Source of the DNA: Polynucleobacter alcilacus
GTDB lineage: Bacteria; Pseudomonadota; Gammaproteobacteria; Burkholderiales; Burkholderiaceae
Length of the DNA: 64,000 nt
Direction of reading: 5' to 3'
Assembly (NCBI RefSeq): GCF_018881545.1
Contig: NZ_JACVQD010000001.1
Location: 1,828,776-1,892,775 of the forward strand
Position numbers and translations under genes: made by a program. How positions within the stretch are numbered: the stretch's first letter is position 1; each line of letters starts with the position of its first letter. Positions 1-64,000 of the stretch are shown in pieces. Under the pieces are notes generated by a model. The model was not told the origin of the DNA, ran no database searches, and saw only the letters and a list, made by a program, of their open reading frames with translations.

Positions 1-622
1 CGGTGGTAAATCTAGCTTGGTCAATTTATTGCCACGCTTCTATAAACCGACTAGCGGTCATATTTTCTTAGACGACATTCCACTGGAAGATATCGTGTTG
101 GCGGATGTCAGAAGGCAAATTGCTTTTGTAAGTCAGGATGTCATTCTATTTAACGACACCATAGCAGCGAACGTGGCTTATGGCGCATTAGGTCAAGAAG
201 GAATTGACCGCGGACGCGTGATGGAAGCGCTCGAAGCCGCTAATCTGAGCGCCTTGATTCAGGAGTTACCAGAAGGCATTGACTCGATGATTGGCGATAA
301 CGGCAATCGCCTATCTGGTGGCCAGCGCCAGCGCTTGGCAATCGCGCGGGCAATTTATAAAAATGCCCCAATTCTGATATTGGATGAGGCTACTTCAGCT
401 TTGGATTCTGAATCAGAGCGTCAGGTTCAGGATGCTTTAGACAAGCTGATGGCTGGCAGGACCACTTTGGTGATTGCACATCGACTATCAACTATTGAAC
501 ATGCGGATCGCATTGTGGTTCTGGAGCATGGCCAGATCGTTGAAAATGGCTCTCATGAGGATTTAATTCAGCAAGACGGTCTTTATGCGAATCTACATCG
601 CATTCAGTTCTCAAACGACTAG
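1..622 (+). CDS. msbA: MsbA-type lipid A ABC exporter, C-terminal part (partial at left edge)
   Basis: The frame is open from base 2 and begins inside the Walker A loop (GGKSS visible), so the transmembrane half and part of the ATPase lie outside the window. What remains is a nucleotide-binding domain: Q-loop (FVSQDVILF), ABC signature LSGGQRQR, Walker [13 protein letters not shown] and H-loop VIAHRLST, in normal order and spacing. The sequence resembles MsbA, the homodimeric inner-membrane flippase that moves lipid A-core across the membrane with ATP. The gene ends 11 bases from the convergent rng. Other lipid or peptide exporters of the same ABC family cannot be excluded from this half alone. 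Confidence 0.85.
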
Positions 623-633
623 GAATATATTCA

Positions 634-2097
634 TTAACTAAGAACGATGTCGTATTGCTCTTGGCGAAAACTGCCTTCCGCTTGAAGGGTAATTGGCTTA
701 CCAATGAAATCCCCCAGCTGGGCTAAGAATTGATTCTCTTCCTCTAGAAATAAATCGATCACATCTGGCGCTGCCACGATTCTGAACTCACGAGGATTAA
801 ATTGACGATGTTCGCGCACGATTTCACGCAAGATTTCGTAACAAATGGTTTGAGCAGTTTTGATCTCGCCTTTACCCATACAGGTTGCACAGGGTTCGCA
901 AGTGATGTGGGCTAGGGATTCGCGCGTCCGCTTACGGGTCATTTCTATCAAACCTAAGGCAGAAAACTCACTCAACGAAGTACGGGCGTGATCTCGTTCC
1001 AGGTTGCGCTTTAATTCATGTAAAACCGCTTCTTGATGATCCTTACTAAGCATGTCAATGAAGTCAATAATGATGATGCCGCCCAGATTCCGTAAACGGA
1101 GTTGACGAGCAATCGCTTGAGCTGCTTCTAAATTAGTTTTAAAGACGGTGTCATCTAAATTACGTGCACCAACATAACTACCCGTATTGACATCAATCGT
1201 TGTCATGGATTCGGTCTGGTCAATCATGAGATAACCACCCGACTTTAAGTCCACGCGACGACCTAATGCTTTGTTAATTTCTGCATCAACCTCAAATAGG
1301 TCAAAAAGGGCACGTTCACCTCGGTGTAGGGTGAGTTTGCCGAGGAGATTGGGCATATACAGATTGGTGAAGGCCTTGAGTTTTTCAAAATTCTCTGCAG
1401 AATCCACTCGTATTTGGGTGGTTTCTTCACCAGCAAGATCACGCAATACTCGCTCGGCAAGACTGAGATCTTGATAGAGCAGGCTTGGTGCTGCTTTTTG
1501 CTTCGTAGCTTCACGGATATTTTCCCAGGTAGTTCGCAGATAGCGCATATCGTGTTGCAATTCGGTATCGCTTGCTTCCTGGGCGCTAGTGCGAACAATG
1601 ATTCCGCCTTTTTCATCTACGGCCATGAGGCTGGCAAGACGAGCCTTGATAGCTTCACGTTCTTCTGGTTGATCAATTCTTTGGGAGACGCCAATATATT
1701 TTTCAGTTGCTGCGTCGCTGCCTGCTGGAGGTAGGTAAACCAAATTACGTCCAGCAATACTCAGTTGAGCTGTTAAGCGAGCACCCTTGGTTCCGAGAGG
1801 ATCTTTTAATACTTGGACTAGCAGTGTTTGTCCCTCAAACAGCAATTTTTCAATTTGAGCTTGAGGATTATTTTGGACAATGTCGGCAACATGCATAAAG
1901 GCAGTGCGCTCAAGGCCAATTTCAATAAAGGCAGATTGCATCCCAGGTAAAACACGCACGACTTTGGCTAGATAAATATTGCCTACGATGCCCCGTTGCC
2001 GAGTGCGCTCAATTTGCAGTTCTTGAACTGCGCCTTGCTGAATTAAGGCAACCCTAGTTTCTTGAGGGGTGATATTGATGAGGATTTCTTCATTCAT
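634..2097 (-). CDS. rng: Ribonuclease G
   Basis: Endoribonuclease of the RNase E/G family that matures the 16S rRNA 5' end and cleaves mRNAs at single-stranded AU-rich sites. The 487-residue length fits RNase G rather than the much longer RNase E. An S1-like RNA-binding domain lies at about residues 35-120. The metal-binding catalytic aspartates are visible as D302 in TTIDVNTGSYVG and D345 in IIIIDFIDM. The zinc-link CPTC-type motif appears as C403-x-x-C406 followed by MGKG. The ATG overlaps the maf stop by 4 nt, which suggests translational coupling at the end of a long minus-strand operon. Confidence 0.95.
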   Translation of the reverse strand: MNEEILINITPQETRVALIQQGAVQELQIERTRQRGIVGNIYLAKVVRVLPGMQSAFIEIGLERTAFMHVADIVQNNPQAQIEKLLFEGQTLLVQVLKDPLGTKGARLTAQLSIAGRNLVYLPPAGSDAATEKYIGVSQRIDQPEEREAIKARLASLMAVDEKGGIIVRTSAQEASDTELQHDMRYLRTTWENIREATKQKAAPSLLYQDLSLAERVLRDLAGEETTQIRVDSAENFEKLKAFTNLYMPNLLGKLTLHRGERALFDLFEVDAEINKALGRRVDLKSGGYLMIDQTESMTTIDVNTGSYVGARNLDDTVFKTNLEAAQAIARQLRLRNLGGIIIIDFIDMLSKDHQEAVLHELKRNLERDHARTSLSEFSALGLIEMTRKRTRESLAHITCEPCATCMGKGEIKTAQTICYEILREIVREHRQFNPREFRIVAAPDVIDLFLEEENQFLAQLGDFIGKPITLQAEGSFRQEQYDIVLS

Positions 2098-2717
2098 ATA
2101 CGGGTAACTTGGGCGCGATCAAGAAGTTGAGCTGTTTCGTAAATGGGTAAGCCCATGATACCGCTATAGCTTCCAGTAATCGAGGGAATAAAGACGCCGC
2201 CCAGACCTTGAATGCCATAGGCTCCTGCTTTACCAAAGGGCTCCCTGCTGGCGATATAGGCGTCAATCTGCTCTTGACTTAAGTCAGTAAATTGCACTGT
2301 TGAAATCTGTAGAAGGCAAAGTGGTTTTTCTGTTGGGGTAATAGTTATAGCAACTGCAGTGAGTACTTCATGGACTTTGCCGCTCAGCATAGTCAAAATT
2401 CGAGCAGCATCCAGTGCATCGGTAGGTTTACCTAAAATTTCACCATCAATCTGCTTGGGTAAGCTGACGGTAGTGTCTGCGCATAAGATGGGAGCCCATG
2501 GTAATTGACCCTGTTGCCAACGTTTTAAAGCGGCAGCACTCTTGGCTAGGGTGACGCGCTCAACATAAGTGCGCGCCTTTTCCTGAGGAAGCGGAATTTC
2601 GATACTTTCACTATCTTCATCAGGTAATGGCGCCAGCATTTCAAAGGACACCCCCATTTGCATGAGGATTTCTTGACGGCGAGGACTTTGCGAGGCGAGA
2701 TAAATAAAAGAATTCAC
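2094..2717 (-). CDS. maf: Maf family nucleotide pyrophosphatase
   Basis: Maf/YhdE-type nucleoside triphosphate pyrophosphatase, thought to remove non-canonical or excess nucleotides; historically called a septum formation inhibitor. It shows the N-terminal signature LASQSPRRQEIL, the catalytic ILCADTTV segment, and the C-terminal KAGAYGIQGLGG stretch. The chosen start is a GTG giving VNSFIYLASQSPRR (207 aa). A second GTG 12 nt upstream, overlapping the rlmH stop, is also possible. Longer in-frame extensions run inside rlmH and are not family-like. It overlaps rng by 4 nt. Whether it prefers dTTP/UTP (YhdE type) or modified bases (YceF type) cannot be told from sequence alone. Confidence 0.9.
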   Translation of the reverse strand: MNSFIYLASQSPRRQEILMQMGVSFEMLAPLPDEDSESIEIPLPQEKARTYVERVTLAKSAAALKRWQQGQLPWAPILCADTTVSLPKQIDGEILGKPTDALDAARILTMLSGKVHEVLTAVAITITPTEKPLCLLQISTVQFTDLSQEQIDAYIASREPFGKAGAYGIQGLGGVFIPSITGSYSGIMGLPIYETAQLLDRAQVTRI

Positions 2718-2721
2718 AATA

Positions 2722-3165
2722 TTACTCACGATGGTAGGGGTGTCCCTGGAGAATCGTCCAGGCCCGATAGAGTTGTTCGACCAGTAGAACCCTAGCCATT
2801 GCATGGGGTAGGGTCAGACTAGACAAGCGCCATAGGGCTTGTGCATTCGCCTTAAGACTGAGGTCTAAGCCATCCGCGCCACCAATTAAAAAAGTAATAT
2901 CAACACCTTCTTGGCGCCAAGAGGCCAGTTGCGTTGCGAGGTTTTGAGTAGTTTGATCTTTGCCGCGTTCATCCAATGCAATCACACTTGACCCCTTAGG
3001 AATGGACGCCGCTATCTTAATGGCTTCTTTGGCTGGAGTGAGATCGGGTTTGATTTCTTTGATTTCAATACTGCAGTCTGCAGGCATGCGCTTGACATAA
3101 TCCTGGGTTGCTGTAGCAACCCAATCTGGCATTTTATGTCCAACGGAAACAATCGTTAAGCGCAT
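2722..3165 (-). CDS. rlmH: 23S rRNA (pseudouridine1915-N3)-methyltransferase RlmH
   Basis: SPOUT-class methyltransferase that modifies pseudouridine 1915 in helix 69 of 23S rRNA on assembled 70S ribosomes. The 147-residue protein has the complete family layout: ALDERGK near residue 63, the SAM-binding knot FLIGGADGL, and the C-terminal block LPHAMARVLLVEQLYRAW ending in GHPYHRE. It lies directly downstream of rsfS, an arrangement conserved in many proteobacteria, and upstream of maf. The gap to rsfS is about 33 nt, so co-transcription is likely. Confidence 0.96.
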   Translation of the reverse strand: MRLTIVSVGHKMPDWVATATQDYVKRMPADCSIEIKEIKPDLTPAKEAIKIAASIPKGSSVIALDERGKDQTTQNLATQLASWRQEGVDITFLIGGADGLDLSLKANAQALWRLSSLTLPHAMARVLLVEQLYRAWTILQGHPYHRE

Positions 3166-3198
3166 TGGTAATCGCTTGAAATAAATGGCGAGAAGAAT

Positions 3199-3588
3199 TT
3201 ACTCGTCGTCTTCGGAATCGCTGGCTTTTACGAGACCTTTGCTACCCGCCAATTTCACGCGTACGGGCTTAGCACCCCACATGCCCTCTAATTGGTAATA
3301 AGAGCGCAGCATGGGTTGCAGGATGTGAACCACGACATCACCGCAATCTACCAACACCCATTCGCCGGTTTCTAATCCTTCAATCGAAATGACTTCACCG
3401 CCTTTAGCGTTGACATCTTCTTTGACAGACATTGCAAGAGAGCGCGTTTGACGATTGCTTGATCCAGTGGCAATGATCACGCGATCAAATAGTTCACTGA
3501 GTTTCGTGGTGTCATAGACACGAATATCTTGCGCTTTAACATCTTCCAGGGCATCAATGATGACGCGTTGTAATTTACGTAAGTCCAT
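3199..3588 (-). CDS. rsfS: Ribosomal silencing factor RsfS
   Basis: Iojap/RsfS family protein that binds ribosomal protein uL14 and blocks subunit joining in stationary phase or starvation. The ATG at 3588 gives MDLRKLQRVIIDALEDVKAQ, the usual family N terminus (129 aa). A longer reading frame upstream has no family-like sequence and overlaps the end of nadD, so it was not used. Conserved segments include IIATGSSNRQTRSLA and EGLETGEWVLVDCGDVVVHI. The acidic tail (SEDDE) is typical of beta-proteobacterial members. It sits between nadD and rlmH in the classic nadD-rsfS-rlmH order. Confidence 0.96.
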   Translation of the reverse strand: MDLRKLQRVIIDALEDVKAQDIRVYDTTKLSELFDRVIIATGSSNRQTRSLAMSVKEDVNAKGGEVISIEGLETGEWVLVDCGDVVVHILQPMLRSYYQLEGMWGAKPVRVKLAGSKGLVKASDSEDDE

Positions 3589-3634
3589 GGTTTCTCGATA
3601 ATCTTTTCTAGTATTTAGGGTGATCTTAGCTTGA

Positions 3635-4324
3635 TTACTGATACAAGCCCAGATTAGTAATGATTTGTAGGGTATGTGAGGGAATTTGCTCGGAGGCAAT
3701 TTCACTCCGGGAGGATGTTTTTAAGCGAATGCGTAGCTCAGTTGAGGAAAGGTCGACGGACAAACCCTCATCAATATAGATGAGGCCAGCCGGGGTATTT
3801 TCAAGAGCAAGTGGCTCTTGAATTTGATGTGATGCTAGTAATTCGTTGATTTCAGGGCTCATCTCGGAGTTCAAGTCATAATTTGGTCGACTCGCCACTG
3901 CAAAGTTCATGTATTGAAATAAATCGCGCCAAGAATTCCAACTTGGAAGATGCATGAGGGAGTCTGCACCCGTTAACCAAATTAAACTCGCTTGAGGACC
4001 GAAACGCTCTCTAAGTGTCTTGGCGGTATCGATACTATAGCTTGGCCCCGAGCGTTCAATCTCGATACGATCAATGCTCACTTGGGTGGGGATCTGAAGA
4101 TACAGAAGCGCCCTTGCTAAATCAATTCCCGCTGCCTCAGTGAGTTGAAAGCGAATTTCTGCTGGGGTAATAGCGGAACCTTTTTGCCATGGCTCGCCAC
4201 TAGGAATAAGAAGTAGTTCATCTAAGTGCAATATTTTGGCAAAATGACTCGCCAGTCTTAAGTGACCGATATGGGGTGGATCAAAGGTCCCCCCTAAAAT
4301 GCCAATTTTCTTTAGAGCGCTCAA
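3635..4324 (-). CDS. nadD: Nicotinate-nucleotide adenylyltransferase
   Basis: Transfers AMP from ATP to nicotinate mononucleotide to form deamido-NAD, an essential NAD biosynthesis step. The nucleotidyltransferase loop [11 protein letters not shown] is at the N terminus and the SSTELR motif, the family's ISSTxxR signature, is near the C terminus. There is no ATG. A TTG at 4324 overlaps the hemF stop (TTGA), and another TTG at 4333 gives three more residues; neither has a clear Shine-Dalgarno. Reading probably depends on coupling to hemF translation. The start is therefore uncertain by 9 nt. Confidence 0.92.
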
Positions 4325-5262
4325 GCTAACCAATCACGAGGTTTGAGATAGTGGTCGTATAACTTAGCCTCAGGGGTACCTGGCTTAGGCTGCCAGTTGT
4401 ACCACCACTGCACTACTGGCGGCATAGACATCAAGATCGATTCAGTACGTCCACCAGAATGTAAGCCAAAAATAGTGCCGCGATCAAAGATGAGGTTGTA
4501 TTCAACATAACGGCCCCGACGATATTCTTGGAATGATTTTTCTTCAGATGTGAAAGCATCTTGATAGCGACGTTGCACGATTGGCAGATAAGCATTAATA
4601 AAGGCGTCACCGACAGCACGAGTCATAGCAAAGCTTTTCTCAAATCCCAGCTCATTAAAGTCGTCAAAGAATACGCCACCAATCCCGCGAGGCTCTTCAC
4701 GATGCTTGAGGTAGAAATACTCATCACACCATTTTTTAAAGCGGGGGTAGAGTTCCTCACCAAACGGATCTAAGGCATCTTTAGCAGTTTGATGAAAATG
4801 GGTACAGTCTTCATCTACACCGTAATATGGAGTGAGGTCAAAGCCACCACCAAACCACCAGACTGGTTCTTTATCTGGTGCTTGTGCAATAAAGCAGCGC
4901 ACGTTCATATGGGTAGTGGGAACTTTGGGATTATTCGGATGGAATACCAAGGAAACACCAATAGCCTCAAAACTACGTCCTGCAACTTCAGGACGATGAT
5001 GGGATGCTGAAGGTGGCATCTGATCGCCACGCACATGTGAAAAACCTACCCCACCTTTTTCTAGAATATTCCCGCCATCGAGTATGCAAGTACGACCGTA
5101 GCCTTTAAGTTTGCTATCTTCCGGTTTGCTCCACTCATCAACCACAAAGGCTTTACCATCAAGCGCACTCATAGCGGTAGTGATGCGGTCTTGCAGCCCT
5201 AAGAAATAATCCTTTAGGACCGCTATATCAATTTGGGCGATTTGAGTAGGTTGTATGGACAA
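4321..5262 (-). CDS. hemF: Oxygen-dependent coproporphyrinogen III oxidase
   Basis: Aerobic coproporphyrinogen III oxidase, converting coproporphyrinogen III to protoporphyrinogen IX in heme synthesis. The 313-residue length fits the family. Hallmarks are [41 protein letters not shown] and [16 protein letters not shown]. It lies between purD and nadD on the minus strand, 28 nt from purD. The oxygen-requiring enzyme fits an aerobic lifestyle; a radical-SAM hemN is not seen in the window. Two further heme genes, hemC and hemD, are found far away at 41-43 kb. Confidence 0.97.
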
Positions 5263-5290
5263 GGGATAACTTTATTTTATTAAGTGGAAT

Positions 5291-6568
5291 TTATTTAATG
5301 GCACGGTAGCCGATATCTTTGCGATATTGCATGCCATCAAATTGAATTTTGCTAATTGACTCGTAAGCCTTTTGTTGGGCGCCACGAACCGTATCCGCAA
5401 GACCAACAACACACATGACACGACCGCCAGAGGTTATTACTTTGCCATCTTGTAATTGAGTACCTGCGTGGAAAGTGATTTGATCTTCAGTATCAGCCGG
5501 AATGCCAGTAATCACATCACCATTGCGAGGGGTATCGGGATAATTGTGAGCAGCCAGTACGACGCCTAAGGCGGTACGACGGTCCCAGCTAAGCTCTACC
5601 TCGTTCAGTTTTCCATCTACTGCGTGATCAAGGGCATTCACAAGATCACTGCGTAAGCGTGCCATGATGGGTTGAGTTTCTGGGTCGCCCATGCGGCAAT
5701 TAAATTCCAAGGTTTTAATCTTGCCATCTGGTGAAATCATCAGACCGGCATATAAGAAACCTGTGTAAGGAATACCATCAGCTTCCATTCCTCTGACTGT
5801 AGGCATGATGACTTCACGTAATGCCCTGGCATGGATTTCTGGAGTAACTACTGGGGCAGGGGAGTAGGCGCCCATGCCGCCAGTATTCGGACCTTGATCT
5901 GCATCGAGCAAACGTTTGTGGTCTTGGCTGGTTGCCAAGGCAAGAACATTTTTTCCATCAACCAGCACAATAAAACTGGCTTCTTCACCGGTCAGGAATT
6001 CTTCAATGACCACGCGTGCACCAGCATTACCGAATTTGTTATCTGCCAACATCATGTCAACGGCAGCATGGGCTTCCTCTAGAGTCATGGCAACCACAAC
6101 ACCTTTACCTGCAGCAAGGCCATCGGCTTTAATCACGATAGGTGCGCCTTTGTCATCAATATAGGCGTGAGCCTCTAAAGCATTGGAGAAAGTTTGGTAG
6201 TCCGCAGTCGGAATACCATGACGTTTCATAAATGCTTTGGAAAAGTCTTTTGAGGACTCTAGTTGCGCAGCCAGTTGCGTTGGGCCAAAAATACGCAGGC
6301 CATGATTACGAAATACATCCACAATGCCAGCCGCTAATGGCGCTTCGGGACCAACAATGGTCAGATGAATCTTCTCCCGTTTAGCGAAATCCGCTAGATC
6401 TTGTAAGTCAGTAATCGGCAGATTCTCAATTCCGGCAGTAACTTGCTTGGCAGTAGCTGTGCCGCCATTACCAGGCGCGACAAAGACAGTTTGCACTTGT
6501 GGTGATTGAGCAAGCTTCCAGGCTAATGCATGCTCACGACCGCCAGATCCAATCAGAAGAATTTTCAT
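5291..6568 (-). CDS. purD: Phosphoribosylamine-glycine ligase
   Basis: GAR synthetase, second step of de novo purine synthesis, joining phosphoribosylamine and glycine with ATP. The 425-residue ATP-grasp enzyme starts MKILLIGSGGREHALAWKL. Visible motifs are APGNGGTAT, the ATP-grasp segment IKADGLAAGKGVVVA, the signature FNCRMGDPETQ, and TGFLYAGLM. All expected domains (N, A, B, C) are represented and nothing is truncated. It follows yebC by 21 nt and precedes hemF, so it probably belongs to the same minus-strand transcription unit. Confidence 0.98.
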   Translation of the reverse strand: MKILLIGSGGREHALAWKLAQSPQVQTVFVAPGNGGTATAKQVTAGIENLPITDLQDLADFAKREKIHLTIVGPEAPLAAGIVDVFRNHGLRIFGPTQLAAQLESSKDFSKAFMKRHGIPTADYQTFSNALEAHAYIDDKGAPIVIKADGLAAGKGVVVAMTLEEAHAAVDMMLADNKFGNAGARVVIEEFLTGEEASFIVLVDGKNVLALATSQDHKRLLDADQGPNTGGMGAYSPAPVVTPEIHARALREVIMPTVRGMEADGIPYTGFLYAGLMISPDGKIKTLEFNCRMGDPETQPIMARLRSDLVNALDHAVDGKLNEVELSWDRRTALGVVLAAHNYPDTPRNGDVITGIPADTEDQITFHAGTQLQDGKVITSGGRVMCVVGLADTVRGAQQKAYESISKIQFDGMQYRKDIGYRAIK

Positions 6569-6589
6569 AGTAGAAGAAGTAATCAGGGT

Positions 6590-7309
6590 TTAAAGAGCTG
6601 CGTTGGTAAATACTTCTTGAACGTCATCAAGGTTTTCAAGAGCATCTAAAAGTTTCTGCATGCTTTCTGCTTGATCACCTTCGAGTGTAATTTCTGTTTC
6701 AGGGCGCATTGCTACAGTAGCTAATTCCGCCTTCATTCCTGCTTTGCTAATAGCATCTTGTACTTTGGTGAAATCTGGCACGGGAGTCAATACCTCAAAT
6801 GAGCCATCATCATGGGTGATGACATCTTCAGCGCCTGAATCTAATGCAACTTCCATGAGTTGATCTTCGCTTGTGCCAGGTGCAAAAAGCATTTGGCCAC
6901 AATGCTTGAACAGGAAAGCAACAGAACCTTCAGCTCCCATATTGCCGCCATTCTTATTAAAAGCATGACGAACTTCTGCTACGGTACGCGTACGGTTATC
7001 AGTGAGGCAGTCCACAATAATGGCGGCACCATTCATGCCATAGCCTTCATAACGGATCTCTTCATAGTTCACACCTTCAAGCGAGCCAGTGCCTCGCTGA
7101 ATAGCGCGTTGCACGTTGTCATTGGGCATATTAGAGTCTTTAGCTTTGTCGATAGCTAAGCGCAAGCGGGGATTCGTAGCAATATCTCCACCACCTAATT
7201 TGGCAGCAACAGTAATTTCTTTAATCAGTTTGGTCCAAATCTTGCCGCGTTTTTCGTCTTGACGACCTTTGCGGTGCTGAATATTGGCCCATTTCGAGTG
7301 GCCGGCCAT
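6590..7309 (-). CDS. yebC: YebC/TACO1 family protein
   Basis: Member of the YebC/PmpR family, 239 residues, with the canonical start [22 protein letters not shown]. Members were long annotated as transcriptional regulators (PmpR of Pseudomonas). More recent work links YebC and mitochondrial TACO1 to translation through proline-rich stalls. The three-domain fold is consistent with the visible blocks [20 protein letters not shown] and the acidic C-terminal region ending DDVQEVFTN. It is probably the first gene of the minus-strand operon running to rng, with a strong inverted repeat 25-57 nt upstream of its start. Confidence 0.95.
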
Positions 7310-7333
7310 ACGGGTAAGTCCTTTTAATAATTT

Positions 7334-7366
7334 GGCTAGAAGACCTCATTTTAAGGGCTTCTAGCC
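7334..7366. repeat. 9-bp inverted repeat upstream of yebC
   Basis: Arms ggctagaag (7334-7342) and cttctagcc (7358-7366) are perfect reverse complements with a 15-base loop. The element is in the yebC leader or promoter region on the minus strand. There is no adjacent T-run on either side, so it does not look like an ordinary intrinsic terminator. A leader hairpin or operator are both possible. Confidence 0.5.
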
Positions 7367-7461
7367 CCAAGGTAGGAAGTTACTAAGCTTTTTTTGTTAC
7401 ACTCTCATGTCTTAGCAGTAAGAAAATATCAATGTAAGCAGAATTTCCACTGCAAACACCT

Positions 7462-7546
7462 GCCTCGGTGATGGAATTGGTAGACGTGCCGGACTCAAAA
7501 TCCGGTGCCGCAAGGCGTGGCGGTTCGAGTCCGCCCCGAGGCACCA
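7462..7546 (+). tRNA. leuX: tRNA-Leu(CAA)
   Basis: An 85-base tRNA with the acceptor stem gcctcgg/ccgaggc, a D-arm beginning tgatggaattggtaga, the anticodon stem ccgga/tccgg around loop ctcaaaa (anticodon CAA, reading UUG), a long variable arm (tgccgcaaggcg) typical of class II leucine tRNAs, and a T-arm with ggttcgagtcc. The 3' CCA is encoded. It stands alone between yebC and the CysB-type gene. A weak stem with a short T-run follows the gene. Confidence 0.97.
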
Positions 7547-7584
7547 CTCAAAAGACACTTCAGTCCCTGAGTATTTTTACTGAC

Positions 7585-8526
7585 TTAAATTTCGTAAGAA
7601 TCCGATTCGTTGGACATTGCCTGCTCAACAATCTTCTTGGTTAGCGTTGGTGAGAAGAGTTCAATGAAGGTGTATACAAAGGAGCGTAGGTAAGCACCTT
7701 GTTTCACCCCAAGATGGGTAACATTATTGCCAAACAGATGACCCGCTTGAATCACTTTGAGATTACGGTCTCTGTCGGGGTCATAGGCATGGCCTGCAAC
7801 GATGCCGATACCCATGCCTGTTTCTACATAGGTTTTAATCACATCGGCATCAATTGCTTCCAGAATAATGTCTGGACTTAAGTTGCGCTGTGCAAATGCG
7901 GCATCAATTTTGCTGCGCCCAGCAAATGCTCTGTCATAAGTAATGATGGGGTACTTGGCAATTTCCTCTAAAGTCACGCTGGCTTGATTGAGAAGTGGAT
8001 GACTCAAGGGAACCATCACCACGTGCTGCCACTGATAGCCAGGTAGCGCCAGTACTCCAGGGGTATTAGCAATGCCTTCAGTGGCAATGGCGATATCTGC
8101 CCGATCATGAGTAAGTAACTCTGCAATTTGTCCGGGATTGCCTTGTTGAATGCTGACGCGCACCTTCGGAAAGCGCTTTGTGAATTCAGTAAGTACTTTT
8201 GGAAGCGCATAACGCGCTTGGGTATGTGTTGTCGCTATAACAAAGTTACCTTGATCTTGGCTGGCAAAATCTTTACCAACGCGTTTCAGTGTTTCGACTT
8301 CATCCAGAATGCGTTCAATGGAAAGAAGGATGCGTTTACCCGGCTCAGTGAGTGAGCGAATACGCTTGCCATGACGGCGGAAGATTTCAACACCCAATTC
8401 ATCTTCAAGCTCAATAATCGCTTTAGATACGCCTGGCTGAGAAGTGAATAAGGCCTTCGCAGCAGAGGTCAGATTAAAGTTTTGCCTTACGGCTTCACGC
8501 ACAAAGCGGAATTGATGAAGATTCAT
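7585..8526 (-). CDS. cysB: CysB family LysR-type regulator
   Basis: LysR-family transcription factor of 313 residues, closest in pattern to CysB/Cbl. The N-terminal winged helix (about residues 1-60: MNLHQFRFVREAVRQNFNLT, then the TSQPGVSKAI recognition region) and the substrate-binding domain with ATTHTQARYALP match CysB, which controls sulfate/thiosulfate uptake and cysteine synthesis in response to N-acetylserine. Target genes are not next to it; lptG lies upstream on the same strand. An inverted repeat sits 4 nt before the ATG and may be autoregulatory. Cbl would be the alternative name. Confidence 0.87.
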   Translation of the reverse strand: MNLHQFRFVREAVRQNFNLTSAAKALFTSQPGVSKAIIELEDELGVEIFRRHGKRIRSLTEPGKRILLSIERILDEVETLKRVGKDFASQDQGNFVIATTHTQARYALPKVLTEFTKRFPKVRVSIQQGNPGQIAELLTHDRADIAIATEGIANTPGVLALPGYQWQHVVMVPLSHPLLNQASVTLEEIAKYPIITYDRAFAGRSKIDAAFAQRNLSPDIILEAIDADVIKTYVETGMGIGIVAGHAYDPDRDRNLKVIQAGHLFGNNVTHLGVKQGAYLRSFVYTFIELFSPTLTKKIVEQAMSNESDSYEI

Positions 8527-8529
8527 ATG

Positions 8530-8565
8530 GATTCCTATCTATATATCTACAGAGATATAGGAATC
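8530..8565. repeat. Inverted repeat in the cysB leader
   Basis: Arms gattcctat (8530-8538) and ataggaatc (8557-8565) are perfect complements around an AT-rich, partly palindromic 18-base centre. The element lies between the lptG stop and the cysB ATG, only 4 nt from the start codon, so a hairpin there would cover the ribosome-binding region. It could equally be an operator for CysB itself, since LysR regulators often autoregulate. Confidence 0.5.
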
Positions 8566-8588
8566 AAATTCTAAATGAATTTTAGGTA

Positions 8589-9743
8589 TTAAGCTTTAGA
8601 AACCCAGCGTAAGCCGATCAGCGCTAGCAGGAAGTAGAGGAGTGGCGGCGTAAGGGCTGTCACAAAGGCTGGCCAAGAGCCAAGCAGCCCAATGTTTGAG
8701 AATAAGGAGTTAAAGAGCTGGAAGCTCATACCCAACATAATCCCACCAAATACCTTAATACCGACACTTCCCGCGCGCACTTTTAGAAAGGCAAAAGGGA
8801 GTGCTAAAGCAAGCATCACAAAAATCGTAAATGGATAAACTACTTTTTTCCAAAAAGCGATGGAGTGACGCTGTGCATCTTGCTTGTTGTCACGAAGATG
8901 GGAAATGAAACGACCCAGGCTCACGATAGACATTTTCTCTGGACTCACCAGTAGCACACTCAGAATTTGTGGAGTGACTTCTGACTCTAGGGTCAGCATG
9001 GGGGATGTGGTGGTCTTTGCAGAAAAAACGGGGTTCAGTGGATCGCTTTGCTTGGTTTCTCTAAAGCGAGTCTCTATGACGTCATTGAGAACCCAGGTAC
9101 CAGATTCATCAAACTGCCCAGACGCAGCACTTCTGATGGAGAGTAGGCGATAAACGTCGTCGAATTCATACATTCGAATATTGCTAATCTCATTATCTTT
9201 ATCTACCTTGCCAACGTTCACATAGCGAACACCAGGGCGGATAGGGCCACTGCCATCGTCATCTCGCAGACGATCTTTAACCCATACACCAGTTTTAAAT
9301 TGGGATGTATATGCGGCGCCCATTGCTTTCATACGAATTTGATCGGACTTCGCCTCTGTGTAGGGGCCGACCCATTCGCTCATGATGAGGGTCAGCGCAA
9401 CTAGCGGTATAGAGATTTTTCCTAGTGTGAGCAGGCCCCGTTTTACATCTAATCCTGCAATGCGCAAGATCGTAAACTCCGATTGACTCGCTAACATGGC
9501 AAAAACATAAATACTCCCAATCAGACTGGCAATGGGAATAATTTCGGAGATACGGCTTGGGGCTTTCAGTAAAACATGTAATAAGGCTAAGGTGAGTGTG
9601 TAGCCACCTTGGACAGATCCCAACTCACTCAAAATATCAAAGAACAAAAATAAGGCAACCAGCGCAAACAAAATAAAACCAAATGCAGCATAAATTTGTT
9701 TGGCTAAATAACGCTCATAGATATAAGGAAAGAGCAATTTCAT
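8589..9743 (-). CDS. lptG: LPS export permease LptG
   Basis: Inner-membrane permease of the LptB2FG complex that extracts lipopolysaccharide from the inner membrane and passes it to LptC. The start is the ATG at 9743 (MKLLFPYIYERYLAKQIYAAF), overlapping the lptF stop as ATGA; longer upstream sequence runs inside lptF. The 384-residue protein has about six membrane helices, three near each end, around a periplasmic beta-jellyroll domain (roughly residues 130-270). The SRISEIIPIASLIGS segment contains the coupling helix region contacting LptB. Confidence 0.95.
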   Translation of the reverse strand: MKLLFPYIYERYLAKQIYAAFGFILFALVALFLFFDILSELGSVQGGYTLTLALLHVLLKAPSRISEIIPIASLIGSIYVFAMLASQSEFTILRIAGLDVKRGLLTLGKISIPLVALTLIMSEWVGPYTEAKSDQIRMKAMGAAYTSQFKTGVWVKDRLRDDDGSGPIRPGVRYVNVGKVDKDNEISNIRMYEFDDVYRLLSIRSAASGQFDESGTWVLNDVIETRFRETKQSDPLNPVFSAKTTTSPMLTLESEVTPQILSVLLVSPEKMSIVSLGRFISHLRDNKQDAQRHSIAFWKKVVYPFTIFVMLALALPFAFLKVRAGSVGIKVFGGIMLGMSFQLFNSLFSNIGLLGSWPAFVTALTPPLLYFLLALIGLRWVSKA

Positions 9744-10855
9744 TTGCTTGCAAATCTGGCGGGCAACTGACGTCGCCACCACCTTACAGAAGGGTTAATG
9801 CGATTGCGGATTAAGACGAAGGCAATCAAGAGTGCCAATAGATGAATCGGCCAGATGCCGGTCAACATACTCACCTTACCCTTAGAGACAAAGTTTTGGG
9901 TGAGGTTTAGTAGGTTGCTATAGATTAAGTAGATGAGCACAGCGTAAAACATCGCAGTGTAACTACCCAGCCTTGGATTTACGTAGGCCAAGGGAATGGC
10001 GATCAGAACCAGTCCTAAGGCCATGAGTGGTAAACCGATGCGCCATAGCAATTCTGCGAGATTAGCATTGATAAGCTCTGGTTTGGATTTGTCTAGCAAT
10101 TCAGTAATCGATTTTTCTCGATCTCGAGGTGGCGGGGCTAACACATCTTTGCCATGGATCTTAGTAGTGTATTCAGCAAATTCCAGGATTCTGAAATCAG
10201 GCTGGGTGGGTAGCCCTTCATAACGGCGGCCACTATGAAGAACGATAGATTTTGCACCGCCTTCAGAGTTCTGAATATAGCCACTTGAAGCAACGGCAAC
10301 ACTCAGGCGACCGTTTTTGGAGTCAGCCACAAAGATATTTTTAACTTCGCTTTTATCAACATCTAATTCTTCAATGAAAAAGACGCGTTCAGCTCTGGCA
10401 GATTCTTTAAATTGGCCAGAGCTCACCATAGAAACGTCATCGCGTTGTTGGAAGCGTTGGCTTATGAGGGTGGACTCGCGGTTAGCCCATGGCCAGACAA
10501 AAAGTGCCAATAGGGCAATGACGATGATGAGTGGCGTTGCGAATTGCAAAATAGGACGAATTAAATTGGTCACGCTTAGACCACTGGCAAACCAAACGAT
10601 CATTTCAGAATCTTTGTACCAGCGCACCAACACAATCAGTGTTGCCACGAATAAGGAGACGGTTAGTAAAACCGCTAAATATCCCAATGTGGCCAATGCA
10701 ATTAAAACGATCGCATCTTCCGGATTGACGGTGCCGTTTGCTGCATAGCCCAAAATTCGAATGACCAAGGTGGTCACCATAATGGTTACCAAGACCAAAA
10801 AGACGCCGCCAGTCGTAAAACTGAGTTCTCGGCGCAGGGCTTGGTTAAAAATCAT
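9740..10855 (-). CDS. lptF: LPS export permease LptF
   Basis: Partner of LptG in the LPS transporter. The 371-residue protein begins MIFNQALRRELSFTTGGVFL and has N- and C-terminal membrane triplets flanking a periplasmic domain, with the family's coupling region WFASGLSVTNLIRPILQFA. It overlaps lptG by 4 nt, the standard lptFG arrangement. The divergent neighbour is pepA, again the usual proteobacterial order. About 150 nt separate the two start codons and must carry both promoters. Confidence 0.95.
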   Translation of the reverse strand: MIFNQALRRELSFTTGGVFLVLVTIMVTTLVIRILGYAANGTVNPEDAIVLIALATLGYLAVLLTVSLFVATLIVLVRWYKDSEMIVWFASGLSVTNLIRPILQFATPLIIVIALLALFVWPWANRESTLISQRFQQRDDVSMVSSGQFKESARAERVFFIEELDVDKSEVKNIFVADSKNGRLSVAVASSGYIQNSEGGAKSIVLHSGRRYEGLPTQPDFRILEFAEYTTKIHGKDVLAPPPRDREKSITELLDKSKPELINANLAELLWRIGLPLMALGLVLIAIPLAYVNPRLGSYTAMFYAVLIYLIYSNLLNLTQNFVSKGKVSMLTGIWPIHLLALLIAFVLIRNRINPSVRWWRRQLPARFASK

Positions 10856-11005
10856 AAGAAGCTATTTATTTAGATTAGTAGGGTTATTAGTCAGGCGTAA
10901 ATGGCTTATATTGCTGCATATAAAGGGAGGGCATCTCATGTCGGAGGATAATGGATAAACAACCTTTTACTCCCTTGAATCGCTTTAAAAATACCGTAAT
11001 ACATT

Positions 11006-12616
11006 ATGACAATTCAATTTAGTACCAAGATTTTCCCTCAAGCTGACCTTCAAAGCGCAAAACTCCAGAAAATGAGCCTCAAAAGCCTGTTGAATCAGAC
11101 TTCTGACTGTTTGGTTTTGGCTTACTCCATGGCGGATTTCGAGAGCTTTGGCGGCGCTAAAGTAGCTAAGACTAAATCCGGCCTGCTGACTGAGTTGGAT
11201 CAGCTACTAGGTGGCTCAGTCAGTCATGCACATTCCATTGGTGATCTAGACTCTAAGCAAGCATCAGTTTGCGTATTGCGTTCAGAAAAATCTTGGGCGT
11301 CCAATGGAGTGAAAGCAAAGCGCGTTTTATTGCTGAGCTTGGGAGATTTACAGCTTGCGAGTGAACGCAGTCTGACAAGCTTTTCTAAAGTAGCGCGCGC
11401 AGGCTTGAAAGCATTAAGCGGCGGATCTATTGAAAGTGCGCTTTGGTTTGTTCCTAGTTTTGCAATTGCGCACAAAGTGGACTTGATGGCCGAAGAAGTG
11501 CGCCTCACTATTCAGTATGCAGGTGATCAAGCATATCGATTTGGTGTGCGTCAGCCAGCTATGAAATTTAAAGCAAAAGATACAGCAGATAGCCTTAAGC
11601 AATTGGTCTTTGCAGGTAATACCGCCTGCGCTAAGGAGCTGAAGGCGGCTGTTGAGCAAGGTAGTGCCATCGTTGAGGGGATGAACCTCGCAAAAGATCT
11701 TGGCAATCTTCCTGCCAACGTTTGTAATCCAACTTATCTAGGAAAGACTGCACAAAGTTTAAGTAAAAAAGTAGGCTTAAAGGTCGAAGTGCTTGGGCGC
11801 AAGCAAATAGAAGCCCTGGGCATGGGATCTTTTTTATCGGTAGCCAATGGCTCGGAAACGCCGCCCCAATTTATTGTGATGCGCCATCTAGGTGGAAAAG
11901 TGGGCGAAGCACCGATTGTCTTAGTGGGTAAAGGCATCACTTTCGATACTGGTGGTATTTCACTAAAACCGGGTGAGGCGATGGATGAGATGAAATACGA
12001 TATGTGCGGCGCCGCCTCGGTTATTGGAACAATGTATTCGATTGGGCTGATGAAATTAAAGAAAAATGTCATTGGTGTGGTTCCCACTTGTGAAAACATG
12101 CCCTCTGGTCAGGCAACTCGTCCGGGCGATATTGTGAAGAGCATGTCTGGACAAACGATTGAGATCCTGAATACCGATGCGGAAGGTCGTTTGATTTTGT
12201 GTGATGCGTTAACGTATGTCGAGCGCTTCAAACCGAAGGCAGTAATTGATATTGCCACCTTAACAGGTGCATGTGTGATTGCCTTGGGTCATGTGCATAG
12301 CGGTTTGTTTTCAGAAGATGAAGGTTTAGTAGATGCTTTAAGTAAAGCTGGAAAAGCATCTTTAGACACTGTCTGGCGCTTGCCTTTAGATGCTGCGTAC
12401 CATGAGCAGCTGAAATCAAACTTTGCTGATGTTGCCAATATTGGTGGGCGCCCAGCAGGCAGTGTGACTGCCGCTTGTTTCCTGTCGCGCTTTACTGAGA
12501 AATATAAGTGGGCTCACTTGGATATCGCTGGTACAGCTTGGAAGAGTGGTGTCGCCAAAGGATCTACCGGTCGTCCAGTGCCGCTGCTAGTAAACTTCTT
12601 GCTTGAGCAAAAGTAA
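11006..12616 (+). CDS. pepA: Leucyl aminopeptidase (PepA, family M17)
   Basis: Cytosolic dizinc/manganese exopeptidase removing N-terminal residues; E. coli PepA also binds DNA in Xer recombination and carAB control. The 536-residue protein has the variable N-terminal domain and a conserved C-terminal catalytic half containing [27 protein letters not shown] and the signature [14 protein letters not shown]. It heads a plus-strand run with holC (15 nt away) and lgt. The pepA-holC neighbourhood is conserved in many proteobacteria. Confidence 0.97.
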
Positions 12617-12631
12617 GCAGCTCCAGGCTAG

Positions 12632-13096
12632 ATGGCTCGCATCGATTTTCATAGTAACGTAAACGACAAGCTGGAATACGCTTGTCGTTTAACGCGTAAA
12701 ATTTGGAGTGCCACTCCTGAAGGTCAGCCAGTTCGTAATATCGTCATGGTGGGCGAGCAGGCTGATCTAAAAAAGTTAGATGAATTGCTGTGGACTTTTA
12801 GCAGCACTGATTTTTTGCCCCATTGCTTTATTGATGATGAGGCCGCAGTAGACACCCCCATTCTTTTAACAGACGATTTTGCTTCTCCTGCCCTAAACCA
12901 AGTCCCACATGCTGATGTCATGATTCATCTAGGTATGCGAATGCCAGAAGATGTACCGGGTTTAGTAGCGCGCTTCCCCAGAATTGTTGAAGTGGTCACT
13001 GTGAATGAAGCAGAGCGTTTAGCGGGGCGTGAGCGCTATAAAGCGTATCGAGAGTTAGGTCATGAGCTTTTTAACTTCGACCAATCTAAAAGTTAA
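12632..13096 (+). CDS. holC: DNA polymerase III subunit chi
   Basis: The chi subunit of the clamp-loader complex, linking the polymerase III holoenzyme to single-stranded DNA-binding protein. It has 154 residues, with [21 protein letters not shown] at the N terminus, and a central [13 protein letters not shown] block typical of chi (the tryptophan region contacting SSB). It lies just after pepA and 5 nt before lgt. Sequence conservation in this family is low, and the assignment rests partly on the pepA-holC context. Confidence 0.92.
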
Positions 13097-13101
13097 TTGC
13101 A

Positions 13102-13890
13102 ATGTTGATACATCCCCAGTTTGATCCTGCTGCGATACGTATAGGGTCATTTGCAATTCATTGGTACGGCTTGATGTATCTCATGGCCTTTGCTCAGTTC
13201 TTATTATTGGGACGTATCCGCATTCGTACGCCACGCTATCAGAACTTAGGTTGGACTTTTAAAGATCTTGAGGATTTACTTTTTGCTGGTGTCTTAGGTG
13301 TCGTTCTTGGAGGGCGCATTGGCTATACCTTGTTTTATATGCCCGACTATTATTTGTCACACCCCTTGAGTATTTTTAAAATATGGGAAGGCGGTATGTC
13401 CTTTCATGGCGGCTTGCTAGGGGTACTGCTAGCGCTTTATTGGTTTGCAAAAAAACGGCACACTACATTTTTGGTAGTCAGTGATTTAGTTGCCCCCTTA
13501 GTTCCTTTTGGCTTGGCTTTTGGACGCTTAGGAAATTTTATTAATGGGGAGTTATGGGGTAGACCAACTGATTTGCCATGGGCAACAGTATTTCCCTTGG
13601 TGGATAGTATCCCGCGTCATCCATCTCAAATCTATCAAATGCTTGCCGAAGGTATTTTGCTTGGCATCATCTTATGGATTTACTCCAGCAAGCCACGTCA
13701 CTTAGGCCGAGTATCCGGCCTCTTCTTACTTGGTTATGGAGTTTGCCGCTTCTTAACAGAATATGCCCGCGAGCCTGATGCTTTCCTAGGCTTATTGGGA
13801 CTTGGCTTATCGATGGGGCAGTGGTTATGTGTCCCGATGATTTTGCTAGGAATTTACCTGATGACATTCTCGAAAACAAAAGCGATATAA
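13102..13890 (+). CDS. lgt: Prolipoprotein diacylglyceryl transferase
   Basis: Integral inner-membrane enzyme that transfers diacylglycerol from phosphatidylglycerol to the lipobox cysteine of prolipoproteins. The 262-residue protein has about seven membrane helices. Essential motifs are visible: [11 protein letters not shown] near the N terminus, [10 protein letters not shown], the [11 protein letters not shown] loop, and the signature [15 protein letters not shown]. It starts 5 nt after holC and is the last gene of the pepA-holC-lgt run. No clear terminator follows. Confidence 0.97.
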
Positions 13891-14162
13891 GACCGCTGCT
13901 GAGCGAGGAAGTCACCCTTATTAGGGTAGAAATCCTTCCTTCTTCAGAGTCAGGAATTGTTTTCTCTTTATTTATTAAGGGTGTGCTAATAAAAACCTTG
14001 CTCGTATGCTGCATCGCAAAAATAGCTAATCTAGACTATATTCGTCTAATATCTATTAACTTTAGGTTAATGATTCCAGTTTTAATTAATTGATTTTAGA
14101 GGGGCGCTGGCGCTACATTGAACTAACGCCATTTTGCCGATAGCCATTCTTAAGAGAACCAC
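13891..14162. other. AT-rich intergenic region before the malonate genes
   Basis: These 272 bases hold no credible gene. The right half is very AT-rich and likely contains the promoter of the malonate module. The only clear structure is an inverted repeat at 14055-14071. No intrinsic terminator for lgt was found. Confidence 0.5.
14055..14071. promoter_or_regulatory. Candidate operator upstream of the malonate module
   Basis: Perfect inverted repeat attaac-(5)-gttaat, 92 nt before the malonyl-CoA decarboxylase start. The 6-bp arms with a 5-base spacer fit the size of an operator for a dimeric regulator such as a LysR or GntR protein. No regulator gene lies beside this module, so a trans-encoded factor would be needed. 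Confidence 0.35.
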
Positions 14163-15467
14163 ATGCTTGAAAAGTTAGCCAAAGCCCGATATTTTTCCCG
14201 CGTTACTGGGGCGGTAAACCGCCTTATTTCTGAGCGCGGGGAATCCAATGCTGTGAGCATGGCTGAGGACGTGATTAACAATTATCGCAAGCTCTCCAAG
14301 GATCAGCATGGAAAGTTCTTCACATTTTTATTCGAGAAGTTAAATCCTGATCCCGCTGCAGTGATGACGGCTGCACAAAATTTTGCTGCTGAAGGTAATG
14401 CCCGAAACTATATTAAGTTGCAACGCGTTACCGAGCCACCTAGACAAGAATTATTTCGTCGTTTAAATCGGGCGACTAATGGAACTGCCGCATTGGTATC
14501 TATGCGGCGTGATCTTTTGCAAATACTAGAAAAGCAGCCTGAGTTAATTGCGGTGGACTTTGATCTGCGTCATCTTCTGTCTTCATGGTTTAACCCAGGG
14601 TTTTTAAAGATGCACCGGGTTGATTGGAAGTCTCCCGCAGAGGTATTAGAGAAGTTGATTCAGCATGAGGCCGTTCACGCGATCGATGGCTGGGATGACC
14701 TGCGCCGCCGCTTGCAGCCTGATCGGAGGTGCTTTGCTTTTTTCCACCCACAATTACCGAATGAACCCTTAATCTTTGTTGAGGTAGCGCTATTACCGGA
14801 GATTCCTGCGGTCATTACTCCGCTGGTAGATAAAAAAGCAGAGACAGTGCATCTGACCTCTCAATATAAAGTGGCCGCTTTTTATTCTATTAGTAACTGT
14901 GAACCCGGATTGCGTGGAGTCTCTATGGGAAACTTCTTGATCAAGCGGGTTGCCGAACAGTTGCATGCAGAGTTTCCGAGCTTAAAGACTTTTGTAACTC
15001 TTTCACCGATTCCTGGTTTTATCGATTGGATTGCTGCAGGCGCAGATCTTGGTGGTGAAACTGTAGGGGTGCAGCTGAAGCCTGCGTTACGCTTGGCTCG
15101 AGAGCATGCCTTAGAAGCTATCGGACTCACTACGCGTTCCTGGCCTGAGCGTTTGAGCTCTGGTTGGCATCCGGATAATGCGAGTGAAAAAGAAAAAACC
15201 GCCTTACTGACGCTAGCAAGTATTTACTTGGGCATGGGATCCGCGGGTCGTAATGGGAATCCGGTTGCCAAGTTTCACCTGGGAAATGGTGCCAAGTTGC
15301 ATCAAATCAATTGGGCATCAGACCTATCTCGTAAGGGTTTACGTCAATCCGCTTGTCTGATGGTGAATTATCTCTATGATCTAGGGAATGTGGAAGAAAA
15401 TCATGAACGCTTTGCTAATGGCGAGATTGTGTATTCAAAAGCAGTTGGAAAATTGATGGCGCCTTAG
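14163..15467 (+). CDS. Malonyl-CoA decarboxylase
   Basis: Converts malonyl-CoA to acetyl-CoA and CO2 in the cytoplasm. The 434-residue protein has the helical N-terminal domain (about residues 1-130) and the GNAT-like catalytic C-terminal domain. Family blocks include FLKMHRVDWKSPAEVLEKLI with YEAVH-like EAVHAI, the EPLIFVEVAL strand, YSISNCEPGLRGVSMGNFLI, TLSPIPGF, and the late FHLGNGAKLHQINW plus SACLMVNYLYDL. It precedes a TctC-type receptor and malonyl-CoA synthetase, so the three genes together suggest malonate catabolism (malonate to malonyl-CoA to acetyl-CoA). Named MatA or MlyCD in other organisms. Confidence 0.94.
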   Translation: MLEKLAKARYFSRVTGAVNRLISERGESNAVSMAEDVINNYRKLSKDQHGKFFTFLFEKLNPDPAAVMTAAQNFAAEGNARNYIKLQRVTEPPRQELFRRLNRATNGTAALVSMRRDLLQILEKQPELIAVDFDLRHLLSSWFNPGFLKMHRVDWKSPAEVLEKLIQHEAVHAIDGWDDLRRRLQPDRRCFAFFHPQLPNEPLIFVEVALLPEIPAVITPLVDKKAETVHLTSQYKVAAFYSISNCEPGLRGVSMGNFLIKRVAEQLHAEFPSLKTFVTLSPIPGFIDWIAAGADLGGETVGVQLKPALRLAREHALEAIGLTTRSWPERLSSGWHPDNASEKEKTALLTLASIYLGMGSAGRNGNPVAKFHLGNGAKLHQINWASDLSRKGLRQSACLMVNYLYDLGNVEENHERFANGEIVYSKAVGKLMAP

Positions 15468-15549
15468 ACTAGAGGTATAGGAATCAATCATTAGAGTATT
15501 GAGGTAGTACATAACAAAGCCAAAAAATGGCACGTGGAGGAGACAAAAA

Positions 15550-16533
15550 ATGCAGAAGCAATCTCGATTTACAGGTTTGATGAAGAAGGTCTTGTTTTTA
15601 ATTTGCGCCGCACCTTTGGCGGTCATGGCACAAGAATGGCCCAATAAGCCTATTACCTTTATCGTGCCATTTCCTGCAGGCGGTGGAACCGATGCATTTG
15701 CAAGGCCTTTAGCTGCGCAATTAACCAAGCAGCTAGGTAAACAAATTATTATTGATAACCGTGGTGGTGCTGGCGGTACCCTAGGAGCTTCAATTGCTGC
15801 TAAAGCAGCTCCAGATGGATACACATTCTTTATGGGCGCTGCGCACCATGCAATTGCCCCAGCAATGTATCCAAACTTAGATTACGACATTGAGAAAAGC
15901 TTCGTTCCTGTAGCGATGGTTGCTAATCCTCCTCAAGTCATTGTGGTGAACCCTAAGAATGTTCAAGTCAAAGACTTGAAAGAATTTATTGCCCTCTTGA
16001 AAAAGAACCCAGGTAAATTTAATTACGCTAGCGCGGGTAATGGCTCATCGCATCACCTGGCTGGTGAACAGTTCAAGATGTTGACTAAAACCTTTATTAC
16101 CCATATTCCATATCGTGGTGCTGGCCCAGCAATGCAAGATCTAATTGCTGGACAGGTTGATGTGGAGTTTGATGGGTTGGGCTCATCTGCTGCTCAAATT
16201 AAGAACGGGACTATCGTGGCTTTAGCTGTGGCATCACAAAAACGTGCACCCGGATTTCCGAATGTACCTACTGCTGCAGAGGCGGGTTTAGTGGGTTATG
16301 AAGTTTCTACTTGGTATGGTTTATTTGCCCCTAAGGGCACCCCTCAACCGATCATCGACAAGATGATTACTGAAGTGCAAAAAGCAATCAATACACCAGA
16401 GTTGAAAACTATTTGGACGAATAATGGATCTGATACACCTAATTTGACTGGCGATGCCTTTGGAAAGTTTGTGAATGCAGATATCAAACGTTGGGCAGCA
16501 GTTGCTAAGGCTTCGGGTGCTAAGTTAGATTAA
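15550..16533 (+). CDS. Bug/TctC family periplasmic substrate-binding receptor
   Basis: Extracytoplasmic solute receptor of the tripartite tricarboxylate transporter (TTT) class. A strong ribosome-binding site (ggagga) precedes the ATG at 15550. The leader (residues 1-28, basic start then hydrophobic LFLICAAPLAVMA) ends before EWPNKPITFIVPFPAGGGTDA, the classic mature start. Other family marks are IIDNRGGAGGTLGA and IPYRGAGPAMQDLIAGQVD. Lying between malonyl-CoA decarboxylase and synthetase, it probably binds malonate or a related dicarboxylate. No TctA/TctB membrane partners are nearby, so it must use permeases encoded elsewhere or serve as a sensor. Confidence 0.93.
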   Translation: MQKQSRFTGLMKKVLFLICAAPLAVMAQEWPNKPITFIVPFPAGGGTDAFARPLAAQLTKQLGKQIIIDNRGGAGGTLGASIAAKAAPDGYTFFMGAAHHAIAPAMYPNLDYDIEKSFVPVAMVANPPQVIVVNPKNVQVKDLKEFIALLKKNPGKFNYASAGNGSSHHLAGEQFKMLTKTFITHIPYRGAGPAMQDLIAGQVDVEFDGLGSSAAQIKNGTIVALAVASQKRAPGFPNVPTAAEAGLVGYEVSTWYGLFAPKGTPQPIIDKMITEVQKAINTPELKTIWTNNGSDTPNLTGDAFGKFVNADIKRWAAVAKASGAKLD

Positions 16534-16587
16534 TGCATTAACTATTAATAAACGCTGTAAACATGACTGTTTGGATTTGAGGGTCTC

Positions 16588-18111
16588 ATGAATTTATATT
16601 CGCTATTGGAAAAAGGTTTTCCAAAAGATAAAAAAGCTTGTGCATTAGAAACACATGATGGTTTGTATTATTCATGGAATGACCTTGAGCGTGCCACTGC
16701 GAAGATGGCTAACCTGCTCAAGAGTCTCCAGCTTCCAGCAGGCGCAAGGGTTGCAGTACAGGTTGAAAAATCTCCCGAAGCACTTTTTTTGTATCTGGCC
16801 ACGATTCGTGCTGGCTATGTGTATTTACCCCTCAATACCGCATATCAAGCCGCTGAGATTCAGTATTTTGTTGAGAATGCAGAGCCAGCCCTTGTGGTTT
16901 GCAGTAGTAAGAACTTCTCCTGGGTATCTCAGGTTGCATTTAAGGCTGGTACTAAACATGTCTTTACCTTAGACGAAGATCGTAAAGGCACTTTGCTTGA
17001 AAGAGCAGGGGGCCTCAGCGATCAGTTCAAGACTGTGCCAGCTAAAGATGATGACCTTGCGGCTATTCTGTACACCTCTGGCACTACTGGCCGCAGTAAG
17101 GGGGCGATGCTCACCCACAAAAACTTAGGTAGCAATGCGCAAGTGTTGCAACAGTTCTGGGGCTGGAAAAAAGGCGATGTGCTTTTACATGCTTTACCGA
17201 TCTTCCATGTACATGGATTATTTGTAGCAGCTCATGGCGCTTTGATCAATGGTAGTAAGATGATTTGGTTGCCACGCTTAGATGTTTCTCAATTGATTCA
17301 TCACATGCCACAGTCCACTGTGATGATGGGTGTTCCGACTTTCTATGTTCGCTTACTGGCGGATAAGGGATTTAATAAGAAGGTCGCTCGCAATATGCGC
17401 TTGTTTATTTCTGGTTCTGCACCATTGTTAACAGAGACATTTAATTCCTTTAAAGAAGTCATTGGTCAGCCAATACTTGAACGTTATGGCATGAGTGAGA
17501 CGGTGATGTTGGTTTCTAATCCCTATAACGGCAAGCGTGTTGGTGGATCTGTAGGTCTGCCATTGCCCGGCGTTAAAGTGCGCGTGGTTGATGAAAATAA
17601 TCAGCCCTGTGGTGTTGATGAAATTGGTAGCATTCAGGTTAAAGGCCCAAACATATTCCCAGGCTATTGGCGCATGCCCGAAAAGACTGCCGAAGAATTT
17701 ACCAAAGACGGTTGGTTCAAAACGGGTGACGTCGGTCGTTGGGGTGGCGATGCTAACGGTGGTAAAGCGCCTAAAGAGTATCTTTGCATTGTTGGCCGCA
17801 GTAAGGACTTAATTATTTCGGGTGGCTACAACGTATACCCAAAAGAAATTGAAGGCTTCATTGATGACATGGATGGCGTTGACGAGAGCGCGGTGATAGG
17901 CATCCCGCATCCAGACTTTGGTGAGTCGGTGATGGCGGTAGTGGTGCCTAAGGCTGGAGCAAAACTCAATGCAGAAGCAATGATTGCAACGTTGAAAACA
18001 CAAATTGCAAACTTTAAGATTCCAAAGCGCGTGGAGATTGTTGCTGATTTACCTCGCAACGCGATGGGTAAGGTGCAAAAGAATATCTTGCGTCAGCAAT
18101 ACACGAAGTAA
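16588..18111 (+). CDS. matB: Malonyl-CoA synthetase
   Basis: Acyl-adenylating enzyme (ANL superfamily) of 507 residues that ligates malonate to CoA with ATP. Motifs in order: P-loop-like YTSGTTGRSKGAMLTHKNL, LPIFHVHGLFV, ERYGMSETVM, FKTGDVG, hinge region GRSKDLIISGGYNVYPKEIE, and the C-terminal catalytic lysine in PRNAMGKVQKNILR. The HVHGL block is typical of MatB. Context with malonyl-CoA decarboxylase and a TTT receptor supports malonate as substrate, though methylmalonate is often also accepted. It is convergent with the TauE-type gene, with one base between stops. Confidence 0.92.
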   Translation: MNLYSLLEKGFPKDKKACALETHDGLYYSWNDLERATAKMANLLKSLQLPAGARVAVQVEKSPEALFLYLATIRAGYVYLPLNTAYQAAEIQYFVENAEPALVVCSSKNFSWVSQVAFKAGTKHVFTLDEDRKGTLLERAGGLSDQFKTVPAKDDDLAAILYTSGTTGRSKGAMLTHKNLGSNAQVLQQFWGWKKGDVLLHALPIFHVHGLFVAAHGALINGSKMIWLPRLDVSQLIHHMPQSTVMMGVPTFYVRLLADKGFNKKVARNMRLFISGSAPLLTETFNSFKEVIGQPILERYGMSETVMLVSNPYNGKRVGGSVGLPLPGVKVRVVDENNQPCGVDEIGSIQVKGPNIFPGYWRMPEKTAEEFTKDGWFKTGDVGRWGGDANGGKAPKEYLCIVGRSKDLIISGGYNVYPKEIEGFIDDMDGVDESAVIGIPHPDFGESVMAVVVPKAGAKLNAEAMIATLKTQIANFKIPKRVEIVADLPRNAMGKVQKNILRQQYTK

Positions 18112-18112
18112 G

Positions 18113-18931
18113 TTAGAAGCCGAATGCCTTGCGGCTTTCATTAAACATGAAGGCTGCAAGGAGAAATAACATGATGCCAAATACTCTTTTGAGTTGAGCA
18201 ACATCTAGCTTCCTAGCCATCTTAGCTCCCCATGGTGCAGTAAATACACTGACGACTACTATGCATGCAACTGCGGGTAAATAGACGAATCCTAAAGAGC
18301 CAGCTGGCAAATTGGGATTTCCCCAACTGCCATACATATACCCAATCGTTGCAGCAGCAGCTATTGGAAATCCTAAGCCTGAAGAAGTGGCCATTGCTAC
18401 GTGGGGTTTGACATTACACCAGAGCATGAAGGGTACGGTAATGAATGCGCCCCCAGCGCCTACCAAGCTGGCGAGGACTCCAGTGAATGTACCAAATGAA
18501 AACAAGCCAATGGGGCCTGGTAGGTCTCTGCCGCCCTTGGGTTTTTTATTCAGAAGCATCTGAATCGAGGTGTAAACAATAAATAGGGCAAAAAAGAATG
18601 AGAGCCATGAGGTTTTTAATGCCTCAAAGAGTTCACTGCCACCAACTAGTCCACCTAAAACCATTCCAGGACTGAGTGAGGCAACTAGCTTCCAGTCAAT
18701 CGAGCTATGTTTGTGATGAGCCCATATTGCAGAAGTGGTCGTAAATAGAATAGTTGCCATTCCTGTGGCGATAGCCATGTGCACAATCACCGTTTGGCTA
18801 AAGCCTTGATGATTGAAAACCAAAATCATAAAAGGCACCAGAATCATGCCGCCGCCGATGCCAAGAAGGCCGGCTAAAAATCCTGCAATACCCCCGCACA
18901 ACATCAACATCAAGATATCGCTTAGTGACAT
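18113..18931 (-). CDS. TauE/SafE family membrane transporter
   Basis: Probable anion exporter or permease of the TauE/SafE (TSUP) family, 272 residues with about eight membrane helices. The duplicated family signature is visible as GLLGIGGGMILVPFM in the first half and SLVGAGGAFITVPFML in the second. Members move sulfite, sulfoacetate or related organosulfur anions, but the substrate here cannot be deduced. Its start lies right after the 3' end of the 6S RNA gene on the same strand, so it may be transcribed by read-through. Confidence 0.9.
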   Translation of the reverse strand: MSLSDILMLMLCGGIAGFLAGLLGIGGGMILVPFMILVFNHQGFSQTVIVHMAIATGMATILFTTTSAIWAHHKHSSIDWKLVASLSPGMVLGGLVGGSELFEALKTSWLSFFFALFIVYTSIQMLLNKKPKGGRDLPGPIGLFSFGTFTGVLASLVGAGGAFITVPFMLWCNVKPHVAMATSSGLGFPIAAAATIGYMYGSWGNPNLPAGSLGFVYLPAVACIVVVSVFTAPWGAKMARKLDVAQLKRVFGIMLFLLAAFMFNESRKAFGF

Positions 18932-18936
18932 GAATT

Positions 18937-19105
18937 CCCCGCCTTAGCCGCTAGGCCGTCATCCTGAACCCTAAGGTTCAAGGTGGAACGGCTACTCTGC
19001 TTCGGGTGCATTAAGAAGTTCAGGGAGTAACCAAGTCTAAGTTGGCACTGTGAACTCTCGAAACGCTCACGCCCACAAGGTAAAGATCGTTCCGGATGCT
19101 TGCGC
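18937..19105 (-). ncRNA. ssrS: 6S RNA
   Basis: The minus strand downstream of zapA carries a segment strikingly like E. coli 6S RNA: caccttgaacc, then agggttca, followed by a GC-rich closing side, and on the 5' side gagagttcacagtgcc and agacttggtta. The two outer flanks can pair as the long closing stem around an open bubble. 6S RNA mimics an open promoter, binds sigma-70 RNA polymerase and accumulates in stationary phase. Position right after zapA is the conserved locus in proteobacteria. Ends are approximate, probably within 10-20 bases. Confidence 0.8.
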
Positions 19106-19111
19106 ATCGGT

Positions 19112-19465
19112 TCAAGGAACTATTGGCCTTGGCGAACCAGGCAGGGAAAGGGTTTGCATCAAAGCATCCACTTGATCTTCAAGTTCACGAATCTGTGTTT
19201 GAAGACGCGCAACTTCATCAGGGCTGACATTGGAAGAGAGGCTTTGTTGTGTTTGATTCTTTTGCAGCGTAATGAGGTCACCAGCTATTTTGAGGGCGGC
19301 CATCATACTGGCGCGTTCAATGCTACGATTACCACCACCAATGGCCAGTTGAATTTGCTCATCAACCAATACGCATGCTTCACGAAGTAATGGCTCATGT
19401 TCAGCACTCGTGGCTAAAGTGATCTTCTGTCCAGCAAGGGTTACTTCAATGCGTTGTTGGCTCAT
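19112..19465 (-). CDS. zapA: Cell division protein ZapA
   Basis: FtsZ-associated protein that cross-links and stabilises Z-ring protofilaments. The N-terminal half (MSQQRIEVTLAGQKITLAT) forms the globular domain and the C-terminal half the dimerising coiled coil (EVARLQTQIRELEDQVDAL). The ATG at 19465 was chosen because an agagg sequence lies six bases upstream; an ATG two codons earlier is too close to it. The gene overlaps the upstream small coiled-coil gene by 20 nt and is followed immediately by 6S RNA, as in many proteobacteria. Confidence 0.92.
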   Translation of the reverse strand: MSQQRIEVTLAGQKITLATSAEHEPLLREACVLVDEQIQLAIGGGNRSIERASMMAALKIAGDLITLQKNQTQQSLSSNVSPDEVARLQTQIRELEDQVDALMQTLSLPGSPRPIVP

Positions 19466-19733
19466 TGCCATCCTCTGGGGTTGGTGGGGCAACTACTTCG
19501 CCGAGTAAGTTCAGTTGACGTCCATCACTCTGCTCTGGCAGGCGACTCAAAATATGTTGAATGCGTTTTTGTGCATCCTCAATTTTATCTTCGAGCTGAA
19601 CCCTATTACGAGATAAATCTTTAACTGCCTCTCTAACGGTTTGAACTTTCTCAGACAAGCGTTTAATTGACGCGCAAAGGGCATCCAATTCCGAATCAGC
19701 TTGTCTAGGGGAAAGAGGGGTTTGCTCGTCCAT
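19446..19733 (-). CDS. Small ZapB-like coiled-coil protein
   Basis: A 95-residue protein with a long heptad-rich region (about residues 14-68, from SELDALCASIKRLSEKVQ to RIQHIL) and no membrane segment. It is encoded just upstream of zapA and overlaps it by 20 nt, so the two are almost certainly co-translated. Proteins of this size and position are usually conserved coiled-coil proteins of the TIGR02449/ZapB-like type and are suspected partners in the division ring. The division role here is inferred only from position and the coiled coil. Confidence 0.78.
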   Translation of the reverse strand: MDEQTPLSPRQADSELDALCASIKRLSEKVQTVREAVKDLSRNRVQLEDKIEDAQKRIQHILSRLPEQSDGRQLNLLGEVVAPPTPEDGNEPTTH

Positions 19734-19814
19734 ATTGGCATTGTATCCTCTGGATTGGCGATGGGTTAGATCCTGAAAGAGAAACCCAAACCAGGCTTGT
19801 GAATGAGGAATTAT

Positions 19815-21959
19815 TTAGTTGAGAGTGTATTTTAGTGTTACAAAAACTGACCTAGGTTCGCTGGGATAGTAAAAGTGAGCACCGTTAAATGAACTTACTC
19901 CCCCATAGGTTGAGTATTGCGCATTGCCTACGTTTTTTACTATGAATCGGGCTTCCATTGCCTGGAACTTATAAGAGGTAAAAATATCTCCCACTACGTA
20001 GCCTGGCATAACGGGTGCCGCACTGTAATTATTTGGCCCAGTATCGTAATGTTGATTACTGACATAGTTAACAACTCCACCAACAGTCAAACCGCTAGTA
20101 ATCATGTAGTTCGCCCTAGCATTTAGTAGGGTATCCGGAACTATTGGGATAGCATTTCCAGCATATGGCCCATTTGCATAGTATGACTTCTGGTATTTTC
20201 CGCCTACTCCTATATTGAGAGATTGGGTAATGTTGGAGGCAACGTCAAATAAAATACCAGCTCGATTAGTCTGATAAATAGAGTTGTAGTTGTAGCCCGT
20301 GCTTGGGTTGTAGCTAATCTCATTTTGAGTCATGGATTTAAAAATCGACGAAGTAATTTTTGAATTCCAAATCGACCAGTTACCACCTATTTCATACGTT
20401 TGGGTAGTTTGAGGCTGCAAAATTCCATTAAATACGGTTTTACCAACTCCATTGGCGTCATAGCCAAACCCCCAATATTCATCGATGTTTGGGAACCGAA
20501 AGGACTGGTTCCACTTCACATACATCCGCTGGCCGGGTGAGTAATTAGCGTTTAAGGCAATGTCTCCTGCGTTAGCAGCGTACTGCTGAGTATTACTAAC
20601 TGCTCCATTGGCAGCAGTAATGGAGGTGTTAGTGGTAGAGGCTTGTTGTACCTGGCGTCGAAAGCCTCCGCTTGCCTCAAAAATTTTCCCTAAAGGAATT
20701 TTTTGCATTGCAAAGACAGAATTATTAATTTGAGTTGCATTTTGAGAATTATGGTTAAGGTTGTTGTAATACGATCCGTAGGGATTGTTATTAATATCAT
20801 TCTGATTGGCGCTAATGATTCCTTGTGACAGCGGGCTGTAGCCATCGCTACCCGCTTGATTTGCTTTGGAAAAGTCATATCCAACTATTGTGGTACCTAT
20901 TCCATCAAAGTTTGCTTTTAGTCTTGGGGATGCGGCCAGTTGCCAGCCTTGTAGTTTGGAATTCATTGCACTTCCTGCGTATCCATAGTAGTTGAAATTA
21001 CCTGGATCCAATGAAGTGAAATAATCTGCCTGCGGAGTGTAATAGAAAGATGTTTTATTGTTGTAAGAAGTATCAAGTTCAAAAACATAAGATTCGTTTA
21101 AGGTCTTAGTCAATCCCTGCCTGAAACCAGAATTATTTGTGGTCAAGTTATTGCCTGCATCCTGAGGGCGGACTGATAGCGGATTACCGGATCCGACTAG
21201 GCCCACTACTGGGCTAGCTATTTGTGAGTTTGTATAGCCGTAGTAGGCATCCACATATACACGGTCATTTCCTCCTAAATTTTGCGAAATTTTTGCGTCA
21301 ACAGAATAAGCATTTGCCGCGGTGTTTGGTCTCCATCCATTGGTATTTGAGGTATTGGCACTTATTTGATAAGTAGTTTGATCCACCGTATTTCTGAAGA
21401 TCGCATTATTGATTGATGTCCCCCAAGTACCATAGGTTGTTGAGGCTTGGTTAAAGCTTTTCTTGCCGCCATTTGTGATGATATTAATAACACCACCAAC
21501 AGCACCATTACCATACTGCACGCTTGCGCCACCTTGAAGAATTTCTATACGCTCAATGGAGTCAAGGGGAATAGATTCCCAATCGACACTCCCAGAATCA
21601 ATTGGATTAATCCTGATGCCATCAACTAACACCACTGTTGTGCTATTACCGGTTGGTCCATAGCCACCCATATCAACGGAAGCATCTAAATTAAGTGCGC
21701 TTGAATTTAATCCAGTAACACGAAGACCGCCAATTTGGGATAAGACTTGAGGGATGGTATTGGAGCTGGAGTTCTCAATCTCATCTCGTGTAATGACTTT
21801 GACATTCGCAGGAACCTCGTTAAGGTTCTCTTCAAAACGCGAACCAGTTACAACGACAGTTGATGGGGAGTTTTGCGCTAACACTAAAAATGGGTTGCTG
21901 ATAACGAAAATTGCACTGCAAATAAGGGCAAGCTTTTTCGTGTTGAACTGCTGCTTCAT
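19815..21959 (-). CDS. btuB: TonB-dependent receptor, probable cobalamin receptor BtuB
   Basis: Outer-membrane active transporter of 714 residues. A signal peptide (residues 1-28, ending FLVLAQ) is followed by a TonB-box-like STVVVTG and the plug domain (about 40-160: ENLNEVPANVKVITRDEIEN, VLVDGIRI, RIEILQGGASVQYGNGAVGG VINII pattern). The rest is rich in aromatic and Asn/Gly residues typical of a 22-strand barrel. A cobalamin riboswitch in its leader strongly suggests vitamin B12 or a corrinoid as substrate. Oddly, the last residue is asparagine (TLKYTLN) rather than the usual terminal Phe or Trp of Bam-assembled barrels. Confidence 0.88.
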   Translation of the reverse strand: MKQQFNTKKLALICSAIFVISNPFLVLAQNSPSTVVVTGSRFEENLNEVPANVKVITRDEIENSSSNTIPQVLSQIGGLRVTGLNSSALNLDASVDMGGYGPTGNSTTVVLVDGIRINPIDSGSVDWESIPLDSIERIEILQGGASVQYGNGAVGGVINIITNGGKKSFNQASTTYGTWGTSINNAIFRNTVDQTTYQISANTSNTNGWRPNTAANAYSVDAKISQNLGGNDRVYVDAYYGYTNSQIASPVVGLVGSGNPLSVRPQDAGNNLTTNNSGFRQGLTKTLNESYVFELDTSYNNKTSFYYTPQADYFTSLDPGNFNYYGYAGSAMNSKLQGWQLAASPRLKANFDGIGTTIVGYDFSKANQAGSDGYSPLSQGIISANQNDINNNPYGSYYNNLNHNSQNATQINNSVFAMQKIPLGKIFEASGGFRRQVQQASTTNTSITAANGAVSNTQQYAANAGDIALNANYSPGQRMYVKWNQSFRFPNIDEYWGFGYDANGVGKTVFNGILQPQTTQTYEIGGNWSIWNSKITSSIFKSMTQNEISYNPSTGYNYNSIYQTNRAGILFDVASNITQSLNIGVGGKYQKSYYANGPYAGNAIPIVPDTLLNARANYMITSGLTVGGVVNYVSNQHYDTGPNNYSAAPVMPGYVVGDIFTSYKFQAMEARFIVKNVGNAQYSTYGGVSSFNGAHFYYPSEPRSVFVTLKYTLN

Positions 21960-22104
21960 TTAAAACTTTCTGTTGTCGAATGCCTAGCTCACTTCCCCGT
22001 AAGCTGGGTCGAACAGAATTCCCGTGCAGGAGTTCAGGCGTCAATTTGGCGTCGGATCGATAGATAGGGCGCTGTCATCGGCGCGCGAAGGTCCCCGTCC
22101 GCGA

Positions 22105-22275
22105 AATTCCACCTGTCTTGGCCGGTATCCGGGCTAGTAAATCTCAGAATCTGGCCTTCCCATGCGATTGACGCGCACAGTGGCTTTGTCAGATTCCTGA
22201 CACTTTTACCTTGATAAAAGTGCATTTACTTACCGTTGCGGGGGCAGCACACGTTTAGTGTTTCCCGTTTAACTT
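22105..22275 (-). promoter_or_regulatory. Cobalamin riboswitch
   Basis: Read on the minus strand, the leader of the TonB receptor shows the adenosylcobalamin aptamer blocks in order: gttaaacgggaa, gtgctgcccccgcaacggtaag, a peripheral stem, gccactgtg, the core atgggaagg, and the closing agcccggataccggccaaga. This is the family arrangement for class I cobalamin riboswitches, which repress B12 uptake or synthesis genes when the coenzyme is abundant. About 145 nt separate it from the ATG; a hairpin with a ggggaa loop near 21983-22003 may belong to the expression platform. Ends are approximate. Confidence 0.93.
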
Positions 22276-22293
22276 TATTGCACTGCAATAAAG
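22273..22293. promoter_or_regulatory. Near-perfect palindrome at the btuB/FNR-like divergent promoter
   Basis: Arms ctttattgca (22273-22282) and tgcaataaag (22284-22293) are perfect complements around one central base. A one-base loop is poor for an RNA hairpin but typical of a dimeric protein's operator. It lies at the outer edge of the riboswitch, between the divergent btuB and FNR-like genes. Confidence 0.45.
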
Positions 22294-22399
22294 CACCACT
22301 ACCTGCCAATTCTAACTTAGGTCATCGGAGATTCCTACTTTCTGCACTAATAAAGCCTACAATACGGGGTCTAGGATGAAGGATTCATGGCCGTATTAG
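22294..22399. other. Divergent promoter stretch between btuB leader and FNR-like gene
   Basis: Just over 100 bases with no gene. It should contain the start points for the riboswitch-controlled receptor (minus) and the FNR-like gene (plus). On the minus strand ttagaa and tttatt are 17 bases apart and could be a weak -35/-10 pair. A direct repeat of gtattagat spans the start of the regulator gene. Confidence 0.35.
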
Positions 22400-23017
22400 A
22401 TGACTGTATTAGATAAGCACCCCGAAAAAAACCTGATTCGTCTTCAGTTGAGCCAAAACTCAGTCCTAAAAAGCTTAGATTCAGAGACGATGGCCGATTT
22501 AGAGCGTCATTTAGAGATCTCAGACCTCAAAAAGTCCGAAATTTTGCTGCACCAAGGTGACCATCAAATGGAGCAGTACTTTGTCTTGGATGGCATCCTC
22601 AAGCGCATTGTTTCTAGTGCTGATGCAAAAGAGATGATTTTGCGGTTTGCAATCGAAAAAGATATTGAAACAAGCTATGCTGCCTGGCGTCTGAAGACCG
22701 CCGCACCTTATAGCATCGCCTGTGTTACCAAGTCCCGGGTAGCCCGCATGCCCCTGAAGAAATGGGCTGAATTCCTGGAGCTACACAAGCCCTTAAAGGA
22801 AAGTTTTGAGTTTGAGGTGATGCGTCTGATGAGTGAGATCATGGCCCATACCATCACTTTGCACATGCTTGATGCCCCAGGACGAGTAGAGCGCTTTCTC
22901 CGAAAATACGAGGCTTTATTTGAGCTGCTGCCTAAAAAGGAGCTTGCCGCTTATCTCAATCTCTCCCCAGAGACCTTGAGCCGCCTCAAAACAAAGCATA
23001 AAGAGCTTTTTGTCTAA
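22400..23017 (+). CDS. CRP/FNR family transcriptional regulator
   Basis: A 205-residue regulator with a cyclic-nucleotide-type beta-roll (about residues 20-125), a dimerisation helix and a C-terminal helix-turn-helix (181-199). The recognition helix reads SPETLSRLK: E191, S194 and R195 match the E-x-x-S-R contacts of FNR, not the R-E-x-x-x-R pattern of CRP, so a TTGA-N6-TCAA type site is expected. The N-terminal cysteine cluster of FNR is absent (only C108), so an Fe-S oxygen sensor is unlikely. It lies upstream of oxc with such a box in between and is probably the local regulator. Confidence 0.88.
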   Translation: MTVLDKHPEKNLIRLQLSQNSVLKSLDSETMADLERHLEISDLKKSEILLHQGDHQMEQYFVLDGILKRIVSSADAKEMILRFAIEKDIETSYAAWRLKTAAPYSIACVTKSRVARMPLKKWAEFLELHKPLKESFEFEVMRLMSEIMAHTITLHMLDAPGRVERFLRKYEALFELLPKKELAAYLNLSPETLSRLKTKHKELFV

Positions 23018-23026
23018 GCTAACCGC

Positions 23027-23040
23027 CCTGTAATTACAGG
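23027..23040. repeat. 14-bp perfect palindrome after the FNR-like gene
   Basis: The sequence cctgtaattacagg is fully self-complementary, beginning 9 bases after the regulator's stop codon. It has no loop and no following T-run, so an intrinsic terminator is unlikely. It may be a second operator in the oxc promoter region. Confidence 0.4.
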
Positions 23041-23053
23041 ATTTAGGGGGAAA

Positions 23054-23067
23054 TTGACCGAAGTCAA
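23054..23067. promoter_or_regulatory. FNR-type box upstream of oxc
   Basis: TTGAC-CGAA-GTCAA is a perfect inverted repeat with the 5-4-5 geometry of FNR/DNR sites (consensus TTGAT-N4-ATCAA). It ends 151 bases before the oxc ATG and starts 37 bases after the regulator gene. It is nested in a larger repeat formed by flanking ggggg and ccccc tracts. The regulator's E-x-x-S-R recognition helix fits such a site. Confidence 0.6.
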
Positions 23068-23218
23068 TGATGAACCCCCACCCCAAGCCTAATATTCACC
23101 TCTGCCTAAGCGGGGCATTGAAACCCGTTGTGCGATTAATAACTTAATTGGAGACATTAGCGAAAGCTAAAATTGCAAGTTCTCAACAAGCGCTCTTGTA
23201 ATTCATATAAAAATTTCT

Positions 23219-24928
23219 ATGACAACTGATAACCAAAACACACAATTAACTGACGGCTTTCATCTCGTCATTGATGCTTTAAAGGCGAATGACTTAAATA
23301 CGATTTTCGGTCTGGTTGGAATTCCAATTACTGACCTCTGTCGTTTGGCTCAAGCTGAGGGTTTACGTTTTATTGGTTTCCGTCATGAGCAGCATGCAGG
23401 TAATGCTGCAGCCATTGCTGGATATATGACTCAAAAGCCTGGTATTTGCATGACTGTTTCTGCGCCGGGTTTCTTAAACGGCTTAACAGCGCTTGCCAAC
23501 GCAACCGTCAATTGTTTCCCGATGATTTTGATTTCTGGCTCCAGTGAGCGTGAAATCGTTGACTTGCAGCAGGGTGATTACGAAGAGATGGATCAGCTCA
23601 ATGCAGCCAAGCCGTATTGCAAAGCTGCATACCGCATTAATCATATTGAGGATATCGGCATCGGTTTTGCTCGCGCAATTCGTGCGGCTGTTTCTGGCCG
23701 CCCAGGTGGTGTGTATTTGGATTTACCAGCACAGTTGCTGGCACAGACCATGCCTGTTGAAGAAGCCAAAAAATCCATCTTCAAAGTGATCGATCCAGTT
23801 CCACGTCAGATCCCAGCGGCTGATGCAGTTGAGCGGGCATTGAATGTGTTGAAAGGTGCTAAGCGTCCCTTGATTCTCTTGGGTAAAGGCGCTGCCTATG
23901 CACAAGCAGATAAAGAGGTTCGCGACCTGATTGAGAAATCCGGTATTCCTTACTTGCCGATGTCGATGGCAAAAGGTTTGTTACCTGATAACCATCCACA
24001 ATCTGTTTCTGCAGCCCGTTCATTTGTTTTGGCTGAGGCCGATGCAGTCATGTTGGTTGGTGCGCGTTTAAATTGGTTGCTTGCACACGGTAAGGGTAAG
24101 ACTTGGGGTAAAGATCCTAAGAAATTTATTCAGATCGATATTCAGGCAAATGAAGTTGATAGCAACGTCCAAATTGATGCCCCATTGATTGGCGATATTG
24201 GCTCATGTGTTGGCGAGCTCTTAAAGGGCATTGCAGCTGTTCCTAAACCCAGCGCTGAGTGGATTAATGCCATCAATGAAAAGAAAGATAAGAACTTAGC
24301 CAAGATGGCAGAGACATTGGCTAAAGATGTAAGCCCAATGAACTTCCATGGCGCATTACGTGCGATTCGTGATGTGATCAAAAAGAATCCCGATGTGAAC
24401 TTGGTAAACGAGGGTGCAAACACACTCGACTTTTGCCGTGCGATTGTAGATATGTACAAGCCGCGTAAGCGCTTTGACTCCGGTACTTGGGGAATCATGG
24501 GTATCGGTATGGGTTACGCCATTGGCGCTTCTGTGACTAGCGGATTGCCAACGGTTGCAGTAGAGGGTGATAGTGCATTCGGCTTCAGCGGCATGGAGTT
24601 AGAGACCATTTGCCGTTACAACTTACCAATTACGGCTGTGGTATTCAATAACAACGGCGTTTATCGCGGCACTGATGTGAATCCTACTGGTGGCGCTGAT
24701 ATGGCTCCAACCGTATTCATTAAAGACGCACGTTACGACAAGATGATGGAAGCGTTTGGTGGAGTAGGTTATTACGTAACTACCCCAGCAGAATTAGAGG
24801 CAGCGTTAACAGAAGCGATTGCTGCCGGTAAACCAGCCCTCATCAATGCCGTTATTGATGAGACTGCAGGTACTGAGAGTGGGCGTTTAACGAATTTGAA
24901 CCCATCCTCAGCGGCTACTAAGAAATAA
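23219..24928 (+). CDS. oxc: Oxalyl-CoA decarboxylase
   Basis: Thiamine diphosphate enzyme converting oxalyl-CoA to formyl-CoA and CO2. The 569-residue protein has the three-domain ThDP fold: the PYR domain with catalytic glutamate E57 in [19 protein letters not shown], a middle domain (about 190-320), and the PP domain with the cofactor motif [19 protein letters not shown] followed by FNNNGVYRG. The sequence closely follows E. coli YfdU and Oxalobacter Oxc. The downstream formyl-CoA transferase completes the oxalate cycle: CoA transfer to oxalate, decarboxylation, release of formate. Confidence 0.96.
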
Positions 24929-25028
24929 GATTCACAATCCGATTTTGTAGTAATAAATAGTTAATATTTTTAGATTAAATTAAGTAACAAATAAGAAACA
25001 AACAAGAAACACTCAAGGAGAAACAAAC

Positions 25029-26279
25029 ATGACTAAACCATTAGACGGTATTCGTATTATTGACTTCACCCACGTACAAGCAGGTCCTGCATGTACTCAG
25101 CTTTTGGCTTGGTATGGTGCTGACGTTATTAAAGTAGAGCGTCCAGGTTCTGGCGACGTCACCCGCAGCCAATTACGCGATATTCCAGGTGCAGATGCGC
25201 TGTACTTCACTATGCTCAACGGTAATAAGCGTTCTTTGACACTCGACACCAAGACTCAAGAAGGTAAGGAAGTATTGGAAAAGATGATCAAGACTTCTGA
25301 TGTCATGGTTGAGAACTTCGGTCCTGGCGCTTTGGATCGTATGGGTTTTTCTTGGGCACGTATTCAAGAGTTGAACCCAAAAATGATTTTGGCTTCTGTT
25401 AAAGGCTTTAGCGATGGCCACTCATACGAAGATTTGAAAGTGTATGAGAACGTCGCTCAGTGTGCTGGAGGCGCAGCTTCTACTACTGGTTTCTGGGATG
25501 GTCCTCCTACAGTTTCTGCCGCTGCTTTGGGCGACTCTAATACGGGTATGCACTTGGCGATTGGTATTTTGACTGCCTTGATGCAGCGTGATAAAACTGG
25601 CCGTGGTCAAAAAGTGTCTTGCTCAATGCAAGATGCTGTATTGAACTTGTGCCGTGTGAAGTTACGCGATCAACAACGTTTGGACAAAATTGGCTATTTG
25701 GAAGAGTATCCACAGTATCCACACGGTTCATTCACTGACGTCGTTCCACGCGGCGGTAACGCTGGCGGCGGCGGTCAGCCAGGCTGGGTATTGAAGTGTA
25801 AGGGCTGGGAAACCGATCCAAACGCATATATCTACTTCACTATTCAAGGTCATGCTTGGGAGCCGATTACTAAGGCCATCGGCAAACCAGAATGGGCAAC
25901 TGACCCTGCTTATATGACTGCTGAAGCTCGTCAAGACAAGATTTTTGATATCTTCGCAACCATTGAAGATTGGCTCAAAGACAAGACTAAATATGAAGCT
26001 GTGGACATTCTCCGCAAGTTTGATATTCCGTGCGCGCCAGTTTTCTCCATGAAAGAATTGGCTGCTTCACCTGACCTACGTAAGAGTGGCTCAATCGTTG
26101 AAGTGGATCACAAAGTACGCGGTAAGTATTTGACTATTGGTAGCCCAATCAAGTTCTCTGATTTAGAAATCGAAGTGAAGCCATCTCCAGTATTAGGTGA
26201 GCACACTGATGAAGTGTTGGCTGATCTTGGCTATAGCGCTGATGACATCACTAAGTTGCACGCAGCAAAAGCAGTTTAA
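25029..26279 (+). CDS. frc: Formyl-CoA:oxalate CoA-transferase (first copy)
   Basis: Class III CoA-transferase exchanging CoA between formyl-CoA and oxalate. The 416-residue protein begins [20 protein letters not shown]. The catalytic aspartate D169 falls in [15 protein letters not shown], and the mobile glycine loop [12 protein letters not shown] is intact. Residue 48 is glutamine, as in E. coli YfdW, rather than the tryptophan of Oxalobacter Frc. A strong ribosome-binding site (aaggag) precedes the ATG. It follows oxc by about 100 nt and ends at a good intrinsic terminator, so oxc-frc form one unit. Confidence 0.95.
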
Positions 26280-26305
26280 TAACGATTACAATCGGTATTT
26301 ATTGG

Positions 26306-26331
26306 AAGGCGCTCCTCGTGGGCGCCTTTTT
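26306..26331 (+). terminator. Intrinsic terminator after frc
   Basis: Arms aaggcgc (26306-26312) and gcgcctt (26322-26328) form a GC-rich hairpin running into a T-tract. It lies about 25 nt after the frc stop and separates oxc-frc from the PAS gene. Confidence 0.85.
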
Positions 26332-26349
26332 ATTCTATAGACAGACCCT

Positions 26350-26778
26350 ATGAAGACAAGCGTTGATTTACATCAGTTGGTAGAGTGTGTTGGAGATGCC
26401 ATCATCGTAGTTGATGCTCATGAAAAAATTGTAATGTGGAATCCTGCGGCTACTCGTATCTTTGGGTATTCCGAGGCAGAAGCCTTGGGAAATACTTTAG
26501 ATTTGATTGTGCCCGAGCGCCAACGCCATCGACATAATGAGGGCTGCCGTAAGTCAATGGAAACTGGTATCACGCGTTATGGCACATCATTATTAAAAGT
26601 GCCAGCTCTCCATAAGAACGGAAGCATGCTTTCAATCGCTTTTACGGTAGGTATGCTGTTTGATGAAAATCAGAAGGTCAATGGGATTGTGGCAACCATA
26701 CGGGATGAGACCGAGCGTTTTGCCGAAGAAAGAGCCCTTAAAAAGCGCCTTTCTGATCTTGAAAGTCCCCAGCCCTAG
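26350..26778 (+). CDS. Single PAS-domain protein
   Basis: A 142-residue protein made almost entirely of one PAS domain (about residues 8-122) with a short charged helical tail (ETERFAEERALKKRL) like the linker that normally joins PAS to an output domain. No kinase, cyclase or DNA-binding domain follows. PERQRHRHNEG resembles the FixL/Dos segment carrying the heme-binding histidine, with H62 at the position of the FixL proximal histidine, but the distal arginine is not conserved (leucine). It lies between two formyl-CoA transferase genes. Heme or flavin binding is a guess; a signalling or protein-interaction role is likely. Confidence 0.8.
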   Translation: MKTSVDLHQLVECVGDAIIVVDAHEKIVMWNPAATRIFGYSEAEALGNTLDLIVPERQRHRHNEGCRKSMETGITRYGTSLLKVPALHKNGSMLSIAFTVGMLFDENQKVNGIVATIRDETERFAEERALKKRLSDLESPQP

Positions 26779-26823
26779 CCACATATAGCCTTTAGTACGA
26801 CCAATAAAGGCTGAGTAGGGATT

Positions 26824-26844
26824 TATGCCCAATAATTGGGCATA
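26824..26844. promoter_or_regulatory. Palindrome upstream of the second frc gene
   Basis: Arms tatgcccaat (26824-26833) and attgggcata (26835-26844) are perfect complements around a single base. It lies 71 nt before the second frc start and 45 nt after the PAS gene. There is no T-run, and the centre is too tight for a good RNA loop, so an operator is more likely than a terminator. Confidence 0.45.
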
Positions 26845-26915
26845 TTTGATCTACCCTGATTTCTCGCTGGTAAAATTATTACAAATCAATATTTTATTTT
26901 ATTAGGACTTAAATC

Positions 26916-28163
26916 ATGGCAAAAGCTCTAGAAGGGGTCAAAATCCTCGACTTTACGCACGTTCAATCTGGACCGACTTGTACTCAGTTACTCGCTTGGT
27001 TTGGTGCAGATGTGATTAAAGTAGAAAAATCGGGCGAGGGTGATGCAACCCGCGGTCAATTGCGCGACATCCCAGATGCAGACAGTTTGTATTTCACGAT
27101 GCTCAATCACAACAAACGTTCCATCACCGTTAATACAAAAACGCAAAAGGGTAAAGAAATCCTTGAACGCTTGATTAAAGAGTGTGACGTGTTGGTAGAA
27201 AACTTTGCACCAGGCGCATTGGATCGTATGGGTTTTTCTTGGGAGCGGATTCAAGAACTGAACCCAATGATGATTCTGGCTTCAGTCAAAGGATTTGGTC
27301 CTGGACCCTATGAGGATTGCAAGGTGTATGAAAATGTCGCGCAATGCGCAGGGGGTTCTGCATCCACTACAGGTTTTGATGATGGTCCTCCGCTGGTAAC
27401 TGGTGCGCAAATTGGTGATAGTGGTACCGGTTTGCATTTAGCACTCGGCATCGTGACAGCACTCTATCAACGTACGCATTCTGGCCGTGGTCAAAAGGTC
27501 TTAGCAGCGATGCAAGATTCAGTCCTCAACCTCTGCCGTGTGAAGCTACGTGACCAGCAGCGCCTAGAGCGCAATGGCATCATGAAAGAGTACCCACAGT
27601 ATCCCAATGGTGAGTTTGGAGACTCAGTACCGCGCGCCGGCAATGCTTCTGGTGGTGGTCAGCCCGGTTGGATTTTAAAGTGCAAAAACTGGGAGAAGGA
27701 TCCTAACTCCTACATCTATGTAGTAGTACAAGCCCCCGTATGGGAAGCCATTTGTAAAGTTATCGGTCGTGAAGACTGGATTACCGATGTGCGTTTTGCC
27801 TCCCCAATGGCTCGCTTGCCCCATTTAATGGAAATCTTTGGCGAGATTGAAAAGTGGACCATGACGATGAGTAAGTTTGAAGTCATGGATATATTAAATA
27901 AATACGACGTGCCTTGTGGCCCAATTCTATCCATGAAAGAAATCGCTGAAGAACCTTCATTGCGTGCTACTGGAACTGTGGTTGAAGTTGATCACCCGAT
28001 TCGTGGCAAGTACCTGACTGTTGGTAACCCTATCAAGATGTCGGATAGCCCAACTACAGTGACTCGTTCACCTTTGCTTGGTGAGCATACCAATGAGATA
28101 TTGAGTGAACTTGGCTATACCAATGATGAGTTGAATCAATTGCATCACGATAAGGTGATCTAA
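26916..28163 (+). CDS. frc: Formyl-CoA transferase-like class III CoA-transferase (second copy)
   Basis: Paralogue of the upstream frc, 415 residues, alike along the whole length. The catalytic aspartate is D168 ([16 protein letters not shown]), shifted by a one-residue deletion in the GFGPGPYED loop. Residue 48 is again glutamine. Differences at sensitive places are the glycine loop (GNASGGGQ, one Gly to Ser) and GFDDGPP where the first copy and YfdW have GFWDGPP. The stop is one base from the ATG of the formyltransferase gene, so the pair is probably co-translated. Oxalate may not be its acceptor; another carboxylate or formate release is possible. Confidence 0.92.
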
Positions 28164-28164
28164 G

Positions 28165-29097
28165 ATGCGGGTAGCGTTGATTGGAAGTGCGGACTTTGGT
28201 AAAGCGACTTTAGAAGCTTTTTTAGATCGTGGCGATGAAGTCGTTGCAGTCTTCTGTCCACCAGATAATCCTAAGTCAACTAAACCTGAAGTCCTTAAGG
28301 AGGCAGCGCTGGCGAGGGGTTTAAGCCCTCTGCAGTTTGCCTCCCTGAAGGGTCCAGAGGCTGCCCAGGCCATGATCGATAGCCAAGCGGATATATGTGT
28401 CATGGCTTATGTGCTGCAATTTGTGCCTCAAGAACTTTGCAAGATTCCGAAACACGGTACGATTCAATACCATCCCTCCCTATTACCGAAATATCGTGGT
28501 CCTAGTGCGATTAACTGGGCAATTGCATTGGGTGAAGATAAAACTGGCCTGACAATCTTCCGTCCATCGGATGGTTTAGATGAGGGCGAAGTGATATTGC
28601 AAAAAGAAGTAGCGATTAGTCCTGATGACACTCTAGGTAAGGTCTACTTTGATTATCTTTTTCCAGTTGGCGTTAAAGCCCTGCTAGAGGCTGCTGACTC
28701 AGTAGTGGCAGGAAAACATCAAGAACTCGTTCAAGACGAATCGAAAGCCAACTATGAGGGTTGGTTTGATGCTAACGCTGCACAGATTCATTGGGCAACT
28801 CACATTAATCAAATCTATAACCTGATTCGCGCTTGCAATCCTGCGCCTGGCGCATGGACCAAGTTTGGCGAGCAAAAGGTGCAGATCTACGATTGCCATA
28901 AGCATGTCACTGCCACCTTTAGCGCCGTTAAAGGTAAGCCCGGCGAAGTGACGCAAATTACCTTAGATTCATTCTTCATTACCTGCCACGGTGGGCAGAT
29001 TGAAGTCCTCAAAGCGAAGGGCACAGCGGGGAAGGTGAGCGGTGCTGAGCTGGCGAAAGAGTTAAACCTACAAGTAGGACAGTTCTTCTCACTATAG
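28165..29097 (+). CDS. Standalone formyltransferase, 10-formyl-THF dehydrogenase hydrolase-domain type
   Basis: A 310-residue protein with the formyltransferase catalytic fold (about residues 1-200) and the Fmt C-terminal domain (about 205-305). The core HPSLLPKYRGPSAINWAI and DGLDEGEVILQKE, plus YEGWFDANAAQIHW and PGAWTKFGEQK, resemble the N-terminal hydrolase domain of animal 10-formyltetrahydrofolate dehydrogenase (ALDH1L1) more than Met-tRNA formyltransferase. H103 and D139 fit the catalytic pair; the Asn usual in Fmt and PurN is Gln (Q101), as ALDH1L1 also lacks Asn. No aldehyde dehydrogenase domain is fused. One base separates it from frc copy 2. It may hydrolyse formyl-THF or transfer formyl between CoA and folate. 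Confidence 0.85.
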   Translation: MRVALIGSADFGKATLEAFLDRGDEVVAVFCPPDNPKSTKPEVLKEAALARGLSPLQFASLKGPEAAQAMIDSQADICVMAYVLQFVPQELCKIPKHGTIQYHPSLLPKYRGPSAINWAIALGEDKTGLTIFRPSDGLDEGEVILQKEVAISPDDTLGKVYFDYLFPVGVKALLEAADSVVAGKHQELVQDESKANYEGWFDANAAQIHWATHINQIYNLIRACNPAPGAWTKFGEQKVQIYDCHKHVTATFSAVKGKPGEVTQITLDSFFITCHGGQIEVLKAKGTAGKVSGAELAKELNLQVGQFFSL

Positions 29098-29373
29098 ACT
29101 CGCTATTTCCAATACTTAGTTTTAGCAATTCAGCTCCAGCCACTTGAATTCATGCACGCTGGTGGGTCTTTTTGTCCCCTGTAATAAGGGGTTAGGAGTG
29201 AACATCTCTCATTGGATAATCCTTGTGCCAGTGGTTCAATAGCATCCCAGACTACGAAGAAGCACCAAAACTAAATTCAGGTGGTTTTTTTATTGAATAT
29301 GGGTATGATGAATAAGCTGATTTTTGCTAAATTGGCAACGTAGTCTAAATAAAAAAGTTCCTAGGAGAATAAA
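29098..29373. other. Intergenic region before the HU gene
   Basis: These 276 bases have no credible reading frame. A short cccc/gggg stem lies near 29175-29190, and a weak cacc/ggtg stem followed by seven T near 29266-29291 may terminate the upstream operon. A clear ribosome-binding site (aggag) just before 29374 belongs to the HU gene. Confidence 0.4.
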
Positions 29374-29655
29374 ATGAATAAATCAGAATTAGTAGAAAAG
29401 ATTGCCAATGATGCAAACATTTCTAAGGCATCTGCAGACCGTGTTCTTAGCTCAGCAATAGACACCATCATCAAGGCCGTTACTAAGGGTAATGATGTTC
29501 AGTTAATTGGCTTTGGTACTTTTAAATCTGGCAAACGTGCAGCTCGTATCGGTCGTAACCCACAGACTGGTGCCGAGCTTAAGATCCCAGCTGCCAAAAC
29601 GGTGAAGTTTGGTGCAGGTAAGGCATTTAAGGATGCGGTTAATAAGCGCAAGTAA
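29374..29655 (+). CDS. hupB: HU family nucleoid protein
   Basis: A 93-residue DNA-bending protein starting [25 protein letters not shown], with the conserved [24 protein letters not shown] arm region, where the proline after RNPQTG-type motif intercalates in DNA, and the end [17 protein letters not shown]. It compacts and shapes the nucleoid and assists replication and recombination. HU rather than IHF is favoured by the sequence; whether it is the alpha or beta type is not meaningful in single-HU organisms. It has its own long upstream region and a good aggag site. Confidence 0.96.
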
Positions 29656-29686
29656 TCAATTCATCACTGAATCAAAGAGGCAAGAG

Positions 29687-30103
29687 ATGAAAAACTATGA
29701 AAGCATATTAAATCTACTGGGCCGTATTGCAATTGCGGCATTATTTTTGCCAGCAGGCCTGAACAAGTTAATGGGAGTGGAGGGCACAACAGCGTATTTT
29801 GCTTCCTTGGGATTGCCATTAGTAGCCGTTTTAGTGTGGGTAGTCATTGCCATCGAAGTTCTTGGCGGCCTTGCTTTGATTCTCGGTTATAAAACGCGTT
29901 TCGTAGCAATTGGCTTGGCAATCTTTACTGTCTTTGCAAGCATTACGGGTCATGCTTTCTGGGCTGCTCCAGTAGATGCCGCATTTATTGCTCAGTTGTT
30001 GTTCATTAAGAACATTGCAGTAACCGGTGGCTTATTGATTCTTGCTTCTTCTGGGGCCGGTTCAATTAGTCTAGATGGGCGTAAATCTCGAGCTGGAATA
30101 TAA
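29687..30103 (+). CDS. DoxX family membrane protein
   Basis: A 138-residue protein with four membrane helices, starting at the ATG 29687 (MKNYESILNLLGRIAIAALFLPAGLNKL) behind a good agagg/gaggcaagag site; an upstream extension runs into the HU gene and is not used. The N-terminal GRIAIAALFLPAGLNKLMG is the usual DoxX/YphA signature. Members include thiosulfate:quinone oxidoreductase subunits and redox-related membrane proteins, but most small ones have no assigned function. It lies 31 nt after HU and ends before an intrinsic terminator. Confidence 0.88.
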   Translation: MKNYESILNLLGRIAIAALFLPAGLNKLMGVEGTTAYFASLGLPLVAVLVWVVIAIEVLGGLALILGYKTRFVAIGLAIFTVFASITGHAFWAAPVDAAFIAQLLFIKNIAVTGGLLILASSGAGSISLDGRKSRAGI

Positions 30104-30199
30104 ATTGCATTCTCAGCAAGTCATTTGCAGTGGCATTCTAGAGCGAAGATAAGATATCCTCGGCCAGTTGTTCCTCACCGGGCCATTCAGAACCACCAA

Positions 30200-30223
30200 A
30201 ACCACCTTCGGGTGGTTTTTTTC
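30200..30223 (+). terminator. Intrinsic terminator after the DoxX gene
   Basis: Arms aaccacc (30200-30206) and ggtggtt (30211-30217) enclose a ttcg tetraloop, followed by a T-tract to about 30222. It lies about 97 nt after the DoxX stop. Confidence 0.88.
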
Positions 30224-30481
30224 GAGCATATCTTAGCAGTTGCTAACGGCGTATTAATCTTTAATAACCCCAGAGGACTTAAATTAGCTATTAGTCCTGA
30301 TATACCAATAGCGAATTCATAGTTATATAGAATAATCTCAATATAAGCTTTCATTACTTTGGACATAAATTGAGTTTTTTGCTTTAGATTGCGAACAATA
30401 GCGTCATTCCTAAATTTCAGAAAATGAAAATACATCCAATGCCTAGTTTTAACTCCATAAAATGATCTACAGGTATCTCAA
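30224..30481. other. AT-rich gene-free stretch before the AEC permease gene
   Basis: With the preceding terminator region this makes 378 bases between genes. No credible reading frame, RNA gene or strong repeat is seen. The promoter of the permease gene is presumably here, but no clear -35/-10 pair can be named. Confidence 0.4.
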
Positions 30482-31429
30482 ATGAATTTATTTCATGGGG
30501 CCTCAGGTTTTATAGCGATTTTTCTATGCTTAGTTTTGACAATACTGTTATTGCGGCACTGGAAAGTAATTGAGGCTGAGCAGAGCCCCATATTTTCAAA
30601 ATTACTTACCTCTTTTGTTTTGCCAGTGTTTATTTTTAGTCAAGTCGCAAATTTAAAAGTGGAGTATTCCTATTTATTTTTTGGGGCGGTAATTCTGATA
30701 TCTGAATTGATTACAGGAGTCGCTTCGTGGTCAACGGCAAAATGGGTTTTACGCTTGGATAGGCCTAGCACTGGGGCCTTTATCTTAGGAAGTACTTTTG
30801 GTAGCTCCTCTCAGATTGGCAATGCCTTTTTAAAAGTAGTCTTTGACAATAATGCTGCAATTAGTGCGATGGGATTAGTAACCGGTCAATTTGGTATAGG
30901 GCTTCCAGTGAACGTGGTTGGCCCAGTAGTTGCTAAATCTTTTGGAGATAGTGAAAACAAAAATTCTTTATTTAACTTAGTAAAGTCTATTTTCATGAAT
31001 CCACCTACCATTGCTTTGATCTTGGGGATTTTATGGAGTAGGTTGGATATTCCATCTGATATTTTTATTGTGAAGATACTGTTTGAGGGGCTCAACATTA
31101 TCAGTACCTCTATGACTTTTTTAGTAGCAGTCATTATTGGCCTCTCATTAAAGCCAATTAAGATGAAAGGAATTTGGATAGTCTTAATCTTGGCTGCCTT
31201 TTTTCAATTAGCATTGCAACCCTTCATTACTTACGGTATTTTTAGTCTGCTAAATGAGCAAAATGAGCATCATCAAGCCACATTATTTTTATCCGCCATG
31301 CCCGCAACACCATTAGCTGTAGTGTTTTGTGCAAGATATGGTGCTAATGCTCAACTCGCTAGCCAAATTGTTATCTTTACCTGTATTTTGAGCCTGATTT
31401 CAATTCCGATTGTCAGTTTATTTATATAG
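30482..31429 (+). CDS. AEC family permease
   Basis: Membrane transporter of the auxin efflux carrier (AEC) family, 315 residues with about ten helices in two inverted halves. Typical points are the N-terminal LLTSFVLPVFIFSQVANL, the helix-break region ALILGILWSRLDIPSDIF and the C-terminal SAMPATPLAVVFCARYGANAQLASQIV. Bacterial members carry malonate, malate or other organic acids. The gene is monocistronic, with AT-rich flanks on both sides, and its substrate cannot be inferred from neighbours. Confidence 0.88.
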   Translation: MNLFHGASGFIAIFLCLVLTILLLRHWKVIEAEQSPIFSKLLTSFVLPVFIFSQVANLKVEYSYLFFGAVILISELITGVASWSTAKWVLRLDRPSTGAFILGSTFGSSSQIGNAFLKVVFDNNAAISAMGLVTGQFGIGLPVNVVGPVVAKSFGDSENKNSLFNLVKSIFMNPPTIALILGILWSRLDIPSDIFIVKILFEGLNIISTSMTFLVAVIIGLSLKPIKMKGIWIVLILAAFFQLALQPFITYGIFSLLNEQNEHHQATLFLSAMPATPLAVVFCARYGANAQLASQIVIFTCILSLISIPIVSLFI

Positions 31430-31622
31430 TTTTAATGAGCATCAATCAAAAGCAGGGCAACAGCCATCATGAGTCATTTAGGTAGACTAATTTGTTAAAT
31501 TTAGTCAATCCTATAAATGAGAATATGGCAAACTAAAGCACGGTAGGGTTATTTGAACTTTGAGCTGTCTTAGCCATTTGTTAAGACTACCGCCTTAGTT
31601 TCTTTTTATATAAAGGAATGTC

Positions 31623-31994
31623 ATGCCAGAAATAGATCTTCATTTAGAAGGCGAAAATCTTTATCGCCAGTTTATTACCGAAATTGTTGGCCAAAATTGG
31701 TCGGCAGTTGAAGCCATGATTTCCCCTAGTTTTCAATCAGTTCACTCTGATGGAGCCCGAGATCATATTGCTGAATTAGCCCTTATAAAAGGCGTTAACC
31801 TAGGTATATACACTCTGCATGACTTTAAAGTCACCAAAGCAAATAATCATCTTGTTGTTACAAGTTGGATTTCTATTGAAGAGACTATTAATGGCGAGCG
31901 TCTTTCTACTAAATCCTCTCCACGTTTAAGTGTTTGGGATAAAACGCCCACCGGTTGGCAGCTTATAGCGTTGGCAAACTTTAATCCTGTTTAG
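31623..31994 (+). CDS. DUF4440/SnoaL-like (NTF2-fold) protein
   Basis: A 123-residue soluble protein that looks like the NTF2-like fold: an N-terminal helix pair (LYRQFITEIVGQNWSAVEAMI), SPSFQSVHSDG, and a C-terminal beta-sheet ending in TGWQLIALANFNPV, as in DUF4440 and ketosteroid isomerase-like proteins. No catalytic residues can be confidently assigned. It has its own upstream region with a nested inverted repeat and is followed by a strong terminator, so it is probably expressed alone. Confidence 0.72.
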   Translation: MPEIDLHLEGENLYRQFITEIVGQNWSAVEAMISPSFQSVHSDGARDHIAELALIKGVNLGIYTLHDFKVTKANNHLVVTSWISIEETINGERLSTKSSPRLSVWDKTPTGWQLIALANFNPV

Positions 31995-32113
31995 TTATTG
32001 CTCACAAGGTAGAGTATTGATTCTTCTGATTCCAAAATTAGAATGTATAGCATCTCAATGCTACCTATAAAGAAGATTTGCAATGGTGAATTAGTTTGGA
32101 ATAGATGGGTATG

Positions 32114-32137
32114 AAACCTGCTTCGGCAGGTTTTTTC
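32114..32137 (+). terminator. Intrinsic terminator after the NTF2-like gene
   Basis: Arms aaacctgc (32114-32121) and gcaggttt (32126-32133) enclose a ttcg tetraloop and run into further T residues. It lies about 120 nt after the stop codon. Confidence 0.88.
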
Positions 32138-32210
32138 ATTAACACAAATATCTACTTTAGTGCGCTAGGAAATATCTAAACGATAGTGGGGGACAAGTCC
32201 TACCCCAGAA

Positions 32211-33938
<1,728 letters not shown>

Positions 33939-33946
<8 letters not shown>

Positions 33947-34127
33947 TCGAATAAACGTAGGCGCGTTGCTTTAGCTTGGCAGCTTTAGCGCGACGTTGAT
34001 CTTCAACGGTGAGGGGTTCTTTGTCCCATAAAAGAGCACGACCAGCTTGTTGGTCTGCCTCGAGATGGGGTTTCTCAGATTTGAGTTCACTTAAGAACTG
34101 GGTGAATTCAGATTGATATCTTGCCAT
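33939..34127 (-). CDS. DUF3460 family protein
   Basis: A 62-residue, highly charged protein (MARYQSEFTQFLSELKSEKP) belonging to a small family known mainly from beta-proteobacteria, found regularly upstream of scpA and panC. It is predicted helical and soluble, without cysteines or membrane segments. The family function is unknown. The 8-nt overlap with scpA suggests co-translation and perhaps a link with chromosome condensation, but that is only context. Confidence 0.85.
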
Positions 34128-34231
34128 GGCATATCCTAAAATACTCTATATATTCAATGACTTATGGTACTTATTTCCAAAAGTCATCTGGGGACTACAA
34201 ACGCCATTATAGGGTCTTTTTAAGGGCTTTT

Positions 34232-35902
34232 TTATAAGTTTGCAGCTAGCAAAGCCTCAATTTGAGGGGCTTCCACACGGGTCATCAAGTGCTTGTAGGT
34301 CTGAATTGGGTTCTTACTGGATAGTGGGGTGTTGATATCAGCCCAGGAAAGCGGTGGCAGGCAGAAAAATTCTTCTACTCCAGCGGCGACTTGGGGAATG
34401 ACTGGCTTGAGGTAAAGGCTAAGCATCCGAAAAGCTTCTAAGGTAACGGAGCAGACACTTTGCAAGTCTGCTTCTCGTGCTGGATCTTTGGCGATTTCCC
34501 AAGGTTTGTTTTCATCAACGAAGCCATTGACCTTATCGGCGAGCTCCATGATGGTTCGTAATGCTTTTGCATATTCGCGCCCTTCATACAGCTCTGCAAT
34601 TTTTTCACTCGCTGCAGCAATCTCTTGAAGCAGTACATGATTCATGGCTGCATCAGAAACTACGCCACCAAAGCGTTTCACCAAGAAGCCAGCACTACGA
34701 CTTGCAATATTGATGTACTTACCCAATAGGTCACTATTTACTCGCGCCACAAAATCTTGCAGATTTAAATCCAAATCTTCCATGCTGTCATTGAGTTTGG
34801 TTGCAAAGTAATAACGGAACCACTCAGGATTAAAACCGCATTCGATCACGCTATTAGCGGAGATTAAAGTACCACGGGATTTACTCATCTTCTCGCCATC
34901 GACCGTTAAGAAGCCGTGAGCAAAAACGTTGGTGGGAGTGCGATAGCCCGCAAACTGAAGTGTTGCTGGCCAGAATAGGGTGTGGAAATATAAAATATCT
35001 TTGCCAATGAAATGGTATTGCTCAGTAGTCGTGTCAGGTTTGACCCACTCATCAAAGTTAATACCTTTAGCCTCACAGTAATTGAGGAAGCTGGCGTAGT
35101 AACCAATCGGGGCGTCAAGCCAGACGTAGAAGTACTTGCCTGGCGCATCAGGGATTTCAAAGCCGAAATACGGGGCGTCACGAGAGATATCCCAGTCACC
35201 CAATTTACTTTCCCCAGGCTGACCAACCCATTCTTTCATTTTGTTGCGGGCTTCTGGCTGCAGTGGCGTTTTAACTTGGGTCCACTCTCGCAAGAAATTC
35301 TCACAACGAGGATCTGATAACTTAAAGAAATAGTGATCCGATACTTTTTTGATCGGTGTTGCGCCGCTGACTACCGAGAGCGGATTCTTGAGGTCAGTAG
35401 GGGAGTAGGTGGCACCACATTTTTCACAGTTGTCACCATATTGATCTTTAGCTCCGCACTTAGGGCACTCGCCTTTAATAAAGCGGTCTGGTAGAAACAT
35501 TTCTTTAACAGGATCATAAGCTTGCTCGATGGCACGCTTTTCAATGAGACCGGCATCACGCAGCTTGAGATAAATACTTTGTGCAAGCTTTTCATTCTCA
35601 GGGCTATCGGTGGTGTAGTAGTGATCAAAAGAAATGAGGAAGTTGTCAAAGTCGCGCTTGTGCTCTTTCCAAACATTCGCAATCAACTCTTTGGGAGTAA
35701 TTCCCTCTTTTTCGGCACGCAACATGATTGGGGTGCCATGAGTATCATCCGCGCCAACATAGTGGACCTCATGACCGCGCATCCGCTGAAATCGTACCCA
35801 AATATCTGTCTGCACATATTCCACCAAATGCCCGATATGGATCTGTCCATTGGCATACGGCAGGGCTGAAGTGACAAGAAGGCGACGTTGGGAGCTACTC
35901 AT
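34232..35902 (-). CDS. metG: Methionyl-tRNA synthetase, short form
   Basis: Class I aminoacyl-tRNA synthetase charging tRNA-Met. The catalytic domain has [16 protein letters not shown] (HIGH), a zinc knuckle [18 protein letters not shown] near residues 142-160, and [11 protein letters not shown] (KMSKS). The anticodon-binding helical domain follows. The protein ends at 556 residues ([13 protein letters not shown]), whereas E. coli MetG is 677 and many beta-proteobacterial copies carry a C-terminal EMAP/Trbp111-type tRNA-binding domain that is missing here. The core is complete. It is divergent from fdhD. Confidence 0.96.
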
Positions 35903-36045
35903 GTAGAGCGGACTTAAATAAGAAGGTTAAATTAGAGTGAATACAGGATTATGCTGGCTCTGCTATTGCCCAAGCAGTAATTTTAGTCTGCGGTTAAAGT
36001 AAAACACCTTGAAGTCTTCACAAAACCCGTTTTAGAAAGCATTAC

Positions 36046-36885
36046 ATGGCTGTAAAACCCCGTATTCAGATGTCTAGTGCCTCTGTGCCTTTGGTGCATG
36101 AGGTGGAGGTAATGGATGAAGCGGGCAGAAAAAAGCTGACCCAGATCCCCGGAGAGCGCCCATTAACTATCTATTTAGATAAGCGCGAGCTGGTCACCCT
36201 CATGACTCTGGGGAGCGCACCGGAGGCCTTGGTTTTAGGGTATTTACGCAACCAACGCTTAGTGGAATCAGCAGACGATATTGAAAGCATTCAAGTGGAT
36301 TGGGAAACCGATTCAGCGGCCGTGAAGACCCGTCGTAGCACGGTGGACATTGATGCCTTAACCAGTAAGCGGGTAGTCACCACGGGTTGCGGCCAGGGAA
36401 CCATGTTCGGCGGATTGATGGAAGAGATGGCAGAAACGCGTTTACCAGATGGTCCTAATCTTTCTCAAGAGGCTATTGTGGCTTTGATAGACACGATTCG
36501 GGTTCATGATTCGATTTACAAGAAATCTGGCTCAGTACATGCCTGTGCTGTGTTCGAAAAAGTGGGGGATAAGGGCGTAGAGCTAGTGCACTTTATTGAG
36601 GATGTTGGGCGGCATAACGCAGTCGACTCTATTTCTGGCTTAATGTGGCTGGCAGATAAGTCCGGCAGGGACCTGATTTTCTTTACGACGGGGCGTCTTA
36701 CATCCGAGATGGTAATCAAGGGCGCCCAAATGGGAGTGCCATTTCTCTTAACTCGCTCGGGAGTCACTTTAATGGGCTTGGAGTTGGCTCGTAAAACCAA
36801 TCTCACCATCCTCTCCCGTTGCTCTGGAAAACACTTTGAGATCTATAACGCCCCTGAGCGAGTGATTTTTAGCCAAAATAGCTAA
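36046..36885 (+). CDS. fdhD: Formate dehydrogenase accessory sulfurtransferase FdhD
   Basis: Transfers sulfur from a cysteine desulfurase to the molybdenum (bis-MGD) cofactor of formate dehydrogenase. The 279-residue protein has the sulfur-carrying cysteine in VVTTGCGQGTMFGG, corresponding to the loop that in E. coli is CGVCG; only the first of the two cysteines is kept. Other family blocks are HDSIYKKSGSVHACAVF, EDVGRHNAVD, FFTTGRLTSEMVIKGAQMG and LTRSGVT. No formate dehydrogenase gene lies in this window, though formate would be made by the oxalate genes at 23-29 kb. Confidence 0.95.
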   Translation: MAVKPRIQMSSASVPLVHEVEVMDEAGRKKLTQIPGERPLTIYLDKRELVTLMTLGSAPEALVLGYLRNQRLVESADDIESIQVDWETDSAAVKTRRSTVDIDALTSKRVVTTGCGQGTMFGGLMEEMAETRLPDGPNLSQEAIVALIDTIRVHDSIYKKSGSVHACAVFEKVGDKGVELVHFIEDVGRHNAVDSISGLMWLADKSGRDLIFFTTGRLTSEMVIKGAQMGVPFLLTRSGVTLMGLELARKTNLTILSRCSGKHFEIYNAPERVIFSQNS

Positions 36886-36947
36886 TTTTTAGGGCTCAGA
36901 GGCCGATAAATGATAGCTAGAGCTGGCGAAGGTTTTACAATTCGGCC

Positions 36948-37514
36948 ATGACTATTAAATCTGACCACTGGATCCGCCGCATGGGCGAGCAAGGCATGAT
37001 CAGCCCATTTGAACCTGGGCAAGTTCGTGAAGACGCCGCCGGCAACAAAATCGTAAGTTATGGCACATCAAGCTACGGCTATGACATTCGTTGCGCCAAT
37101 GAATTTAAGATCTTTACTAACATCAACAGCACGATTGTTGATCCCAAGAATTTCGATGAGCAATCCTTTGTAGACTTCAGCGGGGATGTTTGCATCATTC
37201 CACCAAATTCATTTGCCTTGGCAAGAACCGTTGAGTACTTCAAGATTCCCCGTAGTGTACTAACGGTATGCGTCGGTAAGAGCACTTATGCTCGCTGCGG
37301 AATTATTGTTAACGTAACGCCATTCGAGCCTGAGTGGGAAGGTTATGTGACCTTAGAGTTTTCCAACACCACACCATTACCTGCCAAAATTTATGCAGGT
37401 GAGGGATGTGCGCAAGTACTCTTCTTCGAAAGTGATGAGATCTGCGGCACATCTTATAAAGATCGTGGTGGGAAGTATCAAGGTCAGCGGGGCGTGACCC
37501 TGCCTAAGGCCTAA
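36948..37514 (+). CDS. dcd: dCTP deaminase
   Basis: Homotrimeric enzyme that deaminates dCTP to dUTP, supplying dUMP for thymidylate synthesis. It has 188 residues, close to E. coli Dcd (193). Key blocks are [45 protein letters not shown], which carries the catalytic glutamate, and [15 protein letters not shown] with the nucleotide-closing tail. It lies between fdhD and the large decarboxylase gene with short gaps and may share their transcript. Confidence 0.96.
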
Positions 37515-37658
37515 GTTATTCACGGCAGTGCATCAATTTCAATTTAGTCCATTTGTGGATATAGTCACGGTTTCGTCAGATGGCGGTCGGATAATGGATC
37601 TTTCTCATTTTGAGAAGTGGGTTCCGACTTCATCGGATCCAATAGCAGGGGAGTTGTT

Positions 37659-39926
37659 ATGAAATTTCGTTTCCCAATCATCATTATTGATGAAGACTTT
37701 CGTTCCGAGAACATTTCGGGTTCTGGTATTCGCGACCTCGCCGAGGCCATCGAAACCGAGGGCATGGAAGTTATCGGGCTTACGAGCTACGGGGACCTAA
37801 CTTCTTTTGCTCAACAAGCTTCTCGTGCATCTACTTTCATTGTCTCAATTGATGATGAAGAGTTTGTTTCTGATTCCGAAGACCATGACTTACCTGCTTT
37901 GAATAACTTGCGCGCCTTCATTACTGAAGTGCGTAAGCGCAATGAAGATATTCCGATCTTTTTATATGGCGAGACGCGTACCTCACGTCATATGCCAAAC
38001 GATATCTTGCGTGAACTGCATGGTTTCATTCATATGAATGAAGACACCCCAGAATTTGTTGCGCGCCACATTATTCGCGAAGCCAGAGTCTATCTGGATT
38101 CTTTGGCACCACCGTTCTTCCGTGCATTAACCAATTACGCTTCTGAAGGTTCTTATTCTTGGCATTGCCCAGGGCATTCTGGTGGCGTGGCTTTCTTGAA
38201 GAGTCCAGTGGGGCGTATGTTCCATCAATTCTTTGGTGAGAATATGTTACGTGCTGACGTCTGTAATGCCGTCGAAGAATTAGGCCAACTCTTGGACCAT
38301 ACTGGGCCTGTGTTGCAGAGCGAGCGCAATGCTGCACGCATCTTTCATGCCGACCATTTATTCTTTGTAACCAATGGCACCTCCACATCCAACAAGATTG
38401 TGTGGCACTCCACCGTAGCGCCTGGAGATGTCGTTTTGGTCGATCGTAACTGCCATAAGTCGGTGATTCACTCCATCACCATGATGGGCGCAATCCCAAT
38501 TTTCTTAATGCCAACCCGCAATCATCTCGGCATTATTGGACCGATTCCTAAAGAAGAGTTTGAGTGGGCCAATATCAAGAAAAAGATTGATGCCAACCCC
38601 TTCATTAAGAATAAGAATGTGATACCGCGTGTGATGACGCTGACCCAGAGTACCTATGACGGGATTGTTTACAACGTTGAGATGATTAAAGAGATGCTTG
38701 ATGGCAAGGTTGACTCACTGCATTTCGATGAAGCTTGGTTGCCGCATGCTGCATTCCATCCTTTCTACAAAGATATGCATGCGATTGGATCTGATCGTCA
38801 GCGCACCAAGAAGAGTTTGATGTTTGCTACCCAATCGACTCATAAGCTATTGGCAGGTCTATCCCAGGCTTCTCAGGTATTAGTTCAGGATGCAGAAGAG
38901 CATAAGCTTGATCGGGATTGCTTTAATGAAGCTTACTTAATGCATACCTCGACTAGCCCACAGTACGCCATTATTGCTTCCTGCGACGTTTCTGCAGCAA
39001 TGATGGAATCCCCTGGTGGCACAACCTTGGTAGAAGAATCTATCGCTGAAGCCATGGACTTCCGACGCGCTATGCGTGAGGTAGATGATAAGTTTGGCAC
39101 TGACTGGTGGTTTAAGGTTTGGGGACCAGATCATCTTGCTGAAGAAGGTATTGGTGAGCGCTCTGATTGGGTGCTGGAGCCTAATGCAAGCTGGCATGAC
39201 TTTGGCAAACTCGCCAAAGGCTTCAATATGCTTGATCCGATTAAAGCAACGGTTGTCACTCCTGGCTTAGATATCGAAGGCAACTTCGGGTCAATGGGGA
39301 TCCCCGCTAGCATCGTGACTAAATATCTTGCAGAGCATGGCGTGATCGTTGAGAAGTGTGGCCTGTATTCCTTCTTCATCATGTTCACCATCGGTATCAC
39401 TAAGGGTCGCTGGAATACCCTGGTTACTGAATTGCAACAGTTTAAAGATCACTTTGATAAAAATGCACCTCTGTGGAAAGTTTTGCCAGAGTTTGTGGCT
39501 AAGCATCCCCGCTATGAGCGCGTTGGCTTAAAAGATATCTGCCAGCAGATTCATGAGTTCTATAAGGGTCGTAACGTAGCCCGTATGACTACAGAAATGT
39601 ATACCTCGGATATGGAGCCTGCCATGATGCCTTCTGAGGCTTGGGCAAAAATGGCGCATAAAGAGGTTGATCGTGTGCCTCTTGATCAATTAGATGGTCG
39701 TGTTACAGCGATGCTAGTCACACCCTACCCGCCAGGTATTCCGCTATTAATTCCGGGTGAGCGCTTTAACAAACGAATCGTGGACTATTTGTACTTTGCT
39801 AGGGACTTTAATGAGAAGTTTCCAGGATTCGAGACGGATATACATGGTTTAGTGAAGGGGGATGTCGATGGCCGCAGCGAATATTACGTTGACTGCGTCA
39901 GACAGGATCGCGACATCACGCTTTAA
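37659..39926 (+). CDS. Orn/Lys/Arg decarboxylase, AdiA-like
   Basis: PLP-dependent amino acid decarboxylase of the prokaryotic Orn/Lys/Arg class. The ATG at 37659 gives MKFRFPIIIIDEDFRSENIS (755 aa), nearly the length of E. coli AdiA; the upstream extension looks non-coding. An N-terminal response-regulator-like wing domain (about residues 1-130) precedes SWHCPGHSGGVAFLKSP, DRNCHKSVIHS and the PLP lysine in QSTHKLLAGLSQASQVL. The C-terminal part has ATVVTPGLDIEGNFGSMG and the GIPLLIPGER signature. Substrate may be arginine, lysine or ornithine. It is convergent with argH, which makes arginine. Confidence 0.9.
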   Translation: MKFRFPIIIIDEDFRSENISGSGIRDLAEAIETEGMEVIGLTSYGDLTSFAQQASRASTFIVSIDDEEFVSDSEDHDLPALNNLRAFITEVRKRNEDIPIFLYGETRTSRHMPNDILRELHGFIHMNEDTPEFVARHIIREARVYLDSLAPPFFRALTNYASEGSYSWHCPGHSGGVAFLKSPVGRMFHQFFGENMLRADVCNAVEELGQLLDHTGPVLQSERNAARIFHADHLFFVTNGTSTSNKIVWHSTVAPGDVVLVDRNCHKSVIHSITMMGAIPIFLMPTRNHLGIIGPIPKEEFEWANIKKKIDANPFIKNKNVIPRVMTLTQSTYDGIVYNVEMIKEMLDGKVDSLHFDEAWLPHAAFHPFYKDMHAIGSDRQRTKKSLMFATQSTHKLLAGLSQASQVLVQDAEEHKLDRDCFNEAYLMHTSTSPQYAIIASCDVSAAMMESPGGTTLVEESIAEAMDFRRAMREVDDKFGTDWWFKVWGPDHLAEEGIGERSDWVLEPNASWHDFGKLAKGFNMLDPIKATVVTPGLDIEGNFGSMGIPASIVTKYLAEHGVIVEKCGLYSFFIMFTIGITKGRWNTLVTELQQFKDHFDKNAPLWKVLPEFVAKHPRYERVGLKDICQQIHEFYKGRNVARMTTEMYTSDMEPAMMPSEAWAKMAHKEVDRVPLDQLDGRVTAMLVTPYPPGIPLLIPGERFNKRIVDYLYFARDFNEKFPGFETDIHGLVKGDVDGRSEYYVDCVRQDRDITL

Positions 39927-39987
39927 TCAATCCATACCGCATCTTGGCATTGGAAGTGGATACAAGGGGCACATGCCATCAGCACCT

Positions 39988-41406
39988 CTAGAGATCTGCT
40001 CGACCCCGTTGAATGGCTGCCAGTACTTGAGAAGGCGCTGTGCCACCCGCATGTTGGCGTGATTGTACTGAGCCATCCACGGTGAGCAGAGCAAAGACAT
40101 CATCACTCATGAGTTCAGGGCGATTATCTAAACCACAAGCAAAGCGCAGCTCTGCAAGACTCAAGTCAGTCAGCATACAGTTTCTGCCAACACAGGCTTT
40201 AACAGCGTGAGCCACAGCTTCATGGGCATCACGGAAGGCTAAACCTTTTTTAACCAAGTAGTCAGCTAAATCGGTTGCGGTTGCAAAGCCTTCCTCAGCC
40301 GCTGCTTTCATGATGTCAGCCTTCACTTCAATATGCGGAATCATGTCAGCAAAGATACGCAGTGTATCTTGAACAGTATCTACCGCATCAAATAAGGGTT
40401 CTTTGTCTTCTTGATTATCTTTGTTGTAAGCAAGTGGCTGGCTCTTCATCAGCGTCAATAAAGAAATCAAATCACCATAAACGCGACCCGTTTTACCGCG
40501 TGCCAATTCTGGAACGTCAGGATTTTTCTTTTGCGGCATGATGGAGCTACCAGTACAGAAGCGATCTGGTAAATCAATAAACCCAAAACGCGGGCTTAGC
40601 CATAGTACGAGCTCTTCAGATAAGCGTGAGACATGCATCATCAGAATCGATGCAAAGGCGCAGAACTCAATGGCAAAGTCGCGATCCGACACTGCATCTA
40701 GAGAATTGTTGCAAATACCATCAAAGCCCAAAATCTTGGCTACTTGCTCGCGATCAATCGGGTAGCTCGTACCTGCTAAAGCAGCTGCGCCTAAGGGCAA
40801 ACGATTAAAGCGTGTGCGTAAATCAGCCAAGCGGCTTGTATCACGGCTAAACATTTCGAAGTAAGCCATGAGATGGTGGCCGAAAGTAATCGGTTGCGCA
40901 ACTTGCAAATGCGTATGACCCGGCATGATTGTTGCAGCATGCTTTTCTGCTAAATCCAAAAGCGCAGTACGAACAGTTTGTAAGGTAGTCGCAATCTCAT
41001 CTACGCTGCCACGCAACCAAAGGCGTAGATCAGTCGCCACTTGATCATTACGTGAGCGGCCAGTATGCAAACGTTTGCCAGCATCACCCACTAGTTCTGT
41101 AAGGCGGGCTTCAATATTGAGATGAACATCTTCGAGCGCTAATTGCCAGTTAAATTCACCGGCCTCAATTTCGCTTTTAATCTGGGCCATTCCTTTTTGA
41201 ATATCCACCAAATCCTGGGCGCTGATGATCTTTTGACTAGCTAGCATTTCAGCGTGTGCTAGGGAACCAGCGATATCAACCATAGCAAAGCGTTGATCAA
41301 AGCCGATAGAGGCGGTATAGCGTTGAACGAGTTCGTCAACGGGTTCTGTAAAACGGGCCGACCAAGCTTGGGCTTTGTTGGCTAAGGAATTTTTGGATGA
41401 GCTCAT
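39988..41406 (-). CDS. argH: Argininosuccinate lyase
   Basis: Last step of arginine synthesis, splitting argininosuccinate into arginine and fumarate. The ATG at 41406 ([27 protein letters not shown]) gives 472 residues, normal for the family; the longer frame runs back across the divergent hemC start. The fumarase-superfamily signature is [16 protein letters not shown], with [18 protein letters not shown] and [11 protein letters not shown] also present. It shares a 43-bp divergent promoter region with hemC and is convergent with the decarboxylase gene. Confidence 0.97.
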
Positions 41407-41449
41407 AAACACAGTATATTGGGGTAGGTCTTTGATTATTTTAAATGTT

Positions 41450-42436
41450 ATGTCCCAAACCCAGAATTCTGCAGCCATACCTACCCCTCCGTCAGCCCCC
41501 AAGCGCCTAGTCATTGCCTCCCGTGAAAGTCGTTTGGCCATGTGGCAGGCTGAGCACGTCCGGGATTGCCTCCAAAAGCTCTATCCAGAGTGCGCTGTCC
41601 AGATTTTGGGGATGACCACCCGCGGGGACCAGATTTTGGATATGGCCCTGTCCAAAGTCGGGGGTAAAGGCCTTTTTGTAAAAGAATTAGAAGCCGCTCT
41701 AGAGGACGGACGTGCTGATTTAGCCGTTCATTCCTTAAAAGATGTCCCCATGGTGATGCCAGAAGGGTTTGATCTTGCTTGTGTGATGGCCAGAGAAGAT
41801 GCCCGTGATGCTTTTGTCTCGAACGATTACGCCAGTCTTGAAGACTTACCAAAAGGTGCCATCGTGGGCACCTCCAGCTTGCGACGTGAAGCTGTACTAC
41901 GAGCAAAGTTCCCTCATCTAGAAATTGAGCCATTGCGCGGCAATTTAGATACACGCATGAGCAAATTGGATCGTGGCGAGTATCAAGCGATTATTTTGGC
42001 TGCCGCAGGACTCAAGCGTTTGGGTTTAGAAAGCCGCATCCGCGCATACCTTCCCTATGACCCCTACACACCAGCAGCAGGGCAAGGTGCTTTAGGAATA
42101 GAGACCTTAAGCAATCATCCCCATATTAAGCAGTGGCTTGCGCCGTTAACGGATTTACCAACCTTGCTTGCGGTATCGGCAGAACGCATGATCTCGCGCC
42201 AATTGGGAGGCTCTTGTGAAGTGCCCTTAGCAGCCTATGCCACATGGAATCAGGATCAGGCAGGCCAAATGCAAATACGCTCGTTTGTTGCTAGCGCGGA
42301 TGGCAAAACCTTCTGCCTTGCCCTTGGCAATGCCAAAGTGCAATCGATTGAGGATGCAGAGTCTCTAGGGTTAGCCGTTGCCACAGATTTGCTGGCACAA
42401 GGTGCGGCAGATTTGATTCCAAATACTCCGAAGTAA
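41450..42436 (+). CDS. hemC: Hydroxymethylbilane synthase (porphobilinogen deaminase)
   Basis: Polymerises four porphobilinogens into hydroxymethylbilane in tetrapyrrole synthesis. The ATG at 41450 ([11 protein letters not shown]) was chosen because earlier sequence overlaps argH and is not family-like. Hallmarks: [68 protein letters not shown] and the dipyrromethane-cofactor cysteine in [15 protein letters not shown]. It lies 20 nt before hemD, the standard hemCD pairing. Confidence 0.97.
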
Positions 42437-42456
42437 GTAAAGCATTCTCAATCGCG

Positions 42457-43281
42457 ATGAGTGCCAAAACCATTATCGTTACCAGACCCAGTGGACAGGC
42501 TCGTCAGCTGATTGAAGTATTAAGTCATGTCATTGAGAACAGCGGTTTGTCTAAGCGCAGTTTCCCAGAGATTGTGTCTCTGCCTCTGCTTACTATTGTT
42601 CCTGCTGCAGACGAACAACTCGCCGACCACATTGCCACATCATTAGCAGATGCTGACTTGGCTATTTTTGTCAGTCCGAATGCCATTGAATGCGTTATGC
42701 GTTTGCTAGAGCGTGATTGGCAAGATTTTTCTAAGCAGATTATTCCCATTGGGGTGATGGGTGGGAGTAGCAAGTTTGCCCTCCAAAATCATGGTATTGG
42801 TCAAGAAGCTCAGCCCACACCCATCTTTATTCCAGGAAACAACGAGAGTTGGGATTCAGAGGGTTTATGGCAAGAGCTACAAACCTTGGGCTGGAACTGG
42901 GCAAGTAAAAAAGTGGTGATCTTCAAGGGTGAAGGTGGACGCGATTGGTTAGCGGATACCTTAAAAAAAGCGGGGGCAAGAGTAGAGGCGATTTCAACCT
43001 ACACTCGTGTCCCTCTGGATATTGATAATTCTGCTTGGCAAGCAATTCGTGAAATGGATTTTTCAAAATCGCTTTGGCTTCTCACCTCCTCTGAGGCTGT
43101 GCGCTATCTAGGCCAAGTAGTAAAAGATCAATTTCCACAGAATTTACAAAGCGCAAGCGCCTTATGCCCGCATCACAATATTGCAGATGCCGCTGAGATG
43201 ATTGGTTTTGGTGAGGTATTTACAACCGAGCCAGGTGATGAAGCCTTAGTCAAAGCAACTTTAGCTTGGCTGACTATTTAA
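42457..43281 (+). CDS. hemD: Uroporphyrinogen-III synthase
   Basis: Closes and isomerises hydroxymethylbilane to uroporphyrinogen III. The 274-residue, poorly conserved family is recognised by ADLAIFVSPNAIECVMRLL, PIGVMGGSSKFAL, KKVVIFKGEGGRDWLADTLKKAGARVEAISTYTR-type blocks and WLLTSSEAVRYLGQ. Position right after hemC supports it. No hemX follows; the gene ends three bases before the convergent UbiC-like gene. Together with hemF at 4.3-5.3 kb the window encodes three heme steps. Confidence 0.92.
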   Translation: MSAKTIIVTRPSGQARQLIEVLSHVIENSGLSKRSFPEIVSLPLLTIVPAADEQLADHIATSLADADLAIFVSPNAIECVMRLLERDWQDFSKQIIPIGVMGGSSKFALQNHGIGQEAQPTPIFIPGNNESWDSEGLWQELQTLGWNWASKKVVIFKGEGGRDWLADTLKKAGARVEAISTYTRVPLDIDNSAWQAIREMDFSKSLWLLTSSEAVRYLGQVVKDQFPQNLQSASALCPHHNIADAAEMIGFGEVFTTEPGDEALVKATLAWLTI

Positions 43282-43284
43282 CTC

Positions 43285-43857
43285 TCAACTAACTGAATAA
43301 TTGAGTAGGACTGGCAAGAAAATTTCATTTACTAGAATGGGATGACCTTTTAAGCGATAGAGGGTGCGGCGTGCCCATAACGGTGAGCTCAATCCAGAAA
43401 AATGCTTAGAGCACTTTTTCCATAAGACGCTACTTTTATCTAGTCGTGCAATATCCCGGGGTGACTTGGGCTTAGAGTACTTGCGGGTTTTAGCAAAGAG
43501 CACTGCTCCTAAAGGCTTTGTACCAAGGCGCAGGATACTGTGATTACTGCCACTAGAGCTCAGGGTTGGAATGACGCTGTGAGCCATTACCAAGGGAATA
43601 TCGTTAACGCATAAGAGTACCTCACGTACTCTGCAACGTCGAATCTTGAAATGAAAATAGCGACTTTCATCGCTATTCAGCGATTGAGGGCAGTCTCGCA
43701 AAACCTGAACTTCCAGCTTTTGTCCAATTATGTTCTCAATCTTTTGGGTTAAAGAACCCGTATCGCTTAGCCAAGGCTGCCACTTTCGTGGCGCCCGATG
43801 AATTGCACCGGAACCGACTCGATTCCATGCAGAACGGAGACGATTGCGGTGGGTCAT
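43285..43857 (-). CDS. ubiC: Chorismate lyase (UbiC-like)
   Basis: Probable chorismate pyruvate-lyase making 4-hydroxybenzoate, the first ubiquinone-ring precursor. The 190-residue protein has the family start WQPWLSDTGSLTQKIE, a VREVLLCVNDIPLVMAHSVIP core, RLGTKPLGAVLFAK, and the closing RLKGHPILVNEIFLPVLL, which carries the conserved glutamate. It is a diverged member, and ubiA is not next to it. It begins two bases after the RhlE-type helicase stop on the same strand. Confidence 0.87.
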   Translation of the reverse strand: MTHRNRLRSAWNRVGSGAIHRAPRKWQPWLSDTGSLTQKIENIIGQKLEVQVLRDCPQSLNSDESRYFHFKIRRCRVREVLLCVNDIPLVMAHSVIPTLSSSGSNHSILRLGTKPLGAVLFAKTRKYSKPKSPRDIARLDKSSVLWKKCSKHFSGLSSPLWARRTLYRLKGHPILVNEIFLPVLLNYSVS

Positions 43858-43859
43858 TT

Positions 43860-45407
43860 TTAGCTACCGCTAAAGTTTTTACGTTGGCCGCCAGTCTTTG
43901 GTTTAGCAAAGCGTGGACCACCCGCGGGACGAGCTGGGCGTGAGTCAGCAGAACGCACAGGACGTGAATCAGCTGAGCGTGCAGGACGTGAATCAGCTGA
44001 GCGTGAATCCGTTGAACGCGCTTCGAAATGATTGCCTGTGCGGCTTTCACCACCAGTACCGCCACCGCCAAAACGCGATTCAGAACGTGCGCCTGAGCCA
44101 TAACGACCACCGCCACCACCTGAGCGATTGCCACCACCACCAGAACGATTGCCACCACCGCTACCAGAGCGACCGCCACCACCACCACCAAAGCTAGGCT
44201 TGGCTTGTGGCTCAAGGCCGGCGATGACTGAGGCAACGATATCTTGCTGTGTAAAACGCTCGATATTGCGGATCTTGGCGCGATCACGATGTTCAACCAA
44301 AGTGATTGCGACACCATTGCGACCAGCGCGACCAGTACGACCGATACGATGCGTATAGTCTTCCGGTTTCATTGGCAAGCCAAAGTTAATAACGTGACTA
44401 ATGCGCGGCACATCGATACCGCGAGCTGCTACGTCAGTCGCAACCAAAATCTTGGTGTGACCTTTGCGGAGAGACTCTAGGCGACGCATGCGCACAGCTT
44501 GAGGCATTGCACCATGGAGTGCAGTAGCTTCGTAGCCATTGGCACGCAAGGTGTCAGCAATTTTTTCGCTTTCAACCTGAGTGCTTGCAAACACCACTGC
44601 TTGATCCAAATTGGCATCAGCCAAAATGTGCTCAAGTAACTTGTGCTTGTGTGATGTGCTGTCAGCCCAATGCAACTTCTGTTCGATGTTGGCATGTTTA
44701 TCGCCTGCATGAGCAAGTTCAATACGTTTAGCATCGGTAGTCAACGCATTTGCTAAAGACATAATCTTTGGTGCAAAGGTTGCAGAGAACATTAAAGTTT
44801 GATTGCGACTTGAGCAACGTTTATCAATTGCCTCGAGATCATCAGCAAATCCCATGTCGAGCATGCGATCGGCTTCGTCGATAACGAGTTGTTTTACATC
44901 ATCCAAGCGAATTGCTTTACTGTCACATAAGTCGAGTAAGCGACCTGGTGTGGCAACAACCAACAATGCACCTTTCAGAGCTTGGATTTGCTTGCCGTAA
45001 GGCATGCCACCCATCACAGTTGCAATACGGATACCTTTCATGCCACGAACCAAGTTCACGGCATCGGCGGTAACCTGTTGAGCTAATTCACGAGTAGGGC
45101 AGAGCACTAACACTTTAGGTTGTGCGCGACCGGGTACAGGTGAGCTATGCGGGTTAGCTTCGATCAGTTGATTAATTAAAGGCAATAAAAAGGCTGCAGT
45201 TTTACCGCTACCGGTTTGGCTGCTGACTAATAAGTCACCACCAGCTAAGGCTGCAGGAATAACCTCAGCCTGCACGGCAGTAGCTTCGGTATAACCGAGT
45301 TCAGCAACGTTTTTAAGAAGTGAGGCCGCTAGGGCGAAAGACTGGAACTCAGTTCCAGCGTGCTTTGAGTCTTTCGACTCGAGATTGGTTTCTTTAGAAA
45401 AAGTCAT
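43860..45407 (-). CDS. rhlE: RhlE-type DEAD-box RNA helicase
   Basis: ATP-dependent RNA helicase remodelling rRNA and mRNA structure. Counting from an in-frame ATG four codons upstream, motif I is SQTGSGKT (67-74), DEAD 181-184, SAT 212-214 and HRIGRTGRAGR about 357-367. A low-complexity tail follows (about 410-519): Gly/Arg/Ser repeats, then ADSRPARS-like repeats, as in RhlE proteins that bind RNA through basic tails. The ATG at 45407 (MTFSKETN) is preferred because the upstream ATG sits in a leader hairpin directly against the gagggg ribosome-binding site. Three hairpins precede it. Confidence 0.92.
   Translation of the reverse strand: MTFSKETNLESKDSKHAGTEFQSFALAASLLKNVAELGYTEATAVQAEVIPAALAGGDLLVSSQTGSGKTAAFLLPLINQLIEANPHSSPVPGRAQPKVLVLCPTRELAQQVTADAVNLVRGMKGIRIATVMGGMPYGKQIQALKGALLVVATPGRLLDLCDSKAIRLDDVKQLVIDEADRMLDMGFADDLEAIDKRCSSRNQTLMFSATFAPKIMSLANALTTDAKRIELAHAGDKHANIEQKLHWADSTSHKHKLLEHILADANLDQAVVFASTQVESEKIADTLRANGYEATALHGAMPQAVRMRRLESLRKGHTKILVATDVAARGIDVPRISHVINFGLPMKPEDYTHRIGRTGRAGRNGVAITLVEHRDRAKIRNIERFTQQDIVASVIAGLEPQAKPSFGGGGGGRSGSGGGNRSGGGGNRSGGGGGRYGSGARSESRFGGGGTGGESRTGNHFEARSTDSRSADSRPARSADSRPVRSADSRPARPAGGPRFAKPKTGGQRKNFSGS
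43937..44010. repeat. 24-bp tandem repeat in the helicase tail
   Basis: Three imperfect copies of a 24-base unit (gacgtgaatcagctgagcgt plus gcag) encode the ADSRPARS repeats near the helicase C terminus. The last two copies are almost identical, so copy number could vary by slippage without changing frame. Confidence 0.8.
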
Positions 45408-45415
45408 GCTATTAC

Positions 45416-45494
45416 ACATCCCCTCAAAGGGATGTCTCCGTATGTTGCACCCATTGTTTTTTATGGGGTGCGATGGTCAAAGGCATCGACCATC
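45416..45494 (-). promoter_or_regulatory. Triple-hairpin leader of the DEAD-box helicase gene
   Basis: Three adjacent inverted repeats lie in the 5' leader. Hairpin 1 is acatccc/gggatgt (45416-45422, 45429-45435) and includes the gagggg ribosome-binding sequence and an upstream ATG. Hairpin 2 is gcacccat/atggggtgc (45447-45454, 45463-45471) with one bulge. Hairpin 3 is gatggtc/gaccatc (45472-45478, 45488-45494). Such a leader could control translation by temperature or by the helicase itself. Confidence 0.55.
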
Positions 45495-45659
45495 AGACAG
45501 GCGGCAGCGCGTTTTATGAACTTCGGTGTTTATGACTTCTAAACGGTACGCTGAAATATAGCTGGGGGGCGATGAATCAAATTGCTTTAAAAAGCCTCCC
45601 ATTATGACAGCTTGAATGCATGATGACAAGGGTTTTCCCGAATTAATTATGATGTCGAG

Positions 45660-46340
45660 ATGGCATTTTTTACTTTAGACCTATTCAACCCGGCAAACGC
45701 TGGCATTGTTGATTTCCCTACTTACTTGCTAGGGACCATCTTGACAATCTTATTGCCAGGTCCCAACTCGCTTTATGTTTTAACAGTGACTACTCAGAAG
45801 GGTTGGCGTTCAGGAGCCTGGGGTGCGCTTGGAATTTTTATTGGCGATTCCGTATTGATGATTGCTGTGGCTTTAGGAGCCGCATCCTTACTGGCATCCT
45901 CTTTCATACTCTTTGGCATCCTCAGCACAATCGGCGCCTTGTATTTAGCTTGGATGGGCTTTGGTTTGGTACGAAGCGGCATGCAGCGCTGGACTTTGCA
46001 AGACACAATTCCACAAGACAAGCCATTGCAAATTCGTCTAATGGCGTTGCATCCTCTGTATGCAGCTCTAGCGCTATCGCTGACGAATCCTAAAGCTATC
46101 TTTTTCTTTATTGCATTCTTCTCACAATTTATTCAGCCTGATTTTGAACATCCCATCCATACATTTTTGTATTTGGCGATCGTTCTGCAATGCATGAGCA
46201 TGACTTACTTGGCCAGCTTGATTTGCATCGGGCAATTCGTTTCACGTTTTTTTCAGCGTCACCCTCGCTGGGCGGCAAGCCTTTGGATGATGACAGGGTT
46301 CTTATTTATTGGGTTTGCACTACGCTTAGTCTTTATCTGA
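45660..46340 (+). CDS. LysE family amino-acid exporter, LeuE-like
   Basis: Inner-membrane exporter of 226 residues with about six helices. The RhtB/LysE signature TILLPGPNSLYVLTVTTQKGWRSGAWGALGIFIGDS-type region is near residues 30-70, and LTNPKAIFFFIAFFSQFI lies in the middle. The sequence is nearest to LeuE-type leucine/hydrophobic amino-acid exporters, but the substrate is uncertain. It is divergent from the helicase gene and overlaps the end of the convergent aldehyde dehydrogenase gene by 8 nt. Confidence 0.88.
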   Translation: MAFFTLDLFNPANAGIVDFPTYLLGTILTILLPGPNSLYVLTVTTQKGWRSGAWGALGIFIGDSVLMIAVALGAASLLASSFILFGILSTIGALYLAWMGFGLVRSGMQRWTLQDTIPQDKPLQIRLMALHPLYAALALSLTNPKAIFFFIAFFSQFIQPDFEHPIHTFLYLAIVLQCMSMTYLASLICIGQFVSRFFQRHPRWAASLWMMTGFLFIGFALRLVFI

Positions 46341-47730
46341 GACGCTTGATTAAGCGCTCTGCTGTTTTCCCATAGGGTGGGCGAGCTGGTTTAGTCCCCT
46401 TAAGAAAATTACTGCCTAAGAGACCGCGTACTTCTAGGATCGGTTTTTGGTGGCTAAAGGTATCAAAGCCCGCTTTGCCACGATAGCTACCCATACCGCT
46501 AGCGCCAACACCGCCAAATGGCAATGACTCAATTCCTGCATGCAATAAGGTGTCATTGATCGTGACGCCGCCAGAACGGGTTTCGGTTAAAACTTGCTGC
46601 ATCGCTTTTTTATCTTTACCAAACCAATACAGCGCGAGGGGATTGGGTTTGCTATTGATGTAATGAATTGCAGCAGCGGTATCCGCTATGGACAGAATCG
46701 GCAGAATGGGCCCAAAAATTTCTTCATGCATTACGCGAGCTTGAAGAGGAACATCTATTAGTAATACCGGGTCAAAGCTTCTCGTGCCATTTGAGGGCTT
46801 GTTTAACAAGGAAATTACTTTTGCGCCACGTTCAACCGCATCGCTGACTAAATGTTGCCAGTATTGCAGCTGCTGATCGTCAATTGGGCCAGTGAGCTCT
46901 TCAGGGTTGCTAAATTGAGCCTGAGCAGCGGCCTGTAGTTCGTGAATCAATTCAGCTTGATTCCTGGGTTCAACCAGGATGTAATCCGGTGCGATACAAG
47001 TTTGCCCACTATTGATTAATTTGCCGTAGATGATTGAAGCAGCAACATCTGAGAGTTTGGCTGAGCGGTCGATGATGGCTGGGGTTTTGCCACCAAGCTC
47101 TAAAGTAACTGGGGTCAGGTTCTCGGCAGCAGCGCGCATCACTTTTTTGCCAATCGCTTCTGATCCCGTAAAGAAGAGGTGATTAAATGCCAGGGCAGCA
47201 AACTGTTCCGCTACATCAGGACCACCGGTAGTGACACAAAATTCACTCGGATGGAAATACTCTTGAATTAGGCCGGCTAGAAACCCTGAAGTTCGCGAAC
47301 TGCGCTCAGAGGGTTTTAACCAAACGCGATTACCAGCAGCAAATGCACTAATTGCTGGAACAAGGGCTAATTGAATTGGATAATTCCACGGGCTCATGAT
47401 GCCGATCACGCCCAGGGATTGATTCTGCATCCAGGCTTCAGAGGATCCTAAGAAAAAAGGCGTTTCCATTTGTACAGGCTTCATCCACTCTTTCAGATGC
47501 TTGCGGGTATATTTGCAAGCCTGATAGACCAGTTGGAATTCGGCAAGACGGGTTTCAATAGGATGGCGAATACCAAAGTCAGCCATCAGAACCTTGCAGA
47601 GTTTATCTTCATTGGCCGCAATCATCTGTTCAATTCGACTGATACGCTCCAATCTCACTTCAAGAGTCGGACTGGGTTCGGCAGCGAAGGCGGCCTGGAT
47701 TTCATCAAGTTGGATAGTGAAGCGATTCAT
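46333..47730 (-). CDS. calB: Coniferyl aldehyde dehydrogenase-type enzyme
   Basis: NAD(P)-dependent aldehyde dehydrogenase of 465 residues. The catalytic cysteine is in INSGQTCIAPDYILVEP and the general-base glutamate in PVTLELGGKTPAIID. The nucleotide-binding stretch is HLFFTGSEAIGKKVM, and the C-terminal part has MHEEIFGPILPI and SLPFGGVGASGMGSYRGKAGFDTFSH. It resembles the class 3-like/coniferyl aldehyde dehydrogenases (CalB), which oxidise coniferyl or other aromatic or fatty aldehydes. The actual substrate here is not shown by neighbours, which are LysE and msrA genes. Confidence 0.86.
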   Translation of the reverse strand: MNRFTIQLDEIQAAFAAEPSPTLEVRLERISRIEQMIAANEDKLCKVLMADFGIRHPIETRLAEFQLVYQACKYTRKHLKEWMKPVQMETPFFLGSSEAWMQNQSLGVIGIMSPWNYPIQLALVPAISAFAAGNRVWLKPSERSSRTSGFLAGLIQEYFHPSEFCVTTGGPDVAEQFAALAFNHLFFTGSEAIGKKVMRAAAENLTPVTLELGGKTPAIIDRSAKLSDVAASIIYGKLINSGQTCIAPDYILVEPRNQAELIHELQAAAQAQFSNPEELTGPIDDQQLQYWQHLVSDAVERGAKVISLLNKPSNGTRSFDPVLLIDVPLQARVMHEEIFGPILPILSIADTAAAIHYINSKPNPLALYWFGKDKKAMQQVLTETRSGGVTINDTLLHAGIESLPFGGVGASGMGSYRGKAGFDTFSHQKPILEVRGLLGSNFLKGTKPARPPYGKTAERLIKRLR

Positions 47731-47779
47731 GGTGTTTTAATGGTGAGCAGACATTGGAATAAGGTATTAGGATAAAGCC

Positions 47780-48352
47780 ATGAATGAAAGTGATGATAAA
47801 AACCAGCCCCAGCTAGAGCGTGCCACCCTTGGCGGTGGTTGTTTTTGGTGTCTTGAGGCCGTTTATCAACAAATTAGTGGTGTGAAATCGGTCGTTTCTG
47901 GCTATGCTGGCGGTGCCCAACCTAAGCCCTCCTATGAGGCGGTTTGTACTGGGGCGACAGGGCATGCTGAAATAGTGGATGTGCTGTTCGATCCGCAAAT
48001 AGTCTCATTTAGAGATTTACTCGAGATCTTCTTTGTGATTCATGATCCAACCACACTGAACTATCAAGGTAACGATCACGGCACTCAATATCGCTCAGTA
48101 ATCTTTACACATAGTGAAGAGCAAGCCAATATTGCACATGAGGTAGTGGCGGAGCTTGAGCAATCTCAAATTTACTCTAGTCCCGTAGTGACGCAGATTG
48201 TTACTGCGCCAACTATTTTTCCGGCAGAAGACTATCACCAGAATTATTTTCAGCAACACCCAAATCAAGGTTATTGCATGGCAGTCGTTGCGCCTAAGCT
48301 CGCAAAATTCAGAGCGAAATTTAAAGCACTGATAGCGCCGCAGTACTCCTAA
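47780..48352 (+). CDS. msrA: Peptide-methionine (S)-S-oxide reductase MsrA
   Basis: Repairs the S-epimer of methionine sulfoxide in proteins. The catalytic motif [11 protein letters not shown] carries C21. YDPTTLN-like [19 protein letters not shown], and the C-terminal [18 protein letters not shown] with a probable resolving cysteine, complete the family pattern. The 190-residue length is normal and there is no signal peptide, so it acts in the cytoplasm. It is convergent with pdxH, overlapping by 4 nt. Confidence 0.96.
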
Positions 48353-48984
48353 GGAGCAAGGCGATTTACTTGCCAATCAGTGCCATTTAGTTTGTAGTGA
48401 ATGCGATCATGCAATCTAGAGGGGCGACCTTGCCAGAACTCGATTTCAGTGGGGCGCAAGCGATATCCACCCCAATGTTCTGGACGTGGAGGTGCATCAC
48501 CAAATTCCGCCTTAAAGTGCTTTTCAGCTTCTTCAAGGAATTCGCGATTGGGGATGGCGCTACTTTGTGGGGAGGCCCATGCGCCAATGCGTGAAGCCGG
48601 AGGGCGAGAGTGGAAGTATTCATCGCTTTCGGTAGCGCTAACACGCTCGACAACACCCTGGATGCGCACTTGACGCTCTAGTTCATGCCAATGAAACAGG
48701 AGGGCAGCTTCGGGTCGAACTGCTAAGTCTCGACCTTTTTGACTTTCGTAGTTGGTAAAAAAGGTAAAACCGTTTTGATCAGCGCCTTTTAGTAAGACAA
48801 TACGAGCTGATGGATTACCGGCCTTATCGGCAGTAGCCAAAGTCATGGAATTGGGTTCAGGACACTCTGCTCTCACCGCTTGGTCAAACCAAAGCTGAAA
48901 GAGCGGGAGTGGGTTACCGGGAACGTCGGTTTCAGAAAGCTGGCCGAAGGTATAGTTTTTGCGAAGTTGAGCAATGGGATCCAT
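48349..48984 (-). CDS. pdxH: Pyridoxamine 5'-phosphate oxidase
   Basis: FMN enzyme oxidising pyridoxamine- or pyridoxine-5'-phosphate to pyridoxal phosphate. The 211-residue protein has [24 protein letters not shown]-type N-terminal FMN contacts, [35 protein letters not shown] and the C-terminal [27 protein letters not shown] block, which holds the substrate arginine and histidine. It is divergent from tcdA with only 22 bases between starts, so promoters must overlap coding sequence. Confidence 0.96.
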
Positions 48985-49006
48985 TTATTCAGTATAAAGA
49001 GAAGCT

Positions 49007-49771
49007 ATGGCAGAAGACAAGGTAGAAGACAGCGCGGAAGACAGCACGGAAGACCGTCGGTTTGGTGGTGTGGCAAAGCTTTATGGCCCAGAGCTTCGTG
49101 AGCGCTTCCGCAATGCCACGGTGGTGGTAGCTGGACTAGGTGGTGTTGGATCTTGGGCTGCCGAGGCCTTAGCACGGACTGGTATCGGACATCTTGTCCT
49201 AGTAGATTTTGACCACATTGCCGAAAGCAATACCAATCGTCAGTTGCATGCTTTAGAGGGTCAATATGGCAAAGCCAAAGTGGATGCGATGACTCAGAGA
49301 GTTTTGCAAATTAATCCAGAGATTACGTTAACCCCCTATGATCAATTTTTGGAACCAGAGAATTTAGATAGGCTTATTCCAGAAAATGCATTGGTATTAG
49401 ACGCAACAGATTCTGTGCAAACCAAAATTGCATTATCGGTTTGGGCCATCAACAATAATCGTGCCTTAGTCATGTGTGGCGCTGCGGGCGGCAAGTCTGA
49501 TCCCACTTCGGTGCGCTGTGATGATCTGTCACGTACAGAGCAAGATGCCTTGCTTGCTAAGGTGCGACAAGGCTTGCGCCAAGATCATGGCTTCTCTAGA
49601 AACCTCAAGAAAAAAATTGGGATACGCGCCATCTACTCGCATGAGCCTCGAGCTGGCGCAGCAAGTGGGGGCCTCGCTTGTTCTGGTTACGGATCTACCG
49701 TAATGGTGACTGCGGCCTGTGGCCTTGCTGCGGCCGCAGAGATTTTGAATCTCATCGCCCTAAATCCTTAA
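49007..49771 (+). CDS. tcdA: tRNA threonylcarbamoyladenosine dehydratase
   Basis: E1-like ATP-dependent enzyme (also CsdL/YgdL) that cyclises t6A37 of tRNA to ct6A. The 254-residue protein has RFGGVAKLYG, the nucleotide loop VVAGLGGVGSWAAEALARTGIG, FDHIAESNTNRQLHA, VLDATDSVQTK and the C-terminal GSTVMVTAACGLAAAAEIL. The first 16 residues are an acidic extension encoded by four near-repeats of gaagac, so the true start could be slightly downstream. The gene stands alone before a 217-base gap. Confidence 0.93.
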   Translation: MAEDKVEDSAEDSTEDRRFGGVAKLYGPELRERFRNATVVVAGLGGVGSWAAEALARTGIGHLVLVDFDHIAESNTNRQLHALEGQYGKAKVDAMTQRVLQINPEITLTPYDQFLEPENLDRLIPENALVLDATDSVQTKIALSVWAINNNRALVMCGAAGGKSDPTSVRCDDLSRTEQDALLAKVRQGLRQDHGFSRNLKKKIGIRAIYSHEPRAGAASGGLACSGYGSTVMVTAACGLAAAAEILNLIALNP

Positions 49772-49988
49772 GGGCATTCCCTGTAGGAAATTACTGATTC
49801 TCATGCAGTCAGCAATATTTCTTCTGAGTCATTGACCTTGATTTTGAAGGTGTTTTATTCATTGCCCATTTACTTTTTAGTCATTTAGTTACTTTAGACA
49901 TTTTTTTGCTCTAGTGCATCTGCCACACACTCCCTAGACTTTGCTTCGTTGGTAAATCAGCCAATGACAAATCGAAAGGAGGTCTCTT
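49772..49988. other. Promoter region of the permease-ald pair
   Basis: About 217 bases with no gene. The sequence is T-rich in the middle. It ends with a strong aaaggagg ribosome-binding site just before the TTG start of the permease gene. No terminator or clear operator was seen. Confidence 0.5.
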
Positions 49989-51371
49989 TTGCAGACTGAA
50001 CAAACCGGCTTAAAGCGGCATCTCAAAGTAAGGCATATTCGTTTGATGGCCCTAGGTTCAACGATTGGTGTTGGATTATTTCTAGGTTCAGCAAGCGCAA
50101 TCAACATTGCGGGACCATCGATTCTCTTAGGTTACTTATTGGCAGGCATTGTGGCATTCATTGTGCTGCGAACTCTGGGAGAAATGGCAGTTCATGAGCC
50201 TGTGGCAGGATCGTTTGCCGCTTATGCCAATACCTATGTAGGTCCACTAGCAGGGTATATGGTGGGCTGGGGTTATTGGACCTACTGGATCGTTGTTGGA
50301 ATTGCGGAAGTGACGGCTGTCGGTATTTATATGGGAATTTGGTTCCCAGAAACCCCTCAGTGGATTTGGGCACTTTCTTCGATTGTGATGATGGGTCTTA
50401 TTAATCTCATCGCCGTCAAAGTCTTTGGCGAGTTTGAGTTCTGGTTTGCCTTGATTAAGGTGGTAGCGATTGTCGCTATGATCGCACTTGGTGGCGCGGT
50501 GATTTTGTTTGGCTTTACCAATGATTGGCAGCCTATTGGCTTAAGTAATCTATGGCAACACGGTGGCTTCTTTCCAAATGGCATCAGCGGCATGCTGCTC
50601 TCACTGCAAATGGTTTTATTTGCTTATGTGGGTATAGAGATGATTGGACTTTCTGCTGGAGAAGCTGAGAATCCACGCAAAACAATTCCGATGGCAATTG
50701 ATTCCTTAGCCTGGCGCATCTTGATTTTCTATATGGGCGCGATCTTGGTCATCCTGGCCATCTTCCCTTGGAATGAGGTTGGTCAGCAGGGTAGTCCCTT
50801 TGTGGTGATGTTTGAGCGTATTGGTTTACGTGAGGCAGCAGGTTTAATTAATTTCGTCGTGATTACTGCCGCACTTTCATCATGCAATGCGGGTATCTTC
50901 AGTGGCGGTCGGATTTTGTACTCACTATCCAACAATGGCTATGCACCGGCACCGTTTGCAAAACTATCAAAGTATGGAGTTCCCCATCGTGCTGTGATGA
51001 CAACGGTTGCAGTTTGTATGACGGGCGTGGTGTTGAACTACTTTGTTCCAGATAAAGCCTTTCAATACATTATGGCGGCAGTGACTTTTGTTGGTTTAAT
51101 AGTCTGGATTGCCATCTTGATTACCCAACTCAAATTCCGCAGTTCCTTAACAAAAGCCCAAGTAGCAGCCTTAGCTTATCGCACTCCTTGGTATCCGTAT
51201 TCCTCATGGTTTGCTTTGGCATTCATTTTCTTAGTTGTTGTGCTGATGGGCTTTCATGAGGATGCGCGGATGGCATTGATCTTAGGTCCGTGTTTATTAG
51301 GGGTGTATCTAGCGATGTTCTACCTCGTTGGCTTGCATCACAAGACTAAAACGAAGCGTGAATTTAAATAA
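49989..51371 (+). CDS. Amino acid permease (APC superfamily, CycA/AnsP-like)
   Basis: Twelve-helix proton-coupled amino-acid importer of 460 residues. The N-terminal consensus RHIRLMALGSTIGVGLFLGSA and the EMAVHEPVAGSFAAYA segment are typical of the AAT family (CycA, AnsP, GabP). The start is TTG, justified by a strong aaaggagg ribosome-binding site eight bases upstream and by the family-like N terminus; there is no nearer ATG. Only 12 nt separate it from alanine dehydrogenase, so alanine (L or D), glycine or serine is the likely substrate. Confidence 0.92.
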   Translation: MQTEQTGLKRHLKVRHIRLMALGSTIGVGLFLGSASAINIAGPSILLGYLLAGIVAFIVLRTLGEMAVHEPVAGSFAAYANTYVGPLAGYMVGWGYWTYWIVVGIAEVTAVGIYMGIWFPETPQWIWALSSIVMMGLINLIAVKVFGEFEFWFALIKVVAIVAMIALGGAVILFGFTNDWQPIGLSNLWQHGGFFPNGISGMLLSLQMVLFAYVGIEMIGLSAGEAENPRKTIPMAIDSLAWRILIFYMGAILVILAIFPWNEVGQQGSPFVVMFERIGLREAAGLINFVVITAALSSCNAGIFSGGRILYSLSNNGYAPAPFAKLSKYGVPHRAVMTTVAVCMTGVVLNYFVPDKAFQYIMAAVTFVGLIVWIAILITQLKFRSSLTKAQVAALAYRTPWYPYSSWFALAFIFLVVVLMGFHEDARMALILGPCLLGVYLAMFYLVGLHHKTKTKREFK

Positions 51372-51383
51372 CAGGAGATAGAA

Positions 51384-52502
51384 ATGATTATTGGCGTACC
51401 GCAAGAAATCAAAAATAATGAGTTTCGGGTTGGCTTAACCCCGGGTAATGTGAGTGGCCTTTGTAGACAAGGGCATTCCGTATTGGTTCAACGTGGAGCC
51501 GGTGAGCAGATTGGTTTAACGGATGAGTCCTATCGAATTGCTGGTGCTACCTTAATTAATAGCGCTGCAGAAGTATTTCAAAAGGCGGAGATGATTGTCA
51601 AAGTCAAAGAGCCTCAAGCGCAAGAATGTGCCATGTTGCGTGAAGATCAAATTCTATTTACTTATTTGCATCTCGCACCAGATCCAAAGCAAACTAAAGC
51701 CTTAATTGATTCTGGCGCAACTTGCATCGCTTATGAAACAGTGACTGCCATGAGTGGGGCATTACCTTTGCTGGCGCCGATGAGTGAAGTTGCTGGTCGC
51801 ATGTCGATTCAGGCGGCGGCCTCCCATTTAGAAAAAACCCATGGTGGCTTGGGCGTGTTAATGGCTGGTGTGCCTGGGGTATCACCCGCCAAGATTGTGA
51901 TTCTGGGTGGCGGAGTGGTAGGCCGTAACGCTTTACAAATCGCGGTTGGGATGGGGGCTGATGTTTGTATCTTTGATCGGGATATTGAGCGCTTACGACA
52001 GATTGATCTGTTTTACGGCAATCGGGTCCGCACTTTCTATTCCGATAATTTATTGATAGAGCAAGAAGTGTGTGAAGCGGATGTGGTGATAGGCGCAGTG
52101 CTTCTACCTGGGGGTGCGGCGCCGAAGTTAGTTACGCATGCCATGGTAAAGAAAATGAAGCAGGGCTCGGTGGTAGTAGACGTTGCGATTGATCAAGGAG
52201 GTTGCTTTGAAACCTCCAAACCCACCACCCATGCCGACCCGACGTTTTTTGTAGACGGAGTCTTACATTACTGCGTCGCCAATATGCCTGGAGCAGTGGC
52301 CAGAACTTCCACTTTTGCTCTCACGAATGCCACATACCCATTTGTGGAGGCTTTAGCAAATCGTGGTGTCATGCAGGCTTTATCCATAGACCATCACTTA
52401 CGCAATGGTCTAAGTGTTCATAAGGGAGTGTTGACTTCAAAGCCAGTAGCACAAGCTCAACGGCTGGATTTTGTTTCAGCCGAAGAGCTATTAGTAGCTT
52501 AG
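51384..52502 (+). CDS. ald: Alanine dehydrogenase
   Basis: NAD-dependent enzyme deaminating L-alanine to pyruvate and ammonia. The 372-residue protein begins MIIGVPQEIKNNEFRVGLTP, with MIVKVKEPQ, ILFTYLHLAPD (substrate lysine and histidine region), MSEVAGRMSIQAAA and the Rossmann loop VILGGGVVGRNALQIAVGMGA. The C-terminal VANMPGAVARTSTFALTNAT is also typical. Directly after the permease gene, it forms an uptake-and-catabolism pair. No Lrp/AldR-type regulator gene is adjacent. Confidence 0.96.
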   Translation: MIIGVPQEIKNNEFRVGLTPGNVSGLCRQGHSVLVQRGAGEQIGLTDESYRIAGATLINSAAEVFQKAEMIVKVKEPQAQECAMLREDQILFTYLHLAPDPKQTKALIDSGATCIAYETVTAMSGALPLLAPMSEVAGRMSIQAAASHLEKTHGGLGVLMAGVPGVSPAKIVILGGGVVGRNALQIAVGMGADVCIFDRDIERLRQIDLFYGNRVRTFYSDNLLIEQEVCEADVVIGAVLLPGGAAPKLVTHAMVKKMKQGSVVVDVAIDQGGCFETSKPTTHADPTFFVDGVLHYCVANMPGAVARTSTFALTNATYPFVEALANRGVMQALSIDHHLRNGLSVHKGVLTSKPVAQAQRLDFVSAEELLVA

Positions 52503-52506
52503 GTAT

Positions 52507-53091
52507 TTAACTTAAGTCAGAGACCAATGAGGCAAGCGTTTCAGGTGCAAGGGTTTGGACATGCATGGGGTATCCCTTGTGATCACAACCCACCATCATC
52601 TGGGCGCCTGCCTTTAAAGCCCTTTTCATATCCTCAGTGAGATCGAAGCGCATAAAATGCACTGCAGAAGTCTTTTCAGCAGTCGAGCGCTCTAAGTCTT
52701 CGTCAGCGACGGCATACACTCTGGCTTGACCTTCCACTTCAATGAAAATCTGGTGTTCGACGCCAACCAATTTAGCGAGCGCTACTTTGCGATCGGCTTC
52801 ATTGGGGTACTCCAACATCATCGTAGCTTTGAAATTGGAGCCATCTGGTACTAAGGGGTTGTAGGCATTCAATTCATCCTGAATACCTTCTTCTTCATAC
52901 GTCTTCTCTACCCGTAACATTTCTTGTATTTGATAGCGCATCAAAAATTCATTCTCAAAAATCATCGTGAGATGATCGCCAAGATGAACCGTGCGTAAAC
53001 GACGCTCCTGAATTGCTTTTTCCCGAAAAGCAGGACGCTCTTTGTGATATGCCTCAAGGCTTAAAAGGCTATCGCGTGTAATTGTTCCCAT
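52507..53091 (-). CDS. DUF3501 family protein
   Basis: A 194-residue soluble protein of the DUF3501 family (MGTITRDSLLSLEAYHKERPAFR), commonly found next to a heterodisulfide-reductase-like Fe-S protein and rubrerythrin in beta- and alpha-proteobacteria. No cofactor motif is visible; there is one cysteine, late in the chain. The gene follows the Fe-S protein gene by about 40 nt on the same strand, so the two are likely to work together, perhaps in an oxidative or iron-stress response. The biochemical role is unknown. Confidence 0.87.
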   Translation of the reverse strand: MGTITRDSLLSLEAYHKERPAFREKAIQERRLRTVHLGDHLTMIFENEFLMRYQIQEMLRVEKTYEEEGIQDELNAYNPLVPDGSNFKATMMLEYPNEADRKVALAKLVGVEHQIFIEVEGQARVYAVADEDLERSTAEKTSAVHFMRFDLTEDMKRALKAGAQMMVGCDHKGYPMHVQTLAPETLASLVSDLS

Positions 53092-53132
53092 GCTTCAATA
53101 ATTCCTTAATGTTTTTCTACTGATTGAGTTAA

Positions 53133-54470
53133 TTAGAGGCCGTATGCTTTGGCAAGCAGAGTCAGTGGGTGAGCTAATTCGGATTTAGGTAAACCCAACT
53201 CCTCCATGCCTTGCTCAATATGGTGACCTGCTAGCTGACAATCCGAGCTAATGTAGTTAGGCTCTTCTTCTGCCATGCGCTTAAATACTGGCTTACCAAT
53301 CTTCATTGCCATGTCATGGAATTCTTTCTTGACACCCCAAGTGCCGGAGTGACCAGAGCAACGCTCCACTACATTCACTTCAGTGCCGGGTACGAGGCGA
53401 AGGGTTTCTGCAGTTTTTTGCCCCACGTTTTGTACGCGTGAATGACAAGCCATGTGATAACTTACGTGCCCCAATTCATTGGCAAATTCTTTTTTGAGTA
53501 AGCCATCGGAATTTCTGGCAACAAAATATTCAAACGGGTCCCACATAGCCTCTTTTACTAATTGGGTATCAGCACAATCTGGGAACATCAAAGGCAGTTC
53601 TTGCTTAAACATCAAAGTGCAAGAGGGGATGGGAGTCAAAATGGCATAACCTTCACGGGCTAGCTTTGCTAGCTTAGGAATATTCTTATCTTTATTCTCG
53701 GCCACAGACTCTAAATCCCCTAGTTCCAGCTTAGGCATGCCGCAACAGGCTTCCTTATCTACTAGTTCATAAGGAATCTGATTGTGTTTCAGAATCTTTA
53801 TGAGGTCTTGACCAATACCGGGTTCGTTGTAATTAATATAACAAGTGGCATAGATGGCTACTTTGCCTGGAGTCTTCTTGCCATCCACTACTGGCCACGC
53901 ATCGGATTTTTTCGCAAGCTGTGGAAATGTCTTTGGGGCGTATTCTGGAATCCAAGCATCTTTATCCACACCAAGCGCACCCTCCATCATGAGGCGCACT
54001 AAACCCGTTTTGTTAACCGCATTCACGGCTTGAGTCACGATGGGAATACCAGCAAAAGAACCTAATTTATCCGTAGAAGAAAGTAACTTGTCACGGAAAG
54101 TGGTTTTGTCATCTTTAAAGTTGACTGCTTTGGCACGCAACATTAAATGGGGGAAGTCAATATTCCAAGGGTGTGGTGGAACATAAGGACATTTAGTCAT
54201 GTAGCAAACATCACAGAGATAGCACTGATCCACCACTTGCTGATAATCCGCCTTATCAACTTGCTCCATTTCTAAATCTGGAGTGGCATCGACTAAATCA
54301 AATAGGGCTGGAAATGAACCGCAAAGACTGACGCACCTACGACAGCCGTGGCAAAGATCAAATACACGCTCCATTTCAGCTTCAAGATTAGCCTTGTCAT
54401 AGAACTGAGGATTCTTCCAATCCAGGGGGTGTCTGGTTGGAGCCTCTAAACTACCTTCATTCATTGTCAT
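53133..54470 (-). CDS. GlpC/HdrB-like (Fe-S) oxidoreductase
   Basis: A 445-residue cytoplasmic Fe-S protein. The N-terminal ferredoxin part has two classical clusters: C40-x2-C43-x2-C46-x3-C50 and C83-x2-C86-x2-C89-x4-C94-P. The C-terminal half carries two cysteine-rich CCG-type regions (EACCGMPKLELGD, CHSRVQNVGQKTAETL, ERCSGHSGTWG), as in GlpC and heterodisulfide reductase HdrB. It probably passes electrons to a quinone or thiol partner. Paired with DUF3501; the rubrerythrin that often completes this set is not in the window. Confidence 0.88.
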   Translation of the reverse strand: MTMNEGSLEAPTRHPLDWKNPQFYDKANLEAEMERVFDLCHGCRRCVSLCGSFPALFDLVDATPDLEMEQVDKADYQQVVDQCYLCDVCYMTKCPYVPPHPWNIDFPHLMLRAKAVNFKDDKTTFRDKLLSSTDKLGSFAGIPIVTQAVNAVNKTGLVRLMMEGALGVDKDAWIPEYAPKTFPQLAKKSDAWPVVDGKKTPGKVAIYATCYINYNEPGIGQDLIKILKHNQIPYELVDKEACCGMPKLELGDLESVAENKDKNIPKLAKLAREGYAILTPIPSCTLMFKQELPLMFPDCADTQLVKEAMWDPFEYFVARNSDGLLKKEFANELGHVSYHMACHSRVQNVGQKTAETLRLVPGTEVNVVERCSGHSGTWGVKKEFHDMAMKIGKPVFKRMAEEEPNYISSDCQLAGHHIEQGMEELGLPKSELAHPLTLLAKAYGL

Positions 54471-54596
54471 TTCTGTCCTCTATAGCCTTGATAAAGCATC
54501 GCTGCTGATATGGATGCTAGTGTAGGTCTCTGGGGCTTAATAGCCAAATTGTATTAATTAACAATCTTGATAGAAAATACCTAACTTACTGAATTT

Positions 54597-55172
54597 ATGG
54601 ACTTTTCAGCACTCCTTCTTTCCACTGGCGTCGTCGCTTTAGCTGAAATGGGCGACAAAACCCAATTACTTTCCATGATGTTGGCTGCGCGTTACCCAAA
54701 ACAGGCTGTGGCCATCATTACGGGCATCTTGATAGCGACCATTGCAAATCATGCCTGTGCTGCCCTAGTGGGGCATTGGTTGACCACCTTAGTCTCTCCC
54801 GATGTGATGCGCTGGATTTTAGGCCTGAGTTTTTTAGGGATCGGTCTATGGCTTTTAGTGCCTGATCATATTGATGATGCCGCTGGCTCAAAAGTAGCGG
54901 ATCGTGCCTTGCAAGTCTTTCTCCTGACCGTGGGTCTGTTTTTCTTAGCTGAGATGGGTGATAAGACCCAAATCGCCACGATAGCCTTAGGTGCTCGCTA
55001 CGAAGATGTCTTTTCCGTCACAGTAGGCACCACATTGGGGATGATGTTGGCTAATGCACCCGCAGTTTGGATTGGCCAGAAATTTACTAAGCGCATGCCG
55101 ATTAAGTGGGTACACGCAGTTGCTGCAGTGACGTTTATCGCCATCGGTATCGCTACGCTGCTTTGGGCTTAA
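54597..55172 (+). CDS. TMEM165/GDT1 family (UPF0016) cation exporter
   Basis: Small membrane protein of 191 residues with about six helices in two inverted repeats. Each repeat has the ion-binding signature: E17-M-G-D-K-T22 and E119-M-G-D-K-T124. Bacterial homologues (MneA) export manganese, and yeast and human relatives handle Mn, Ca and protons in the Golgi. It has its own promoter region and is followed by pepN after 42 nt. No Mn riboswitch of the yybP-ykoY type could be recognised upstream. Confidence 0.92.
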   Translation: MDFSALLLSTGVVALAEMGDKTQLLSMMLAARYPKQAVAIITGILIATIANHACAALVGHWLTTLVSPDVMRWILGLSFLGIGLWLLVPDHIDDAAGSKVADRALQVFLLTVGLFFLAEMGDKTQIATIALGARYEDVFSVTVGTTLGMMLANAPAVWIGQKFTKRMPIKWVHAVAAVTFIAIGIATLLWA

Positions 55173-55214
55173 GTTGTTTTGGCAATAGTGCACACCACGA
55201 CTTAAACTATCCAG

Positions 55215-57851
55215 ATGAAAACTGATCTGCCGCAGAGCTTTCGTAGGCTCGAATACCGCCCCCCTGTTTATACCTTTGATCAGGTTGAGCTAGATATCGC
55301 TTTAAATCCTGCTCGCACCATTGTGAAGAGTCGGATTGAAGTCTTGCCTGGTAAGAGTTTTGAGGCCGGCGCGCCCCTCGTCTTAGTGGGTCATGAGCTT
55401 GAGTTTGTGAGCTTGCGCATTAATGGTGAAGCGCATCGCCATTTTGAATTAACACCAGATTTGCTGACGATTCATTCTTTGCCAAATGCAGGCAAAGATC
55501 AATTTATCCTGGAGATCATTTGTATTTGTGTGCCGGAGAAAAATACTTCTCTGATGGGTTTGTATGTTTCGAATGGCAATTTCTTTACCCAGTGTGAGGC
55601 TGAAGGCTTTAGAAAGATTACTTACTTCCTAGACCGCCCTGATGTGATGGCACGCTATCGCGTCACGCTAAGGGCGCTTGAGGCAGAGTGCCCAGTGCTG
55701 TTATCGAATGGCAATTTATTAAATACTGAAAAGCTGCCTAACGGTTGGCACAGCGCTACTTGGGAAGATCCGTTTCCGAAGCCATCCTATTTATTTGCCT
55801 TGGTAGCAGGTAAGTTGGAGTGCATCGAAGAAACAATTACCACCAGTAGTGGCGCTCGGAAGCTATTGCAGATTTGGGTTGAGCCGCATGATCTGCAAAA
55901 GACTCGCCATGCGATGGATTCACTGATTGCCTCGATTCATTGGGATGAAAAGCGTTTCGGCTTAGAGTTGGACTTGGAGCGTTTCATGATTGTGGCCGTG
56001 GGTGATTTCAATATGGGTGCCATGGAGAACAAGGGATTGAATATTTTCAATACCAAGTTCGTACTCGCGCAAGCGGAGACTGCTACGGATGCAGACTTTG
56101 CCAATATTGAGAGCGTCGTTGCCCATGAGTATTTTCATAACTGGACAGGTAATCGGGTAACTTGCCAGGATTGGTTTCAGTTATCCCTCAAAGAAGGTTT
56201 AACTGTATTTAGAGATCAAGAGTTTTCTGCTGATCAAATGGGTAGTGAATCGGGGAGGGCGGTAAAACGTATTGAAGATGTGAGATTGCTGCGTCAACTG
56301 CAATTTCCGGAAGATGCGGGTCCGATGGCCCACCCGATTCGTCCAGATGAGTATCAAGAAATCAATAACTTCTATACCGTAACGGTATATGAGAAGGGCT
56401 CTGAAGTAGTGCGGATGTATCAGACTTTGCTCGGCAAGGACGGTTTCCGTAAGGGCATGGATCTCTATTTCAAGCGCCATGATGGACAGGCCGTAACTTG
56501 TGATGATTTCTTAATGGCGATGGCTGATGCCAATGGCAAAGACCTCACGCAGTTTAAGCATTGGTATAGCCAAGCAGGCACTCCTCGAGTAAAAGTACAA
56601 GAGCATTACGATGCCGCCAAAAAACAATATCTAATCACCCTAAGCCAAACTTGCTTACCCAGCCCTAGTCAGCCCGAAAAAAAGCCTTTCCATATTCCAC
56701 TGAAGATGCGCTTGATTACCAAAAGCAACGATCAAGTAGAGCAATTACTAGAGCTCACGCAAGCTAGCCAAACATGGTCCTTTGAGGAAATCAATGAACG
56801 TCCGGTACTTTCGATCAATCGGAATTTCTCAGCCCCAATTAATTTAGATTTTGAACAAAGTGAAGCAGACTTATTAACCCTGTTCTCAAGCGATGATGAT
56901 CCGTTTAATCGCTGGGAGGCTGGTCAAAAACTAGCGATGCAAATGATTTTGAACAATCGTTTACCCGATGAGCAGCTCATTCAGGCTTACCGTGAGCTCT
57001 TAATGGATCCCGATTTGGACCCTGCATTTAAAGAGCTTGCACTAACGCTTCCTGCGGAATCCTATCTGTATGAGCAGTGCGCTAGCGTAGACCCACAACA
57101 AATCTTTACAGCACGTCGTGCCTTCCGCCGTGAGGTGGCCAAGCAATTACAACTAGAATGGGCAGCCTTGTATCAACAAATGCAAACTCCAGGTCCATTT
57201 AAGTCTGATGCCATCAGCGCAGGCAAGCGGGGTCTAAAAAATTTAGCGCTTAGTATGTTGCTTGACGCTAACGCTACTGTCTGGGCTCCGTTGGCGGCAA
57301 ATCAATTTCAGACTGCTGACAATATGACCGATCGCTACGCAGCACTCGCTGCATTGGTAATTCATGGTGCCAAAGAAGCGAAGCAATGTCTGATTGATTT
57401 CTATAACCACTTTGCAAAAGATGCCCTGGTCATTGATAAGTGGTTTGGATTGCAATCCAGCCGGCCACCAGTCGATGGTCTTGGGTCTACCTTGAGTGAG
57501 GTGATGCGCTTACGCGAGCATCCTGCATTTAAACTGAATAACCCGAATCGCGTACGCAGTGTGATTCATTCTTTCTGCTTAAATAATCCAGCGAGTTTTC
57601 ATCAAGCAGATGGCAGTGGTTATGAGTTTTGGGCTGACAGCGTACTTGCTTTAGATCCTGTTAACCCACAAATAGCTGCACGTTTGGCTAGGGCCTTAGA
57701 TCGTTGGCGTTTATTTGCCCAGCCGTATCAAGATAAGATGAAGGACGCCCTAGAGCGAGTAGCTGCTTGCTCAACCCTATCTTCAGATGTACGTGAGGTA
57801 GTAAGTAAGGCGCTGGGAAATGAAGATTTCCGAAATCTGGGCGTTCAATGA
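55215..57851 (+). CDS. pepN: Aminopeptidase N
   Basis: Broad-specificity M1 zinc aminopeptidase important in cytosolic peptide turnover. The 878-residue length matches E. coli PepN. The exopeptidase motif is MGAMENKGLNIF, and zinc ligands are in H304-E-Y-F-H308 with the downstream glutamate in LKEGLTVFRDQEFSAD. All four domains are present, including the helical C-terminal domain. Its last 7 nt overlap the convergent vapC gene. It is complete and of normal composition. Confidence 0.97.
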   Translation: MKTDLPQSFRRLEYRPPVYTFDQVELDIALNPARTIVKSRIEVLPGKSFEAGAPLVLVGHELEFVSLRINGEAHRHFELTPDLLTIHSLPNAGKDQFILEIICICVPEKNTSLMGLYVSNGNFFTQCEAEGFRKITYFLDRPDVMARYRVTLRALEAECPVLLSNGNLLNTEKLPNGWHSATWEDPFPKPSYLFALVAGKLECIEETITTSSGARKLLQIWVEPHDLQKTRHAMDSLIASIHWDEKRFGLELDLERFMIVAVGDFNMGAMENKGLNIFNTKFVLAQAETATDADFANIESVVAHEYFHNWTGNRVTCQDWFQLSLKEGLTVFRDQEFSADQMGSESGRAVKRIEDVRLLRQLQFPEDAGPMAHPIRPDEYQEINNFYTVTVYEKGSEVVRMYQTLLGKDGFRKGMDLYFKRHDGQAVTCDDFLMAMADANGKDLTQFKHWYSQAGTPRVKVQEHYDAAKKQYLITLSQTCLPSPSQPEKKPFHIPLKMRLITKSNDQVEQLLELTQASQTWSFEEINERPVLSINRNFSAPINLDFEQSEADLLTLFSSDDDPFNRWEAGQKLAMQMILNNRLPDEQLIQAYRELLMDPDLDPAFKELALTLPAESYLYEQCASVDPQQIFTARRAFRREVAKQLQLEWAALYQQMQTPGPFKSDAISAGKRGLKNLALSMLLDANATVWAPLAANQFQTADNMTDRYAALAALVIHGAKEAKQCLIDFYNHFAKDALVIDKWFGLQSSRPPVDGLGSTLSEVMRLREHPAFKLNNPNRVRSVIHSFCLNNPASFHQADGSGYEFWADSVLALDPVNPQIAARLARALDRWRLFAQPYQDKMKDALERVAACSTLSSDVREVVSKALGNEDFRNLGVQ

Positions 57852-58228
57852 AATTGATTGCCGTAAGAAATACCCAATTGAGTCGCAAGATTTTCTAGAG
57901 CTTTATCTAATGTCCAGAGCAGGGCATTTTCCGACAGCAGGGTGGAGGCCAGAAGGGATACATCAATTGCCCCACAGCCAGATTCATAGAGTCGGTGTTT
58001 TTCAATGAACTCTAGAGTTTCATCTTGAGTGGCAACGGTTGCTCGCTGCAATTTTCTGAGATAACCCAATGTTTTAGTTCTTGGAGAGGGCGGTGATCCA
58101 CAGGCCAATTCCAGCAAGACGAGTGGATGGCAAAGGATTTGGTCATTCGCTAAGAGGGTTTCAAAAGCGCTATTGGATTTTCTAAAGTGAGCAACCCAAA
58201 CAGATGTATCCACTAATACCATGGCCAT
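57845..58228 (-). CDS. vapC: VapC-type PIN domain toxin
   Basis: Ribonuclease toxin of a type II toxin-antitoxin system, 127 residues. PIN-domain acidic residues are D7 (LVDTSVW), E40 (LLELACG), D89 (GAIDVSLLAS) and D108 (WTLDKAL), a complete metal site. It probably cuts tRNA or rRNA when freed from VapB. Two bases separate it from vapB upstream. The 3' end overlaps the convergent pepN end by 7 nt. An ATG two codons downstream is an alternative start. Confidence 0.93.
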   Translation of the reverse strand: MAMVLVDTSVWVAHFRKSNSAFETLLANDQILCHPLVLLELACGSPPSPRTKTLGYLRKLQRATVATQDETLEFIEKHRLYESGCGAIDVSLLASTLLSENALLWTLDKALENLATQLGISYGNQFH

Positions 58229-58230
58229 TC

Positions 58231-58434
58231 TTACAGACCACTCTTTGGTTTGCGCCGTGGAATACTTTTCATTTGGGGTGACTTACCTCCCAAAGAGGCC
58301 AGTCGCTTAGCTACCTGAACTCGAATAAAAACAGTCATTGCCTCACGAAAAAGATCCGTTTTATCCATTCCTGGATCAGCCAGATCTAAGCCCCTCTGAT
58401 ATAGCTCATCGTCAATAGTGACAGTGGTTCTCAT
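58231..58434 (-). CDS. vapB: VapB-type antitoxin
   Basis: A 67-residue antitoxin with a ribbon-helix-helix-like N terminus (MRTTVTIDDELYQRGLDLA) followed by KTDLFREAMTVFIRVQ and a basic tail, the DUF2191/VapB pattern seen beside PIN toxins. It should neutralise VapC and, with it, repress the operon through the palindrome just upstream. The basic C terminus (SIPRRKPKSGL) is likely to contact the toxin active site. Confidence 0.9.
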   Translation of the reverse strand: MRTTVTIDDELYQRGLDLADPGMDKTDLFREAMTVFIRVQVAKRLASLGGKSPQMKSIPRRKPKSGL

Positions 58435-58452
58435 ATCTTATCCTCATCAATA

Positions 58453-58472
58453 ATGATGCATTATAGCATCAT
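58453..58472 (-). promoter_or_regulatory. vapBC operator overlapping a -10 box
   Basis: Inverted repeat atgatgc-(6)-gcatcat lies 19 nt upstream of the vapB start. Read on the minus strand its spacer contains tataat, a consensus -10 box. A third half-site (agcatca) follows at about 58477. This is the classic place for autorepression by a VapBC complex. Confidence 0.7.
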
Positions 58473-58624
58473 AATAAGCATCAAAAAAGATCATTTTATA
58501 GGCATGAACTGGGAAAATAAGTCATTTTCTGCAGAAAAGAGATCCTTTTTAAGGCTGCTACAGGGAACAGGGCAAAATAGAGACTTAGAATAAGTTGTTG
58601 GCATCAATAATCGGAGAAATACCT

Positions 58625-59623
58625 TTGTCCTCAAGCGCGAATACCAATTTCATGCAATATTTAGCAAACGCAAAGCCGAAGGGCGCTGCTATCCCTTCGG
58701 GTCTACAAGACCTATTGCTAGCAGTCGTGAACACTTGTACTGCTTTGAGCGATGAAGTAGCCCAGGGTGCATTAATTGGTTTATTGGGTTCTGCTGGCAG
58801 CGGCAATGTCCAGGGTGAAGTGCAACAAAAATTAGACATCATTGCCAACGATCAATTGATTGCTGGTGTGAAGGACTGCAAAGCGCTTGCTGGCCTAGCT
58901 TCTGAGGAAATGGAATTACCGCTCCCAGTACAGGGTACTGGCGACTACCTGCTTTTATTTGATCCACTCGATGGCTCATCGAATATTGATGTGAATGTTT
59001 CGATTGGAACCATTTTTTCTATCTTGAAAAAGCAAGCACCTCAAGCACCTTTGCAAACTGCAGATTTCTTGTTATCAGGTCGTCATCAGGTTGCTGCAGG
59101 TTACGTGGTTTATGGTCCTCAAACTACGATGGCTTTAACTTTAGGCGATGGTGTGGTGATGTTTACCTTAAATCAAGCTACTGGTGAATTTGTATTAATT
59201 CATGATGCAGTCACCATTGCGCATTCCACTAAAGAATTTGCGATCAATATGTCCAATATGCGTCACTGGGCTGAGCCAGTTCGCCGCTATGTAGAGGAGT
59301 GTTTAGCGGGTACAAGTGGAACTCGCGATAAAGACTTCAATATGCGTTGGATTGCTTCGATGGTTGCGGATGTACATCGCGTGCTATCCCGCGGGGGCGT
59401 CTTTATGTACCCTTGGGATCAACGGGAACCTCATAAACCCGGTAAATTACGTTTGATGTATGAGGCTAATCCAATGAGCTTTTTGGTAGAGCAGGCAGGT
59501 GGCGCATCCATCAACGGCACAAAAGTGATTATGGATTTGCAGCCAACAGATCTGCATGAGCGTGTTTCAGTCATGCTGGGCTCTAAAGACGAAATCGATC
59601 GCCTACAGCAGTACCATTCTTAA
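58625..59623 (+). CDS. fbp: Fructose-1,6-bisphosphatase class 1
   Basis: Gluconeogenic phosphatase making fructose 6-phosphate. Class 1 metal-site motifs are visible: [45 protein letters not shown], and the C-terminal [23 protein letters not shown]. The start is taken as TTG at 58625 ([12 protein letters not shown]), with a ggaga site nine bases upstream, giving 332 residues, the usual size. A TTG at 58595 and an ATG at 58652 are alternatives. It is convergent with cphA, overlapping by 4 nt. Confidence 0.93.
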
Positions 59624-62190
59624 GGCCTAACGTTTTCCTTGAGATAGGCTAGCGACTCTTCTACTTGGTCGATCAGGATGAGGCAGATGTCACCGGCAGC
59701 GATATCGTTAAGGGCGGTATCAATTGCCAAAAATTCACCGTGGATTTCTTTCACTTGTTTTACCTTAGTCGCGCCTACCAGACCTTCTTGCAATAACTTT
59801 AATACTTCACCATCTTCGCGACCCCGTTGGCAAGCATCCTGGTACAAGATGATATTGTCAAAAGAGTTACCTAAGATGCGAGTCAGATCACGAATATCTT
59901 CATCCCGACGATCACCTGCACCACTAATCACCACGTGACTCTTATTGGGTTTCATGGCCTCGATAGCGCTTGCTAGTGCACGCATAGCATCGGGATTGTG
60001 GCCATAGTCAGCAATGACGGTGGCACCATTGTGCTGGAACTGATTGAAGCGGCCTGGGGTTGCATTGGCAGTGCTTTCAAAGCTGTGAAGTCCGCGAGCA
60101 ATCTTTTCCGCATCAAGACCCAGCGCCCACGCGGCACCAATAGCAGCCATCGCATTTTCGATTTGGAAACCAAGTACACCATTTTGTGTCAGTGGAATTT
60201 CACTAACAGGGAAGCGATACATCACACGTGAACCTTTAGAGGCAACAATATAAGCACCATCAAAGTAGATCACTTTTTTATTTTTGGCACGATGCGCGGC
60301 AATCACTGGATGATGTTGACTCTGGGAAAAGAAAATTACCCGACCAGAGCATTTGTCACCCATTTTCACTACAATCGGATCGGTCGCATTGAGAACGGCA
60401 GCACCAGTAGGCGCTACGTTTTGTACGATCACCCTCTTGAGAATTGCCAAATCTTCAACGCTAGTAATGTAGTTCAAGCCGAGGTGATCCCCTTCACCAA
60501 TATTAGTAACGACAGCAACTTCGCAACGATCAAAGCCAAGACCTTCACGTAACATACCCCCTCGAGCAGTTTCTAAAACGGCAGCATCCACATCGGGATG
60601 CATTAATACGTTACGAGCGCTCTTAGGACCACTGCAATCACCAGAATCAATTAAGCGATGGTTGATATAAACACCATCAGTGGTGGTCATGCCAACTCGC
60701 AGACCAGTCTCATCTAATAAATGGGCAATCAAGCGTACCGTTGTCGTTTTGCCATTAGTGCCGGTGACGGCAACTACTGGAATACGGCCATCTTCACCGA
60801 GGGGGAACATCATATTGACGATATCTTCACCAACAGGACGACTCTTGCCATAAGAGGGTTTGAGATGCATGCGTAAGCCAGGCGCAGCATTGACTTCAAC
60901 AATTCCACCACCTTGTTGCTCAAGAGGTTTATAGATGGCTTCACATAAGATGTCGACACCGGCAATGTCCAGTCCAATCATTTGTGCAGCAGCAACGGCA
61001 CTGGCGGCAACATCGGGATGCACATCATCCGTGACGTCGGTAGCAGTTCCACCTGTACTGAGATTGGCGTTATTGCGTAGCAAAATCCGTTCACCAATTT
61101 TAGGAACATATTGGGGTGTGAGGCCAGAGCCCGCTAAATGAGCCAAAGCGATATCATCAAAACGAATTTTAGTTAAGGCGGTAGCGTGACCGTCACCCCG
61201 CAGAGGATTTTTATTTTCTATTTCTACGAGTTCTGCAATAGTATGCGTACCATCGCCAACAATTTGAGCAGGCTCACGACGTGCAGCAGCTGATAGGCGG
61301 TTGCCTACTACTAGTAAACGATAGTCCGCACCCGGTAGATAGCGCTCGACAATAGTTTCATGTCCAAAGCCTTGAGAAACTTCAAAGCCAGCGCGCACCT
61401 CTTCTTCTGTCTGGATATTAGCGACCACACCTTTACCTTGATTACCATCTTTTGGCTTGAGAACAATAGAGCCACCCATTTTTTGGGCGGCACGCCAGGC
61501 ATCATCTGCTGTGGTGACCACTTCACCGATCGGCACCGAAACGCCTACAGCAGCTAATAAGTTTTTGGTGAGCTCTTTATCTTGTGCAATCGCTTCGGCA
61601 ATCGCGCTGGTATTACTAGTTTCTGCAGCTTGAATGCGTTTTTGTTTACTACCCCAGCCAAATTGCACCATACTGCCTTCAGTCATGCGGCGGTAAGGGA
61701 TATTACGTTGTAAGGCAGCATCCACAATCGAGCTAGTGCTTGGTCCAAGACGCACATCTTCATAAAGCGCCTCTAATTCTGAGAGGGCGGCAGCAAGATC
61801 AAATGGCACGTCATTTAGTGTGGCTTGAATGAGGGCAAAGCCGAAGTCATATGCCATTCGGCCTACCACTTCCTCGGTGTATTCCACCACTACTTGATAC
61901 ACGCCTGCATCAATCGTTTGCACGGTGCGGCTAAAAGTTACTGGGCATCCTGCTTGTGCTTGCAGGCCAAGAGCAGCGTGCTCTAAAGCATGTGCTAGGG
62001 AAAGAACTTCATTATGCCCGCCACGACGCATACTCCCCAACTGCGGAAAGCGTTCACGAATCTTGGTTTCAAATTGAGGAATTAAATCGATTGAGCGCTC
62101 TGACTCATCGCAGGAGACGATAGATTCTAGGGCAGTATGGCGACTCCATAAATTCGGGCCACGCAACATACGAATACGGGTGATTTCCAA
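59620..62190 (-). CDS. cphA: Cyanophycin synthetase
   Basis: Makes the storage polymer multi-L-arginyl-poly-L-aspartate, adding Asp by an ATP-grasp domain and Arg by a Mur-ligase-like domain. The 856-residue protein has an N-terminal domain (1-160), ATP-grasp (about 170-470; [11 protein letters not shown] at 246-256, EVNAAPG at 432-438), and an intact Mur half: P-loop GTNGKTT 476-482, ETARGG 540-545, GEGDHLG 565-571 and DYGHNPDAM 728-736. The start is TTG directly abutting the stop of the upstream paralogue, giving [16 protein letters not shown], the usual family start. It needs a primer or basal dipeptide. Confidence 0.95.
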
Positions 62191-64000
62191 TTAAGCCCCC
62201 GTTGCCGTGGTCAGATCTGGGACAAATGTTTCTGCGCCAGCCTCAATCACATTAAACGGAATTCCTAAAGCCCAGGCGGCAGCAATTGCAGCACCAAGGT
62301 TCATCGTTTTCCACGGACTAGTAGTGTCAGACTCTGAGTGACGTGGGACTGGAATTGATTTCTGATCTAGCTTGCCTGACTTAAGGGTAATTTGCTGTTT
62401 ACCAACTAACACTACACGCCCACCATTTTGTAAATGGGTTGAGACAACCTCAGAATGAGGATCTTCACTGAAGAAGATCACTTGCCCATCACAAAGCTCT
62501 GCCATCTGAACACACATTGGATCGTCTGCATTCAAAACACCAATACCATTTGGGAGTACGACATCAATTTGGGTGCGCACAATACTAAAGACTTGATCTT
62601 CGTCATAGATGGCATATTGAGGGAAGTTTGCCTTGGGATCTACATTGAGTACCACGCCGACCTGGCAGCGATCATAAGCCAGGCCTTCAATCAGCATCGA
62701 GAGGTGATTATTTTCAATAACCACTGCTTCGACTGCACGGTTTAATAAAGTGCGGCGGGCATTTTCCCAATTTGATGTATTGGTATTAGGGATTGTGCGA
62801 TTGCCAAAGTACAAACCTTTGCTGCATGACAGACCCACATAGACATTAGTCAGGCGTAAGAAGTGCGCAATCATTTCTGCGACTGGCGTTTTGCCACTTT
62901 CTCCACAAATACCTACTACCGGAATGCGGAAGTCTGTCCCAGGTGGAAAGAGGTGATTGGCAATCTCTTTGCCTACAGGTTGTGGCTTGCCGCTAGCAGG
63001 TTTTAAGTGCATTAAAAGTCCCGGGCCGGCATTCACTTCGACAATCGCAGCATTTTGTTCTGCAAGTGGCCGACTAATATCTTGTGCCACTAAATCTACG
63101 CCAGCAATTTCGAGACCAACCACCCGGGCGGCTAAGGCTACTTGGCTTGCTACATCGGGATGCACTAGATCGGTAACATCGAAAGCAACATTACCGTTGC
63201 TTTGAATTAGTACTTTTTGATCCAGTAGCGGAATGCTTTCACCAGTCAGTTTTTGGCGCGCAAGCTCAAGCTCTACTGCTGAATCAATGCGCACAGGATT
63301 AAGGGGATGTTCTTCGGCAGTGCCACGCCGCGGGTCTGAATTAATTTGAATCTGAATCAATTCATAAACAGTATGCTTGCTATCACCAGTAACCCAAACC
63401 GTTTCACCTTTCGCAGCGGCAACGACTTTGTTACCAACCACGAGTAAGCGATGCTCATCACCAATAATATGGCGCTCAACTAAGACTTCACTACCTTCGT
63501 TAATTGCCACTGCATAGGCAGCTTCAATTTCTGCTTGGGTATAGAGATTGATAAAGACGCCGCGCCCATGGTTGCCATCAATCGGTTTGACAACGACTGG
63601 CAAGCCAATATCTTGAGCTGCTTCCCAGGCGTCATTTGGACTAGTAACTGTCCTCCCTTCAGGGGTAGGAACGCCAGCACTACGTAACAAACTCTTGGTT
63701 AGGTCTTTATCTCTCGAAATAGTTTCAGCAATCGCGCTAGTCTGATCAGTCTCCGCAGTCCAGATGCGGCGTTGTTTGGCACCATAACCTAGTTGAACGA
63801 GGTTACCTTCGGATAAACGAATCGAGGGGATGCCACGCTCTTCAGCGGCATTGACGATACATGCAGTGCTTGGCCCAAGCAGAAGATCATCACCAAGATC
63901 GCGCAGACTTTCAATCATGTTTTGAACTTCAACAACGCAATCTTTGTTGTCTTGCGCTAAAGCTAAATAGAGATCACGTGCATATTTAAGTGCAGTCAGA
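62191..64000 (-). CDS. cphA: Cyanophycin synthetase paralogue (CphA'), degenerate Mur half, partial at right edge
   Basis: The frame stays open to the window edge, so the N terminus is missing; an internal Met at 63918 is not the start. At least 602 codons are seen. The ATP-grasp (Asp-adding) part looks intact: KPIDGNHGRGV and EVNAGPG. In the Mur-like part the P-loop remains (GESGKT), but ETARGG has become IENNHL, GEGDHLG is replaced by VDPKANFP, and the C-terminal domain of about 150 residues carrying DYGHNPDAM is absent. The stop is immediately followed by the cphA TTG. It resembles CphA'/CphA2-like partners that probably keep only one ligase activity. Confidence 0.9.
   Translation of the reverse strand, partial: LTALKYARDLYLALAQDNKDCVVEVQNMIESLRDLGDDLLLGPSTACIVNAAEERGIPSIRLSEGNLVQLGYGAKQRRIWTAETDQTSAIAETISRDKDLTKSLLRSAGVPTPEGRTVTSPNDAWEAAQDIGLPVVVKPIDGNHGRGVFINLYTQAEIEAAYAVAINEGSEVLVERHIIGDEHRLLVVGNKVVAAAKGETVWVTGDSKHTVYELIQIQINSDPRRGTAEEHPLNPVRIDSAVELELARQKLTGESIPLLDQKVLIQSNGNVAFDVTDLVHPDVASQVALAARVVGLEIAGVDLVAQDISRPLAEQNAAIVEVNAGPGLLMHLKPASGKPQPVGKEIANHLFPPGTDFRIPVVGICGESGKTPVAEMIAHFLRLTNVYVGLSCSKGLYFGNRTIPNTNTSNWENARRTLLNRAVEAVVIENNHLSMLIEGLAYDRCQVGVVLNVDPKANFPQYAIYDEDQVFSIVRTQIDVVLPNGIGVLNADDPMCVQMAELCDGQVIFFSEDPHSEVVSTHLQNGGRVVLVGKQQITLKSGKLDQKSIPVPRHSESDTTSPWKTMNLGAAIAAAWALGIPFNVIEAGAETFVPDLTTATGA

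Follow-up and report, generated by a model that had tools for sequence, protein, structure and literature searches.

A stand-alone formyltransferase of bacterial oxalate gene clusters and its probable link to folate one-carbon metabolism

The usual breakdown of oxalate ends at formate, and entry of that carbon into biosynthesis then costs ATP (Fhs). Oxalobacter formigenes and E. coli (YfdU/YfdW) follow this Oxc/Frc pathway. Among described proteins that resemble the formyltransferase studied here (FT), the hydrolase domain of 10-formyl-THF dehydrogenase (FDH, ALDH1L1) passes a formyl group to a phosphopantetheine thiol (PMC6802093). HypX acts in making CO for hydrogenase, and its N-terminal domain is joined to one that resembles enoyl-CoA hydratase. 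This N-terminal domain has been proposed, without direct experiment, to pass formyl between 10-formyl-THF and CoA (PMC6802093). Methionyl-tRNA formyltransferase (Fmt) has the same two-domain fold. Neither a formyl-CoA:THF formyltransferase nor an oxc-frc-FT cluster is named in the portions of the open-access literature that our searches reached.

An oxalate gene cluster in Polynucleobacter alcilacus

The window is the whole 64,000-nucleotide stretch of P. alcilacus DNA that was analysed. The first-pass annotation had listed a regulator, oxc, frc, a PAS gene, a second frc and a formyltransferase on one strand, and profile searches recovered all of them on the + strand at 22400-29097:

22400..23017, + strand: regulator of the CRP/FNR superfamily with an ETLSR recognition helix (Pfam cNMP_binding, 32 bits)
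23054..23067, no strand: palindromic operator TTGACCGAAGTCAA, upstream of oxc (box conservation across loci)
23219..24928, + strand: oxc, oxalyl-CoA decarboxylase, ThDP (TIGR03254, 987 bits, cut-off 739)
25029..26279, + strand: frc1, formyl-CoA:oxalate CoA-transferase of the PAS-linked lineage (TIGR03253, 726 bits, cut-off 504)
26350..26778, + strand: single-PAS-domain protein, the usual frc1-type neighbour (domain search and neighbourhood counts)
26916..28163, + strand: frc2, second formyl-CoA:oxalate CoA-transferase (TIGR03253, 728 bits, cut-off 504)
28165..29097, + strand: FT, stand-alone formyltransferase of 310 aa (Formyl_trans_N and Formyl_trans_C only)

Oxc and both Frc proteins, the latter 65% identical to each other, score as members of the known pathway, from which the clusters described here differ by the addition of FT and, in other families, also of fhs with a common operator. 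The PAS gene had been called an orphan but is the regular companion of frc1-type genes: 12 of the 17 genome loci fetched have the two side by side, and 40 of its 54 copies among the named loci adjoin such a gene. Nor is the second CoA-transferase a dedicated partner of the formyltransferase, as had been supposed. Frc2 scores as an ordinary Frc; in phylum-level genomes a frc of this type is what oxc usually neighbours, and 9 of the 11 phylum-level loci examined show that pairing with FT absent; and on a Frc tree of 39 author-chosen loci adjacency to FT changes 7 times, at least 6 of these changes being forced; a special partnership was therefore rejected. A single base separates the frc2 stop codon from the FT ATG in the window, a gap shared by 11 of 19 genomes whose plus-strand frc-FT pairs were picked from listings, the rest ranging from a 1-base overlap to a 120-base gap.

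Family assignment of the formyltransferase

FT contains formyl-transferase domains only, in agreement with its first description as lacking an aldehyde dehydrogenase domain. Among solved structures the FDH hydrolase domain matches it most closely (1.3e-48, against 2.6e-35 for the best Fmt), and a tree built after PurN, PurU and two locus sequences (L003, L147) were dropped splits 21 FT and three FDH rows from ten Fmt rows with support of 100/100, FT not resolving there as a single group apart from FDH. His103, Ser105 and Asp139 of FT, invariant in 31 of 31 rows, are the counterparts of FDH His106, Ser108 and Asp142 (numbering of PMC6802093), and the HPSLLP motif is also common to both. Unlike FDH, FT is stand-alone, with neither carrier nor aldehyde dehydrogenase domain, and is found in oxalate clusters. 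Two residues before the His, where Fmt has the Asn of its N-x-H motif, all 21 FT sequences have Gln or Cys whereas FDH has Ile; the catalytic Asn is present in 10 of 11 Fmt-type rows, the remaining row yielding no N-x-H motif.

Fold searches gave Z of about 33 for Fmt, about 31-32 for FDH and about 21 for HypX, and separate neither FT nor FDH from Fmt. FT nonetheless falls below the Fmt cut-off (TIGR00460, 157.9 against 201.5), lacks N-x-H and lies on the opposite side of the tree. It also scores below the cut-off of the PurU model (TIGR00655, 19.5 against 285.95), and it differs from HypX in having no C-terminal enoyl-CoA-hydratase-like domain and 22% identity in the structural alignment. That FT is the housekeeping Fmt was rejected, because the genome encodes its own (TIGR00460, 264.6 bits), along with one further Formyl_trans-type gene and its own PurU (TIGR00655, 328 bits against a cut-off of 286). 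Judged by sequence, FT is kin to the FDH hydrolase domain but stands alone, and it is not a methionyl-tRNA formyltransferase. Orthologs were accepted at E 1e-60 or better, a limit set because apparent matches in two genomes (G339, G601) were Fmt-like genes next to deformylase-like genes, as judged by eye.

Gene neighbourhoods and a conserved operator

Outside the genus (16 FT genomes and one plasmid, 17 cases), frc adjoins FT in 14 cases, and oxc or a lyase-like ThDP gene lies within 10 kb in 13. Among 80 named loci, frc occurs within 1 kb of FT in 67 and oxc or the lyase-like gene within 8 kb in 61, with neither in 4. The gene order is oxc-frc-FT-fhs on an alphaproteobacterial plasmid (CP031587) and oxlT-frc-FT in Methylobacterium segetis. 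Co-occurrence with oxc, suggested at first as a test, held for FT in an order-level sample of 48 genomes (G073-G120): eight carry FT and oxc, two FT only, none oxc only and 38 neither (p 1.2e-7; p values from this sample treat genomes as independent), so that 8 of 8 oxc genomes also carry FT. The phylum sample counts against a tie between FT and formyl-CoA, with oxc but no FT in 21 of 30 oxc genomes. In one genome (G473) FT is 164 kb away from oxc, neither frc nor fhs was found beside it, and fhs is absent from the genome.

Wide occurrence of the pair without oxc, named in advance as fatal to a one-carbon branch, was not seen in our samples. The four genomes that have frc-FT but lack oxc (G107, G119, G590 and G706, the last two inspected around FT only) carry instead a ThDP relative of 2-hydroxyacyl-CoA lyase and Oxc. 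Four such proteins score 356-359 bits against the 2-hydroxyacyl-CoA lyase model NF058623, below its cut-off of 600, and the one searched against the PDB (L042) matches Oxc and HACL entries best. This enzyme is probably the formyl-CoA maker of oxc-less genomes, a role that has to be deduced because its top NCBIfam model, NF004516, is named acetolactate synthase and matches at 443-491 bits, below the cut-off of 587. On these comparisons, FT has repeatedly entered new associations, with Frc proteins of separate lineages as well as with both ThDP enzymes (Oxc and the lyase-like one), across at least two classes.

The suggested link between the pair and fhs is borne out beyond Polynucleobacter and breaks down within it. 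Elsewhere, fhs lies within 12 kb of FT in 10 of 17 cases (11 counting one fragment), and in the order sample all 10 FT genomes carry it, compared with 13 of the 38 others (p 1.7e-4; 9 of 10, p 0.003, with one fragmentary copy discounted). FT clusters of several other families hold both fhs and formate dehydrogenase (TIGR01591 passed in L039). Within the genus, 48 of 58 FT-bearing genomes are without fhs. The window's own genome lacks fhs, and because a formate dehydrogenase homolog is encoded there, plain formate release can serve it. A malate-thiokinase (serine-cycle) role for sucCD-like neighbours was dropped, as the beta subunits score above the succinate-CoA ligase cut-off and below that for malate-CoA ligase.

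The E-x-x-S-R recognition helix is a motif of the CRP/FNR superfamily, in which FNR senses oxygen through conserved cysteines that hold a [4Fe-4S] cluster. The regulator, which many order-level loci also carry close to the cluster, has the cNMP-binding fold and an ETLSR helix present in all 11 aligned regulators. Its label as FNR-type is right for the superfamily but not for the iron-sulfur protein, which is ruled out because no conserved cysteine occurs across those 11. The supposed FNR-like box, TTGACCGAAGTCAA at 23054-23067, is the sole match within the 64-kb window; on its own it means little, because 30 of 100 shuffles of the window also contain one, but its place upstream of oxc is kept in relatives.

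Across loci, TTGAC-N4-GTCAA is found in 30 of 32 with the regulator against 2 of 40 without, and TTGAC ranks best among all 1024 five-base half-sites. This count covers all 73 loci of series L035-L054, L107-L135, L186-L193 and L198-L213, with one exact duplicate removed, near-duplicates retained, and close relatives (L055-L106) and short loci left out; we prefer it to an earlier count of 24 of 26, for which loci were chosen after boxes had been seen. Genes preceded by the operator include oxc, the lyase-like ThDP gene and fhs; within regulator loci, 5 of the 8 fhs cases have it. No exact box lies immediately upstream of FT, mostly a downstream gene, in 30 FT regions of regulator loci. Exact sites in the window's own genome number 5, against 4 for a backward control, and no C1 gene was found around the two inspected besides the oxc site. 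From the conservation across loci we infer that the regulator controls the cluster, and governs its gene set, through TTGAC-N4-GTCAA.

Probable formyl exchange between CoA and folate

Genomic context gives a one-carbon reading of the cluster good support. The branch from formyl-CoA to THF proposed at first gains from the FDH-domain kinship, the fhs and formate dehydrogenase neighbours and the operator common to oxc and fhs, and loses Frc2 as a special partner. FT probably exchanges formyl between formyl-CoA, made by Oxc, and N10 of THF. We tentatively favour net flow towards 10-formyl-THF: Frc would put CoA on oxalate and Oxc would decarboxylate oxalyl-CoA to formyl-CoA, as family membership predicts, and FT would pass the formyl group to THF with its activation energy kept, sparing the ATP of Fhs. 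Net flow from 10-formyl-THF to formyl-CoA seems rather doubtful; Fhs and FT would then make formyl-CoA from formate and ATP, starting or refilling the Frc/Oxc cycle. This would explain the priming of an autocatalytic CoA cycle: according to a review, an oxalyl-CoA synthetase had to be added to an engineered oxalate degrader that already had Oxc, Frc and the antiporter (PMC11045627).

Other functions would place FT differently. It might hydrolyse 10-formyl-THF like an isolated FDH domain or PurU, the release of formate and THF balancing the folate pool in formate stress; its nearest family is the FDH hydrolase domain, but FT sits directly beside fhs in several clusters, which would create an ATP-wasting cycle, and the genome already encodes PurU, making this unlikely. 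Ranking behind it, and also unlikely, is a formyl-CoA hydrolase, which would fill EC 3.1.2.10, an activity described without a known gene (PMC10192776). The enzymes expected to produce formyl-CoA are indeed FT's neighbours; Frc, however, already converts formyl-CoA to formate with the thioester saved, the operator shared with fhs would be left unexplained, and FT retains the residues used with folate in its superfamily.

Very improbable is formylation of some other acceptor (amine, protein or tRNA) from 10-formyl-THF. Fmt and sugar formyltransferases share the fold, and FT has a C-terminal domain, but the sub-threshold Fmt score, the lost Asn, the genome's own Fmt and further Formyl_trans-type gene, and neighbours that deal with formyl-CoA all argue otherwise. 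We give least credence to FT being a passenger in a conserved neighbourhood, functionally unconnected to formyl-CoA; FT-less Oxc clusters are common, but the repeated re-association would be hard to reconcile with a passenger.

Whether FT is, more specifically, the first formyl-CoA:THF formyltransferase strikes us as evenly balanced. As such it would be an ATP-free reversible valve joining the folate one-carbon pool to formyl-CoA from the breakdown of oxalate or 2-hydroxyacyl-CoA. Together with Fhs, in clusters that hold fhs, it would amount to an ATP-dependent formyl-CoA synthase able to start and refill the Frc/Oxc cycle, and the animal FDH domain would be a relative in which tethered phosphopantetheine replaced CoA. 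Such a valve would be useful for synthetic assimilation of formate and formyl-CoA. In these freshwater bacteria, the oxalate breakdown genes accompany an uncharacterised enzyme that probably links them to biosynthesis.

Formyl-CoA consumed by FT must be replaced as the CoA donor of oxalate, which counts against exchange. So do four described Polynucleobacter species that reportedly do not assimilate oxalate (PMC5018217). A search of viral contigs gave no relative, and a plasmid search at E 1e-40 gave one record.

The oxalate cluster and its formyltransferase

The cluster lies in a 2.03 Mb genome and combines oxalyl-CoA decarboxylase (oxc) with two formyl-CoA:oxalate CoA-transferases (frc1 and frc2, 65% identical) and a stand-alone, 310-residue formyltransferase (FT). 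Its features are as follows.

22400-23017, + strand, CRP/FNR-superfamily regulator
23054-23067, palindromic box between regulator and oxc
23219-24928, + strand, oxc, above the curated family cut-off
25029-26279, + strand, frc1, above the curated family cut-off
26350-26778, + strand, single-PAS protein
26916-28163, + strand, frc2, above the curated family cut-off
28165-29097, + strand, FT, with Pfam formyl-transferase N- and C-terminal domains

A single base separates the frc2 stop codon from the FT start, a spacing found in 11 of the 19 genomes for which it was computed; in the others the two genes overlap by 1 base at one extreme and lie 120 bases apart at the other. Judged by FT (identity up to 93%), the closest named relatives are Polynucleobacter. 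Upstream, a cobalamin riboswitch (Rfam RF00174, 81.2 bits; 22103-22315, minus strand) lies between the oxalate regulator and a TonB-dependent receptor gene (19815-21959), which it precedes on the minus strand. A malonyl-CoA synthase gene (16588-18111; PRK07514, 845 bits) occurs ~4 kb before the cluster, and homologs are also found near the cluster in loci L051 and L052.

Pfam detects no domain in FT beyond these two, in agreement with the first-pass annotation, which described a formyltransferase without an aldehyde dehydrogenase domain. FT scores below the cut-offs for methionyl-tRNA formyltransferase (Fmt; 157.9 vs 201.5 bits) and formyltetrahydrofolate deformylase (PurU), both of which the genome also encodes. 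The closest solved structures are hydrolase domains of 10-formyl-THF dehydrogenase (FDH; 1.3e-48, vs 2.6e-35 for the best Fmt), as is also the case for an alphaproteobacterial ortholog. In a 34-row tree, 21 FT and 3 FDH domains are placed opposite 10 Fmt with 100/100 support, and FT forms one group apart from FDH in just 38% of 200 bootstrap trees. Counterparts of FDH His106, Ser108 and Asp142 (numbering from excerpts of PMC6802093) are invariant in all 31 FT sequences. Ten of 11 Fmt-type proteins have Asn two residues ahead of the catalytic His (the motif was not found in the eleventh), whereas this position is Gln or Cys in 21 of 21 FT and Ile in FDH. The AlphaFold model (mean pLDDT 90.6) predicts the fold common to the superfamily, which leaves function undecided.

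Genomic company of FT

Across 121 relatives, 68 have FT (E 1e-50), 66 oxc (1e-150) and 70 frc (1e-120). FT and oxc coincide in 55 of the 73 genomes of the genus, and each is present without the other in 3; of these, one genome of each kind is <80% complete, and a further FT-only match is partial. FT is found in 10 of 48 order-level genomes (G073-G120), among them every one of the 8 that have oxc (p 1.2e-7, assuming independent genomes). In an even phylum sample of 398 genomes, FT (E 1e-60 or better) occurs in 10, oxc in 30 and both in 9 (p 2.2e-10, under the same assumption). Only 2 of 274 class-level genomes encode FT orthologs, the window's own excluded. By these counts, FT is an optional partner of oxc.

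The anticipated tie to formate-THF ligase (fhs) holds outside the genus but fails within it. In the order sample, fhs is present in 10 of 10 FT genomes (one via fragments at contig ends) vs 13 of 38 without FT, and it also occurs in FT genomes G166, G214, G392, G590 and G706; a search of G473, an FT genome outside the genus, found none. Within the genus, only 10 of 58 FT genomes have fhs, and none was found in the window genome. Of the genus oxc genomes without FT, G003 and G025 have fhs and G021 (79% complete) yielded none, a thin hint of replacement. The 21 phylum-level oxc genomes without FT are split between 7 with and 14 without fhs.

Distant Burkholderiales share a set comprising formate dehydrogenase alpha, fhs, tctCBA, the regulator, oxc, frc and FT. 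The dehydrogenase of locus L039 passes TIGR01591, and the window genome encodes a homolog with 68% identity to it. Outside the genus, FT was examined in 16 genomes and plasmid CP031587. In 14 of these 17 cases frc adjoins FT, in 13 oxc or a lyase-like ThDP enzyme is no more than 10 kb away, and in 10 (11 counting a fragment in G119) fhs is no more than 12 kb away. The frc exceptions are G113 (FT next to oxc), G392 (next to fhs only) and G473 (FT alone, with oxc 164 kb away). In G473, FT (L193:9376-10290) is flanked by genes judged by eye to be accA-like and tilS-like, in a locus lacking the palindromic box. The plasmid, from a Paracoccaceae strain, carries oxc-frc-FT-fhs followed by a stress-protein gene, tct genes and, further on, a ketopantoate-reductase gene and glyA; Methylobacterium segetis has oxlT-frc-FT. 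In 80 named loci, mostly Polynucleobacter and close kin and many on short contigs, frc is within 1 kb of FT in 67, oxc or lyase within 8 kb in 61, and neither in 4.

The ThDP enzyme, which resembles 2-hydroxyacyl-CoA lyase, takes the place of oxc beside frc-FT in order- or class-level genomes G107, G119, G590 and G706 and in named locus L123. Next to frc, mostly with FT, it is seen in L042 (8580-10301), L041, L123, L190, L191 and L049; a PanE/ApbA-like gene adjoins FT in L042. The L042 protein (G107), the sole one searched against the PDB, best matches Oxc and 2-hydroxyacyl-CoA lyase entries. For L042, L049, L190 and L191, the top NCBIfam model is named acetolactate synthase (443-491 bits, below the cut-off of 587), followed by 2-hydroxyacyl-CoA lyase (356-359 bits, below 600). 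Lyase-type enzymes set free formyl-CoA, according to excerpts of PMC7176365. The ThDP enzyme could be either an alternative type of oxalyl-CoA decarboxylase or a genuine lyase.

A putative shared operator and shifting Frc partners

Over 300-base regions upstream of cluster genes in 72 loci, TTGAC-N4-GTCAA ranks top among all 1024 half-sites (32 loci; runner-up 5). It occurs in 30 of 32 loci with the regulator vs 2 of 40 without; the latter two belong to G074 and G080, where the regulator sits in another examined locus, and the 2 of 32 that lack an exact match carry looser forms. In regulator loci the box precedes oxc (21/25), lyase (4/4), fhs (5/8), tctC (6/19) and frc2-type genes (2/28), and the exact form is directly ahead of FT in 0 of 30 and of frc1 in 0 of 14. 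G113 has a looser box ~80 bases upstream of FT. The regulator retains an FNR-type ETLSR helix in 11 of 11 aligned sequences, with no cysteine conserved. In the window (22400-23017) and in the other regulator loci, it appears to be dedicated to Burkholderiales oxalate and formyl-CoA clusters.

In a tree of 54 Frc proteins, adjacency to FT switches 7 times (6-8 across bootstraps), with at least 6 switches forced by well-supported branches. The tree indicates repeated events in which FT joined a different frc gene or disappeared from beside one; frc2 is therefore not an FT-specific enzyme, contrary to its earlier portrayal as a special partner of FT. In the frc1 lineage (17 rows), FT is never adjacent. 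The PAS gene, previously termed an orphan, turns out to lie mostly next to frc1-type genes (12 of 17 examined genome loci, 40 of 54 named-locus copies), including in phylum-level genomes without FT, and its product (26350-26778) could possibly be a sensor of the Frc step.

Proposed formyl exchange between CoA and folate

CoA has the same phosphopantetheine arm as the FDH carrier. Excerpts of PMC6802093 describe how FDH uses His/Ser/Asp to move formyl from 10-formyl-THF to the phosphopantetheine thiol; for HypX they propose the corresponding transfer to CoA, not backed by direct experiment. FT carries the three residues but has no carrier domain, and its neighbours are mostly enzymes that produce formyl-CoA or probably do so. 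Given this combination, the simplest reading is that FT exchanges formyl groups between formyl-CoA and THF, in either direction, and we consider this somewhat the better bet. We retain as a rival that FT is the formyl-CoA hydrolase (EC 3.1.2.10), because excerpts of PMC10192776 list that activity as having no known gene. A search of the open-access literature returned no paper naming a formyl-CoA:THF transfer activity or an oxc-frc-FT gene set.

If FT is an exchange enzyme, the forward direction, from formyl-CoA to folate, would supply folate without ATP. Energetically, forward transfer would be downhill, and a low formyl-CoA/CoA ratio would permit the reverse, by which FT and Fhs together would generate formyl-CoA from formate. 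For genus genomes that hold FT without fhs we lean towards the forward direction, and for operons in which FT adjoins fhs, towards the two enzymes acting together.
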